From Candidatus Gastranaerophilales bacterium (lineage in GTDB: Bacteria; Cyanobacteriota; Vampirovibrionia; Gastranaerophilales; Gastranaerophilaceae), in the NCBI GenBank assembly GCA_944324475.1, contig CALUWK010000013.1, forward strand, positions 1 through 43,031: a stretch of DNA of 43,031 nt, read 5' to 3'. Shown here piece after piece: positions 1-43,031 of this stretch. Below the pieces are notes generated by a model that was not told the origin of the DNA, ran no database searches, and saw only the letters and a list, made by a program, of their open reading frames with translations. How positions within the stretch are numbered: the first letter of the stretch is position 1; every line of letters begins with the position of its first letter. Made by a program: the position numbers and the translations under genes.

Positions 1-2
1 TT

Positions 3-95
3 CCGGAATATGCCGGAAAGGCTTTTGCCAAAGCACTTAGAACCAAAGAAAAAATATCTAAAGAGACTCGAATCTCTAAAAGCCCAGATGATTAA
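3..95 (+). CDS. C-terminal tail of an unidentified protein (5' end outside the window)
   Basis: The third frame is open from the window edge and ends at TAA (93-95). It reads as a basic, hydrophilic tail with residues such as YAGKAFAKALRTKEK, ending SKSPDD. The first frame is also open, to about position 153, but it runs through a U-rich stretch and reads as a Leu/Phe/Ile run, so I prefer the third frame. About 30 residues are too few to name a family. No start can be seen. Confidence 0.4.
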   Translation, partial: PEYAGKAFAKALRTKEKISKETRISKSPDD

Positions 96-164
96 AGGCT
101 TTAGCCTGTTTTTAAAAATTTTGGTTTTTACTCTTTTTTTGCCGCCAATACTGTAAACATGCAT

Positions 165-190
165 AAAAGAGCCTTTTCGGCTCTCTTTTA
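165..190 (-). terminator. Rho-independent terminator downstream of tRNA-Ala, possibly bidirectional
   Basis: GAGCC and GGCTC arms (169-173 and 179-183) enclose a five-base loop. On the minus strand they are followed by TTTTAT, just downstream of the tRNA 3' end. On the plus strand the same stem runs into CTTTTAG, so it may also stop the partial gene at the window edge. Confidence 0.75.
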
Positions 191-197
191 GAAAAAT

Positions 198-270
198 TGG
201 AGAATAGGAGACTCGAACTCCTAACCCCCTGCGTGCAAAGCAGGTGCTCTACCAATTGAGCTAATTCCCC
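198..270 (-). tRNA. tRNA-Ala (anticodon TGC)
   Basis: The minus strand folds into a 73-base cloverleaf. The acceptor stem is GGGGAAT/ATTCTCC and contains the G3-U70 wobble pair that alanyl-tRNA synthetase recognises. The D arm contains AGCTCAATTGGTAGAGC. The anticodon stem is CCTGC/GCAGG with loop TTTGCAC, giving anticodon TGC. The T arm has TTCGAGT. The 3' CCA is not encoded (the bases after the discriminator A are ATT), so it must be added by CCA transferase. Confidence 0.95.
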
Positions 271-288
271 ATATTCAATTTTCACATT

Positions 289-318
289 GTTATACTGTTA
301 TGCAGTAAACTTTGGCAA
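289..318 (-). promoter_or_regulatory. Probable promoter of tRNA-Ala
   Basis: On the minus strand TTGCCA (313-318) and TATAAC (289-294) are 18 bases apart, placing the start about 10 bases before the mature tRNA 5' end. This is by eye in AT-rich DNA. Confidence 0.45.
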
Positions 319-369
319 TTTTGATATTATATTAAACAAAAAAAATAATCAAGCATTTTTTTATGATTA

Positions 370-378
370 TGTTAATAT
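370..378 (+). promoter_or_regulatory. Extended -10 box abutting the glycosyltransferase start (leaderless geometry)
   Basis: TGTTAATAT is an extended -10 (TGn plus TAATAT at 373-378), followed by six bases and then the ATG at 385. There is no Shine-Dalgarno sequence. Transcription would start at or next to the A of the start codon. The same nine bases occur at the same distance upstream of the gene starting at 3465 on the minus strand. Confidence 0.5.
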
Positions 379-384
379 TGTTTT

Positions 385-1365
385 ATGTCAATAAAGAATA
401 GTATTTTAAAGAAGCCAAAAGTATCGATAATAATAACATATTATAATCTTGGAGAATATATTTTTGATTGTATTTTGAGTATTTTAAAACAAGAATATAC
501 AAATTGGGAAGTTTTTATTGTAAATGATGGTTCGGATGAAAAGAATTCAAAGATTGTAAATAGGATAATTCATGAAAAAATAAAGATTATCAATTTGATA
601 GAAAACCAAGGTCAACTTGTTGCGTTTACAAAAGGGTTAAGCTATGCTACAGGGGAATTTGTATGCATGGTGGATGCAGATGATATTTTACTTCCAAATT
701 ATTTAAATACACTTTTATATATACACCTAAGGAATAATGTTGCTTTTGTTTCATCCTCTTGCGGAGAAATAAATTCAAAAAATGAAGTGGTTTCTCTTAA
801 TTATGTAAATAATCCAATAAAGGAAATTGAAACAGAAGTTAGATTATCAGATACTAAAAATCTATTTCAGGCAAACGAAAGTTTTACGATAAAATATCTG
901 AGTATCAAAAAAACGCCATTTGGATTATGGGAGTGGAATCCTTCAAGTTCTGCAATGTTTAGAAAGTCTTCTCTTGAAATTTTAAAATATTATCCTGATA
1001 AAAGTTTTTGGAAAACTGGTGCTGATAAAGTTGTTTTTTCATTGGCTCATTTGATTGGTGAATCTATAAATACTTCCGCTGTATGTTATTTATATCGGCA
1101 TCATGGAAAAAACAATTCAAAGACTGATTTAACGGTTGGCTATAAAAAATATTTAACGCAGGAGTACGTAAATACTTTAATTGATTGGAATAAGAAATTG
1201 CGACTCGATACTTTGTATATGTTTTTGTCGCATAAAAAAGAATTTATAGAAAAATATAATAAACTAAACTACTTAAAAATGTTTTATAGGATAATTTTTT
1301 GTATAAACCTAAAAATATGCGCAAAAATTATAAAAACTTTTGCGCATAAATTAATTAGATTTTAA
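385..1365 (+). CDS. Family 2 glycosyltransferase (GT-A fold)
   Basis: Transfers a sugar from a nucleotide-sugar donor, probably during surface polysaccharide or glycolipid synthesis on the cytoplasmic face of the membrane. The N-terminal half is a clear GT2 domain: KVSIIITYYN from residue 12, the VNDGS donor-site motif at about 46-50, the NQGQ segment at about 74-77 and a DxD-type metal site, VDADD, at 96-100. The C-terminal 150 residues are basic and Tyr/Phe-rich with no recognised domain, so acceptor and donor are unknown. The gene stands alone between tRNA-Ala and a convergent small gene. The start lacks a Shine-Dalgarno site and sits six bases after a -10 box. The last 50 bases contain a perfect inverted repeat that probably terminates the opposite gene. 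Confidence 0.85.
   Translation: MSIKNSILKKPKVSIIITYYNLGEYIFDCILSILKQEYTNWEVFIVNDGSDEKNSKIVNRIIHEKIKIINLIENQGQLVAFTKGLSYATGEFVCMVDADDILLPNYLNTLLYIHLRNNVAFVSSSCGEINSKNEVVSLNYVNNPIKEIETEVRLSDTKNLFQANESFTIKYLSIKKTPFGLWEWNPSSSAMFRKSSLEILKYYPDKSFWKTGADKVVFSLAHLIGESINTSAVCYLYRHHGKNNSKTDLTVGYKKYLTQEYVNTLIDWNKKLRLDTLYMFLSHKKEFIEKYNKLNYLKMFYRIIFCINLKICAKIIKTFAHKLIRF
1316..1348 (-). terminator. Terminator of the 66-residue gene, embedded in the glycosyltransferase coding end
   Basis: TATGCGCAAAA (1316-1326) and TTTTGCGCATA (1338-1348) form a perfect 11-bp stem with an 11-base loop. On the minus strand the stem is followed by a T-rich run. It lies just past the stop of the minus-strand gene at 1375 but inside the last codons of the plus-strand glycosyltransferase. 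Confidence 0.65.
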
Positions 1366-1374
1366 CAACACATC

Positions 1375-1575
1375 TTACGCGATGACATCAAGTTTTTGGC
1401 CGCCTTGCATAGGGATCTGATTTTTTACTTGACTGCCAACATTACTTGTTGATATGCCATTTTGTTTTTGTGCGATTTTTGAATTTTCATCTAATTCTGC
1501 TTTATAAGCATCTCGTACAGAACTGTATTCATTTGCTTTAAAGCTTAAAGAAGATAAATTAATTCTAGAAATCAT
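1375..1575 (-). CDS. Small hypothetical protein with an N-terminal LSFKA-type motif
   Basis: A 66-residue hydrophilic protein of unknown function with no signal peptide or membrane segment. I chose the ATG at 1575, not the one 33 bases upstream, because AAGGAG lies 8 bases before it. It begins MISRINLSSLSFKAN and continues with a charged, probably helical segment (DAYKAELDENSKIAQ), then a Gln/Gly/Asn-rich tail. The start resembles that of the protein at 3595 (QNINFMAK): a short polar lead, then hydrophobic-polar-Phe-x-Ala and a basic residue. An extended -10 lies about 70 bases upstream. Confidence 0.75.
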   Translation of the reverse strand: MISRINLSSLSFKANEYSSVRDAYKAELDENSKIAQKQNGISTSNVGSQVKNQIPMQGGQKLDVIA

Positions 1576-1643
1576 TAAAGTTTTCTCCTTACAACACACA
1601 ATTAACAAAACAACTGAAAAACAAAAATTGCTTTTACTTTGTA

Positions 1644-1652
1644 ATTATATCA
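1644..1652 (-). promoter_or_regulatory. Extended -10 box upstream of the 66-residue gene
   Basis: On the minus strand TGATATAAT (1652 down to 1644) is a consensus extended -10. It predicts a 5' leader of about 60 bases that contains the AAGGAG ribosome-binding site. No clear -35 is visible. Confidence 0.5.
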
Positions 1653-1699
1653 TATAAAAATAAAAATGCAAAATAAGCTATATGTACTATTTGAATAAT

Positions 1700-2584
1700 T
1701 TAATTTTCTTCAATTTTTTTTAGAGCATCATTACCGACCAAATTTTCCAAAATTGCTCTTGATGTCATAAATTCATCTTGCGCCCTTTGAGCATGAGTTT
1801 TGGCTGTTCTGTAGTATACATCTGCTATAACAAGTTCTTCTTTTGATTTATTTTGTGAATTTATATAGTTTTGCTCTCTTTTTTTAAAATTTTCTTGAGC
1901 CATGTTGTATAAATTTTCTTTGGTTCTATAATCCACATATAAATCGAGTAATTTTTTTTGTAAGTCGTCTATTTTTCTTACAAGAAGAACCATGTCAGCA
2001 TCCGACACTTTTGAAAATCTGTAGTTAACTTCTTTGTCGTCTTTCATAAAAGCATTAACTAATCCTCCGCCGATTAAGGCTCCTGTCGCCATAAAAGGAT
2101 CTCCTGCCATGCTTGCGCCAGCGAGCGTTGAAAGATTTGCAATAGGTTTTAATATTTTTTTAAGAGTGGATTCGTTGGGCTTATCTTCGTCTGGATTTGA
2201 AAGCTTATAAATAGTGTATTTCATGGTCTCTGAACGCATGGCTGTCGCATTCCAGAGAATGGCTAAATCTGCATTGATTTTGCTTGAGTCCATATCAAGT
2301 TCATAACTTACATCATCAGCTAGTTTTTTAAGACTTAAATCTGCCCAGTTTGAATTTATTGCATCATTTGTTTGTTGTTTTGGTGTTTGAAATTTTGCTA
2401 TTTCTTCTTGAGTTATTTTTTCTGTTTTTTTATCAGTTTTATTTTTTATTGTTGTTTTTGATTCAATTTTATCTGAATTAGCTATTCTTCCTAAAAACGG
2501 TTTAGGTGTTGTTAAATCTGATAAGTCGGCACAAAATCCAAGCGGTAAAAACAAGATAAAGCCTATAAAGATGATTTTTTTCAT
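1700..2584 (-). CDS. Exported helical protein, paralogue of the gene just upstream (TolC-hairpin-like)
   Basis: 294 residues with a signal peptide (MKKIIFIGFILFLPLGFCA). The middle holds a small-residue-rich hydrophobic stretch (about 155-180, ANLSTLAGASMAGDPFMATG). The C-terminal half is long amphipathic helix: DDLQKKLLDLYVDYRTKE, a second helix ending AQRAQDEFMTSRAILENLVG. That spacing, ending in a Leu-Val-Gly turn, recalls the helical hairpins of outer-membrane TolC-family proteins, but there is only one hairpin and no barrel strands that I can see. The gene overlaps the upstream paralogue by four bases (ATGA) and has AAAGGAGAT before its ATG. The two are the same length and share ILWNAT/NLWNAT and the small-residue core, so they probably act as a pair in the periplasm. 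The function is unknown. Confidence 0.8.
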   Translation of the reverse strand: MKKIIFIGFILFLPLGFCADLSDLTTPKPFLGRIANSDKIESKTTIKNKTDKKTEKITQEEIAKFQTPKQQTNDAINSNWADLSLKKLADDVSYELDMDSSKINADLAILWNATAMRSETMKYTIYKLSNPDEDKPNESTLKKILKPIANLSTLAGASMAGDPFMATGALIGGGLVNAFMKDDKEVNYRFSKVSDADMVLLVRKIDDLQKKLLDLYVDYRTKENLYNMAQENFKKREQNYINSQNKSKEELVIADVYYRTAKTHAQRAQDEFMTSRAILENLVGNDALKKIEEN

Positions 2585-3465
2585 TTTTTATCTCCTTTAT
2601 AGGTATTTGAAACGTCTATTAGTTTTTTTTCATAGTTTAAATCATTTTTATTGACGTTTTGGGTTGTAAGATCAAATTGTGCAATATTAAGATTATCAAC
2701 TGTTTTTTTACCCGCAAGTCTTGTAAGTGCCAGTTGGTATTTTTTAACTTCTTGCTTTAGCCTGTATTCTTCAATTAATTCATCTTCCCATTGTGACGAT
2801 GTTATTGTAATGTCAAGAGAATCATTTTTTTTGAGTGCTTCAGAGTAGTTTTTGTTGTGTAAAAGTAGTTGTTCTCTGCATTTTTTTAATTTAACTAAAG
2901 CACCTTTGTATTTAAAATAATCAACAATTATTTCATCTTGTAAATCTTCGATCAAGCTTGCTAATTCTATGGCTTCTGTATCTGTTATTGATGGATTTTG
3001 TAATTTATCGTTGTTTTTTTTGTTAATTAAGCTAGTCGCAAGTCTTCCTGCTGCATAACTTCCTGATTGAATACCATAGTTCATGCCTAAAAACGACGGT
3101 AAAAGGGCTGCGCCAGAAATAATCGCACTCATTGATTTTGCAAACATTGATGAGTGGATTCTTCTTTGTTCTATCGGTATAGCAAGTTTTTTTAAACAAA
3201 ATCCAATCATTGGATTATTTTCAATAGTTGCATTCCAAAGATTTTCTATATCTTCCATGTCGGCTTTTTGCTGTTCATTTATTTGATTTTGCGCTTCAAG
3301 GGTATCGTCGACAAATAAAGAACCTTTGAGCGTTTGGGTTTGTTCCTTGTATTCGATATCAAAATCTTTAACTTTATCTAATTTAATCACGTCTTGTGCA
3401 AAAGTAGTTATGCAAAAGGTATAATTCATTAAAATTAAGAAAAATGCTATTAATCTCCTCACCAT
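2581..3465 (-). CDS. Exported helical protein, first gene of a paralogous pair
   Basis: 294 residues, with a signal peptide ending near TTFAQ (residue 24). It shares with the next gene a NLWNAT motif (about 92-97), a hydrophobic Gly/Ala/Ser segment (IISGAALLPSFLGMNYG, about 135) and a C-terminal coiled region (SLIEDLQDEIIVDYFKYKG through KKYQLALTRLAGKK). The last motif again resembles the helix end of a TolC-type hairpin. The only purine-rich stretch (GTGAGGAGA) lies inside the first codons, with no usable start just downstream. The ATG at 3465 sits six bases after TGTTAATAT, so a leaderless start is likely. It is co-transcribed with the gene at 1700-2584. The function is unknown; an envelope scaffold or secretion accessory role is inference. 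Confidence 0.8.
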   Translation of the reverse strand: MVRRLIAFFLILMNYTFCITTFAQDVIKLDKVKDFDIEYKEQTQTLKGSLFVDDTLEAQNQINEQQKADMEDIENLWNATIENNPMIGFCLKKLAIPIEQRRIHSSMFAKSMSAIISGAALLPSFLGMNYGIQSGSYAAGRLATSLINKKNNDKLQNPSITDTEAIELASLIEDLQDEIIVDYFKYKGALVKLKKCREQLLLHNKNYSEALKKNDSLDITITSSQWEDELIEEYRLKQEVKKYQLALTRLAGKKTVDNLNIAQFDLTTQNVNKNDLNYEKKLIDVSNTYKGDKK

Positions 3466-3471
3466 AATGAA

Positions 3472-3480
3472 ATATTAACA
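3472..3480 (-). promoter_or_regulatory. Extended -10 box abutting the start at 3465 (leaderless geometry)
   Basis: On the minus strand TGTTAATAT is followed by six bases and the ATG. It is identical in sequence and spacing to the box before the glycosyltransferase at 385. Confidence 0.5.
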
Positions 3481-3594
3481 TATAAAAATATAAAGAAATG
3501 TTAAAATAAATATAATTATTTTTGGATTTTTGTGAAAAAATTTTTTTTTAAGTTTTATATTAGTGTTTGAATTATCATGAAAGGATATTTACAA

Positions 3595-4035
3595 ATGCAA
3601 ACTAGAATTCAAAATATTAATTTTATGGCAAAAGTGTACAGAATGGGTAGAGACAAAAAACCACAATCCAGAACTCAGATGTTAAATGAATATAATACCA
3701 AGATGAAGGCTTTGGCAAAAAGAAAAGAAGCAGCTATTGAATTTGATACATTTATGCGTTCAAATGAAGTTCAAGAAGTTATGGATAGTCTTCCTAAAAA
3801 TAGTGAAGTAAACTTTTTTTGCGGATATGATTCAGATTATATGGACAATTCTTTACCATTTTTTATAAAATATAATGAAAAACATACAGATGTATCTGAT
3901 TCTAATTCTTTAAATCATTCAGAAGTTAATAAGTTGTATTTGGTTGATATGAACCAAGATGGCTCGTTTGATAAAGGCGGTATAATTAATTGGCTGAGTG
4001 GATTTGCAAAAAACGGCAGTATAGATAATTATTAA
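3595..4035 (+). CDS. Small hypothetical protein with an INFMA-type N terminus
   Basis: 146 residues of unknown function. I start it at the ATG at 3595 because AAAGGA lies 9 bases upstream. The in-frame ATG at 3577 would place that Shine-Dalgarno site inside the gene. The N terminus (QTRIQNINFMAKVYRM) resembles that of the small protein at 1375-1575. The rest is soluble and acidic-to-basic, with a helical charged segment (KMKALAKRKEAAIEFDTFMRS) and a C-terminal part ending in a calcium-loop-like stretch (DMNQDGSFDKGG, about residues 123-134) that resembles an EF-hand or dockerin D-x-N-x-D-G loop. That last resemblance is a single motif only. It stands alone upstream of gap. Confidence 0.75.
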   Translation: MQTRIQNINFMAKVYRMGRDKKPQSRTQMLNEYNTKMKALAKRKEAAIEFDTFMRSNEVQEVMDSLPKNSEVNFFCGYDSDYMDNSLPFFIKYNEKHTDVSDSNSLNHSEVNKLYLVDMNQDGSFDKGGIINWLSGFAKNGSIDNY

Positions 4036-4123
4036 TATTTCTGTATTTTTGTTTGTTTAGGCTAGCTGGCAGACATATTGGTGTGTTTTTTTGGAAAAGC
4101 TTTGTTTAAATTTTAAACATTTC

Positions 4124-4151
4124 TTGCACCTTAATATTTTTGTTGGATAAT
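4124..4151 (+). promoter_or_regulatory. Probable promoter of the GAPDH gene
   Basis: TTGCAC (4124-4129) and GATAAT (4146-4151) are 16 bases apart, with TG just before the -10. The predicted start is about 35 bases before the ATG at 4192, leaving room for the GAAGGAGAG ribosome-binding site. Confidence 0.55.
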
Positions 4152-4191
4152 TGTATATGTAGTGTTATTACATTTTAGAAGGAGAGACTAT

Positions 4192-5208
4192 ATGAGAAAA
4201 GTCGCAATTAATGGATTCGGAAGAATCGGAAGAAACACTTTGCGTGCTGCTATTAGAGAAGGTATTTTTGATAAAGTTGATTATGTTGCAATCAACGATC
4301 CGGGATTAAAGCCTGCAGATGCTGCTCATGTTTTTAAATATGATTCGGTTATGGGTAAGTTTAATGGTTCTGTTGAAGCAGTTGAAGACGGAATTATCAT
4401 TAACGGTAAGAAAATCTTAATGTTTGCAGAAAAAGATCCTGCTCAATTACCATGGGCAAAATTGGGCGTTGAAGTCGTTGTTGAGTCAACAGGTTTTTAT
4501 ACGGATGCTACAAAAGCAAGAGCTCACATTGACGCAGGTGCTAAAAAGGTTATAATTTCTGCCCCTGCTAAAAATGAAGATAAGACAATAGTTCTTGGTG
4601 TTAATGGTGATGAATATGATCCAAGTAAACATGATGTGATTTCTATGGCTTCTTGTACAACAAACTGCTTAGCTCCTGTTGCAAAAGTTGTTTTAGAAAA
4701 GTTTGGTATTGTTAAAGGTCTAATGACAACTGTTCATTCATATACAGGTGATCAAAGAATATTGGATGCTGGACATAAAGACCCAAGAAGAGCTCGTGCG
4801 GGTGCTTTAAATATAGTCCCTACTACAACAGGTGCTGCTCGTGCTGTTGCTCTTGTAATTCCTGAATTGAAAGGTAAATTAAATGGTTTTGCAATGCGTG
4901 TTCCAACTCCTGATGTTTCTGTTGTAGATGTTGTATTTGAAACTGAAAAGCCAGTAACTGTTGAAGCGGTTAATGCGGCATTAAAAGAAGCAAGTCAGTC
5001 TGCTGAACTAAAAGGTATTTTATGTTACGAAGAAGCTCCTCTCGTATCATCAGATTTTATTGGAACTTCACAATCTTCAACAGTTGATGCTGCTTTAACT
5101 ATGACTATGGGTGATAACATGGTTAAAGTTGTTTCTTGGTATGATAATGAAATGGGTTATTCAACAAGATTAGCTGAAACTACATTAATGGTTGCTTCTA
5201 AATTATAA
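4192..5208 (+). CDS. gap: Glyceraldehyde-3-phosphate dehydrogenase, type I
   Basis: Catalyses the NAD(P)-dependent, phosphate-dependent oxidation of glyceraldehyde-3-phosphate in glycolysis or its reverse in gluconeogenesis, in the cytosol as a tetramer. From the ATG at 4192 (GAAGGAGAG just upstream) the protein is 338 residues, the normal length. The Rossmann motif NGFGRIGR is at the N terminus. The catalytic Cys is residue 155 in ASCTTNC. The substrate-binding [17 protein letters not shown] and the C-terminal [10 protein letters not shown] are intact. The Asp in VAINDP after the second strand is typical of NAD use. An in-frame upstream ATG at 4162 lacks a ribosome-binding site and would overlap the leader. 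It is monocistronic, between its own promoter and a strong bidirectional terminator. Confidence 0.97.
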
Positions 5209-5228
5209 TTATAGTTAAAGCAAATATA

Positions 5229-5264
5229 AAAAGAGTCGAGAAAATACTTCTCGACTCTTTTATA
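5229..5264. terminator. Bidirectional terminator between gap and the convergent AsmA-like gene
   Basis: AAAGAGTCGAGAA and TTCTCGACTCTTT form a perfect 13-bp stem around a five-base loop, with A-runs before and T-runs after on both strands. It serves gap on the plus strand and the large gene ending at 5273 on the minus strand. Confidence 0.9.
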
Positions 5265-5272
5265 ATAATATT

Positions 5273-8200
5273 TTATATCCAAGAGAAGTTTTTAATGTAA
5301 TTTTCTTTATTTATGTCGCCCAAAACTTTTACTTTAAAGTATCTTGGTTCGGGATTTTCAATTTCTATTGATGGAATTTTGTTTAAATTTTCTTGTAATT
5401 CATCATTTGTTTCTTTTTTATTTTTTCTTGGAGAAATAGAATCTATAAATTGTCTTAAAGACGCGTTTCCGACTGCTCCTAGTGCGTTTGAAATGTTTTG
5501 AGATAATTTTCCATATATTTTAATATCGGCAAAGTTTTCTAGTATACTGTAATTTCCGTTTAAATACATACTTAAATTTTTGCCCTGAGAAATTATTTCT
5601 AGATTTTCAATTTCTGCATTATTTATCGTAAGTGTGCCCGTTATTTTTTCAAATTCTCCTGTTTTATACGGTGTTAATACTTGTATTAAGTTGTTTATTG
5701 ATAGCCCTAAAATGCCATTTTTTACGAGGTTACCTGCTCTTAAAAGATATTCAAGCGAACCTAGTTTTGGCATTTTGCCATCATTTATTGAAAATTCTAC
5801 TTGTGAGTTAATGTTTTTAATGGCTTCGGGTGTGTTTAGATTTTTTCCTGAAAGTATTACTGAACCGTTTATTTTGCCATAGATTTGATCGGATAAATTC
5901 AAAAATTCTTTAGTCAATATGTTTGAATCGCAATTTTCCATTTTTGCGTTAAGATTTAGTTTTGTTGATTTTATTGCATATTTTCCGTTAGCTGTAAATT
6001 TTCCTTCTGCAATGTCTAATGTTGAATTTTTTAAGTTAAAGATATTATTTTGTATATCAAAAATTCCTTTTAGGTTTTGTGCTTTTATTTTCTCGAATGA
6101 CACCTCTTTAAAGTTAAAGATTCCGTTTTTGATAATGATATCAGAAGGTTTTATAGCAAGCTCATTTTTTTTGTTTATGTCGGTTTTATTTTGAGCTGGA
6201 GTTATGCTAGATAGGATTTCATTTATGTTGAGTTTGTTTGATTGTATGTTTATGTTTTCTATTATATATGGAGTTGTTAGCTTATTTTGCATTCTTAATA
6301 TCATTTTTAAATCGCTTTGGTTGTTTTTTGCGAGTATTTCAGAATCTATAAATTTATTTGAAATATTTACTTTTATATTGTTAATTTGTGTGTCATATAA
6401 AGGAATATCCAAATCCTGTAGTGATACCTTTCCGTATATTTGCGGAAGTTTTATATTTCCCTTTAAATTTATGTCACACTCAAAATTACCTTGTTTTAAC
6501 AGTGATTTTTTAAATATGAGGTTTAATATTCTAACATTAATGGGGGTTAGTGTTGTTATTTTAAGGTTGTCATAGTTTAAATCATTTTGATTTTGTACTA
6601 TTCCACCGCTTATTTTCATTGCGGTTATTGCATTTATTTTTCCATTTTGATTTGCAATGTAATTAATGAGTCTTAAATTATTAATGTTTGCTTTGTTTTC
6701 TTTTACTTCGATTTTTCCTGTTATTTCTCTTTTATGATTTGTATCTCCAAGATTGGCACCGCTAAAAGAAATATCTGAGTCTTTGGGAATTGTTGCGGTT
6801 ATATCTATAGTGTAATTATCTGATTTGCCTTTAAAAAATCCTTTTGTTGGAATTTCTCCTTTAACTTTTATCGGGTACGTCAGATATGGATTAATTAAAC
6901 TGTCTGTAGATTGTTCGTTTAAAATTGTTGAAAAATTTGCTTCTAAATTTTTTGTTTTATAAATATCTTTTAAATATGCATTTATAAACAAGGGTGTATT
7001 GTCATAGTCTATACTTATTGAATTAAGTTTAACGGTATCTTTTTTTAAGATTATTTTTCCGTTTTTGAGCACTCCTGACTTTATATTTATTTTTGAAAAG
7101 ATTTGATTTAAATTTGTTAAATTTAAATTATCCAAGGTAATAATAACGTCTGAGTTTGGATTTTTTGATAAAAAGTTTTGAATAAATCCGTTTGCTTTAA
7201 CGTTGCCATCAAGTATCGAGGTATTGAGATTTTCTAAAATAAGTTTATTTTCGTTTATTTTTATTATTCCTGAATTAAATTTAATGTTTGGTTTGGTAGA
7301 ATCATTTAGTCCTGTTATAAATCCGTAATTTTTCAATTTTTCAAAATTAATATTGTTTAAAGAAATTTTGCCTTGCGTTTTTATGTTGAACTTGATATAA
7401 AAATCCAATTTTTGAAGGTTTGGCAGGGAAGATATAAGCTTATTGTTTTTTGAAAATTCTTTTATTGCATCTACAAAGGCAAATTTATTTGAAAATATTG
7501 AGCTTTCAAAGCTAAAATCATCTCCTTTTGCAATTTTTTCAAGTGGAGCGTTGGAGTTGAAATTTACATTAACTTTTGAATTATTTATAAATAATTCAAA
7601 AGTCCCTTTTTGTTTTGTTCCAAAAGTCATTACACCATTTATTTCTTGGGCAGACATTTTATTATTTAAAATAATTTTGTTATTTTTTATGTTAATATCT
7701 CCGGAAAGTTGTAATTTAGAGAGAAAATCCTCATTTTCCCAGTCATTTATGGTGCCTTTTAAGTTTATATTTGCAGATGTTTCTCCAGATGTTGCTATAA
7801 TATTTTTTGTTAGTTTCGTGTATGGTTTTGTAATAAGACTATTATTAAATATTTTTAAAATGTTGTGTGTTCTTGCGTTTTTAATTTCGGTTTTTAAGTT
7901 GACATTTCCTCTTGTGTCGCCAATGCCAACTAGAGTAAAGTTTGCTTCATCCATTTTTCCTTGAATTTTTTTAAATATTAAATTTCTATTGTCAAAAATT
8001 AGTTTACAAATTCCATCTGTTAGTTTTGCATTTAATCCTTTAATTTCTGCACTTGCATTGTAGGCATTAAATTCTCCAAAGATTTGCGCATCTTTAATTG
8101 TTCCTTGTGTTCTAATATCTATATTTCCGAAGCCTGATATATCCATTATTGGTACAGGGCCTATATTAAAACCTATTATTTGTTGTATAGGGACAAGATA

Positions 8201-9640
8201 TAGTTTAGCGAATGATAAATCAATTTTAGAGGTGGATTTAACACTATATTTACCATATAAAGAATTATCCAGATTTGAAATGCCATCTATTACAACATAT
8301 TCATTCTCAGGAGTGTAAACTCTTGTATAAACTCTCATTTTGTCTTTCATGAAAAATAAATTAACGTCGTTATTTATATATGATTTAGGGTAGTTTGGGA
8401 TATGAACATTCGAAATTTTTAAATTTCCTGTTATATTGATAGGAAAGAGTTTAAGGTTTATATCACCATTTAACATTCCGTGAAAATCAGATTTTTTGAG
8501 AATCGGAATACCTTTGGGACGATAATATATTAAATTGTCAGGAAGAAAATTTATTAGATTGTTTATTTCTGTTTTTGAGATTTTTATTTTTAAATCCAGA
8601 TTTCTTTTTTTATTAAATGGCTTTGTGATTGTTCCGTTTAAATTTGTTAAAAGGTTGTTTGAGTCTATTTTTAAACTTTTTATATCAATCAAATTTTTTT
8701 GTATGATGATATCAGAATCAATATTTATATTTTTTTTATAGGGTGATATTGTTTTATTATTAGTTAATTTTAAAGTTGGGTTTTTAATCAAAATTGTTAG
8801 TTTCTGCACAGATTTTTCTTCATCAGTTTTAATTAAGATATTTAAACTGCCTTCAAGTGCTTGTATGTTTTTTGAAATATATTTTTTTGCAATATCATTG
8901 AGCATATATAAATTTATATCTTTAATATTTATATTTAAGGATAGATTTTCGGTGCTAAAATTATTTAGAGGATATTTTGATTTTGCCGAAAGATAAATAT
9001 TTGCCGTTTGTTTTTTTGAATTGGTGTAAGTATCTATTGTTCCTGTTTGATATATGTAGAAAATTTTATCTTTTTTTGAAATGTTAATATCAGTATTTGT
9101 TAAGTGCAGATTAATTTCGTTTTTTATTTTATACTCATCTTTAAAATGTATTTTTATGTTATTTATTTGAGTGTTTAGTTTTGTTAATTTAAATTTTTGT
9201 TTTTCAAAAATTTTTAAGTTTCTGATGTTAGAGGTCTCAATTATGTCTATTTGTCCTTTTGAATTTCTTTTTATGTTTAGTTCTATATTTTTTGCATTTA
9301 ATTTTTTGAAATTGATTTTATTAAAAATAAGTCCAATGGGTTTGAATGTTATATCAGGTTTTTCGATTGTAATAAATTGTATTTTTTTGTTTTTATCGTA
9401 AATATTTATAAAATCTGCTTTTGCATTTATGTTAAATTTAAAATCAAACGTTGTTTTGGGATTAATAAGTTCTATTTTAAGACCTATAAAATCACTTAAA
9501 TTTTTTTCGATTAATGAATATGAAAATGCATTTTTTATTATTATTGTTAATGTAAGCGCAAATACAATGATGATGGCACTTAGTGCAAAAAATTTTCTTG
9601 TTAGTTTTGTTATATTATTTTTTATTTTGTTGTCTTGCAT
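5273..9640 (-). CDS. AsmA/TamB-like inter-membrane protein, first of two paralogues
   Basis: 1455 residues: a short cytoplasmic start, one membrane helix (about 17-40), then a very long region of short alternating beta strands rich in Asn, Ile, Lys and Leu, as in the AsmA/TamB/YhdP family. Those proteins form elongated beta grooves that carry phospholipid or help outer-membrane assembly. The C-terminal 220 residues (from about 1230: KINGSVILSG, FSINDGKMPKLGSLEYLLRAGNL, GEFEKITGTLTI, ADIKIYGKLSQ, end NFSWI) align by eye with the C terminus of the protein at 13833-17201. The family assignment rests on architecture and that shared AsmA-type tail. There is no Shine-Dalgarno site; a perfect TATAAT ends seven bases before the ATG. 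The gene is divergent from 9730. Long open frames on the opposite strand are shadows of the biased codon use. Confidence 0.85.
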   Translation of the reverse strand: MQDNKIKNNITKLTRKFFALSAIIIVFALTLTIIIKNAFSYSLIEKNLSDFIGLKIELINPKTTFDFKFNINAKADFINIYDKNKKIQFITIEKPDITFKPIGLIFNKINFKKLNAKNIELNIKRNSKGQIDIIETSNIRNLKIFEKQKFKLTKLNTQINNIKIHFKDEYKIKNEINLHLTNTDINISKKDKIFYIYQTGTIDTYTNSKKQTANIYLSAKSKYPLNNFSTENLSLNINIKDINLYMLNDIAKKYISKNIQALEGSLNILIKTDEEKSVQKLTILIKNPTLKLTNNKTISPYKKNINIDSDIIIQKNLIDIKSLKIDSNNLLTNLNGTITKPFNKKRNLDLKIKISKTEINNLINFLPDNLIYYRPKGIPILKKSDFHGMLNGDINLKLFPINITGNLKISNVHIPNYPKSYINNDVNLFFMKDKMRVYTRVYTPENEYVVIDGISNLDNSLYGKYSVKSTSKIDLSFAKLYLVPIQQIIGFNIGPVPIMDISGFGNIDIRTQGTIKDAQIFGEFNAYNASAEIKGLNAKLTDGICKLIFDNRNLIFKKIQGKMDEANFTLVGIGDTRGNVNLKTEIKNARTHNILKIFNNSLITKPYTKLTKNIIATSGETSANINLKGTINDWENEDFLSKLQLSGDINIKNNKIILNNKMSAQEINGVMTFGTKQKGTFELFINNSKVNVNFNSNAPLEKIAKGDDFSFESSIFSNKFAFVDAIKEFSKNNKLISSLPNLQKLDFYIKFNIKTQGKISLNNINFEKLKNYGFITGLNDSTKPNIKFNSGIIKINENKLILENLNTSILDGNVKANGFIQNFLSKNPNSDVIITLDNLNLTNLNQIFSKINIKSGVLKNGKIILKKDTVKLNSISIDYDNTPLFINAYLKDIYKTKNLEANFSTILNEQSTDSLINPYLTYPIKVKGEIPTKGFFKGKSDNYTIDITATIPKDSDISFSGANLGDTNHKREITGKIEVKENKANINNLRLINYIANQNGKINAITAMKISGGIVQNQNDLNYDNLKITTLTPINVRILNLIFKKSLLKQGNFECDINLKGNIKLPQIYGKVSLQDLDIPLYDTQINNIKVNISNKFIDSEILAKNNQSDLKMILRMQNKLTTPYIIENINIQSNKLNINEILSSITPAQNKTDINKKNELAIKPSDIIIKNGIFNFKEVSFEKIKAQNLKGIFDIQNNIFNLKNSTLDIAEGKFTANGKYAIKSTKLNLNAKMENCDSNILTKEFLNLSDQIYGKINGSVILSGKNLNTPEAIKNINSQVEFSINDGKMPKLGSLEYLLRAGNLVKNGILGLSINNLIQVLTPYKTGEFEKITGTLTINNAEIENLEIISQGKNLSMYLNGNYSILENFADIKIYGKLSQNISNALGAVGNASLRQFIDSISPRKNKKETNDELQENLNKIPSIEIENPEPRYFKVKVLGDINKENYIKNFSWI

Positions 9641-9647
9641 ATTTGTT

Positions 9648-9653
9648 ATTATA
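9648..9653 (-). promoter_or_regulatory. TATAAT -10 box seven bases from the AsmA-like start
   Basis: On the minus strand TATAAT (9653 to 9648) is followed by AACAAAT and the ATG at 9640. There is no Shine-Dalgarno sequence, which fits a leaderless mRNA. The -35 region (TTAGCC) is weak. Confidence 0.5.
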
Positions 9654-9717
9654 GTTTTTTTTAAGTTAATTGGCTAAAAATTTATAATTTTAGTATTGAA
9701 TTTATGAAAAAATCTAT

Positions 9718-9723
9718 TAATAT
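9718..9723 (+). promoter_or_regulatory. TAATAT -10 box six bases from the start at 9730
   Basis: TAATAT is followed by TGAATT and the ATG at 9730, with no Shine-Dalgarno site. The geometry is the same as before the genes at 385, 3465 and 17260. The 89-bp gap between 9640 and 9730 would then hold two divergent promoters. Confidence 0.4.
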
Positions 9724-9729
9724 TGAATT

Positions 9730-10272
9730 ATGCTGAAAAAAATATTATTAATATTTTTAACATTTTTTTTGTTAAATATAGTATTTGCATTTGAGATTTG
9801 CTTGCCAAAGGGATCTTTGGTTAAGGTGTATACAAAAAAAGTATATTCTACTGAAAGTCTCGAGGAAGGATCTTTAGTATATTTTATTGCTCCTTCTGAT
9901 GTATGGGTATTAGAAAAAAAGGCAATAGAAAAGGGTGATATTTTCGAGGGTTATGTAAGTATGCTGAAATTGCCAGTACAGGGCGTGGATGCAGCTATAA
10001 AGATTGATATTGATTCGATTATTAAACAAAATGGAGAGAAAAGAAATTTTAAGGGTAAAATTATATTTTCCGGTTCTGATATTCTTGGCGGTAATTTGAC
10101 TAATCCTGCTTCTTATAATACAACAATTCATCCAAGAAAAGTCTATGGTAATCATTGGGGAGGCTCTTTGCAATATGTGCCAAGTGGTGAATATGAGTTT
10201 GGTAAACATGTCTTTTTTGGGCCAAGAGATAATATATTAATTGAACTTTTAGAGGACTATTATTTTAATTAA
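9730..10272 (+). CDS. Exported protein with a VirB10/TrbI-like beta domain, short form
   Basis: 180 residues with a signal peptide (KKILLIFLTFFLLNIVFA). The mature part runs PKGSLVKVYTKK, a segment ending in VYFIAPSDVWVLEKKAIEKGDIFEGYVS, then KIDIDSII and GKIIFSG. This order of strands (an opening Pro-x-Gly, a stretch ending in a membrane-compatible strand, then a Gly-x-x-hydrophobic-x-Gly-x-hydrophobic turn) matches the protein encoded next (IASSGSILMGTV), so the two appear to share a domain. The C terminus is Gly/His/Tyr-rich (HWGGSLQYVPSGEYEFG) and unique. It probably sits in the periplasm or outer membrane. The function is not known. No ribosome-binding site is visible; the start is supported by the signal peptide. 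Confidence 0.75.
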   Translation: MLKKILLIFLTFFLLNIVFAFEICLPKGSLVKVYTKKVYSTESLEEGSLVYFIAPSDVWVLEKKAIEKGDIFEGYVSMLKLPVQGVDAAIKIDIDSIIKQNGEKRNFKGKIIFSGSDILGGNLTNPASYNTTIHPRKVYGNHWGGSLQYVPSGEYEFGKHVFFGPRDNILIELLEDYYFN

Positions 10273-10295
10273 ATTTGTATATTTTTTTTTAATTA

Positions 10296-10304
10296 TGATA
10301 AAAT
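10296..10304 (+). promoter_or_regulatory. Extended -10 box upstream of the gene at 10334
   Basis: TGATAAAAT (TGn at 10296-10298, TAAAAT at 10299-10304) predicts a start near 10311 and a leader of about 23 bases holding GGAGAGG. Confidence 0.5.
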
Positions 10305-10333
10305 GTATGTGAGGTATTCTTGGAGAGGGATTT

Positions 10334-11029
10334 ATGATAAGAAAAAATATAGCATTTTCGATTGTTTTAGCGTATTGTGTGATTTTTAGTGCGGGTAGTT
10401 TTGCTGCAGGTAATTTTAATTATTCTACACCTGTTCAACAACAAAATAGTTCAAACTTGCAGGGCTATGCTCTTTTTGTTCCGGCAGGGGTTACATGTGC
10501 TGCTGTTTTGTCTCAAGAAGTTAATTCACTAAGCGCAGTAGTAGGACAAACAGTTAATGCAGTTTTAACTGAAGATTTTATATATAACGGACAAACTATC
10601 GCTTCATCTGGAAGTATTTTAATGGGGACTGTTGTGGAAAACAAAAAAGCAACTTTTGGGAATAGAAATGCAAAGATGCAAATAAGATTTACCGCAATAA
10701 GAACCCCATATAATAATATCATTCCAATTAGTGCTGTTATTGCAACAACTGATTCTACAGGTACTTTAAAGGGTGGTACGGCTGCTGATAGTGCTAAAGA
10801 ATATGCAAAAGATACTGTTATAGGTGCAGGTTCTGGCGCTGCATTAGGTACGGCTATGGGAGCTCTTTCGGGAGGTTCTGTAGGACGTGGTGCTGTATAT
10901 GGTACGGCAGTTGGTGCAGGTATAGGTTTGATTAAAAGAGCTATAGATAAAGGTGAAAATATAATGATACCTGCAAATAGCCAGATAAATATACTTTTTG
11001 ACCAACCAATTACAATAACTGCACAATAA
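10334..11029 (+). CDS. Exported VirB10/TrbI-like beta-domain protein with a glycine-zipper segment
   Basis: 231 residues, with a signal peptide ending at about SFA-AG (residue 25). The domain VPAGVTCAAVLSQEV, VGQTVNAVLTEDFIYNGQTIASSGSILMGTV and IRFTAIRTPYNNIIPISAVI resembles the beta-barrel part of conjugation VirB10/TrbI proteins, which also occurs in stand-alone envelope proteins. It is followed by a Gly/Ala-rich segment of about 45 residues (GAGSGAALGTAMGALSGGS, GTAVGAGIG) that looks like a glycine-zipper transmembrane or oligomerisation region, then a last strand (MIPANSQINILFDQPITI). No other conjugation genes are here, so I infer a housekeeping envelope role next to TonB. The start has GGAGAGG 5-6 bases upstream. 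Confidence 0.8.
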   Translation: MIRKNIAFSIVLAYCVIFSAGSFAAGNFNYSTPVQQQNSSNLQGYALFVPAGVTCAAVLSQEVNSLSAVVGQTVNAVLTEDFIYNGQTIASSGSILMGTVVENKKATFGNRNAKMQIRFTAIRTPYNNIIPISAVIATTDSTGTLKGGTAADSAKEYAKDTVIGAGSGAALGTAMGALSGGSVGRGAVYGTAVGAGIGLIKRAIDKGENIMIPANSQINILFDQPITITAQ

Positions 11030-11097
11030 ATATATACTTTCGGGTAATTTATAAATATCTTTTAATAAATAATAATTACTCTGGAAACTAAAAAATT

Positions 11098-12300
11098 ATG
11101 GCACAAATTAGAAATAGATTTGATTTACAAAATTCAATAGCAGATGAAAAAATTACGGCAAAAAAGAAGTTGCCTAACTTTTTCAATACAACTGATGACA
11201 TAGGGCCATATAAAGGTATAGCTTTATCTTTGTGTGTCCATGTTTTTTCTGTTTTTTTGGCGTTAATTGTAAGTGCAATTATGGGACTTGTTTTTCCGCA
11301 TTTGCCAAAGCCGGACTTACCTGTCAGAGATGTTGAGTTTAAACTTGTTCAAAATGAGTCAAAACCTCCTATAAATAAAAATACAAAAATAAGATCTGAT
11401 AGAGATTCTCGAGCTGGTGGAAAGCATGATCCAAAGCGTGCTATTTCCGAGCCCAGTCCTGTAAAATCTGCACCGGCAAAACCGAAAGTTGCGCAAAAAC
11501 AGCAACCTAAGGTTGCAAAGGTTCCACAAAAACCGATTCAGAAACCGGTTCAGAAGGTTGTTCAAAAACCTGTTAGTAAGTCGGTTCAAAAACCTGTTGT
11601 AGCAAAAAAACCAGTATCAAAACCTTCTCCTATTAAGGCGCCTGTTGTTGCTAAGCCTCAAGCTAGGCCTTCAGTTGCTCCGAAAGCTCCATCTGCACCA
11701 AAGATTGCATCGGCTCCAAAAAGTCCCTTTAGTGTTCCTGTGGCTCCAAGCAAGGCTCCTGTTGGTTCAACTTACAGGCCTCCTGTATCTTCCGGTACTT
11801 CTGGTGGTTCAACTTCCAAGGGGGGTTCAGCCTCGCCTGCTCCTAAGTTTAGTTCTGCAGGTTCGTCATCTTCGGGTGGCAGAGCATCTTCAAGTTCTTC
11901 TGGAAGCAGGTATGCTTCAAGAGGTTCATCAGGCGGATATGGTTCAGGTGGAAATCCCAGTCCGGGAAATCCAAATGGTGCTCCGGGCATTGATGCAATA
12001 CGTCAGCCAAATTGGGGACCATATATGCGTGATTTAGAGCAAAGAATTAAAAGAAATTGGTCACCTCCAAAAGGAGATAGTTCTAAACGAGTTGTAATCA
12101 CGTTTACAATAGGAAGAGACGGAAGATTATTATCTCGCAGGGTTACAAAATCTTCCGGAGTACCTTTGGCGGACAGAGCTGCAATGAGTGCTATAGAATT
12201 AACGGCTCCATTCAGACCTTTGCCACCTGAGTTTAAGGGTCAGTCTGTTCCGATTGAGTTTACGTTTGATTATAATGTATTAAACAGTGTATTAAGATAA
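11098..12300 (+). CDS. tonB: TonB-family energy transducer
   Basis: Carries proton-motive energy from the inner membrane to outer-membrane transporters. The 400 residues have a cytoplasmic start (about 40), one membrane helix (about 42-63, LCVHVFSVFLALIVSAIMG), a Lys/Pro/Gln-rich spacer with VQKP-type repeats (about 140-180), a Ser/Gly-rich spacer (about 225-300), and a C-terminal TonB domain (about 310-395: EQRIKRNWSPP, VVITFTIGRDGRL, SGVPLADRAAMSAIE, PIEFTFDYN). The length exceeds the usual 240-260 residues of TonB because of the double spacer. It is followed at once by exbB-exbD-exbD. No strong ribosome-binding site is visible, and no TonB-dependent receptor is in the window. Confidence 0.9.
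   Translation: MAQIRNRFDLQNSIADEKITAKKKLPNFFNTTDDIGPYKGIALSLCVHVFSVFLALIVSAIMGLVFPHLPKPDLPVRDVEFKLVQNESKPPINKNTKIRSDRDSRAGGKHDPKRAISEPSPVKSAPAKPKVAQKQQPKVAKVPQKPIQKPVQKVVQKPVSKSVQKPVVAKKPVSKPSPIKAPVVAKPQARPSVAPKAPSAPKIASAPKSPFSVPVAPSKAPVGSTYRPPVSSGTSGGSTSKGGSASPAPKFSSAGSSSSGGRASSSSSGSRYASRGSSGGYGSGGNPSPGNPNGAPGIDAIRQPNWGPYMRDLEQRIKRNWSPPKGDSSKRVVITFTIGRDGRLLSRRVTKSSGVPLADRAAMSAIELTAPFRPLPPEFKGQSVPIEFTFDYNVLNSVLR
11520..11625 (+). repeat. Degenerate VQKP-type repeat tract in the TonB spacer
   Basis: Imperfect units of 12-18 bases encode runs such as KPIQKPVQK, VVQKPVSK and SVQKPVV. This is protein low complexity that forms the extended periplasmic spacer, not a DNA-level element. Confidence 0.7.
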
Positions 12301-12323
12301 AATAGAAAAATGAGGATAAAAAA

Positions 12324-12971
12324 ATGGATTTAATGTTAGCGGCAATAGCGCAGGATTGGATGGTTTTAACCCCTATATTCATCTGTTCAATTTTGGTTGT
12401 GTATGTAGCAATAAACAGGATTAATTACTATAGAAAAAATGAAAGAAATATATCAGAATTTATTCCAAGTTTACAAAAGGCGCTTGTTAAAAATAATATT
12501 GGTGCTGCGCAAAGAATTTCGGTTCAACTTGGCGGAATTATATCAGAAATGGTAGACGAGGCATTGAGAATTTATACTGAGCAAAAAGCTGGTTTTTCAA
12601 GAGCATACGATATTTCATCTTCATTGGCTGTTAGAAAATTAGAACGTCATTTAACAATACTTGGTACAATTGGTGGTGTTGCGCCGTTTCTTGGTTTATT
12701 TGGTACTGTTGTTAGAATTTTGTATACATTCCAAGATTTAGCAACTAAGGGGAATCAATCTGCAGCTGTTGCAACGGGTATTGCTTCTGCGTTAATTGCA
12801 ACTGCATTAGGTTTAGGAGTTGCAATTGTTGCAGTTGTTTTGTTTAATTATTTTCAAACGGTAGTTGCTCGTTTTGAGTCTGATTTCAAATTAATAAAAT
12901 TGGTATTTTTAAGTTTTATTGATTCTGATGAAGAAGTAAATGTTGACAACAATAGCTCTATTGCTCTGTAA
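12324..12971 (+). CDS. exbB: ExbB/TolQ/MotA-family proton channel subunit
   Basis: Forms, with ExbD, the inner-membrane proton channel that drives TonB. The 215 residues have three membrane segments: about 12-31 (LTPIFICSILVVYVAINRI), about 110-130 and about 150-175. Between the first two lies the cytoplasmic loop. The conserved MotA_TolQ_ExbB core is clear: LTILGTIGGVAPFLGLFGTVVRI (about 110-132) and VATGIASALIATALGLGVAI. The length is normal. GAGG lies 8 bases before the ATG. It is in an operon 23 bases after tonB and 14 bases before exbD. Confidence 0.93.
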   Translation: MDLMLAAIAQDWMVLTPIFICSILVVYVAINRINYYRKNERNISEFIPSLQKALVKNNIGAAQRISVQLGGIISEMVDEALRIYTEQKAGFSRAYDISSSLAVRKLERHLTILGTIGGVAPFLGLFGTVVRILYTFQDLATKGNQSAAVATGIASALIATALGLGVAIVAVVLFNYFQTVVARFESDFKLIKLVFLSFIDSDEEVNVDNNSSIAL

Positions 12972-12985
12972 AATAGGTAAATAAG

Positions 12986-13444
12986 ATGAATGTAAATGTA
13001 CAACAAGAAGACGGTAGAAAGAAAACTTTTAATGAAATAAATATCACGCCTTTAACTGATATTTTTCTTGTGCTGCTTATTATAATGATGGTAATAGCTC
13101 CGAGTTTTCAAACGGTAGACAATAATATAAAGATGCCGGAAATAAATTCAGGTGTTGCAATTGAAGTAAAAAATGCTACTGTTTCAATTACTAAAGACGG
13201 AAGTTTTTATGTTAATGAAAAAAAAGTTATTCCGGATAATTTGTACGAATCTTTAAATTCTCTCGCAGGTAATTTGGAAAAAAAAGAAATTGTTGTAAGG
13301 GCTGATAAAAACACAAAAAGTTCCGAAATTATGAAGGTTATGAAAGCGGCTCAGGATGCAGGATTTGAAAAATTGATTGTTGCCGGTGAACCATTGGGCA
13401 GCAAGCAACAAAAAGAACTTGAAAAAAATGAGGAAAAAGGCTAA
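12986..13444 (+). CDS. exbD: ExbD/TolR-family protein, first copy
   Basis: Partner of ExbB. The 152 residues have a short cytoplasmic start, one membrane helix (about 20-42) preceded by FNEINITPLTDIFLVLLIIMM, and a periplasmic domain. The Asp in LTDIFLVLL is the membrane carboxylate that carries protons in this family. The C-terminal tail is highly charged (KQQKELEKNEEKG). Its stop codon TAA overlaps the next gene's ATG by one base. The N-terminal 35 residues are nearly identical to those of the next gene, showing tandem duplication. Confidence 0.93.
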   Translation: MNVNVQQEDGRKKTFNEINITPLTDIFLVLLIIMMVIAPSFQTVDNNIKMPEINSGVAIEVKNATVSITKDGSFYVNEKKVIPDNLYESLNSLAGNLEKKEIVVRADKNTKSSEIMKVMKAAQDAGFEKLIVAGEPLGSKQQKELEKNEEKG

Positions 13445-13827
13445 TGAAAAGACAAACTTTTAATGAAATAAATATTACACCTTTAACTGATATTTTTCTT
13501 GTTTTGTTGATTTTAATGATGGTTATAGCTCCAATATTGGATCAACAAGGGTTATCGCTTGCTGTACCTGAGTATGTTAATGAAAATCAACAAAATAAAG
13601 ATAGTAAAATTTTAACTGTTCAGGTTACAGAGGATAATAATTATATTGTTGATAATCAACCTGTAAATGAGTCTGATTTGGTTAATGTACTTAGAGAACA
13701 GTCAATAGTGAATACTGATGGAGTTTTAATACAAGCGGCAGGAAACTCGAGTCATCAAAGTGTTGTGAAATTGATGGACGATGCCAGAGCTGCAGGAGTG
13801 AAAAGCATTTCAATAGTTGAAATGTAG
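13444..13827 (+). CDS. exbD: ExbD/TolR-family protein, second copy
   Basis: 127 residues, translationally coupled to the first copy (TAATG). The membrane helix and its flank (TFNEINITPLTDIFLVLLILMM) are almost the same as in the first copy, including the proton-carrying Asp. The periplasmic domains have diverged (SLAVPEYVNENQQ versus IKMPEINSGVAIE). Two ExbD-type chains per ExbB pentamer fit the known 5:2 stoichiometry, so a heterodimer is plausible. Alternatively the copies serve different transducers. A terminator-like hairpin follows about 60 bases downstream. Confidence 0.92.
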   Translation: MKRQTFNEINITPLTDIFLVLLILMMVIAPILDQQGLSLAVPEYVNENQQNKDSKILTVQVTEDNNYIVDNQPVNESDLVNVLREQSIVNTDGVLIQAAGNSSHQSVVKLMDDARAAGVKSISIVEM

Positions 13828-13832
13828 ATAAA

Positions 13833-16800
13833 ATGATATATATTAAGAAAAAAAGCTGGTTTAAAAAGAATTTAAATATTATTTTCAAAAAAAGAGAAAT
13901 CTCTTTTTTTATGTTTTTTGATTTTATAAAAAGGATGACTTTTTGCCTTTTGTTTGTCATTTTATTTTTGTATAGTTCTTTTATTTATTTAATTCCTAAA
14001 TATATTAAAGAAAATAATGTTGAAAATTTTTTAAATTCTTATCTTTCAAAAAATACAAATTTGATTCTTGATATAGATAATTTGAAAATAAAACCAAATT
14101 ACAAGTTTGATATAAGCATAAAGGCTGACAAATTAAAATTAAAATATTCTAAAGAAAAAGATTTTTTAATTTTAAATAAAATGAATGTTGATTTAAATGT
14201 AATTTCTTTAATTTTTGGGTATATTGATTTTACAAAAATTAAAAGTGATGATGTTTCGGTTTTTATTAATTTTAATAAAAATAAGAGTTACAGTTGTTTT
14301 GAATACATTGATTTTAAAAATTTATTGGACAAAACTAAAAATTCAAAATTTAAAATTAGAAATTTTAACTTTTACACTGATAAATTGATTGTTAATTTAT
14401 ATGATGAAAATGTCGGTAAAAATTTTGTTTTATTAACGAATAATTTAAGATTTTTATCTTCTCCTTCTTTTGATTTTAAGAGTAGAAATTTTGAATTAAC
14501 AACTAAAGGTCGAGTAAAAAGTTCTTTTTATGAAATTTTAAATTTTAATTTAAAGTTAAATTATAAAATTAAAAATAATTCTATAGATAAAATTAATTCG
14601 TTTATTTCAAAATTAACATATAATCCTCTTGTTTTTGCGGATATGTATAATTTTTATTCGGATATGGATATTAATTTAAAAATTTATCCTCAAGAAAAAA
14701 AGACTAATGTTGATGGTATTGTAAAATTTATGAATTATTCATTTGTTGTGAATAATGTAAAACTTCCGAAGAATAATCTAGTAATTATATTTAATTCCGA
14801 TAAAATTTTTGCCGATTGTGATTTTAATTTTATAAAAAATCAATTTTTAAAAGTTAAATTGAATGCAAATACTTCTAAAAATAAATTTATTGAATTAAAG
14901 GCCAGTTCTAATAATATTAACCTTTCTGATTTTAAAGATGTATTGAGTATTTTTTATAAAATTTTTAATGTAAAATTTAACTCTGATGATATAAGTCTTA
15001 GTGGTAGCGCAATTTTTGATTTGTACTTAAAAAGTGATTTTAAAAAAATTAATTCAAGTGGAAATTTTGAAATAAGAAATGCATCCTTGTTCCATAAAAA
15101 AACAGGTCTGCATATGCAAAATATTAATTCAAATATTAATTTACAAAATAGTAAAATTGATATAGTAGATACTTCTTTAAATATTGGTAAATCAAGGTTT
15201 TATGTTATAGGAAAAATTGATGAAAAAACAAACATAGATATAAAGGTTCATTCTGATTCGATTGATATGGCAAGTATTGTTAGTTTAGTTAAAAGTTTGC
15301 CTTTAGTTTCTTCTTTTGTGCCGGTTTTGGATGATTATATTTTTAAAAATGGTTTGGTTAAAATTTCTGCTGATATAAAAGGAGATTTTAAAAATCCTAT
15401 AATAACGGTGAAATCTGAACTTGAAAAAGTAAGAATTTTTATAAAAACTTTAAAAAGTGAATTTTTTGCGAATAAAATTTTAATATTTTCTAATCCGGAT
15501 AAAAATGATTTTTCTGATATTTTGGTGCAAATTAGTGATTCTAATATAAAGTTTAATAATATTTTGGCAAAAATTAATGTAATGGATTTAAAAGTTTTGT
15601 CTGATAATATTTTTATTTCAAAAACAGATGTTAATTTGGCAGGAATTAATGGTATTTTAGAGGGAGAAATAAAAAATTATAAACAAAAAAATTCAAATAT
15701 TTTATTAAAGATAAAAGCTGATATTCCTTCTGATAATAAGCTTTTGGTTATTAAATCAAAAACAAAAGGAAATTCTTTGTTATTTTTTGATTTAAATATT
15801 TTAAAAGATAAGTTAATTATAAAAGATGCTTATATTTTGTCTGATTCTAAAAAAGTGGCAGTAATTTCTGGAGCTGTTTCAAATTGTTTTTCATCTTATC
15901 CGATATTAAATAATGTTAAAATTTTTATTCAGGATAAACTTTCTTTTTATATTCCTCAAAATGCTACTTCTTTTGATGCGTATGGCAATATAATTTTAAA
16001 CGGAAAAATGTCATATCCGCAAGTTGACGGTGATTTAACTTTATATAATTTGAATTACAGAAAATTAAATTTATATATTCCTGACTTGCTTTTAAATATA
16101 AAAAATTCAAGTGCATATATTAATGTTTTAAGGGGTAAAATTTTCGGATTTGATTTTGATTTAATTGCTCAAGCAAAATGGTTAAAAGATAAAATTCTTG
16201 TAGATTATGCACAAATTAGTTCTAATTATTTAAATATTGATGCTTTGAATAAAATTGCAATGAAAGAAAATAACTTAAATTTAGAGGTGTTAAATTTTAG
16301 AGCGAATGTAATTGCTCTTGAAATGTTGGATATGCTTTTAAACTCTGTGTACATTGAAGGAAGTATGAAAGATAATATTTTATATGCTAAAAATTTTAGG
16401 GCTGATCTTTTTAAAGGAAATGTTGTTGGGAGTTTTGTTTATGACATTAAAACTAATAAAACAAATGTAGATATTATATTAAAAGAAATTAATGTAAGAC
16501 TTTTAACAAATAGTATAAAAGAATTAAAGAATCTTTCTATAGCGGCAAGTGGAAAATTAAGTGCATTAATAAAAGCGGATTTTAGGGGTCTTGATTTTAA
16601 TTTAATTTTAAGAACTTTTGATGGATATGTGAAATTTAATATTGATGATGGTGAATTATCTCAATTTGCAAAATTGGAAAGATTTTTGCAGGCAGGTAAT
16701 ATATTGTCTCAAAGTATTCTAAAATTAACTTTGAATTCAACTTTATCAACAATAACAAAGCAAAATACTGGAGATTTTAAAACTATTGAAGGGACAATAA

Positions 16801-17201
16801 AAATAAAAAATTCTATGGCTGATATTCAATATATAAAAACCCAAGGGACAAATATGAGTTTGTATTTATTTGGAAAATTTAATGTTATAAACCAAGATTG
16901 TAATTTGGATATATATGGAAAAATTCCATATCAAATAGTAAATGTTTTGGGGGATGTTGGTAAATTTTCAACCGAGCAAATAGTAGAGAAGATGTCTGAT
17001 GATGCAAAAAATATTATAAAAACTTTAACTGTTTCTCCATTGGAAAAAATGTTATCAGAAGAAATTTCTGATGAATATATTTCAAAAATTCCCCCTCTTT
17101 TGTACGAAAATAGTTCAAATGTCAGAGAATTTAAAGTAAAAATTATTGGAAATTCTAAAAATATTTCATCTGTAAAATATTTTAAGTGGCGAAAAAAATA
17201 A
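13833..17201 (+). CDS. AsmA/TamB-like inter-membrane protein, second paralogue
   Basis: Up to 1122 residues. One membrane helix (about 33-55, MTFCLLFVILFLYSSFIYLI) is followed by a long periplasmic region of short beta strands very rich in Lys, Asn, Ile and Phe, as in the AsmA/TamB lipid-transfer group. The C-terminal 250 residues (FNIDDGELSQFAKLERFLQAGNIL, GDFKTIEGTIKI, NMSLYLFGKF, LDIYGKIPYQ, end KYFKW) match the tail of the protein at 5273-9640. The start is uncertain. The ATG at 13833, six bases after exbD, has no Shine-Dalgarno site. An in-frame ATG at 13911 directly follows a terminator-like hairpin. Both leave the membrane helix intact. The conserved tail and the tonB-exbBD context suggest a common envelope task. 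Confidence 0.83.
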   Translation: MIYIKKKSWFKKNLNIIFKKREISFFMFFDFIKRMTFCLLFVILFLYSSFIYLIPKYIKENNVENFLNSYLSKNTNLILDIDNLKIKPNYKFDISIKADKLKLKYSKEKDFLILNKMNVDLNVISLIFGYIDFTKIKSDDVSVFINFNKNKSYSCFEYIDFKNLLDKTKNSKFKIRNFNFYTDKLIVNLYDENVGKNFVLLTNNLRFLSSPSFDFKSRNFELTTKGRVKSSFYEILNFNLKLNYKIKNNSIDKINSFISKLTYNPLVFADMYNFYSDMDINLKIYPQEKKTNVDGIVKFMNYSFVVNNVKLPKNNLVIIFNSDKIFADCDFNFIKNQFLKVKLNANTSKNKFIELKASSNNINLSDFKDVLSIFYKIFNVKFNSDDISLSGSAIFDLYLKSDFKKINSSGNFEIRNASLFHKKTGLHMQNINSNINLQNSKIDIVDTSLNIGKSRFYVIGKIDEKTNIDIKVHSDSIDMASIVSLVKSLPLVSSFVPVLDDYIFKNGLVKISADIKGDFKNPIITVKSELEKVRIFIKTLKSEFFANKILIFSNPDKNDFSDILVQISDSNIKFNNILAKINVMDLKVLSDNIFISKTDVNLAGINGILEGEIKNYKQKNSNILLKIKADIPSDNKLLVIKSKTKGNSLLFFDLNILKDKLIIKDAYILSDSKKVAVISGAVSNCFSSYPILNNVKIFIQDKLSFYIPQNATSFDAYGNIILNGKMSYPQVDGDLTLYNLNYRKLNLYIPDLLLNIKNSSAYINVLRGKIFGFDFDLIAQAKWLKDKILVDYAQISSNYLNIDALNKIAMKENNLNLEVLNFRANVIALEMLDMLLNSVYIEGSMKDNILYAKNFRADLFKGNVVGSFVYDIKTNKTNVDIILKEINVRLLTNSIKELKNLSIAASGKLSALIKADFRGLDFNLILRTFDGYVKFNIDDGELSQFAKLERFLQAGNILSQSILKLTLNSTLSTITKQNTGDFKTIEGTIKIKNSMADIQYIKTQGTNMSLYLFGKFNVINQDCNLDIYGKIPYQIVNVLGDVGKFSTEQIVEKMSDDAKNIIKTLTVSPLEKMLSEEISDEYISKIPPLLYENSSNVREFKVKIIGNSKNISSVKYFKWRKK
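13887..13910 (+). terminator. Terminator-like hairpin inside the 5' end of the second AsmA-like gene
   Basis: AAAAAAAGAG and CTCTTTTTTT form a 10-bp, mostly A-T stem with loop AAAT. The T-run ends immediately before the in-frame ATG at 13911. It could attenuate read-through from tonB-exbBD or be the exbD terminator, with the downstream gene starting at 13911. The stem is weak, with only three G-C pairs. Confidence 0.4.
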
Positions 17202-17247
17202 ATATAAAAAAATAATTAAGAATAATTAATTTTTTTTATTTTAGATT

Positions 17248-17253
17248 TAATAT
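17248..17253 (+). promoter_or_regulatory. TAATAT -10 box six bases from the dnaJ start
   Basis: TAATAT is followed by ATAAAT and the ATG at 17260, with no Shine-Dalgarno sequence. The local DNA is extremely AT-rich, so chance is possible; the repeated spacing at other genes is what makes it credible. Confidence 0.4.
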
Positions 17254-17259
17254 ATAAAT

Positions 17260-18309
17260 ATGAAATATAAAGATTATTATGAAATTTTAGGAATATCACG
17301 AGATGCAACCCAACAGGCAGTTAAGTCGGCTTATAGAAAGCTTGCCCGAAAGTACCATCCTGATGTTAATAAGTCACCTGATGCTCAAGCTAAATTTAAA
17401 GATATTAATGAAGCTTATGAAGTTTTAGGTGATGAAACAAAGAGAAAACGTTATGATCAACTGGGAACTTCTTGGCAACAGGGTGCAGATTTTAATGTTC
17501 CACCTGGATTTGAGGGATTTAATTTTTCAAACTTTGGTGGCTCAAGCGCGTCCTCTGGTGGTTTTTCTGATTTTTTCTCTGCAATATTTGGCGATATTAT
17601 GAGTCAACAGGCTCAAGGGCAAAGCAGAAGAACTTATACTAACTTTGGTGATTTTTCTCAATTTGGAGATTTTTCAAGTCAAAGAACTTATGGTAAAAAT
17701 TCTTCAACTTCTCAAAGTTCAAAAAAAGAGGAAAATTTAGATATAATTCAAAATGTTTATTTAACAGTTGAAGATTTGATTAAATGTCCTAAAAAATCTG
17801 TAATTATAAGTGCATATCAACAATGTCAGGCATGTCATGGTTCAAAACAGGGTTTTTGTTCAAATTGTTCAGGAACAGGTTTGGAAAAAGTTACAAAAAG
17901 TCTTACTTTTCAAGTACCAAAATTTGTTAAGGAAGGACAAAAAATACGTTTAAAAGGTGAAGGTAAAAAAGATTCTTACGGAAGAGTTGGCGATGTTTAT
18001 TTAGTTGTTAATATTTCTGATAGTAACTATGAAATATCTGATTATAATCTTATTAAAGATGTTGAACTTTTGCCTTTTGAAGCTGTTTTGGGGTGTGAAA
18101 AGCATATATTAACTCCAAATGGAAAAATTAAAATTAAGATACCTAAAATGACTTCTTCTGGAAAAAAATTAAGATTAAAGGATTTGGGTTTGCCTAAAAA
18201 AGATGGCTCTAAAGGTTATCTTGAGGTGAGAATTAAGATAGTTCTTCCAAAAGAATTATCAAAAGAGGCACTGGAATTATATGAAAATTTAAAAAAAATA
18301 AATTCATAA
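17260..18309 (+). CDS. dnaJ: DnaJ-type co-chaperone with a half-size zinc domain
   Basis: Stimulates the ATPase of DnaK and delivers unfolded proteins. The 349 residues comprise a J domain (1-68, with HPD at 32-34 in KYHPDV and the usual [12 protein letters not shown] helix) and a Gly/Phe/Ser-rich linker (about 75-150, [21 protein letters not shown]). A shortened zinc segment follows (about 188-208) with only two CxxCxG motifs, CQACHG and CSNCSG. The two beta-sandwich substrate domains come next ([44 protein letters not shown]). Classical DnaJ has four CxxCxG motifs and two zinc sites; here one site at most can form. No dnaK or grpE is nearby. A good hairpin terminator follows the stop. Confidence 0.9.
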
Positions 18310-18310
18310 T

Positions 18311-18340
18311 AGATGTATGCAAAATACATCTTTATTTTTA
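18311..18340 (+). terminator. Rho-independent terminator of dnaJ
   Basis: AGATGTAT and ATACATCT form a perfect 8-bp stem with loop GCAAA, followed by TTATTTTTATT, starting two bases after the dnaJ stop. Confidence 0.8.
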
Positions 18341-18370
18341 TTATACTTTTGTCTATTATTATATAAGATA

Positions 18371-18418
18371 GACAGTTGTATAATAATATTACCGAAATAT
18401 GTATATTTCAAACTGTCT
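18371..18418 (+). promoter_or_regulatory. -10 box and nested inverted repeats in front of the VKOR-DsbA gene
   Basis: TATAAT at 18379-18384, preceded by TG, is a likely -10, with no good -35. Around it GACAGTT (18371-18377) pairs with AACTGTC. Inside, GAAATAT and ATATTTC form a 7-bp palindrome that would be at the 5' end of the mRNA. GTCTAT/ATAGAC is another short repeat upstream. These could be an operator or a 5' stabilising hairpin. The function is inferred from position only. Confidence 0.35.
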
Positions 18419-18434
18419 TTATAGAGGGGAAAAT

Positions 18435-19643
18435 ATGGAAAATAATTTTAAATTTTCAAAAGTCAGATGGTCAATTATATTATTGTTAGTAATAATTGGC
18501 ATAGGACTTTGTGTTGAGCTTGGTTTTATTTTTTATAAGACAAACTTTTTAGATGCATATATTCCAAGTTTTTGTTCTGTGTCTGATTTAATTGACTGTG
18601 ATGGTGTTTCAAGAACAACATATAGTCTTTCGTTTGGCGTTCCGAATGCTTTATGGGGATTAATATTATATTCGATTATGTTGATGCTTTTGTTTGTCGA
18701 TAGAATTCAGGCAAAGTTTAAAAATACAATTTTTGATGTTTTTGAAAATCCAAGAAGTTATATCGCCGCTTTGGGGCTTTTGTCGTTTGGAATTTCAATG
18801 ATATTAGCTTTTATTTCGATATTTAAAATTAACAAAATTTGTGTGCTTTGTTTTTGCACATATTTTATTGATTTATTTATTGCTATAACTGCTAAGGGCA
18901 AGGGTTTTTTTATTGAGGATATTAAAATTACAATAATAGATTTTATAAAAGGCGCAAAGAAGTATTTTGTTTTATTTCTGATTGTCTTGGTTTCTTTCTT
19001 TTGTGTTTTAACATATTTAAATAATAGTTTGATTTTGTCTCCGAAATTAAAAAAAGAAAAGGAAATGAAGGAATTTTTTGAGGCAAAAACTAATAAATAT
19101 GCCGTAAAAGGTAATGTTTTAGGAAATAAAAATGCAAAAGTTATAATTGACGTTTATAGCGATTTTAATTGTCCTTTTTGCAGAGTTTTAAATATTATGC
19201 TTCATAAAATTGCAAAAGAGAATAAGGTTTTAATAAGAGATATTAATTTTCCTTTGGATACTTCTTGTAATTATAGAATTTCTAATACACTTGGTGGGCA
19301 TGAGAATTCATGTTTGTATTCTAAGTATGCTTTGGCTGCAAAAAAGCAGGGCAAATTGTGGGGTGTTAGTAATATAATTTTTGATTATCATCCTCAAAGT
19401 CAGGACGAACTCATTGGTTATATAAAGAAGGCACACCTTGGAATTGATATTAACCAGTTTTTAAGTGATGTTAATAGTCCTCAAATAGCACAAGAATTGG
19501 CTGAGGATATTGCTAAGGCTGCTAATTATAATTTGAATGGAACTCCCGCGCTTGTTATTAATGGGGTATTTTATATGGGTGGAATGCCTTATGATGAATT
19601 GGTCGAAAAGGTAGATTTAGCAATTAAACGAGAAAATAATTAA
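18435..19643 (+). CDS. VKOR-DsbA fusion: quinone-linked disulfide-forming enzyme
   Basis: Makes disulfide bonds in exported proteins and passes the electrons to quinone, combining the DsbB and DsbA roles. The 402 residues (start at 18435, with GAGGGG upstream) begin with a vitamin K epoxide reductase domain of several membrane helices (about 12-200). It has a loop Cys pair (C47, C55), a conserved Ser before FGVPNALWG, and the CVLC redox centre at 136-139. A periplasmic thioredoxin-fold domain follows (about 225-400), with CPFC at 246-249 and the cis-Pro loop NGTPALVING. Such fusions are known from cyanobacteria and other bacteria lacking DsbB. It sits just upstream of queH, with five bases between. 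The earlier in-frame ATG at 18399 lies inside a hairpin and has no ribosome-binding site. Confidence 0.92.
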   Translation: MENNFKFSKVRWSIILLLVIIGIGLCVELGFIFYKTNFLDAYIPSFCSVSDLIDCDGVSRTTYSLSFGVPNALWGLILYSIMLMLLFVDRIQAKFKNTIFDVFENPRSYIAALGLLSFGISMILAFISIFKINKICVLCFCTYFIDLFIAITAKGKGFFIEDIKITIIDFIKGAKKYFVLFLIVLVSFFCVLTYLNNSLILSPKLKKEKEMKEFFEAKTNKYAVKGNVLGNKNAKVIIDVYSDFNCPFCRVLNIMLHKIAKENKVLIRDINFPLDTSCNYRISNTLGGHENSCLYSKYALAAKKQGKLWGVSNIIFDYHPQSQDELIGYIKKAHLGIDINQFLSDVNSPQIAQELAEDIAKAANYNLNGTPALVINGVFYMGGMPYDELVEKVDLAIKRENN

Positions 19644-19648
19644 ATATT

Positions 19649-20182
19649 ATGAAAAAGATTGTACTACATGCTTGTTGTGCACCTTGTGCAAGTTATCCAA
19701 TCAATTTGTTGATTAATGATAATTACAAGCCTGTAGTATTTTTTTATAACCCGAATATTTTTCCTTTATCTGAATATATAATACGAAGAGATGAACTTAA
19801 AAGATACTGTAAAAATATTGGTGTAGATTTTTTTGAAGGTGAATACGACATAAAAAAATTTTATGAATTTGTAAAAATGTATAAAAATGAGCCTGAAAAA
19901 GGTAAAAGGTGTTCATTATGTTTTAATTTGAGATTCGAAAGGACCGCTGATTTTGCAATGAATCAAAATATAGATTGTTTTACAACTACTTTAACTGTTA
20001 GTCCACATAAAAATTCAATACAAATATTTGAACAGGCACACCTTGTTTCATTAAAAAAGGGAATAAAATTTATTGAATATAATTTTAAAAAACAGAACGG
20101 ATATAAAATTTCAAGACAAATAGCAAAAGAAAATAATATGTATAATCAAAAATATTGTGGTTGTTTGTATAGTATGCGTTAG
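19649..20182 (+). CDS. queH: QueH, epoxyqueuosine reductase
   Basis: Reduces epoxyqueuosine to queuosine in the wobble base of GUN-decoding tRNAs, the last step of queuosine synthesis; it is the non-cobalamin alternative to QueG. The 177 residues match the family in length and motifs: HACCAPC at 7-13, RRDEL at 46-50, CSLC at 88-91, TTLTVSPHKN at 113-122 and CGC at 170-172. The cysteine sets bind an iron-sulfur cluster in characterised homologues. It follows VKOR-DsbA by five bases without its own Shine-Dalgarno site, so it is probably co-transcribed and translationally coupled. No other queuosine genes are in the window. Confidence 0.93.
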   Translation: MKKIVLHACCAPCASYPINLLINDNYKPVVFFYNPNIFPLSEYIIRRDELKRYCKNIGVDFFEGEYDIKKFYEFVKMYKNEPEKGKRCSLCFNLRFERTADFAMNQNIDCFTTTLTVSPHKNSIQIFEQAHLVSLKKGIKFIEYNFKKQNGYKISRQIAKENNMYNQKYCGCLYSMR

Positions 20183-20194
20183 ATTTTATAAAAT

Positions 20195-20218
20195 AGCAGA
20201 GGAGATCCTCCGCTTAAA
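20195..20218 (-). terminator. Terminator of the TRL-like gene (between convergent genes)
   Basis: AGC-A-GAGGA and TCCTC-C-GCT form an 8-bp stem with one A-C mismatch on the plus strand. On the minus strand the G-T version is better and is followed by ATTTTAT, so it mainly serves the gene ending at 20221. Confidence 0.65.
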
Positions 20219-20220
20219 AC

Positions 20221-20529
20221 TTATTGACCATATACAGTGGTTGTCATTGTTTTATATCCTAAAATATTTCTTATGTGGGTGTCATAATATGCGACTGTTT
20301 TGATGTTTCCTGCTTTAGCTGCATCATTTATACCACATTTACCCAGTCCTACAAGTGCAAAAAAGCTTCTGCAAGTAGCCTCACCTTTTTTTGCGGGTGA
20401 TACATTTGTGAAACCAACTCCTGCTTCATAGGTGTTTTTGTATATGATTCCACAAATTCCTTCATATGCCATAACGGAAGGTGAAATTAAGAATGCAGAA
20501 AGTGCTAAAATTCCAAATAGTTTTTTCAT
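20221..20529 (-). CDS. TRL-like exported protein
   Basis: 102 residues with a signal peptide (MKKLFGILALSAFLISPSVMA). The mature part (GICGIIYKNT, KKGEATCRSFFALVGLGKCGINDAAKAGNIKTVAYYDTH, NILGYKTMTTTVYGQ) follows the pattern of the TRL-like family of small exported proteins: a Gly-rich opening, a Cys-containing Gly-x-Ala-x-Cys, a helix of Ala and Lys, and the ending ILG-x-x-x-x-x-T-x-VYG. The usual lipobox Cys after the signal is absent, so it is probably secreted rather than lipid-anchored. The function of the family is unknown. GGAGGATATTTTATG gives a strong ribosome-binding site. It is convergent with queH. Confidence 0.78.
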   Translation of the reverse strand: MKKLFGILALSAFLISPSVMAYEGICGIIYKNTYEAGVGFTNVSPAKKGEATCRSFFALVGLGKCGINDAAKAGNIKTVAYYDTHIRNILGYKTMTTTVYGQ

Positions 20530-20559
20530 AAAATATCCTCCACTAAACTTACAACGATT

Positions 20560-20587
20560 ATTCTATCAATTTTTTAGAATTAAGCAA
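20560..20587 (-). promoter_or_regulatory. Probable promoter of the TRL-like gene
   Basis: On the minus strand TTGCTT (20587 to 20582) and TAGAAT (20565 to 20560) are 16 bases apart. The expected start is about 23 bases before the ATG, leaving the GGAGGA site in the leader. Confidence 0.5.
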
Positions 20588-20738
20588 AGTAAATTCTTGT
20601 AACATAAATTTAAAGTATGTTTATTTTTTTAAACATAGCAAACAAAACATTTGATAAGTATATTTTCAGGCGGTCAGTTATTTTACACTATTTTTTAAAA
20701 AATTCAAGTCTTTTGTAAAATTTTGTAAAGCTAAAATC

Positions 20739-20766
20739 TTGACCGTTTACATTTAGCCTGTATAAT
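20739..20766 (+). promoter_or_regulatory. Strong sigma-70-type promoter of rpoB-rpoC1-rpoC2
   Basis: TTGACC (20739-20744) and TATAAT (20761-20766) are 16 bases apart. The start would be near 20774, giving a leader of about 124 bases. AT-rich DNA with a repeated TTTTGTAAA lies just upstream of the -35. Confidence 0.75.
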
Positions 20767-20897
20767 TGTTAAGTCTGATAAAATGTTGCATTATGGCAAA
20801 AAGTTTTTTAAAATCGAATAAAGACTAAAAGCTAATCATAGAGTCGTTTTGCATTATTTTAATAATTATTGTAATTACATATATTAGAGGTATTTAA

Positions 20898-23800
20898 ATG
20901 ACAACAACAAAAAAAGCAAGCCGCGTAACTCCTCAAGGTATTCCGGGTACTCGTCTTACAGATTTACCTGACTTGATTGAAGTTCAAAAAAAATCATTTG
21001 AACAGTTTTTAAAAGAAGGCTTAAAAGAAGAACTTTTGTCCTTTAGTCCGATTAAGGATTATACCGGTAGACTTGAGTTACATTTTTTGCCTAACTATAC
21101 GTTTGATAAACCTAAGTACACAATAGAAGAAGCAAGAATTCATGATGCAACTTATGCAAAACAGCTTCGTGTAATGATGAGATTAGTTAATCGTGATAGC
21201 GGTGAAATTAAAGAACAGGAAGTTTATATTGGCGATATTCCTACAATGACAGATAAAGGTACATTTATTGTTAATGGTGCTGAGCGTGTTATTGTTTCTC
21301 AAATTGTTAGAAGCCCTGGTATATATTATAAAAAGGAAGTTTCTCCCACTGGAAAACGTTTGTATAATGCTACTTTAATTCCAAATCGCGGTGCATGGTT
21401 AAAAATTGAAACAGATGCAAATGATTTGGTTTATGTAAAGATTGATAAAAATAGAAAAATTTTAGCTACGACTTTGTTAAAAGCTTTGGGTATTACTCCT
21501 GTTGAAATGGAGACTTTATTTACTCATTTCGATTTCTTGAAAAAGACTTTGGATAAAGATACCGCTGCAACAACGGATGAAGCTTTGGTTGAAGTCTATA
21601 AAAAGCTTCGCCCTGGCGATCCTGCTACCCCTGCTGGCGGTCGCTCAATTTTAGAGGCACGTTTTTTTGATGAAAAAAAATATGATATAGGTAAGGTTGG
21701 TCGTTATAAATTAAATAAAAAATTAGGTTTGAATTTGCCTGAAACCCAAAGGACAATCACAATTCAGGATATTGTTGCAGGTATAGAATATTTAATTAAT
21801 TTAACTTATGACGAAGGTCAACTTGATGATATCGATCATTTGGGCAATAGAAGAATACGCTCAGTTGGTGAATTGTTGCAAAATCAATTTAGGGTTGGTC
21901 TTTCAAGAATTGAACGTATAGTTAAAGAAAGAATGACATTGCAGGATTCTGAAACTTTAACTCCTTTAAATCTTTTAAACACTAAGCCTCTTGTTGCCTC
22001 TTTAAAAGAGTTTTTTGGATCTTCGCAGTTATCTCAGTTTATGGATCAGACAAATCCGTTGGCTGAATTGACGCATAAACGTCGTATTTCTGCTTTGGGA
22101 CCTGGTGGTTTAATGAGAGAACGTGCAGGTTTTGCTGTTCGTGATATTCATCCTTCTCATTATGGTCGTTTATGTCCTGTTGAAACTCCTGAAGGACCTA
22201 ATGCTGGTTTGATTAACTCATTAGCAACACATGCTAGAGTTAATGATTATGGCTTTATCGAAACTCCTTTCTTTGTTGTAAAAGATGGTCAGGTGACTGA
22301 TGAAGTTCATTATTTAACTGCCGATGAAGATGAAAATTATCGTGTAGCTCCTGCTGATATAGAACTTACTAAAGACAGAAAAATTAAGGATTCTTACGTT
22401 CCTGTTCGTTATCGTTCGGAATTTACAATGGGAGAATCAAGTAAGGTTGACTATGTGGGTGTTTCTCCAATTCAGATTATATCAGTTGCGACATCGTTAA
22501 TTCCTTTTATTGAACATGATGATGCTAACCGTGCATTGATGGGTTCAAACATGCAACGACAAGCAGTTCCTTTGCTTGTTACTCAAAGACCGGTTGTAGG
22601 TACAGGTTTAGAAGCTCGTGTCGCAAAAGATTCGGGTATGGTTGCTGTGTCTACTGTTGATGGCACTGTTGTAAAGGTTATGGGTGAAGAAATACATATT
22701 AGAGATAAAAGCGGTAATGTTCATCAATACCAATTATTAAAATATGTTCGTTCTAACCAAGATACTTGTATAAACCAGAAACCTTTGGTTAAAGAGGGTG
22801 ATAGGGTTAAAGCAGGAGATGTTATTGCTGATGGCGCTTCAACAAATATGGGCGAGCTTTCACTTGGAAAAAATGTTCTTGTTGCTTACATGCCCTGGGA
22901 AGGCTATAATTATGAAGATGCTATTTTAATAAATGAACGGTTGGTTTATGATGATGTATTTACATCTTTGCATATAGAAAAATTAGAAATAGATGCACGA
23001 CAAACAAAACTGGGACCTGAAGAAATTACTCGAGAAATTCCAAATGTTTCCGAGGATTCTATTAGGCATCTTGATGAAAGAGGTATTGTTCGTATTGGTG
23101 CTAGAGTATACGCTGATGATGTTTTGGTTGGTAAAATTACACCAAAGGGTGAATCTGAACATCCGCCTGAAGAAAAACTTTTAAGAGCAATATTTGCAGA
23201 AAAAGCGCGTGATGTAAAAGATAATTCTCTTAGAGTTCCTCATGGTGAAGGTGGTAGAGTAGTTGACGTTAAAGTATTTGATAGAGAAAAGGGCGACGAG
23301 CTTCCACCAGGTGCAAATACAGTTATTAGAGTTTATATAGCTCAAAAGCGTAAAGTATCAGTTGGTGATAAATTATCGGGTCGTCATGGTAACAAAGGTA
23401 TTGTTTCAAGAATTCTTCCAAAAGAAGATATGCCGTTTTTACCTGATGGTACTCCTATTGATATAGTTTTAAATCCTCTTGGTGTTCCTTCACGTATGAA
23501 TGTGGGACAAACTTATGAGCATTTGCTTGGATTGGCTTCTTATCTTACAGGAAATCATTATGAGTCTCCTTTGTTTGATGAGATGTATGGCGCTAACCAA
23601 TCTGAAATGAATACAAAAGCTGAACTTATTAAAGGTATTAAGGAAAAAGGTATCGATTGGGTTAGAGACGATGGAAAGGTTATTTTGTACGATGGTAGAA
23701 CAGGTGAACCTTTTGATGAGCCTATCGCCGTTGGTATTTCATATATCTTAAAACTCGTTCACCTTGTTGATGATAAGATTCATGCTCGCTCAACTGGTCC

Positions 23801-24212
23801 ATATTCATTAGTTACACAACAACCACTTGGTGGTAAGGCACAATTCGGTGGTCAAAGATTTGGTGAAATGGAAGTTTGGGCGCTTGAGGCTTATGGTGCA
23901 GCTTATACATTGCAGGAAATGTTAACTATTAAATCAGATGATGTAAATGGACGTTCTCGCGCTTATGAAGCAATCGTTAAAGGTGATAACATTCCAAGAC
24001 CAGGTATTCCAGAATCATTCAAGGTATTGGTTCGTGAATTGCAAAGTATTGGTTTGGATATCGCTGTTTCTAAAAAAGGCGGAGAAGAAGTTGATTTAAT
24101 GAGTGATACAGATGATTTAAGAAAGTCTGCTCCAAAGAGAGTGCTTTCTGATATAGATTCTGAATTGTTAAATATCGACTTTTTTGATGCAAGCACAAGC
24201 TTCAAGGACTAA
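20898..24212 (+). CDS. rpoB: RNA polymerase beta subunit
   Basis: Catalytic beta subunit of RNA polymerase. The 1104 residues are close to the 1080-1150 seen in cyanobacterial beta, well below E. coli (1342), so the large E. coli lineage insertions are missing. Clear landmarks are [15 protein letters not shown], the rifampicin pocket [31 protein letters not shown] in which the Asp, His and Ser positions that commonly mutate to resistance are all wild type, [37 protein letters not shown]-like ([10 protein letters not shown]), [12 protein letters not shown] and [24 protein letters not shown] near the end. TTAGAGGT precedes the ATG. It is the first gene of the rpoB-rpoC1-rpoC2 operon; the usual rplJ-rplL are not upstream. 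Confidence 0.98.
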
Positions 24213-24252
24213 TATTATAAAATAATTGAGAATAAAAATTGAAGGAGAATAA

Positions 24253-25965
24253 ATGTCTACAAGTATTGATTATTTTGATTATATAAGAATTTCAATAGCT
24301 TCGCCCGAACGGATATTAAAATGGTCATATGGCGAAGTTACAAAACCTGAAACGATTAATTACAGAACTTTAAAACCAGAAAGAGATGGTTTGTTTTGCG
24401 AAAAGATTTTTGGTCCTACAAAGGATTGGGAATGTTTTTGTGGTAAATATAAAAGAGTCCGTCATAAAGGTATAATTTGTGAAAGGTGCGGTGTTGAAGT
24501 TACAGATTCAAAAGTAAGACGTCATAGAATGGGGCATATTAAGCTTGCTGCGCCAGTTTCGCATATTTGGTTTTTGAAGGGTATTCCATCTTATCTTGGC
24601 TTACTTTTGGATATGACTTTAAAAGATTTGGAACAAATTATATATTTTAATAATTATGTTGTTGTTGATGGCGCAGATAGCCCGTTTAAGAAATTCCAAT
24701 TGTTAACCGAAGAAGAATACGAAGATTTCATTATGGAAAACGAAGAAACCAAGTTAAAGGTTGGGATTGGCGCAGAGGTTATAAAAGAACTTTTAGCTGA
24801 GATAAATCTTGAAGAATTAGCTAATGAAATTAGGGGTGAATTGGATGCTGCAGGTGGTTCGGTTCAAAAGAGAGCAAAATTGATTAAGCGTTTAAGATTG
24901 GTTGAATCTTTGATTGAATCTGGAACCGAGCCTACTTGGTTTGTAATGGATGTACTGCCTGTTACACCTCCTGATCTTAGACCCATGGTGCAATTAGACG
25001 GTGGAAGGTTTGCAACATCCGATTTAAATGATTTATACAGACGTGTTATTAATAGGAATAATCGTCTATTAAGACTTTTGGAAATGGGTGCACCTGAAAT
25101 TATTGTTAGAAACGAAAAACGTATGCTTCAAGAAGCAGTTGATGCTTTAATTGATAATGGTAGACGTGGCAGAACTGTTGTTGGACCGAATTCTCGTCCT
25201 TTAAAATCATTATCAAATATCATCGAAGGTAAACAAGGTCGTTTCAGACAGAATTTATTGGGTAAACGTGTTGATTATTCTGGTCGTTCGGTTATTGTTG
25301 TTGGCCCACAATTACAATTAAATCAATGCGGATTGCCTAAAGAAATGGCTATTGAGTTATTTAAACCGTTTGTAGTTAATAAATTAATAGAGCGCGGCTT
25401 GGTACAAAATATTAAATCGGCTAAAAAGAAAATCGAACGTTCAGAAGCTGTTGTTTGGGATATTTTAGAAGAAGTTGTAGATGGACACCCTGTTATGTTA
25501 AACCGTGCTCCAACTTTACACAGGCTTGGTATCCAAGCTTTTGAACCTGTGTTGGTTGAAGGAAGAGCTATTCAATTACATCCGTTGGTATGTACAGCAT
25601 TCAATGCCGACTTTGATGGTGACCAAATGGCTGTTCACGTTCCACTGTCAATCGAAGCTCAAGCAGAAGCAAGAATGCTAATGTTAGCTACAAATAATAT
25701 ATTGGCTCCTGCTACAGGTAAACCTATTATTACTCCTACTCAGGACATGGTTCTTGGTATGTATTATTTAACAATCATAAAAGATCCCAACACTCCTGTT
25801 AAGGGATATTTTCATGATTTCACCGATGTTATGGCAGCTCATGCGACAGGCGTTTTGAAGTTACATGATAAGGTTATTGTGAGAGATGAAAACGGTCATA
25901 GGATTGAAACTACTCCTGGTCGGATTATCTTTAATGAGGCTGTTAGAAAGTCTGTTCTTTCTTAA
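24253..25965 (+). CDS. rpoC1: RNA polymerase gamma subunit (N-terminal part of beta')
   Basis: 570 residues covering the N-terminal third of beta'. It has the zinc site C61, C63, C76, C79 (CFCG...CERCG), the bridge to the clamp, and the active-site loop [12 protein letters not shown] at 451-462 whose three Asp bind catalytic magnesium. It ends after [12 protein letters not shown], where cyanobacterial gamma subunits also end; the rest of beta' is encoded by the next gene. It has a real stop (TAA) and a 52-base gap, and the next gene has its own start, so this is a true gene split. GAAGGAG lies 5-6 bases before the ATG. Confidence 0.97.
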
Positions 25966-26017
25966 AAATTGTTTTTAATAGTTAAATGTTGAATAAAAAA
26001 TGAGGTAAATATAAAAT

Positions 26018-29000
26018 ATGGCTACAATAACTCCCGAGAACTCAAAGAAGAAAAAACATGTTGAGTTTATAAATAAGGTTATGAATAAAAAAGCTTTAAA
26101 TCAGCTTTTATCTCAAGTGTATCTTGAATGGGGCGGAGCAAAAACTGCTGAGCTTGCCAATAATCTTAAGAATTTAGGTTATAAATATGCAACGAAGTCA
26201 GGCACTACTATTTCAATTCATGACTTAGACGTTCCGAAAGCTAAAAAAGAGCTATTGCAAGAAGCTCAAGATGAAATTGCGCGTTCTACTCGACGTTATT
26301 TAAAAGGTGAAATTACAGAAGTTGAAAGATATACAAAAGTTATTGATACTTGGAGTGAAACGACTGCTAAATTGACCGAAAAGGTTGTTGAAAATTTTGA
26401 TAGGTTGAATCCTGTTTATATGATGGCATTTTCAGGTGCCAGAGGTAATCTTTCACAAGTTTCTCAGCTAGTTGGTATGCGCGGTTTGATGGCGGATGCA
26501 CAAGGTCAAATTATTGACTTACCTATTAAATCAAATTTTAAAGAGGGTTTGTCTTGTACCGAATATGTTATTTCGTCTTATGGTGCTAGAAAAGGGCTTG
26601 TTGACACTGCTTTAAAAACAGCCGACTCAGGTTATTTAACACGACGTTTAGTTGATGTTGCTCAAGACGTAATAATTCGAGAAGACGATTGTCATACTGA
26701 AAAGTATATAAATTTAACTGCCATAACGGATGGCGAGGATGTTATTGTTCCTTTAGAAGACAGACTTCTTGGAAGAACTATTGCTCAAGATGTTGTTGAT
26801 AAAGACGGGAATGTTTTGGTTGCTAAAAATACTACGGTTAATAGGGACGATCTTGAAAAAATTAGGTCAGTATCGTTAAAAGAGATTCGAGTTCGTTCTA
26901 CTTTAACTTGCGAGCTTGAATATGGAATTTGTCAAAAATGCTACGGTTGGTCTATGACAACTCAAAAACTTGTTGATATAGGTGAAGCAATTGGAATTAT
27001 TGCAGCTCAGTCGATTGGTGAGCCAGGTACACAACTAACTATGAGAACATTCCACACTGGTGGTGTATTTAAAGGTTCGGGTGTTACTCGTCAAGCGAAA
27101 ACAACTATAGATGGTATTGTTAGTACAGAAGTTAAAACCCGTGAGCAAAGGACACGTCATGGTGATGTTGTTAGAATTGCTATTAAAGAAGCTGATGTTG
27201 AAATTAAAGGTTCGAAGAATTCTGAAAAAGTTCACGTTCCCATGGGCGCTAAAGTTCTTGTATCAAAAGGTGATAAAGTTGTTGCAGGTTCTGTTGTTGC
27301 AGAATTTGAACCGGCTTCTAAGGGTGATGGTTCTCGTTTAACTGAAAAAGCTTTAAAAGATATTACTTCTGATATTTCGGGTGAAGTTGTATTCCAAGAC
27401 TTTGTTGCTGATGAAAGAAAGGACAGACAAGGTAATATTTCAAGAATTGCAAACAAACAAGGAATTGTTTGGGTTCTTGGTGGTGATGTTTACGCACTTC
27501 CTGCTGGTTCAAAAGTTCTTGTTAATGATGGTCAAAAAATTAAAAAAGGTGAAAAATTAGCAGAAACTTTAATTATATCTGAGCATGGTGGTGAAGTTCG
27601 TGTAGGCGATAATCTTGAAATAAATGAAGTCAATTTTGAAGGCAAGAAAATTAAAAAAATTGTTTCAGGTAAGGAATTAACAATTGTTATTGCTTCTATT
27701 CAAGCTGCGAACGCCGTATTTGAACAGACAAAAAAAGAACAATTATGGACAGTTCCCGAGACAGGAGAGAAATATATTGTAAAATCCCCTGTAGATACTA
27801 CTGTGGAGAATGGTATGATTATAGCCGAGCTTATTGATGATACCTATAAAGTTGAATCTTCGGGTGAGATAAGATATAACGGGCTTGAGGTAGATGAAAA
27901 TCAGGTTGTAATAACTCCGGGACAGTTAATATTTATTCCTGAAGAAATACATCAGATTTCAAAAGATGCATCTTTAAAACTTGTAGAGTCTGGTACATTT
28001 GTTGAGGCAGGTACGGAAGTTGTTAAAGATATATATACACATATTGCTGGTATTGTTGAAATTAAAGAGTTTAATGATATTATTCATGAAATAGTCGTCC
28101 GTCCTGGTGAGTTACATACACTTGAATCGATAAATGATTTGAAGGTTGGTGAAGGTGAGGTTATAAAAGCAGGAACGGTTGTGGCCGGAAAAATTAAGGC
28201 AAAAGTCGATTCCATAGTTACAATAGTTGAAAACGAGTCTGATTTAATGGAAATTGATGAACTTGATGAAGACTTATCCGAAGATACACTTGAAGATGAT
28301 GGTATTGAAGGTAAACCAGTTCAAATTTTAATTCGTCCCATTCAGACTTTTGATATAGAACAAAAAGATGTATCTATTAAATTTTCTGCAACTGATAGTG
28401 CAATTGAGTTGATTCCAATTACTCAAGTTCAATTCAAAGATGGTGCACGAGTAAGAAATTTGGATGGAGCTATTTTAACCAGAACTTCATTAGTATTATC
28501 AATGTCAGGTTATATATCACATCTTAAAGGTATGGTTGAGCTTGATAAAAAAGGTGATTTAAAAATTGTTGTATTAGAGACATTAATTGTGCGTCGCGAG
28601 CAAGAAGATTCTTCTCGTGGTTTATCTTCTACTCAAACTGAGCTTTTAGTTAAAAATGGTCAAATAATAGAACCTAAAACGCCAGTTACTAAAACTCAGG
28701 TTTTAGCTGTTAATGATTCTATTGCTTCTATTAATTCAAAGGATAAAGATTTAAGAAGATTGCTTTTAGTTTCTGATAATTATGAAGAAAAGGTTGAGTT
28801 GACTTCAAAACCATTGGTTAAAGAAGGACAATTTATCACTATTGACTCTAAGATATCAGAAAATGAGGTTTCAAAATTCTCTGGTAAGGTTGTTAAAGTT
28901 ACTTCTAATTCTTTAACTTTGAGAGTTGGAAGACCGCATTTAATTTCTCCTGGCGCTTTATTGCAGGTAGATAATTCTGCGCTTATTTTAAGAGGTGATT

Positions 29001-29866
29001 TACTTGCAACATTGGTTTTTGAAAGACAAAAAACTGGTGACATCGTTCAGGGTCTTCCTCGTGTAGAAGAACTTTTGGAAGCAAGAAAACCAAAAGATTC
29101 TGCTATTGCAGCAGAAGAAGATGGTGTTGCATTCATTGAATACGAAGATGACATGCCAAGACTGTTTATTGAAAATGAAAATGGCAGAGTGGAAATTAAA
29201 TATCCTATTGAAGCAAGTGTAATTGTAAATGATAAACAAAAAATTCATAAAGGCGATGCGTTAACATCAGGTCCAATGAATCCACATGACGTCATAAGAC
29301 TAAAAGGTGCAAGTGCTGCGCAACAGTACCTTGTGGACGAAGTTCAAAGAGTATATCGTTCTCAAGGGGTTGAAATTTCAGATAAACACGTTGAAGTAAT
29401 TGTTCGTCAAATGATTAAAAAGGTTAAGGTGATAGACTCTGGAACCACAAGATTACTTCCTGGTGAATTGGTTGAAATTAAAACCATTGAGGCCGAAAAT
29501 GCTAAAGCTCGTGAAAATGGCGGTCAAGAAGCTACTTATGAAGCGTTATTATTGGGTATTACTAAAGCTTCTTTGAATACTGAATCATTTATCTCAGCTG
29601 CTTCATTCCAAGAAACCACTAGAATCCTTACAGAAGCTGCTGTTGAAGGTAAAAAAGATTTATTAAGAGGCTTAAAGGAAAACGTAATTATCGGTAGATT
29701 AATTCCTGCGGGTACGGGTTATTATCATTTAATTAACGCTTCTGAAGAAAAAGAAAAAGAAGCTCAAAAGCGTGCTGCGCAGAAACATCAGGCAAGAAAG
29801 CCATCTGCAATTTTGGAAGAAATTGAGGGTATGTTTGGAGTTGTTGATCCTGATATGCAGTTTTAG
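26018..29866 (+). CDS. rpoC2: RNA polymerase beta' subunit, C-terminal part, with a large trigger-loop insertion
   Basis: 1282 residues. It opens with FINKVMNKKALNQLLSQVY, the position where cyanobacterial beta' begins. The second zinc site is C223 plus the Cys set in CELEYGICQKCYG. The trigger helix is GEPGTQLTMRTFHTGG (about 334-349). The trigger loop is then interrupted by about 650 residues of repeated beta-barrel-like units (for example VLVSKGDKVVAGSVVAEF, VLVNDGQKIKKGEKLAET, TPVTKTQVLAVNDS) and resumes at GDIVQGLPRVEELLEARKP (about 1007). The insertion corresponds to the SI3 region of cyanobacterial polymerases. Acidic low complexity (DELDEDLSEDTLEDDGIEG) lies within it. The C-terminal region is normal. 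A GAGG lies 12 bases before the ATG. Confidence 0.97.
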   Translation: MATITPENSKKKKHVEFINKVMNKKALNQLLSQVYLEWGGAKTAELANNLKNLGYKYATKSGTTISIHDLDVPKAKKELLQEAQDEIARSTRRYLKGEITEVERYTKVIDTWSETTAKLTEKVVENFDRLNPVYMMAFSGARGNLSQVSQLVGMRGLMADAQGQIIDLPIKSNFKEGLSCTEYVISSYGARKGLVDTALKTADSGYLTRRLVDVAQDVIIREDDCHTEKYINLTAITDGEDVIVPLEDRLLGRTIAQDVVDKDGNVLVAKNTTVNRDDLEKIRSVSLKEIRVRSTLTCELEYGICQKCYGWSMTTQKLVDIGEAIGIIAAQSIGEPGTQLTMRTFHTGGVFKGSGVTRQAKTTIDGIVSTEVKTREQRTRHGDVVRIAIKEADVEIKGSKNSEKVHVPMGAKVLVSKGDKVVAGSVVAEFEPASKGDGSRLTEKALKDITSDISGEVVFQDFVADERKDRQGNISRIANKQGIVWVLGGDVYALPAGSKVLVNDGQKIKKGEKLAETLIISEHGGEVRVGDNLEINEVNFEGKKIKKIVSGKELTIVIASIQAANAVFEQTKKEQLWTVPETGEKYIVKSPVDTTVENGMIIAELIDDTYKVESSGEIRYNGLEVDENQVVITPGQLIFIPEEIHQISKDASLKLVESGTFVEAGTEVVKDIYTHIAGIVEIKEFNDIIHEIVVRPGELHTLESINDLKVGEGEVIKAGTVVAGKIKAKVDSIVTIVENESDLMEIDELDEDLSEDTLEDDGIEGKPVQILIRPIQTFDIEQKDVSIKFSATDSAIELIPITQVQFKDGARVRNLDGAILTRTSLVLSMSGYISHLKGMVELDKKGDLKIVVLETLIVRREQEDSSRGLSSTQTELLVKNGQIIEPKTPVTKTQVLAVNDSIASINSKDKDLRRLLLVSDNYEEKVELTSKPLVKEGQFITIDSKISENEVSKFSGKVVKVTSNSLTLRVGRPHLISPGALLQVDNSALILRGDLLATLVFERQKTGDIVQGLPRVEELLEARKPKDSAIAAEEDGVAFIEYEDDMPRLFIENENGRVEIKYPIEASVIVNDKQKIHKGDALTSGPMNPHDVIRLKGASAAQQYLVDEVQRVYRSQGVEISDKHVEVIVRQMIKKVKVIDSGTTRLLPGELVEIKTIEAENAKARENGGQEATYEALLLGITKASLNTESFISAASFQETTRILTEAAVEGKKDLLRGLKENVIIGRLIPAGTGYYHLINASEEKEKEAQKRAAQKHQARKPSAILEEIEGMFGVVDPDMQF

Positions 29867-29879
29867 TTAAAACTATAGT

Positions 29880-29926
29880 AAATTGAGACTCTGCTAAATT
29901 GTTTTGTAGGGTCTCAATTTTCTTTT
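29880..29926 (+). terminator. Terminator of the rpoB-rpoC1-rpoC2 operon
   Basis: AAATTGAGAC (29880-29889) and GTCTCAATTT (29911-29920) form a perfect 10-bp stem with a 21-base loop, followed by TCTTTTT. It ends 12 bases before the mutS start. Confidence 0.8.
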
Positions 29927-29938
29927 TGGATAAATTTT

Positions 29939-32254
29939 ATGTTTTTGGAAATTAATGAGATTGATATATCAAAATTACAAAATGGTTTTTTAAAACAATA
30001 TATTGAATTTAAGGAAGAAAATAAAGATTCAATTTTATTATTTCAAATTGGTGATTTTTATGAAACTTTCTTTAATGATGCGAAAATTTTTTCTGAAATT
30101 ACTGGTGTGACGCTGGGTTCAAGAAGTGTTAAGAATCTTGGTGAAGTTATACAAGCAGGAATTCCTGTTCATACGGTTGAATTATATGTTAAAAAACTTT
30201 TAAGTGAAAATTTAAAAGTGTGTATTTGTTCACAAGTTGCTAAAGAAAATGATGAAATAAAAAGAATAATAACAAGAAAGTATACTCAAGGCACGATTGT
30301 TGAAAATGAACTTTTAGATTTTTCTGAAAATAATTATCTTTTAGCGTTGTATCTGGATGGTAAATTTGTAAATATTGCTTATGCAGATGTTTCTTCTGGT
30401 CAATTTTACAGGACAAGTGCGGATTTATATGAGCTTAAATTTGAAGTAGATAAAATTTCTCCAAATGAAATTTTGATTTATAAAAGTCAATTAGATCAAT
30501 TTAAAGATATTGTTTCTGATTATAATGTGACTTTGTTGGATTTTGATTTTTTTGATAGCAAAAGCTCTGTAGATGCCATTATAAAATATTGTGAGTACAC
30601 GCAAAAAAAATTTATGCCAAAACTAGATGAAGTTATTGACTATAAAGTTAAATCTTTTTTAGTTTTAGATAATGTTACAAGAAGAAATCTTGAAATTAAA
30701 AGAACTCGTAGATATATGAAAAAACAGGGTAGCTTATTGTGGTTTTTAAATTATACAAAGACGCCCATGGGAACAAGATTGTTAAAAAAGTGTATAGATG
30801 AACCGTTGTTAAATATTTTAAATATTAATTTGCGCTTGGATGCTGTCTCTGAGCTAATTGTTAACAAAGAAAAAATTGATAAATTAAATTTGTGTTTGCA
30901 ACAGTTTTGTGATTTATCAAGAATTTGTGCTAAAGTTTCAAATTCTACTATTTTGCCTAAGGATTTGTTTTTACTTGTAAAAAGCGCTCAAACCATCGAA
31001 GATTTATATGGCGTATGCAGTAGTTTTAATTCTGATTTATTAAAAATAAAAAGCGGACATATAAAAGAAATTGTTGATTTTTCAAAAGTTGTTAAGTTGG
31101 CGCTAAGTGAAAATTCTTCTGATGATATAAGATGCGGCGGGGTGATTAATTGCGGTTTTGATTCAAATCTTGATTATTATAGAGATAAACTTAAAAAGCT
31201 TGAAGACAAAGTTGTTGAATGTTTTAAAACAATAAAAAGAAAGTTAAGTTTTGAAAAATTAAAAACCGGTTATTCTAAAGTTATCGGATATTATTGTGAG
31301 TTGCCGTTATCGAGAGAGAAAAATCTTTCTGGTGATTTTATTAGAAAACAAGTGCTTTCTAATTCTGTAAGGTATACGACAACTGAATTGCAAAATTTAG
31401 AAAATGAAATTTTTGGTTTGAAGTATAAAATTAATGAATTTGAACATAGTTTATATGTTAAAATTAGGCAAGATGCAAATTTGTTCGTAGATAAAATAAG
31501 AGATATTGCAAAAGAAATTGCAAGAGTTGATGTTTTAAATTCATTTGCCGTGTGTGCTATTAATAATGATTTAAAAAGACCTGAATTTAAAGAACAGAAT
31601 TTGTTTATTAAAAATGGTTTTCATCCGGCTTTATTGGGTGGCAAGGAATATATTACAAAAAATGATACTGATTTTAAGGATAATTCTATTATAATTTTGA
31701 CCGGCGCAAATATGAGCGGTAAATCAACTTATTTGAAGCATAATGCAATTATTCCTATTCTAGCTCAGATAGGTTCTTTTGTTCCTGCTGATTGTGCGCA
31801 ACTTTCAATATTAGATAAAATTTTTGTAAGACAAGGAACAACAGATGATATTGTTAACAATAGTTCAAGTTTTATGATTGAGATGAATGATCTTAAATTT
31901 GTAATTGATAATGCTACTGATAATTCTTTAATTTTGTTGGATGAACCTGCAAAAAGCACAAATACCAACGAGGGCGGCGCTATTGTAAAAGCTTTTTGTG
32001 ATTATTTAATTATGCATTTTAAAACAAAAACTTTAATTGCGACTCATAATTTAGAATTAACAAAGTTGGAAGCAAAATATCCGAGTTGTGTATTTAATTA
32101 TGTTGTTGGTGCATCTAATACATCTGAAAACATTAATTCTGATAGAAAGGTTACTCGCGGAATTGTTAATTCGAGTCTTGCGATAAATACGGCAATTTTA
32201 GCTAATTTACCAGAGGAAATTATTAATAATGCTAAAAAGTACCTTTTAAGTTAA
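29939..32254 (+). CDS. mutS: MutS-family mismatch-repair ATPase, divergent
   Basis: Recognises base mismatches in DNA. The 771 residues have the mismatch-binding domain with the intact Phe-x-Glu reader motif in GDFYE (38-42), a core and clamp (about 240-560), and the ATPase. Walker A is GANMSGKS at 589-596. Walker B is at 664-669 (LILLDEP), but the usual signature DE-I-GRGTST-Y-DG is replaced by DEPAKSTNTNEG (668-679). The trans-acting loop is also altered (RQGTTDDIVNNSSSFMIEMND instead of the usual G-A-D-D-...-STFMVEM). The common P in Walker A (GPNM) is Ala. It is shorter than typical bacterial MutS (850-880) at the C terminus. No mutL is nearby. It starts 12 bases after the rpo terminator without a clear ribosome-binding site. 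Confidence 0.85.
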   Translation: MFLEINEIDISKLQNGFLKQYIEFKEENKDSILLFQIGDFYETFFNDAKIFSEITGVTLGSRSVKNLGEVIQAGIPVHTVELYVKKLLSENLKVCICSQVAKENDEIKRIITRKYTQGTIVENELLDFSENNYLLALYLDGKFVNIAYADVSSGQFYRTSADLYELKFEVDKISPNEILIYKSQLDQFKDIVSDYNVTLLDFDFFDSKSSVDAIIKYCEYTQKKFMPKLDEVIDYKVKSFLVLDNVTRRNLEIKRTRRYMKKQGSLLWFLNYTKTPMGTRLLKKCIDEPLLNILNINLRLDAVSELIVNKEKIDKLNLCLQQFCDLSRICAKVSNSTILPKDLFLLVKSAQTIEDLYGVCSSFNSDLLKIKSGHIKEIVDFSKVVKLALSENSSDDIRCGGVINCGFDSNLDYYRDKLKKLEDKVVECFKTIKRKLSFEKLKTGYSKVIGYYCELPLSREKNLSGDFIRKQVLSNSVRYTTTELQNLENEIFGLKYKINEFEHSLYVKIRQDANLFVDKIRDIAKEIARVDVLNSFAVCAINNDLKRPEFKEQNLFIKNGFHPALLGGKEYITKNDTDFKDNSIIILTGANMSGKSTYLKHNAIIPILAQIGSFVPADCAQLSILDKIFVRQGTTDDIVNNSSSFMIEMNDLKFVIDNATDNSLILLDEPAKSTNTNEGGAIVKAFCDYLIMHFKTKTLIATHNLELTKLEAKYPSCVFNYVVGASNTSENINSDRKVTRGIVNSSLAINTAILANLPEEIINNAKKYLLS

Positions 32255-32257
32255 TTG

Positions 32258-32285
32258 TTGAAAATATATTTTTATATGTTAGAAT
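32258..32285 (+). promoter_or_regulatory. Promoter just after mutS
   Basis: TTGAAA (32258-32263) and TAGAAT (32280-32285) are 16 bases apart, with TGT in front of the -10 (extended type). The predicted start is around 32291-32293, a few bases before an ATG at 32296. Confidence 0.6.
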
Positions 32286-32295
32286 TAATTTTGTT

Positions 32296-32367
32296 ATGAA
32301 TAATTTTTTGGTTATAGATATTTTTCATATACATCACCATAGCATCCCAAGAAGGTTGCGTTTTTAG
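32296..32367 (+). CDS. Candidate leader peptide with clustered His codons
   Basis: A 23-codon ORF starts a few bases after the predicted transcription start. It reads MNNFLVIDIF, then HIHHHS, then IPRRLRF and stop. Four of five consecutive codons (32326-32340) are His. No Shine-Dalgarno site precedes it, as with the leaderless genes elsewhere here. The His cluster overlaps one arm of a 9-bp helix, and the codons that follow overlap another pairing arm, so translation could affect the RNA fold downstream. Whether it is translated is unknown; AT-rich DNA gives short ORFs by chance. Confidence 0.4.
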   Translation: MNNFLVIDIFHIHHHSIPRRLRF

Positions 32368-32454
32368 TGATGTATTGATGTTCAATTCTTATTAAAATGA
32401 CACCTTCTTGGGATTTAGCTTTTTGAAGGTGTCATTTTGTTTAGTTAAGAATTG
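32329..32454 (+). promoter_or_regulatory. Switch-like leader RNA: mutually exclusive helices ahead of the gene at 32463
   Basis: Four perfect pairings are visible. P0: 32329-32337 with 32367-32375 (9 bp). A:B: ATCCCAAGAAGGT (32344-32356) with 32402-32414 (13 bp). B:C: AAAATGACACCTTC (32394-32407) with 32425-32438 (14 bp), followed by TGTTTAG, a terminator. Outer: CAATTCTT (32383-32390) with AAGAATTG (32447-32454), the last base pairs touching the ribosome-binding site GGAG. A:B and B:C share 32402-32407, so both cannot form. This is the layout of an antiterminator and terminator. The trigger is unknown. An sRNA ending at the terminator is an alternative. Confidence 0.55.
32394..32444 (+). terminator. 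Strong terminator hairpin of the leader
   Basis: A perfect 14-bp stem (32394-32407 with 32425-32438) around a 17-base loop, followed by TGTTTAG. It lies between the leader promoter and the gene at 32463, so it must be passed for that gene to be expressed from this promoter. Confidence 0.8.
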
Positions 32455-32462
32455 GAGATAAT

Positions 32463-33725
32463 ATGTCATTTGTAAATATAATATCAGCCCTAGGTAATAA
32501 TAACAGTGTTTACCCTTTAATTGTAAGAGATTGTGGAATTGAGAATTTTGCTAAGTGCATTATGACTTATAAGCAAAATGCCAAAGAATCTAAATTTATT
32601 GCTCGTCAAGCTACGAGAGAAAGAATAATAGATGAGTATGGAACGTCTGCTGTGTGGCTTGGTGGAATTCCGTTAATGAAATTTATATCGGATAAAATTA
32701 TTGATTCAAAAGGTTTATGTTCAAAAGTAGATATACGATTATTTAATGAGACAAAAAATCAAGGTTTGAATTTAAATATAAAAAAATTTACTTCAGTTGC
32801 TTCAAGTGCTGTGAGTGATTTGGTAAAAATAGAAAAGAATAAAAATTTATATAAAAATCTTCAAGTTGGTAAATTTTTTCTCTCAACAGCTATTCCTATT
32901 GCAGTTATGGGTTTTTTTTTACCAAAGTTTAATTTTTCTTTTACAAAAAAGAAAATGGAAAAATTAAAAAAAGAAAATAACAACCAAATTTCATTTAAGA
33001 CAAAAAAAATTGATGAATTTTTAAAAGCTTCTAAAAATGATTCTAAAATTAATTTTTGTGGAGTGGATAAATTTTTAAATTTGTCAGATGTAAATTGTAT
33101 GATGATTTTGGATGGCGGTTTGACTGCAGGAAGGATAAAAACGTCAAGAAACAAAAAAGAAAAGTGCGAGATGGCTTTCAAAATGGCTGCAATGTTTTAT
33201 TTGAATTATTTTGCTCCTAAAAAAATAGATAAATTTTTAAATAATTTAACTAAAAAGATTTTTGGTTTAAATACTTCTTTGGACGTAAAAACATTGAGTG
33301 ATAAGAATTTTTTAAATGAAATTAAGAGTAATTTATTAAAATTGCCAGAAGGTTTTGATGAAAAAAGTGTATTAGATTTTATAGACAATAATCCTAATTC
33401 ATCTTTTGTTGAGCAAATAAAGAAAATGAAATTAGTTTCTTTTTTGGAAAATAATATCAGAGATCCAAGAAAATATGTTGAAGTGGAAAAAATAAATTCT
33501 TATAGAAAAGCGATTGATGAATTTAGTGCAGATGCTTTGAATTATGGTTCAATAGAAAAATATGCAAAAAAGGCATTCAGGGCAAAAAGTTTTAATGTTA
33601 TCGCAAATGTTATAATAAGCAGTTTTTTACTTGCGGTTGTTTTGCCAAAATTACAATTTTTATTTAGAAAAATTACTACAGGTTCTAATTTGGATCCTGG
33701 AATTGTCGATAATGATAAAAAATAA
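32463..33725 (+). CDS. Unrecognised membrane protein with a repeated helix-LPK motif
   Basis: 420 residues; I do not recognise the family. It has a soluble N-terminal 130 residues (AKCIMTYKQNAKESKF, RERIIDEYGTSAVWLGGIPLM) and a membrane helix at about 138-157 (FFLSTAIPIAVMGFFLPKFNF). A Lys-rich, probably cytoplasmic region of about 220 residues follows, then a second helix at about 379-403 (VIANVIISSFLLAVVLPKLQF). Both helices end LPK-x-x-F, then a basic run, so the protein looks like two related membrane units around a linker. The ATG has GGAG six bases upstream. Its expression probably depends on the leader at 32258-32462. It converges with manC, the stops being one base apart. Confidence 0.8.
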   Translation: MSFVNIISALGNNNSVYPLIVRDCGIENFAKCIMTYKQNAKESKFIARQATRERIIDEYGTSAVWLGGIPLMKFISDKIIDSKGLCSKVDIRLFNETKNQGLNLNIKKFTSVASSAVSDLVKIEKNKNLYKNLQVGKFFLSTAIPIAVMGFFLPKFNFSFTKKKMEKLKKENNNQISFKTKKIDEFLKASKNDSKINFCGVDKFLNLSDVNCMMILDGGLTAGRIKTSRNKKEKCEMAFKMAAMFYLNYFAPKKIDKFLNNLTKKIFGLNTSLDVKTLSDKNFLNEIKSNLLKLPEGFDEKSVLDFIDNNPNSSFVEQIKKMKLVSFLENNIRDPRKYVEVEKINSYRKAIDEFSADALNYGSIEKYAKKAFRAKSFNVIANVIISSFLLAVVLPKLQFLFRKITTGSNLDPGIVDNDKK

Positions 33726-33726
33726 A

Positions 33727-35115
33727 TTATTTCACTCTGCCGTAAATATCTTTGTATCGGATAATATCTTCTTCAATTAGCTTGTCACCTTTTTGGACTT
33801 CAATTATTTTTAGTTCGTTATCATAAGGATTTGCAAGTGAATGTATTGCTTTAACAGGTATATCTATTGATGAACCTGCTTTTAGCATAAAAACTTTATC
33901 TTCGAGCGTAACCCTTGCTATACCAGATAAAACAACCCAATGTTCTGAGCGATAGTTGTGCGATTGAAGACTTAATTGACCTTTTCTGGATACACATATC
34001 ATTTTAGTTAAATAGCCTTCCCCATGGTTCAAGACTGTATAATATCCCCAAGGTCTATATACTGTTGTATGAATTCGGTGAGTATCGTTTTTTGTTTCTT
34101 TCAATTTTTCAAAAATTTGTTTCACTCCTTGAGTGTCGTTTTTGTTACAAGCTAAAATTGCATCCGGTGTTTCAACTATAACAATATTTTCGAGTCCGAC
34201 ACCTGCTAAAAGTCTTTCAGATGAATATAACATTGAATTTTTGCAATTTTGTTCAATGACATTGCCAATTTTTACATTATTGTTTGAATCTTTTTTGTTT
34301 GATTCATAAACTGCATCCCAAGAACCAAGGTCATTCCAATCACATTCCATTTCAACCATGGCAATGTTTTTAGCATGTTCCATAATCGCATAATCAAAAG
34401 AAATTGACGGATATTTGTCAAATGTCATATAATCAATATCTTCTTGCATTTTAAAATTGAATTTATACGTTATTTCATATATTTCAGGAGCACATTGTTT
34501 CATTGTTTCCATTAGAGTTGAAGCCTTGAATATAAAAATACCTGCGTTCCAGAAATATTCATTCGATTCTATATACTTGCATGCTGTATCATAGTCGGGT
34601 TTTTCTTTAAAACATTCAACTTTATAGCCTTCGTTCAATTCTTGAATAGCTTTAATATAGCCAAAACCTGTACTTGCGGATGTTGGTTTAACTCCAAGAG
34701 TTACGATGTACCCTTCTTTTGCCAGTTTTTGAGCTTTTTCAATAGTTTTTGCAAAATTTTCTGTGTTTTGAATTAAGTGATCAGATGGAACAACAACAAT
34801 AATATCATCCATACCACAATCTAGCAGAAATTTTGTTGAAATAGCTATAGCAGGAGCAGTATTTTTTGCAATAGGTTCAGTTAAAATGCGAACATCATTA
34901 GAGTATTCTTTTAGTTGCATTTTAACATCGCTAAAATGTTTAGTGTTTGTTATTGCTATGATATTATCTATATCCATTATACTCATAAGTCTTTCAAAAG
35001 TTCTTTCCAAAAGACTTTTTTCAGAATTAAGTCTAAGGAGTTGTTTTGGATAAAGTTCTCTTGATAATGGCCAAAGACGCGACCCTGAACCGCCGGCTAA
35101 GATAATTCCATGCAT
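33727..35115 (-). CDS. manC: Mannose-1-phosphate guanylyltransferase / mannose-6-phosphate isomerase
   Basis: Makes GDP-mannose for polysaccharide or glycoconjugate synthesis and may also interconvert fructose-6-phosphate and mannose-6-phosphate. The 462 residues match the bifunctional type II family. The N-terminal nucleotidyltransferase has GGSGSRLWPLSRELYPKQ at 8-25, VVPSDHLI at about 108 and FKEKP at about 168. The C-terminal cupin isomerase domain (about 350-460) has RPWGYYTVL, the metal-binding region SLQSHNYRSEHWVVLSG and the ending IIRYKDIYGR. GGGGAG lies 7-8 bases before the ATG. It has its own promoter. The neighbouring rfbD suggests a surface glycan locus. Confidence 0.95.
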   Translation of the reverse strand: MHGIILAGGSGSRLWPLSRELYPKQLLRLNSEKSLLERTFERLMSIMDIDNIIAITNTKHFSDVKMQLKEYSNDVRILTEPIAKNTAPAIAISTKFLLDCGMDDIIVVVPSDHLIQNTENFAKTIEKAQKLAKEGYIVTLGVKPTSASTGFGYIKAIQELNEGYKVECFKEKPDYDTACKYIESNEYFWNAGIFIFKASTLMETMKQCAPEIYEITYKFNFKMQEDIDYMTFDKYPSISFDYAIMEHAKNIAMVEMECDWNDLGSWDAVYESNKKDSNNNVKIGNVIEQNCKNSMLYSSERLLAGVGLENIVIVETPDAILACNKNDTQGVKQIFEKLKETKNDTHRIHTTVYRPWGYYTVLNHGEGYLTKMICVSRKGQLSLQSHNYRSEHWVVLSGIARVTLEDKVFMLKAGSSIDIPVKAIHSLANPYDNELKIIEVQKGDKLIEEDIIRYKDIYGRVK

Positions 35116-35148
35116 AAAATGCTCCCCATTAATATTATCAACATCCCT

Positions 35149-35176
35149 ATTATATAATAAATTCAGCTTACTGCAA
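35149..35176 (-). promoter_or_regulatory. Promoter of manC
   Basis: On the minus strand TTGCAG (35176 to 35171) and TATAAT (35154 to 35149) are 16 bases apart, right after the rfbD stop. Expected start is about 25 bases before the manC ATG. It allows manC to be expressed apart from rfbD. Confidence 0.65.
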
Positions 35177-35180
35177 ATAT

Positions 35181-35999
35181 TTAATTTTTGCTTAAAAGAT
35201 ATTTTTCAAGTGAGCTTTTCCAGTCAGGAAGTGTATTCTCGCTATCTAGCACACAATATTTCGGTCGCAAAGCTGGTCTTGGAAAATCGCTTTTATCGAT
35301 AGGAGTAACGGCGACATTTCTTTTTTTTAGTTCAAAAATTTTTTTTGTAAAATCGGACCAACTGGCACTTCCTGAGGAACTGACATGATAAATTCCGTAG
35401 GGCATATTTTTCTTTATGATTTCAATTATTTTTTTGGAGACATCGTCTGCCCAAGTGGGGCAACCGATTTGATCGTCTACGACAGATATTTCTTTTTTAA
35501 AATTGGAAAAAGTAAGCATAGCGTCAACATATCCACCTGTGCCATATAGCCAAGACGTTCTTAGAATATAATATTTTTTTGTTGCTTTTATTATTTCTTT
35601 TTCACCTGCAAGTTTTGATTTTCCATATACATTAATTGGATTTGTGGCATCAGTTGTTTTGTAAGGTATATTTGAATTGCCATCAAAGACATTATCCGTA
35701 CTTATATACAAGATTGGTACGTTGTGTTTTTTTGCAATGTGAGCTATATTTTTTGTTCCTAATTGGTTTACTTTAAAAGCAAGGTCTGGGTTATCTTCTG
35801 CTTGATCAATATTAGTGTATCCGGCAAGATGGATGATAAAATCTAAGCTGATTTTATTCATTATTTCGTTTACCATTTTTGTATTAGTAACATCAAAAAT
35901 TTTGGAATTACAAGCCCAGTATTGAAAGCCCTCTTTGTCTAACGCAGGGCAAAGGGATTTACCTAATAATCCCGTTGAACCTGTAACTAATATTCTCAT
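35181..35999 (-). CDS. rfbD: dTDP-4-dehydrorhamnose reductase
   Basis: Reduces dTDP-4-dehydrorhamnose to dTDP-L-rhamnose, the last step of rhamnose donor synthesis. The 272 residues form an extended short-chain dehydrogenase. It has GSTGLLGKSL (7-16), IHLAGYTNIDQAEDNP (about 57-72) with the family-typical ‘D-x-A-E-x-x’ segment, STDNVFDG (about 97), the catalytic YGKSK (about 127-131), LRTSWLYG (about 145) and DQIGCPTWADD (about 173). The length is a little below the common 285-300. The other rhamnose genes (rfbA, B, C) are not in the window. The start has AAGGAT 12-13 bases upstream. Confidence 0.92.
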   Translation of the reverse strand: MRILVTGSTGLLGKSLCPALDKEGFQYWACNSKIFDVTNTKMVNEIMNKISLDFIIHLAGYTNIDQAEDNPDLAFKVNQLGTKNIAHIAKKHNVPILYISTDNVFDGNSNIPYKTTDATNPINVYGKSKLAGEKEIIKATKKYYILRTSWLYGTGGYVDAMLTFSNFKKEISVVDDQIGCPTWADDVSKKIIEIIKKNMPYGIYHVSSSGSASWSDFTKKIFELKKRNVAVTPIDKSDFPRPALRPKYCVLDSENTLPDWKSSLEKYLLSKN

Positions 36000-36069
36000 T
36001 TCTTATTCTTATCCTTATTATGTTTCGAGAAAAAATAACTCTACTTAAGCTTTTTATATCATTTAGTTG

Positions 36070-36078
36070 TGGTAAAAT
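36070..36078 (+). promoter_or_regulatory. Extended -10 box seven bases from the binding-protein start
   Basis: TGGTAAAAT (TGn plus TAAAAT at 36073-36078) is followed by CAATATT and the ATG at 36086. There is no Shine-Dalgarno site, so this is leaderless geometry. Confidence 0.5.
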
Positions 36079-36085
36079 CAATATT

Positions 36086-37942
36086 ATGAAAAAAAATGCT
36101 TACAAAATCTTAATAATGTTTTTTGTTTTGATTTTAATATTTGGTTTTTTTCTTCTTATATTTAAGAGGGATTATGGATTTGATAAGGTTGATTTTGTGG
36201 ATTATGAACCTTTAATGAGTGTGAAGAATGATATAGCTATTCCTAAAAATGTAACCATAAAAGGAATTGATTACTTACAGTCGCAATTACCTGTAGGTAA
36301 ATTTGGTGGAGTTTTTACGACAAGCATTATGGGAGAGCCCAAAACCTTTAATCCTTATAACGCAAACGATGCAACAAGTACAGAGTTGTCTGAAATTATG
36401 TATGATGGTTTAACTCAAACTGATGTTACGACAGGTGAGGTTATTCCAAAATTAGCAAAAAGTTTTGAAATTTTACCTGACAAAAAAACATATATAATAC
36501 ATTTAAGACATGGTCTTAAGTGGTCTGACGGTGTAGAAATCACTGCGGATGATGTTTATTTTACATATAATACAATTATTTTTGGAGGCTTTGGCGAGGG
36601 TTCTGCAAAAGATGTTATGACTATAGATGGTGAACTACCTAGAGTTGAAAAAATCGATAAATACACGATAAAATTTATAACCCCAAAACCATTTGCTCCT
36701 TTTTTAAGAAATTTATCTGCTTCGATTGTTCCTAAACACATTTTTGAAAAAGCAACTAAAAAAGGCAATGAATATTTTTTAACATTTCATGGAGTTGATG
36801 TTAATCCTGAGGAGCTTGTAGTTTCAGGCGCTTTTAAATTGAAAGAGTATTTGCCTTCTCAAAGGGTTGTTTATGTAAGAAATAATGATTATTATATGAT
36901 TAATAAAGATAATAAAAAGCTCCCATATATCGATAAATGGGTTATGATAATAGTTGGTGATACAAATAATCAAACCATTAAATTTGAATCCGGAGCTATT
37001 GATGTTTTGCCAGTTAACGGTTCTTTGGTAAATAGATATAGAGAGTTAAAAAAACATGGTGACTTTGAATTGTATAATCTTGGAACGAGTACAAATACGA
37101 CTTTTATAGTTTTTAATTTAAATAATAGAAAAAATAAAGATGGAAAATATTATGTAGACTCAAAAAAGCAGCTTTGGTTTCAAGATAAGAATTTTAGAAA
37201 AGCTATTGACTGGGCTATAGACAGGGATGATATCATTTTAAATGTTTTTTTTGGTATGGCAAAACCTCTGTATAGTGCTGAGCCTTTAAACAGTTTGTTT
37301 TTAAACGAAAAAGTTGCAAAAGGCCATGGGAAGAATCTCGAATATGCAAAAAAATTATTGAAAAAAAGCGGTTTTTACTACAAAGATGAAATTTTATATG
37401 ATAAAAATCATAACAGAGTTGAATTTGAACTTTTAACTAATGCGGGAAATACTCAAAGAGAAGCTGTCGGCGTATCTATAAAGCAAGATCTTGAAAAACT
37501 TGGGATTAAAGTTAATTTTAAGCCTATAGAATTTAATAGCTTAATCAATAGAACTACAAATTCTGTTGATTACGATACTGTATTAATTGCTTTTACATCT
37601 AATATTAATGAGCCTAATGCTGGATATAACGTGTGGAGTCCTTATGGTTCATTACATTTATTTAATAAAAGAACAAATAATGATTTAAAATCAACCGATA
37701 AAATTTTGGATTTTGAAAAAAAATTGGAATATATTTTTAAACAAGGTGCGCTTGAGCTTGATTTTAACAAAAGAAAATTAATTTATGATAAATATCAGGA
37801 AATTGTTGCCGATGAAAATCCTTTGATATATTTATATGCTCCTTTAAATATAAGTGCAATAAGAAAAAAGGTAAAAAATGTTTATCCGACTAAAATTGGA
37901 GGATTGATTCATAGTATGGCAGAAATTTATATTGAAAATTAA
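36086..37942 (+). CDS. Membrane-anchored oligopeptide/nickel-type ABC substrate-binding protein (family 5)
   Basis: Binds a peptide or similar solute in the periplasm and hands it to an ABC permease. 618 residues from the ATG at 36086, which I prefer to the in-frame ATG at 36020 because a -10 box ends seven bases before it and the signal-anchor then begins MKKNAYK. The N terminus is a membrane helix (about 8-27) without a lipobox Cys, so it is probably anchored rather than lipidated. The family core is clear: MGEPKTFNPYNANDATSTEL, MYDGLTQTDVTTGEVIPKLAKSF, HLRHGLKWSDGVEITADDVYFTYN, FRKAIDWAIDRDDII. There are no permease or ATPase genes next to it, so it is an orphan that must work with a distant transporter. 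Confidence 0.9.
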   Translation: MKKNAYKILIMFFVLILIFGFFLLIFKRDYGFDKVDFVDYEPLMSVKNDIAIPKNVTIKGIDYLQSQLPVGKFGGVFTTSIMGEPKTFNPYNANDATSTELSEIMYDGLTQTDVTTGEVIPKLAKSFEILPDKKTYIIHLRHGLKWSDGVEITADDVYFTYNTIIFGGFGEGSAKDVMTIDGELPRVEKIDKYTIKFITPKPFAPFLRNLSASIVPKHIFEKATKKGNEYFLTFHGVDVNPEELVVSGAFKLKEYLPSQRVVYVRNNDYYMINKDNKKLPYIDKWVMIIVGDTNNQTIKFESGAIDVLPVNGSLVNRYRELKKHGDFELYNLGTSTNTTFIVFNLNNRKNKDGKYYVDSKKQLWFQDKNFRKAIDWAIDRDDIILNVFFGMAKPLYSAEPLNSLFLNEKVAKGHGKNLEYAKKLLKKSGFYYKDEILYDKNHNRVEFELLTNAGNTQREAVGVSIKQDLEKLGIKVNFKPIEFNSLINRTTNSVDYDTVLIAFTSNINEPNAGYNVWSPYGSLHLFNKRTNNDLKSTDKILDFEKKLEYIFKQGALELDFNKRKLIYDKYQEIVADENPLIYLYAPLNISAIRKKVKNVYPTKIGGLIHSMAEIYIEN

Positions 37943-37992
37943 TTTTTATTAAAATGATTTTTCAAATAATTATTAATTTTTTATTTTTCGTT

Positions 37993-37998
37993 TATAAT
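37993..37998 (+). promoter_or_regulatory. TATAAT -10 box seven bases from the GH13 gene start
   Basis: TATAAT is followed by CTCTGAT and the ATG at 38006, with no Shine-Dalgarno sequence. It is the clearest of the leaderless-type starts because the -10 is a perfect consensus. Confidence 0.5.
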
Positions 37999-38005
37999 CT
38001 CTGAT

Positions 38006-40066
38006 ATGAAAAAAATATTATTTTTGTTTTTCTTTTTTATTTTAATTATAACTTCGGTTTCTGCTCAAATCGAAAAAGAGATTGATGATTCTAATATATC
38101 ATCTCAAGAACAATTAATTGATATTAATTCAAAAATAAAAAAAGAGATAAAGGATTCTATTGTTGAAGTATATGGAAAAGAAAATTCTGAAGAAATTTAT
38201 AATAAAGTAATTTTGGCTGCTCAAAAGGCTGTATCGAATAGACCAAAAGAATTATTGGAACAAGATTTAAAAAGAGACTCCGATTGGTACAAAAATGAAA
38301 TTATCTATATGTTTTATGTAGATCAATTTGGGGTTGTTATGGATGATAAAAAAAATACTTTTAAGGATACTGCTTTAATGTTGGATTACCTTGAAGATTT
38401 AGGAGTTACAACATTATATATGTTGCCTTTTGCAGATAGTCCCATGAAAGATGCCGGATTTGATGTTAAAAATCCTCAAAATATTAGACGTGATCTTGGG
38501 GGTATGACAGAGTTTAAGGATTTTGTCAGAGAAGCAAAAAAGAGAGGGTTTAAAATTAAAGCAGATTTGGTTTTAAATCATTTTTCCCAAGAGCATGAAT
38601 GGTTTAAAAAGATAGAAGCGGGCGACGAATTATACTTGGATTATTTTATTTGGCGTGATGAAGAACCTCAGTATAAGAGATATCAGGATGAAAAATTGGG
38701 TACGGTTGCTGAATATATAGAAAAAGATGGAAAAATTTCAAAAAGAAGAATAATTTTTCCTGAAAATGTTGAAAATAATTGGAGAAAAATAACGGTTAAT
38801 GGTAAGGATTATTGGTTATACCATACATTTTATCCTTTTCAACTCGACATAAATTGGCAAAATCCTGAAGTTTTGTATTATGTTTTAGATACAATTTCAT
38901 ACTGGGCTAATTTAGGAATTGATATTTTTAGGATGGATGCTATTCCTTATCTTTATAAAGAATCTGGTACCAATGCGGAAAATCGTCCAAAAACACATTC
39001 TATAATAAAACTTTTAAGTAATTATATACAACTTACTGCTCCATCTAGTGTTGTTCAAGTTGAAGCTTGTCAGACTCCGAAGGATATTCTTCCTTATTTT
39101 GGTAAAGATAGAGAAGTTACTGTGAATGTAAATAATGAAAAGAAAACTCTAAAAAGAACTGATGAAGCTCAAATTGCTTACCATTTTCCTTACATGCCCG
39201 CAATTTGGGCAAGTTTGATAACAGGAGATAAAAAATATTTTATTGAAGCTTATAAAAATACTCCGGAAATTCCAAAAAGTGCTTCTTGGGCAATGTTTTT
39301 AAGGGTGCATGATGAACTTACACTTGAGATGGTAAGTCCTGAAGTTAGAGAGATTATTTTTGATAATTTAGTTGATAAAGGTGCAAGTTTTAGAAAAGGT
39401 TTTGGAGTGTCGGGGCGTTTAGCAAATTTTTTGGATAAAAATCCTAACAGAATTGAATCTGCTTTTTCAATTTTACTTTCGCTTCCCGGTATTCCTATTA
39501 TATATTATGGTGATGAAGTCGGTGTTGCAAATAATTTTGAAAATGCAAAAAAATCTGCTCAATTAAGAGCGAATGATTCTTCGGAAGCTAAAAATTCTAC
39601 TTCAAAAAAATCAGGTGGAAAATTGTTAAATCTTTTGTCTGCTTTTGATTCCAGAGATATTCACAGGGGAAATGTTCCAAGAAAGCTTTTTTACGGTTCT
39701 TCTGAAGGGTATTATGAATTTAATTCAAAAGTTTTTAAAAAAGTTAAAAATTTGATTACATTGAGAAAAACATTGCCGGTTATGGCAGATGGAGGATTTG
39801 AAATTTTAAAGACTACATCTGACAGTAATTTTGCTTATATAAGAAAAAATAAAGATAAAAAAATTCTTGTAATTAATAATTTATCTGGAGAAAAAATTAT
39901 TGCAGAAATTAGCTTGCCTGCTGACATTATATTAAAAAATAATAACAAAATAACTTCTTTGAAAAATCTTGTAAATGATGATGATATAAAGGTTAATATT
40001 TCTTTGCAAAACCGTACCATGCATCTTAGATTGGCTCCTTATCAGACATTATGGTTGGAATTATAG
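38006..40066 (+). CDS. Exported GH13 enzyme of the trehalose synthase (TreS) type
   Basis: Probably isomerises maltose and trehalose or acts on related glucosides. The 686 residues have a signal peptide (ILFLFFFFILIITSVSA) and an 80-residue charged extension. A GH13 barrel follows: WYKNEIIYMFYVDQFG, ADLVLNH (186-192), nucleophile D311 in FRMDAIPYL, acid E353 in VVQVEA, and D436 in FLRVHDELTLEM. The segments YLYKESGTNAENRPKTH, AYHFPYMP, FLRVHDELTLEMV and LPGIPIIYYGDEVG follow TreS closely. Two departures: TreS is normally cytosolic, and the usual NHD reads VHD. The C-terminal beta domain ends APYQTLWLEL. It lies between a substrate-binding protein and an acyltransferase. The exact specificity is not certain. 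Confidence 0.85.
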   Translation: MKKILFLFFFFILIITSVSAQIEKEIDDSNISSQEQLIDINSKIKKEIKDSIVEVYGKENSEEIYNKVILAAQKAVSNRPKELLEQDLKRDSDWYKNEIIYMFYVDQFGVVMDDKKNTFKDTALMLDYLEDLGVTTLYMLPFADSPMKDAGFDVKNPQNIRRDLGGMTEFKDFVREAKKRGFKIKADLVLNHFSQEHEWFKKIEAGDELYLDYFIWRDEEPQYKRYQDEKLGTVAEYIEKDGKISKRRIIFPENVENNWRKITVNGKDYWLYHTFYPFQLDINWQNPEVLYYVLDTISYWANLGIDIFRMDAIPYLYKESGTNAENRPKTHSIIKLLSNYIQLTAPSSVVQVEACQTPKDILPYFGKDREVTVNVNNEKKTLKRTDEAQIAYHFPYMPAIWASLITGDKKYFIEAYKNTPEIPKSASWAMFLRVHDELTLEMVSPEVREIIFDNLVDKGASFRKGFGVSGRLANFLDKNPNRIESAFSILLSLPGIPIIYYGDEVGVANNFENAKKSAQLRANDSSEAKNSTSKKSGGKLLNLLSAFDSRDIHRGNVPRKLFYGSSEGYYEFNSKVFKKVKNLITLRKTLPVMADGGFEILKTTSDSNFAYIRKNKDKKILVINNLSGEKIIAEISLPADIILKNNNKITSLKNLVNDDDIKVNISLQNRTMHLRLAPYQTLWLEL

Positions 40067-40070
40067 GGTT

Positions 40071-41153
40071 ATGGATAAGATTTTTTCTGAAAAAATTAAT
40101 TTATTAAAGGCATTGGCTATAATCTTAGTTGTATCTGGGCATTTGGAGTTTTCTGTTTTTGGTATGTTTCCTCCATATTCTTTTCAACTTGCCTTGTTTT
40201 TCTTTATTTCGGGAATGCTTTTTAAGGAAAAGTATGTTGATGATTTTCGAGCATATTTTATAAAAAGAGTTAAGTCGCTTCTTTTGCCTTATTTTGGGTA
40301 TGAAATAGCTTATGTTTTAATAACTTTTGTTGTTTTTTATTTTACTGGAAAGTTTTTGGCTGAACCAATAAGTTTAAAAAATTTTTTTATTACTCCGTTT
40401 ATAAATGGACATCAATTAAAACTTTGTGCTCCGTTATGGTTTGTTCCGCAGCTATTTTTAACTTTAATAACATTTTTATGTTTAATGAAAATATTAAAAA
40501 AATTCTCTGATAAATATTTTAAACTTATATTTTTTGCAATACTGGGTTTTGGTGCTATTCCATTTATTAAATATTTTGGTAACAATATATTAACTTTGGT
40601 TATTATGAAATTAATGTTTTCAACCTTTTTCGTTTACCTTGGATATTTTTATGTAAAGTATATTAAGAATAGTTATAATATTTTTAATGCAAGATGGTTT
40701 TTTGGAATTATTATTTTTCAATCATTTTTATGGTTGTTTAATCGCGATTATGATCCCAGCCATGGAATTGGTTTGAGCTATGTATTGGTCTGGGGCAGAT
40801 TTGATGATCAGATAATAGTTCCAATTTTAACTGCTATGACGGGTATTTGGGTTTCGTTGTTTTCTATTGAAATTTTGTACCCGTATTTCAAAGATATAAA
40901 ATTTTTTAAATATGTTGGTGATACAACATATCATATTATGGCAAATCATACTTTTGTTATGTTTTTAATTACTGGATGTATTTATAAACTGCTTGGTGAA
41001 AAAATGTACATAAACGAAGAATATATTTATGGGATATATAATCCCGTTCAAACTACTTATTTATATTTTGTTTTGGTAATGCTAATATGTACGTATTTTG
41101 GTGTTTTTCAAAAGTACATTTGGAAAAGAATATCTAAAAAAGACAAAATGTAG
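40071..41153 (+). CDS. Acyltransferase family 3 membrane protein
   Basis: Integral membrane O-acyltransferase that would add acetyl or another acyl group to a glycan. The 360 residues have about ten membrane helices. The N-terminal signature is INLLKALAIILVVSGHLEF, whose His (about 23) is the family's catalytic residue, followed by LALFFFISGMLFKEKY and YFIKRVKSLLLPYFGYEI, both typical of family 3. Near the C terminus KYVGDTTYHIMANHTFVMFL matches the family's last helices. It begins five bases after the GH13 stop, with GGG as the only Shine-Dalgarno-like bases, so it is probably coupled to it. The link to the exported GH13 enzyme suggests glycan modification, which is inference. Confidence 0.9.
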   Translation: MDKIFSEKINLLKALAIILVVSGHLEFSVFGMFPPYSFQLALFFFISGMLFKEKYVDDFRAYFIKRVKSLLLPYFGYEIAYVLITFVVFYFTGKFLAEPISLKNFFITPFINGHQLKLCAPLWFVPQLFLTLITFLCLMKILKKFSDKYFKLIFFAILGFGAIPFIKYFGNNILTLVIMKLMFSTFFVYLGYFYVKYIKNSYNIFNARWFFGIIIFQSFLWLFNRDYDPSHGIGLSYVLVWGRFDDQIIVPILTAMTGIWVSLFSIEILYPYFKDIKFFKYVGDTTYHIMANHTFVMFLITGCIYKLLGEKMYINEEYIYGIYNPVQTTYLYFVLVMLICTYFGVFQKYIWKRISKKDKM

Positions 41154-41157
41154 ATTA

Positions 41158-41511
41158 TTATTCAATATATCCAAATTCTTTTTTTGCTATTTCTTTTAAT
41201 TTTTGCATTGTATCAGGATTATTTCCTTTGCAGCTTAAATTTGCAATTTGCCCGTTATATTTATAAAACTGAATATTGCAGCTTGTTGCGTCAATTAAAT
41301 ATTTTTTTATGTATAGCTCTTTACATTTGCCGGTAATTAGGGCTGAATTAAGCTCATTGTAATCTTCTCTGTATTTTTGGATAGGATTAAATGACGAAAC
41401 AACGTTAATTCCTGCTTTGTTTTTATATGCGCATTCGTAAAAAACAGCATGTGTTGCTTCTATGCTTAAAATTAGAGTAAATATTATTATTGTTTTTGTA
41501 TATAATTTCAT
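41158..41511 (-). CDS. Small exported Cys-containing protein, function unknown
   Basis: 117 residues with a signal peptide (MKLYTKTIIIFTLILSIEATHA). The mature protein has four Cys (YECAY, GKCKEL, ATSCNIQ, LSCKG), an even number that fits two disulfides made by the VKOR-DsbA enzyme, and otherwise a basic, Tyr/Asn-rich sequence. I do not recognise a family. It is convergent with the acyltransferase, the stops being two bases apart. A TATAAT at 41532-41537 on the minus strand predicts a leader of about 14 bases with GTGGA, a weak ribosome-binding site. Confidence 0.7.
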   Translation of the reverse strand: MKLYTKTIIIFTLILSIEATHAVFYECAYKNKAGINVVSSFNPIQKYREDYNELNSALITGKCKELYIKKYLIDATSCNIQFYKYNGQIANLSCKGNNPDTMQKLKEIAKKEFGYIE

Positions 41512-41531
41512 AATTAAAAAATTCCACTAAA

Positions 41532-41537
41532 ATTATA
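41532..41537 (-). promoter_or_regulatory. Candidate -10 box for the Cys-containing small protein
   Basis: On the minus strand TATAAT preceded by TTG, 20 bases before the ATG at 41511. No good -35 is visible. Confidence 0.4.
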
Positions 41538-41591
41538 CAAGCTAACTATATTGTAGCTTATCATTCAATTAATGTATATTACCTAAATTGA

Positions 41592-41923
41592 ATAAAAATA
41601 TATTTTGAGCATAAAAATGGTGGAATTAGAAAATTTAAAGAACATACAGAAAATAAAGTACAAGAACAATTTAAAGACTTTGGTTATAAACATCAAATCT
41701 TCATAATGCCTTTGGAAGTGTTGATTTTCTAAATTCAGGAATGGGTAATGATGGAAATTTGCATTTATATATGTTTGATACTTATGATTTTAATGCTAAT
41801 GAAGGGCCATTGGTTGAAGCAGGCAGAAGACAAATGTTAAAAAGAAATTTAAAAGGTAACTTTTCTATTTGTGATATAGTATTAGCAAAAGATGAGCTTG
41901 ATAAAATATGGAACAAAAAATAG
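41592..41923 (+). pseudogene. Frameshifted remnant of an unrecognised gene
   Basis: One frame is open from 41592 and reads YFEHKNGGIRKFKEHTE then QEQFKDFGYKHQ up to about 41696, after which it becomes nonsense and stops at 41736. A second frame continues the sense from about 41700: HNAFGSVDFLNSGMGNDG, LHLYMFDTYDFNANEGP, LVEAGRRQMLKRN, DIVLAKDELDKIWNKK, to the stop at 41923. The join needs a one-base deletion or two-base insertion between about 41688 and 41702. The first frame has no start codon, so the 5' end is lost too. The protein is soluble. An ATG at 41741 could still start a 60-residue product, but only AGGA directly precedes it. Family unknown. Confidence 0.6.
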
Positions 41924-42444
41924 ATAATAAGCATATTAAGAAGTATATTTTAAAGGTAATATTATATATTGCCTTCTTGAGGTTTATATACGATGTTTTT
42001 CTTATAATGCCCGATGTTATACTGGCTCTTTTTTATAGTATTTTACCTGAAAAATTAACAGTAAGTGAAGAATTTGAAAATATTTGCATCACTTCATTTT
42101 TATATGCACCAATCGTATTTTCGCCAATTACTTGCTATGTTATGGCTAAAATATTTGGCATTTTTAAATATATTGATAAATCAAGGAATATAATAACCAA
42201 ATTTTTAGCTCTTATCTTGGTTTCTTTTTTATCGTTTTTAATATTGTTTTTGAAAAATAGCTATAATAATTCTAGTTTTAAAATATCATTATGCTTATCA
42301 TTAACCGTTTTTGGCTTGATTCCAGCTTTTTTGTTGTATAAATATTTTAAGTATTTAACCAAAAAATACCCAACTCCATTTGAAAAAATTGGTTATTATT
42401 GCTCGATTAAATTTTATAAAAGTTTATTTAGAAGAAATCCCTAA
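41908..42444 (+). CDS. Multi-pass membrane protein, unrecognised
   Basis: 178 residues with about four membrane segments: about 15-45 (VILYIAFLRFIYDVFLIMPDVILALFY), 60-85 (ITSFLYAPIVFSPITCYVMAKI), 98-118 (LALILVSFLSFLILFL) and 128-148 (LCLSLTVFGLIPAFLLYKYF). Tails are basic. It overlaps the 3' end of the frameshifted gene upstream by 16 bases, as translationally coupled pairs do, so the two may once have been a functional pair (for example effector and membrane partner); that is speculation. GAG lies about 13 bases before the ATG, so initiation is probably by coupling. It is tail-to-tail with a Cys-rich remnant on the minus strand, overlapping by four bases. Confidence 0.6.
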   Translation: MEQKIDNKHIKKYILKVILYIAFLRFIYDVFLIMPDVILALFYSILPEKLTVSEEFENICITSFLYAPIVFSPITCYVMAKIFGIFKYIDKSRNIITKFLALILVSFLSFLILFLKNSYNNSSFKISLCLSLTVFGLIPAFLLYKYFKYLTKKYPTPFEKIGYYCSIKFYKSLFRRNP

Positions 42445-42674
42445 AATCTCTTACATAATTCCTTGCAAATTAATTCACCGTTTACGAGCCCGCGACAACT
42501 GCAACCTATCCCATTAGTATTTTCTTCATCTAATAAAATATTGTTATTTTTATCAAAATATTTAAAATGGTCGACAAATGTAGTGTCATCACCCTTGGCG
42601 CAATCAGTTTTAGAAATCGAAGATGTATCTAAATCAACATTGTCGCTAATTTTTAAGCATTTACAATTTTCATT
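42441..42674 (-). pseudogene. Cys-rich coding remnant without a start codon
   Basis: The minus strand is open for 77 codons to TAG at 42441. It reads NCKCLKISDNVDLDTS, KTDCAKGDDTTFVDHFKYF, NNNILLDEENTNGIGCSC and NGELICKELCKRF. Composition (Asp, Asn, Lys, seven or more Cys) looks coding and exported, but the frame has no ATG, GTG or TTG and is closed by TAA just upstream. An ATG in another frame lies at 42673. This fits a gene that has lost its 5' end, perhaps by frameshift. The opposite-strand reading of 71 codons has Ser/Leu-rich shadow composition. Confidence 0.45.
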
Positions 42675-42735
42675 TTAACAGACTGTTCTTTAATTCTAAT
42701 AATACAATTGTTATAGTTGAAAAATTTTTAAAATT

Positions 42736-42822
42736 CAGAGACGAAGGGATTCGAACCCTTGGCGGAGTCACCCCCGCACAGTCGTTTCAAGACTGTATCT
42801 TAAACCACCTAGACATGTATCT
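42736..42822 (-). tRNA. tRNA-Ser (TGA-like), structurally degenerate
   Basis: An 87-base class II tRNA. The T arm (AAGGGTTCGAATCCCTT) and long variable arm (GCGG/CCGC) are perfect and typical of tRNA-Ser. Two parts are damaged. The acceptor stem AGATACA/CGTCTCT has mismatches at positions 4 (T-C) and 7 (A-C). The anticodon region is ACAGT, CTTGAAA, CG, ACTGT: compared with usual tRNA-Ser(TGA), two bases (CG) are inserted before the 3' strand. The arm either has a nine-base loop or refolds as a 6-bp stem with loop TTGAAAC, which would present GAA instead of TGA. It may be a pseudogene or an odd but working tRNA. Confidence 0.75.
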
Positions 42823-42915
42823 ATGGTTATTATAGTTATAATAGTAGATAAAATTTTTTTTTCAAGATTATTCAATAATAAATGCGTATAATTGCAAATT
42901 CAAATAAAAATATTT

Positions 42916-42945
42916 AAAAAGACCCGAAAATCTCTCGGGTCTTTA
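42916..42945 (-). terminator. Terminator of the rRNA operon
   Basis: On the minus strand AAAGACCCGA and TCGGGTCTTT form a stem of 10 bp around GAGATTT, followed by TTTAAATA, directly downstream of the 5S rRNA 3' end. Confidence 0.85.
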
Positions 42946-42952
42946 AGTAAAA

Positions 42953-43031
42953 TTGGAGCTGGCAACGACCTATCTTCCCGGGAGGCTACCCTCCGAGTAT
43001 TGTCGGCGATGAAAGTCTTTACGACCGTGTT
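42953..43031 (-). rRNA. rrf: 5S ribosomal RNA, 3' part (5' end outside the window)
   Basis: The minus strand reads GTAAAGACTTTCATCGCCGA, ATACTCGGAGGG, CCTCCCGGGAAGATAGGTCG and TTGCCAGCTCC. This is the 3' half of a 5S rRNA: the loop E/helix IV part (CTCGGAGGGTAGCCTCCCGGG) and the closing GGTCGTTGCCAG. An rRNA operon therefore enters from the right, transcribed leftward. The exact 3' base is not certain to within a few bases. Confidence 0.85.

Follow-up and report, generated by a model that had tools for sequence, protein, structure and literature searches.

Gammaproteobacteria are known to use histidine attenuators, and some Firmicutes have been predicted to do so (PMC9413887; PMC1183508). The attenuators predicted in the Bacillus cereus group, Peptostreptococcaceae, and Erysipelotrichales contain three to five His codons together with an antiterminator and a terminator, and the genes behind them are those of the his operon and/or of a hisZYX transporter that stands alone; forms of attenuator that mask the ribosome-binding site have been described as well (PMC9413887). 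In the cys operons of Actinobacteria, leader peptides with cognate codons occur without an obvious terminator, and the mode of regulation has been called unknown (PMC1262725).

A search of the open-access literature found no report of leader peptides or of histidine regulation for Gastranaerophilales or Melainabacteria. Candidatus Gastranaerophilales are non-photosynthetic cyanobacteria of the gut, and to our knowledge this gut-dwelling order has hardly been cultured. We analyzed a stretch of 43,031 nucleotides from one such bacterium (contig CALUWK010000013.1; the whole stretch is called the window here), in which a gene that we call X is very probably controlled by a ribosome-mediated histidine attenuator. 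Like hisL of the E. coli and Salmonella his operon (RF00514), the leader of X has a short ORF with consecutive His codons and mutually exclusive RNA folds, with a terminator before the structural gene and a stalled ribosome favoring expression. Several features set it apart from hisL: RF00514 matches it neither in sequence nor in structure, the 5' arm of the antiterminator (arm A) is part of the ORF and follows the His codons directly, the leader ORF seems leaderless, and the target is the single gene X instead of the his operon.

The likeness to the predicted Firmicutes attenuators (PMC9413887) consists of a His leader peptide combined with an antiterminator and a terminator, whereas the phylum is another one, the sequence of X shows no relationship to known histidine transporters, and the system is found almost only in genomes of one order that lack the histidine synthesis genes. 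One clade of related leaders, with peptides ending in PKGLGVL, resembles the Actinobacteria cys leaders in having cognate codons and no obvious terminator, but differs from them in that an anti-Shine-Dalgarno segment and a competing fold are identifiable. Histidine attenuation as such is known; more novel are the target family and the paralogue of X that has a leader with Arg codons.

Layout of the leader of gene X

An earlier sequence-only reading of this region had described an extended -10 promoter, a 23-codon ORF rich in His, and two competing helices of 13 and 14 bp, all of which lie at the positions listed here.

32258..32285, + strand: promoter, with -35 TTGAAA (32258-32263), a TG extension, and -10 TAGAAT (32280-32285), read as TG.TAGAAT
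32296..32367, + strand: leader-peptide ORF of 23 codons, MNNFLVIDIFHIHHHSIPRRLRF
32326..32340, + strand: sensor codons CAT ATA CAT CAC CAT (His-Ile-His-His-His), four His in five codons
32329..32337, + strand: arm D, over the His codons, 9 bp with D'
32344..32356, + strand: arm A, 5' arm of the antiterminator, encoding IPRR and starting 18 nt past the first His codon
32367..32375, + strand: arm D', partner of D
32381..32391, + strand: arm E, 11 bp with the Shine-Dalgarno region (32446-32456), kept in the leaders of the genus
32394..32414, + strand: arm B, comprising the 5' arm of the terminator (32394-32407) and the 3' arm of the antiterminator (32402-32414)
32425..32442, + strand: arm C, 3' arm of the terminator (32425-32438), with the U-tract TTTTGTTT (32435-32442), which overlaps the terminator stem in part
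32446..32457, + strand: arm E' and the Shine-Dalgarno GGAG of gene X (32454-32457)
32463..33725, + strand: gene X, a 420-aa membrane protein without a known domain and a candidate histidine-acquisition protein

Both long helices, the 13-bp A:B (32344-32356/32402-32414) and the 14-bp B:C (32394-32407/32425-32438), are perfect and compete for the common bases 32402-32407. The 9-bp helix overlapping the His codons, also part of the earlier description, was found as D:D' (32329-32337/32367-32375) and is largely retained among the leaders of the genus; with arm A in its loop, it may form a pre-emptor hairpin. The pairing to the ribosome-binding site that had been claimed is present too, not with the 8 bp given for it but with 11 bp including one G-U (E:E'), and it extends into the GGAG at 32454-32457. 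As a terminator, B:C is somewhat unusual: its loop spans 17 nt, and its U-tract is modest and lies partly within the stem, and for these two reasons it is not listed by a standard terminator scan, which allows loops of up to 8 nt.

In the mechanism that we propose, RNA polymerase would start near 32292, and a ribosome would immediately enter the 23-codon leader ORF. If charged tRNA-His is scarce, the ribosome would pause on one of the first two His codons (32326/32332), leaving arm A free to pair with B; since B is then unavailable to C, no terminator would form, and X would be made. If histidine is ample, the ribosome would reach the stop codon (32365) and cover arm A, B would pair with C, and transcription would end near 32440, while the B:C fold could extend through E:E' and hide the ribosome-binding site of X. 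From this arrangement we infer ribosome stalling at the leader as well as termination in the cell.

Conservation, covariation, and predicted fold states

An independent scan of GTDB genomes gave 164 relatives, mostly Candidatus Gastranaerophilales or Melainabacteria MAGs and many of them from gut or rumen; 80 loci were kept, and addition of the window made 81 leaders. A His-rich mini-ORF is found upstream of the X orthologue at all 80 related loci across the order, 70-250 nt before the gene, and consequently in 81 of 81 leaders with the window counted. At least four His within seven codons are present in 73 of the 81, and the remaining eight have three, while among 1,837 controls, which were stretches of the same length taken from these loci, three His occurred in 10 and four in none. 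Conservation of the His codons, proposed in the sequence-only reading as a check, is thus seen across the order. At genus level, X orthologues occur in 14 of 28 genomes and are preceded by a His-rich mini-ORF in all 14. When the window's own genome was searched with the pattern CAYNNNCAYCAYCAY (His mini-ORF with the same spacing), eight sites were returned, only one of which, the window site, lies within a matching leader ORF. In the 19-kb surroundings of hisD in 14 genomes, no leader with at least four His in seven codons was detected, so the his genes there showed no sign of this attenuator. The residues flanking the His run vary (HIHHHSIPRGL, HHHTHTNPKGLGVL, HLHHHINLKRL, HHLHHHSGLGRL, HHHNHHHCH, and HHLHHLHNIPKGL), from which it follows that the constraint is on the His codons and the following pairing arm and not on one DNA sequence.

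The leader ORF is probably translated, as judged from its start region. An SD-like 4-mer precedes the mini-ORF in 49 of the 81 leaders, where a promoter-like -10 box of the TGnTAnnAT type typically lies about 17-21 nt upstream with the SD-like motif in between. In most of the other leaders, the -10 box is located 6-10 nt from the ATG of the mini-ORF; this includes the window and its clade, in which the box is of the same type. Such a short distance would result in a leaderless or nearly leaderless message, which is probably the case for the leader ORF of the window.

Covariation was measured on 10 aligned leaders of the genus, with slid pairings as controls. For A:B, 92.3% of the cells are paired (37-63% in the slid controls), four pairs have changed on both sides, and the covariation value is 0.253 (0.04-0.17 in the controls). 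The corresponding values for B:C are 91.9% paired cells (controls 38-56%), five pairs changed on both sides, and a covariation of 0.238 (controls 0.04-0.14). Across all 81 leaders the mean A:B helix score was 29.9, compared with 17.4 for shuffled sequences, and 70 of the 81 leaders scored above all 20 of their own shuffles, with A and B being selected as the best helix in the same way in real and shuffled sequence. The arms also covary over the order, as illustrated by the A/B pairs CCCAAGAAGG/CCTTCTTGGG, CCCGAAAGGGCT/GGCTCTTTCGGG, CCTTGGAAGGCTAT/ATAGTCTTTCAAGG, and CCTGAAAAGGCTGT/ACGGTCTTTTCAGG. Judged from these alignments, both helices are under selection, and the compensatory changes, which had been suggested beforehand as a check, together with the conserved His codons strongly support the attenuation layout that had been read from the window.

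The spacing between sensor and arm A bears on the logic of the switch. Counted from the start of the first His codon, arm A begins 15-29 nt downstream in 75 of the 81 leaders, with a mode of 20; relative to the last His codon, it most often starts 5 nt after. In toeprints, the leading edge of the ribosome lies about 12-13 nt beyond the first base of the A-site codon. A ribosome that waits on the first His codon would therefore end just short of arm A and leave it free for antitermination. The first His codons would be the sensor; under starvation, the ribosome is expected to halt at the first of them that it reaches. When the RNA 3' of the ribosome was folded with the transcript ending at 32440, a ribosome waiting at 32326 gave a predicted P(A:B) of 0.98 and one at 32332 gave 0.89, while a ribosome at 32335, at 32338, or at the stop codon gave a predicted P(B:C) of 0.99. 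In the model, it is the position of the ribosome on the His codons that decides between the folds, and the logic of attenuation is predicted to be classical. The sequence-only reading had argued for an inverted logic, in which a stalled ribosome hides the antiterminator arm and favors termination; hiding is indeed predicted at the third and fourth His codons, but not at the first and second, where arm A stays free, and the inversion fails. Among the leaders with a U-tract, 26 of 30 are predicted to switch in the same direction as the window. The equilibrium model also prefers A:B without a ribosome (0.94), unlike the E. coli picture, which means that transcripts would read through in the absence of translation unless D:D' forms first.

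The output is a predicted terminator in the window and in many of its relatives. A clear terminator is absent from several leaders, which counts against the attenuator reading. In the clade with peptides ending in HxNPKGLGVL, the U-tract is missing, and the Shine-Dalgarno sequence AAAGGAG has a possible pairing partner in segments such as CTCCTTT. For most leaders of this clade, the fold with a stalled ribosome is predicted to open the Shine-Dalgarno sequence relative to the free RNA (from 0.01 to 0.58 in L068, 0.01 to 0.87 in L093, and 0.01 to 0.91 in L087); L064, L065, L067, and L074 are exceptions without such an opening. Mutually exclusive antiterminator and terminator helices, both with compensatory changes, are found in the genus, and a terminator or Shine-Dalgarno pairing is predicted beyond it. 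The apparent change of output between clades would then be the rewiring of one sensor.

Two other explanations of the leader were weighed against attenuation. If the His peptide itself were functional, for example in metal binding or regulation, the RNA helices would be secondary; His runs can bind Zn or Ni, and the His run is the most conserved feature of the peptide. Outside the run, however, the sequence varies freely, the residues that come after it follow the A:B pairing, the spacing from the first His codon to arm A is nearly fixed, and X tracks the loss of hisD and hisG (see next section), which a metal model does not predict, so that we consider this explanation very unlikely. Even less credit can be given to a ligand-binding riboswitch or a T-box that senses histidine or another metabolite next to an incidental ORF. 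Competition between antiterminator and terminator and the strongly conserved core within the genus would fit such an RNA, yet the SD-like motifs at the mini-ORFs speak against it, as do the loops and arm sequences, which differ across the order. An Rfam scan of the whole window at the gathering score returned only a tRNA, with no riboswitch and no T-box, and nothing sensible was added at a relaxed E-value. A ligand riboswitch was rejected: the conserved core consists of codons and two helices, and comparison across the order did not reveal a conserved aptamer. This also leaves the earlier idea of a ligand-sensing RNA or small RNA without support. The RF00514 His_leader model gave no match in the window, L002, L068, L107, or L118, while the E. 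coli hisL control scored 131.6 bits. The leader had been assigned to an unknown class; it very probably belongs to leader-peptide histidine attenuation, though outside the Rfam His_leader family.

Gene X and the loss of histidine synthesis

Within the genus (28 genomes), HisD is absent from 13 of the 14 genomes with X and present in 13 of the 14 without X (Fisher p 1e-5), and HisG shows the identical pattern. In a sample of 192 genomes of the order, HisD was found in 2 of 120 genomes with X and in 53 of 72 without it (p 1.5e-28). Here, six weak matches (E 1e-63 to 1e-83, other families) were scored as being without X because they resemble a paralogue of X (paralogue b, see below); if they are scored as X, HisD is present in 8 of 126 genomes with X. 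Three genomes, G007, G181, and G103, have both X and his genes. G007 and G181 have their his genes in a compact operon, whereas in G039, the one typical genome examined, hisG is not on the contig of hisD; this difference suggests that the his genes were acquired later in both exceptions. The best MutS tree of the genus shows five changes for X, few of which are well supported; as a result, only two independent pairs fall on well-supported branches and a sign test has no power. Both states are seen in at least three genera of the order sample (g1, g27, and g33).

The association with lost histidine synthesis, combined with the His sensor, makes X a probable histidine-acquisition protein of bacteria that are auxotrophic for histidine. 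The sequence-only reading had objected that an unrecognized membrane protein is not a histidine gene; since X tracks the loss of HisD and HisG, this objection was not upheld. Attenuator leader peptides name the amino acid that is served by their gene, and in this way a probable histidine role can be given to a family without recognizable relatives. Because of the association with lost histidine synthesis, the prediction on X is directly testable.

The protein itself gives few clues. Neither X nor its alignment had any match in sequence searches of Pfam, NCBIfam, and PDB, and by these searches X does not belong to the known histidine transporter families (ABC HisXYZ and YuiF permease). Its predicted structure is all-helical and confident (mean pLDDT 83.6, pTM 0.76), a Foldseek search with the model found no match at E<=0.001, and the VIA-align Z values stay below 8, a level that is common among unrelated helical models. 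Only about two segments are strongly hydrophobic. No conserved neighbors of X were found, and the gene stands alone in many contexts.

Given the attenuator, it is fairly likely that X imports histidine or secures it otherwise. The alternative is that the histidine attenuator is real while X serves another need during histidine or protein shortage, for instance envelope remodeling or peptide capture. That X is unrelated to known transporters and has few clear membrane segments and no conserved neighbors would agree with such a role, which we regard as possible but less likely on account of the tight tracking with the loss of histidine synthesis. A second point against it is that a paralogue with an Arg-codon leader occurs in a genus without argG, which argues for a family serving particular amino acids.

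Two features of the X sequence were observed in passing. Residues of about 145-158 and 386-402 form two similar membrane segments ending in LPK.NF and LPK.QF, which suggests an internal duplication. Furthermore, a motif like NFTG/SFSG/SFCG is found at residues 196-200 and also close to the N-terminus of several Gastranaerophilales proteins that look unrelated, with neighbors in L101, L107, and L115 among these sites; it may be a sorting or processing signal.

Paralogue b and its leaders

A paralogue of X, here called b (G000:C11; L202, also L192-L219), is about 27% identical to X and present in all 28 genomes of the genus. About 230 nt upstream of it, 23 of the 28 genomes encode a leader peptide with tandem Arg, '..LIRRxxxFxERGLVYVPIKKD-stop', followed by a terminator-like hairpin, and in many of them a pairing arm starts about 17-23 nt past the first Arg codon. 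Of the 28 genomes, 27 lack ArgG. This leader looks like an arginine attenuator parallel to that of histidine.

Directly before paralogue b (G000:C11:43333-43353) there is a second mini-ORF with the nearly invariant end '..VQRLMNLIWGL-stop'. Its distance to the gene is about 20-30 nt in the genus, and it is found in 99 of the 192 order genomes with one copy each. Many synonymous codon changes are seen in this mini-ORF, the end of which looks like a nascent-peptide arrest sequence.

Tentatively, and with somewhat more doubt than confidence, we propose that X and b form a new Gastranaerophilales family of membrane proteins for amino acid acquisition. Each would be under an attenuator of its own codons (His for X, Arg for b), b would in addition be under the arrest-type NLIWGL-stop leader, the loss of a pathway would be accompanied by a family member whose leader matches it, and the His leader of one clade would have moved its output from a terminator to Shine-Dalgarno sequestration.

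Finally, one region (L147, G007:C9:24500-43500) belongs to the sole genome of the genus that has argG. The his genes are there too, as a compact operon in that stretch of the contig, and the genome keeps both X and paralogue b; the region may be an island that restored both pathways.
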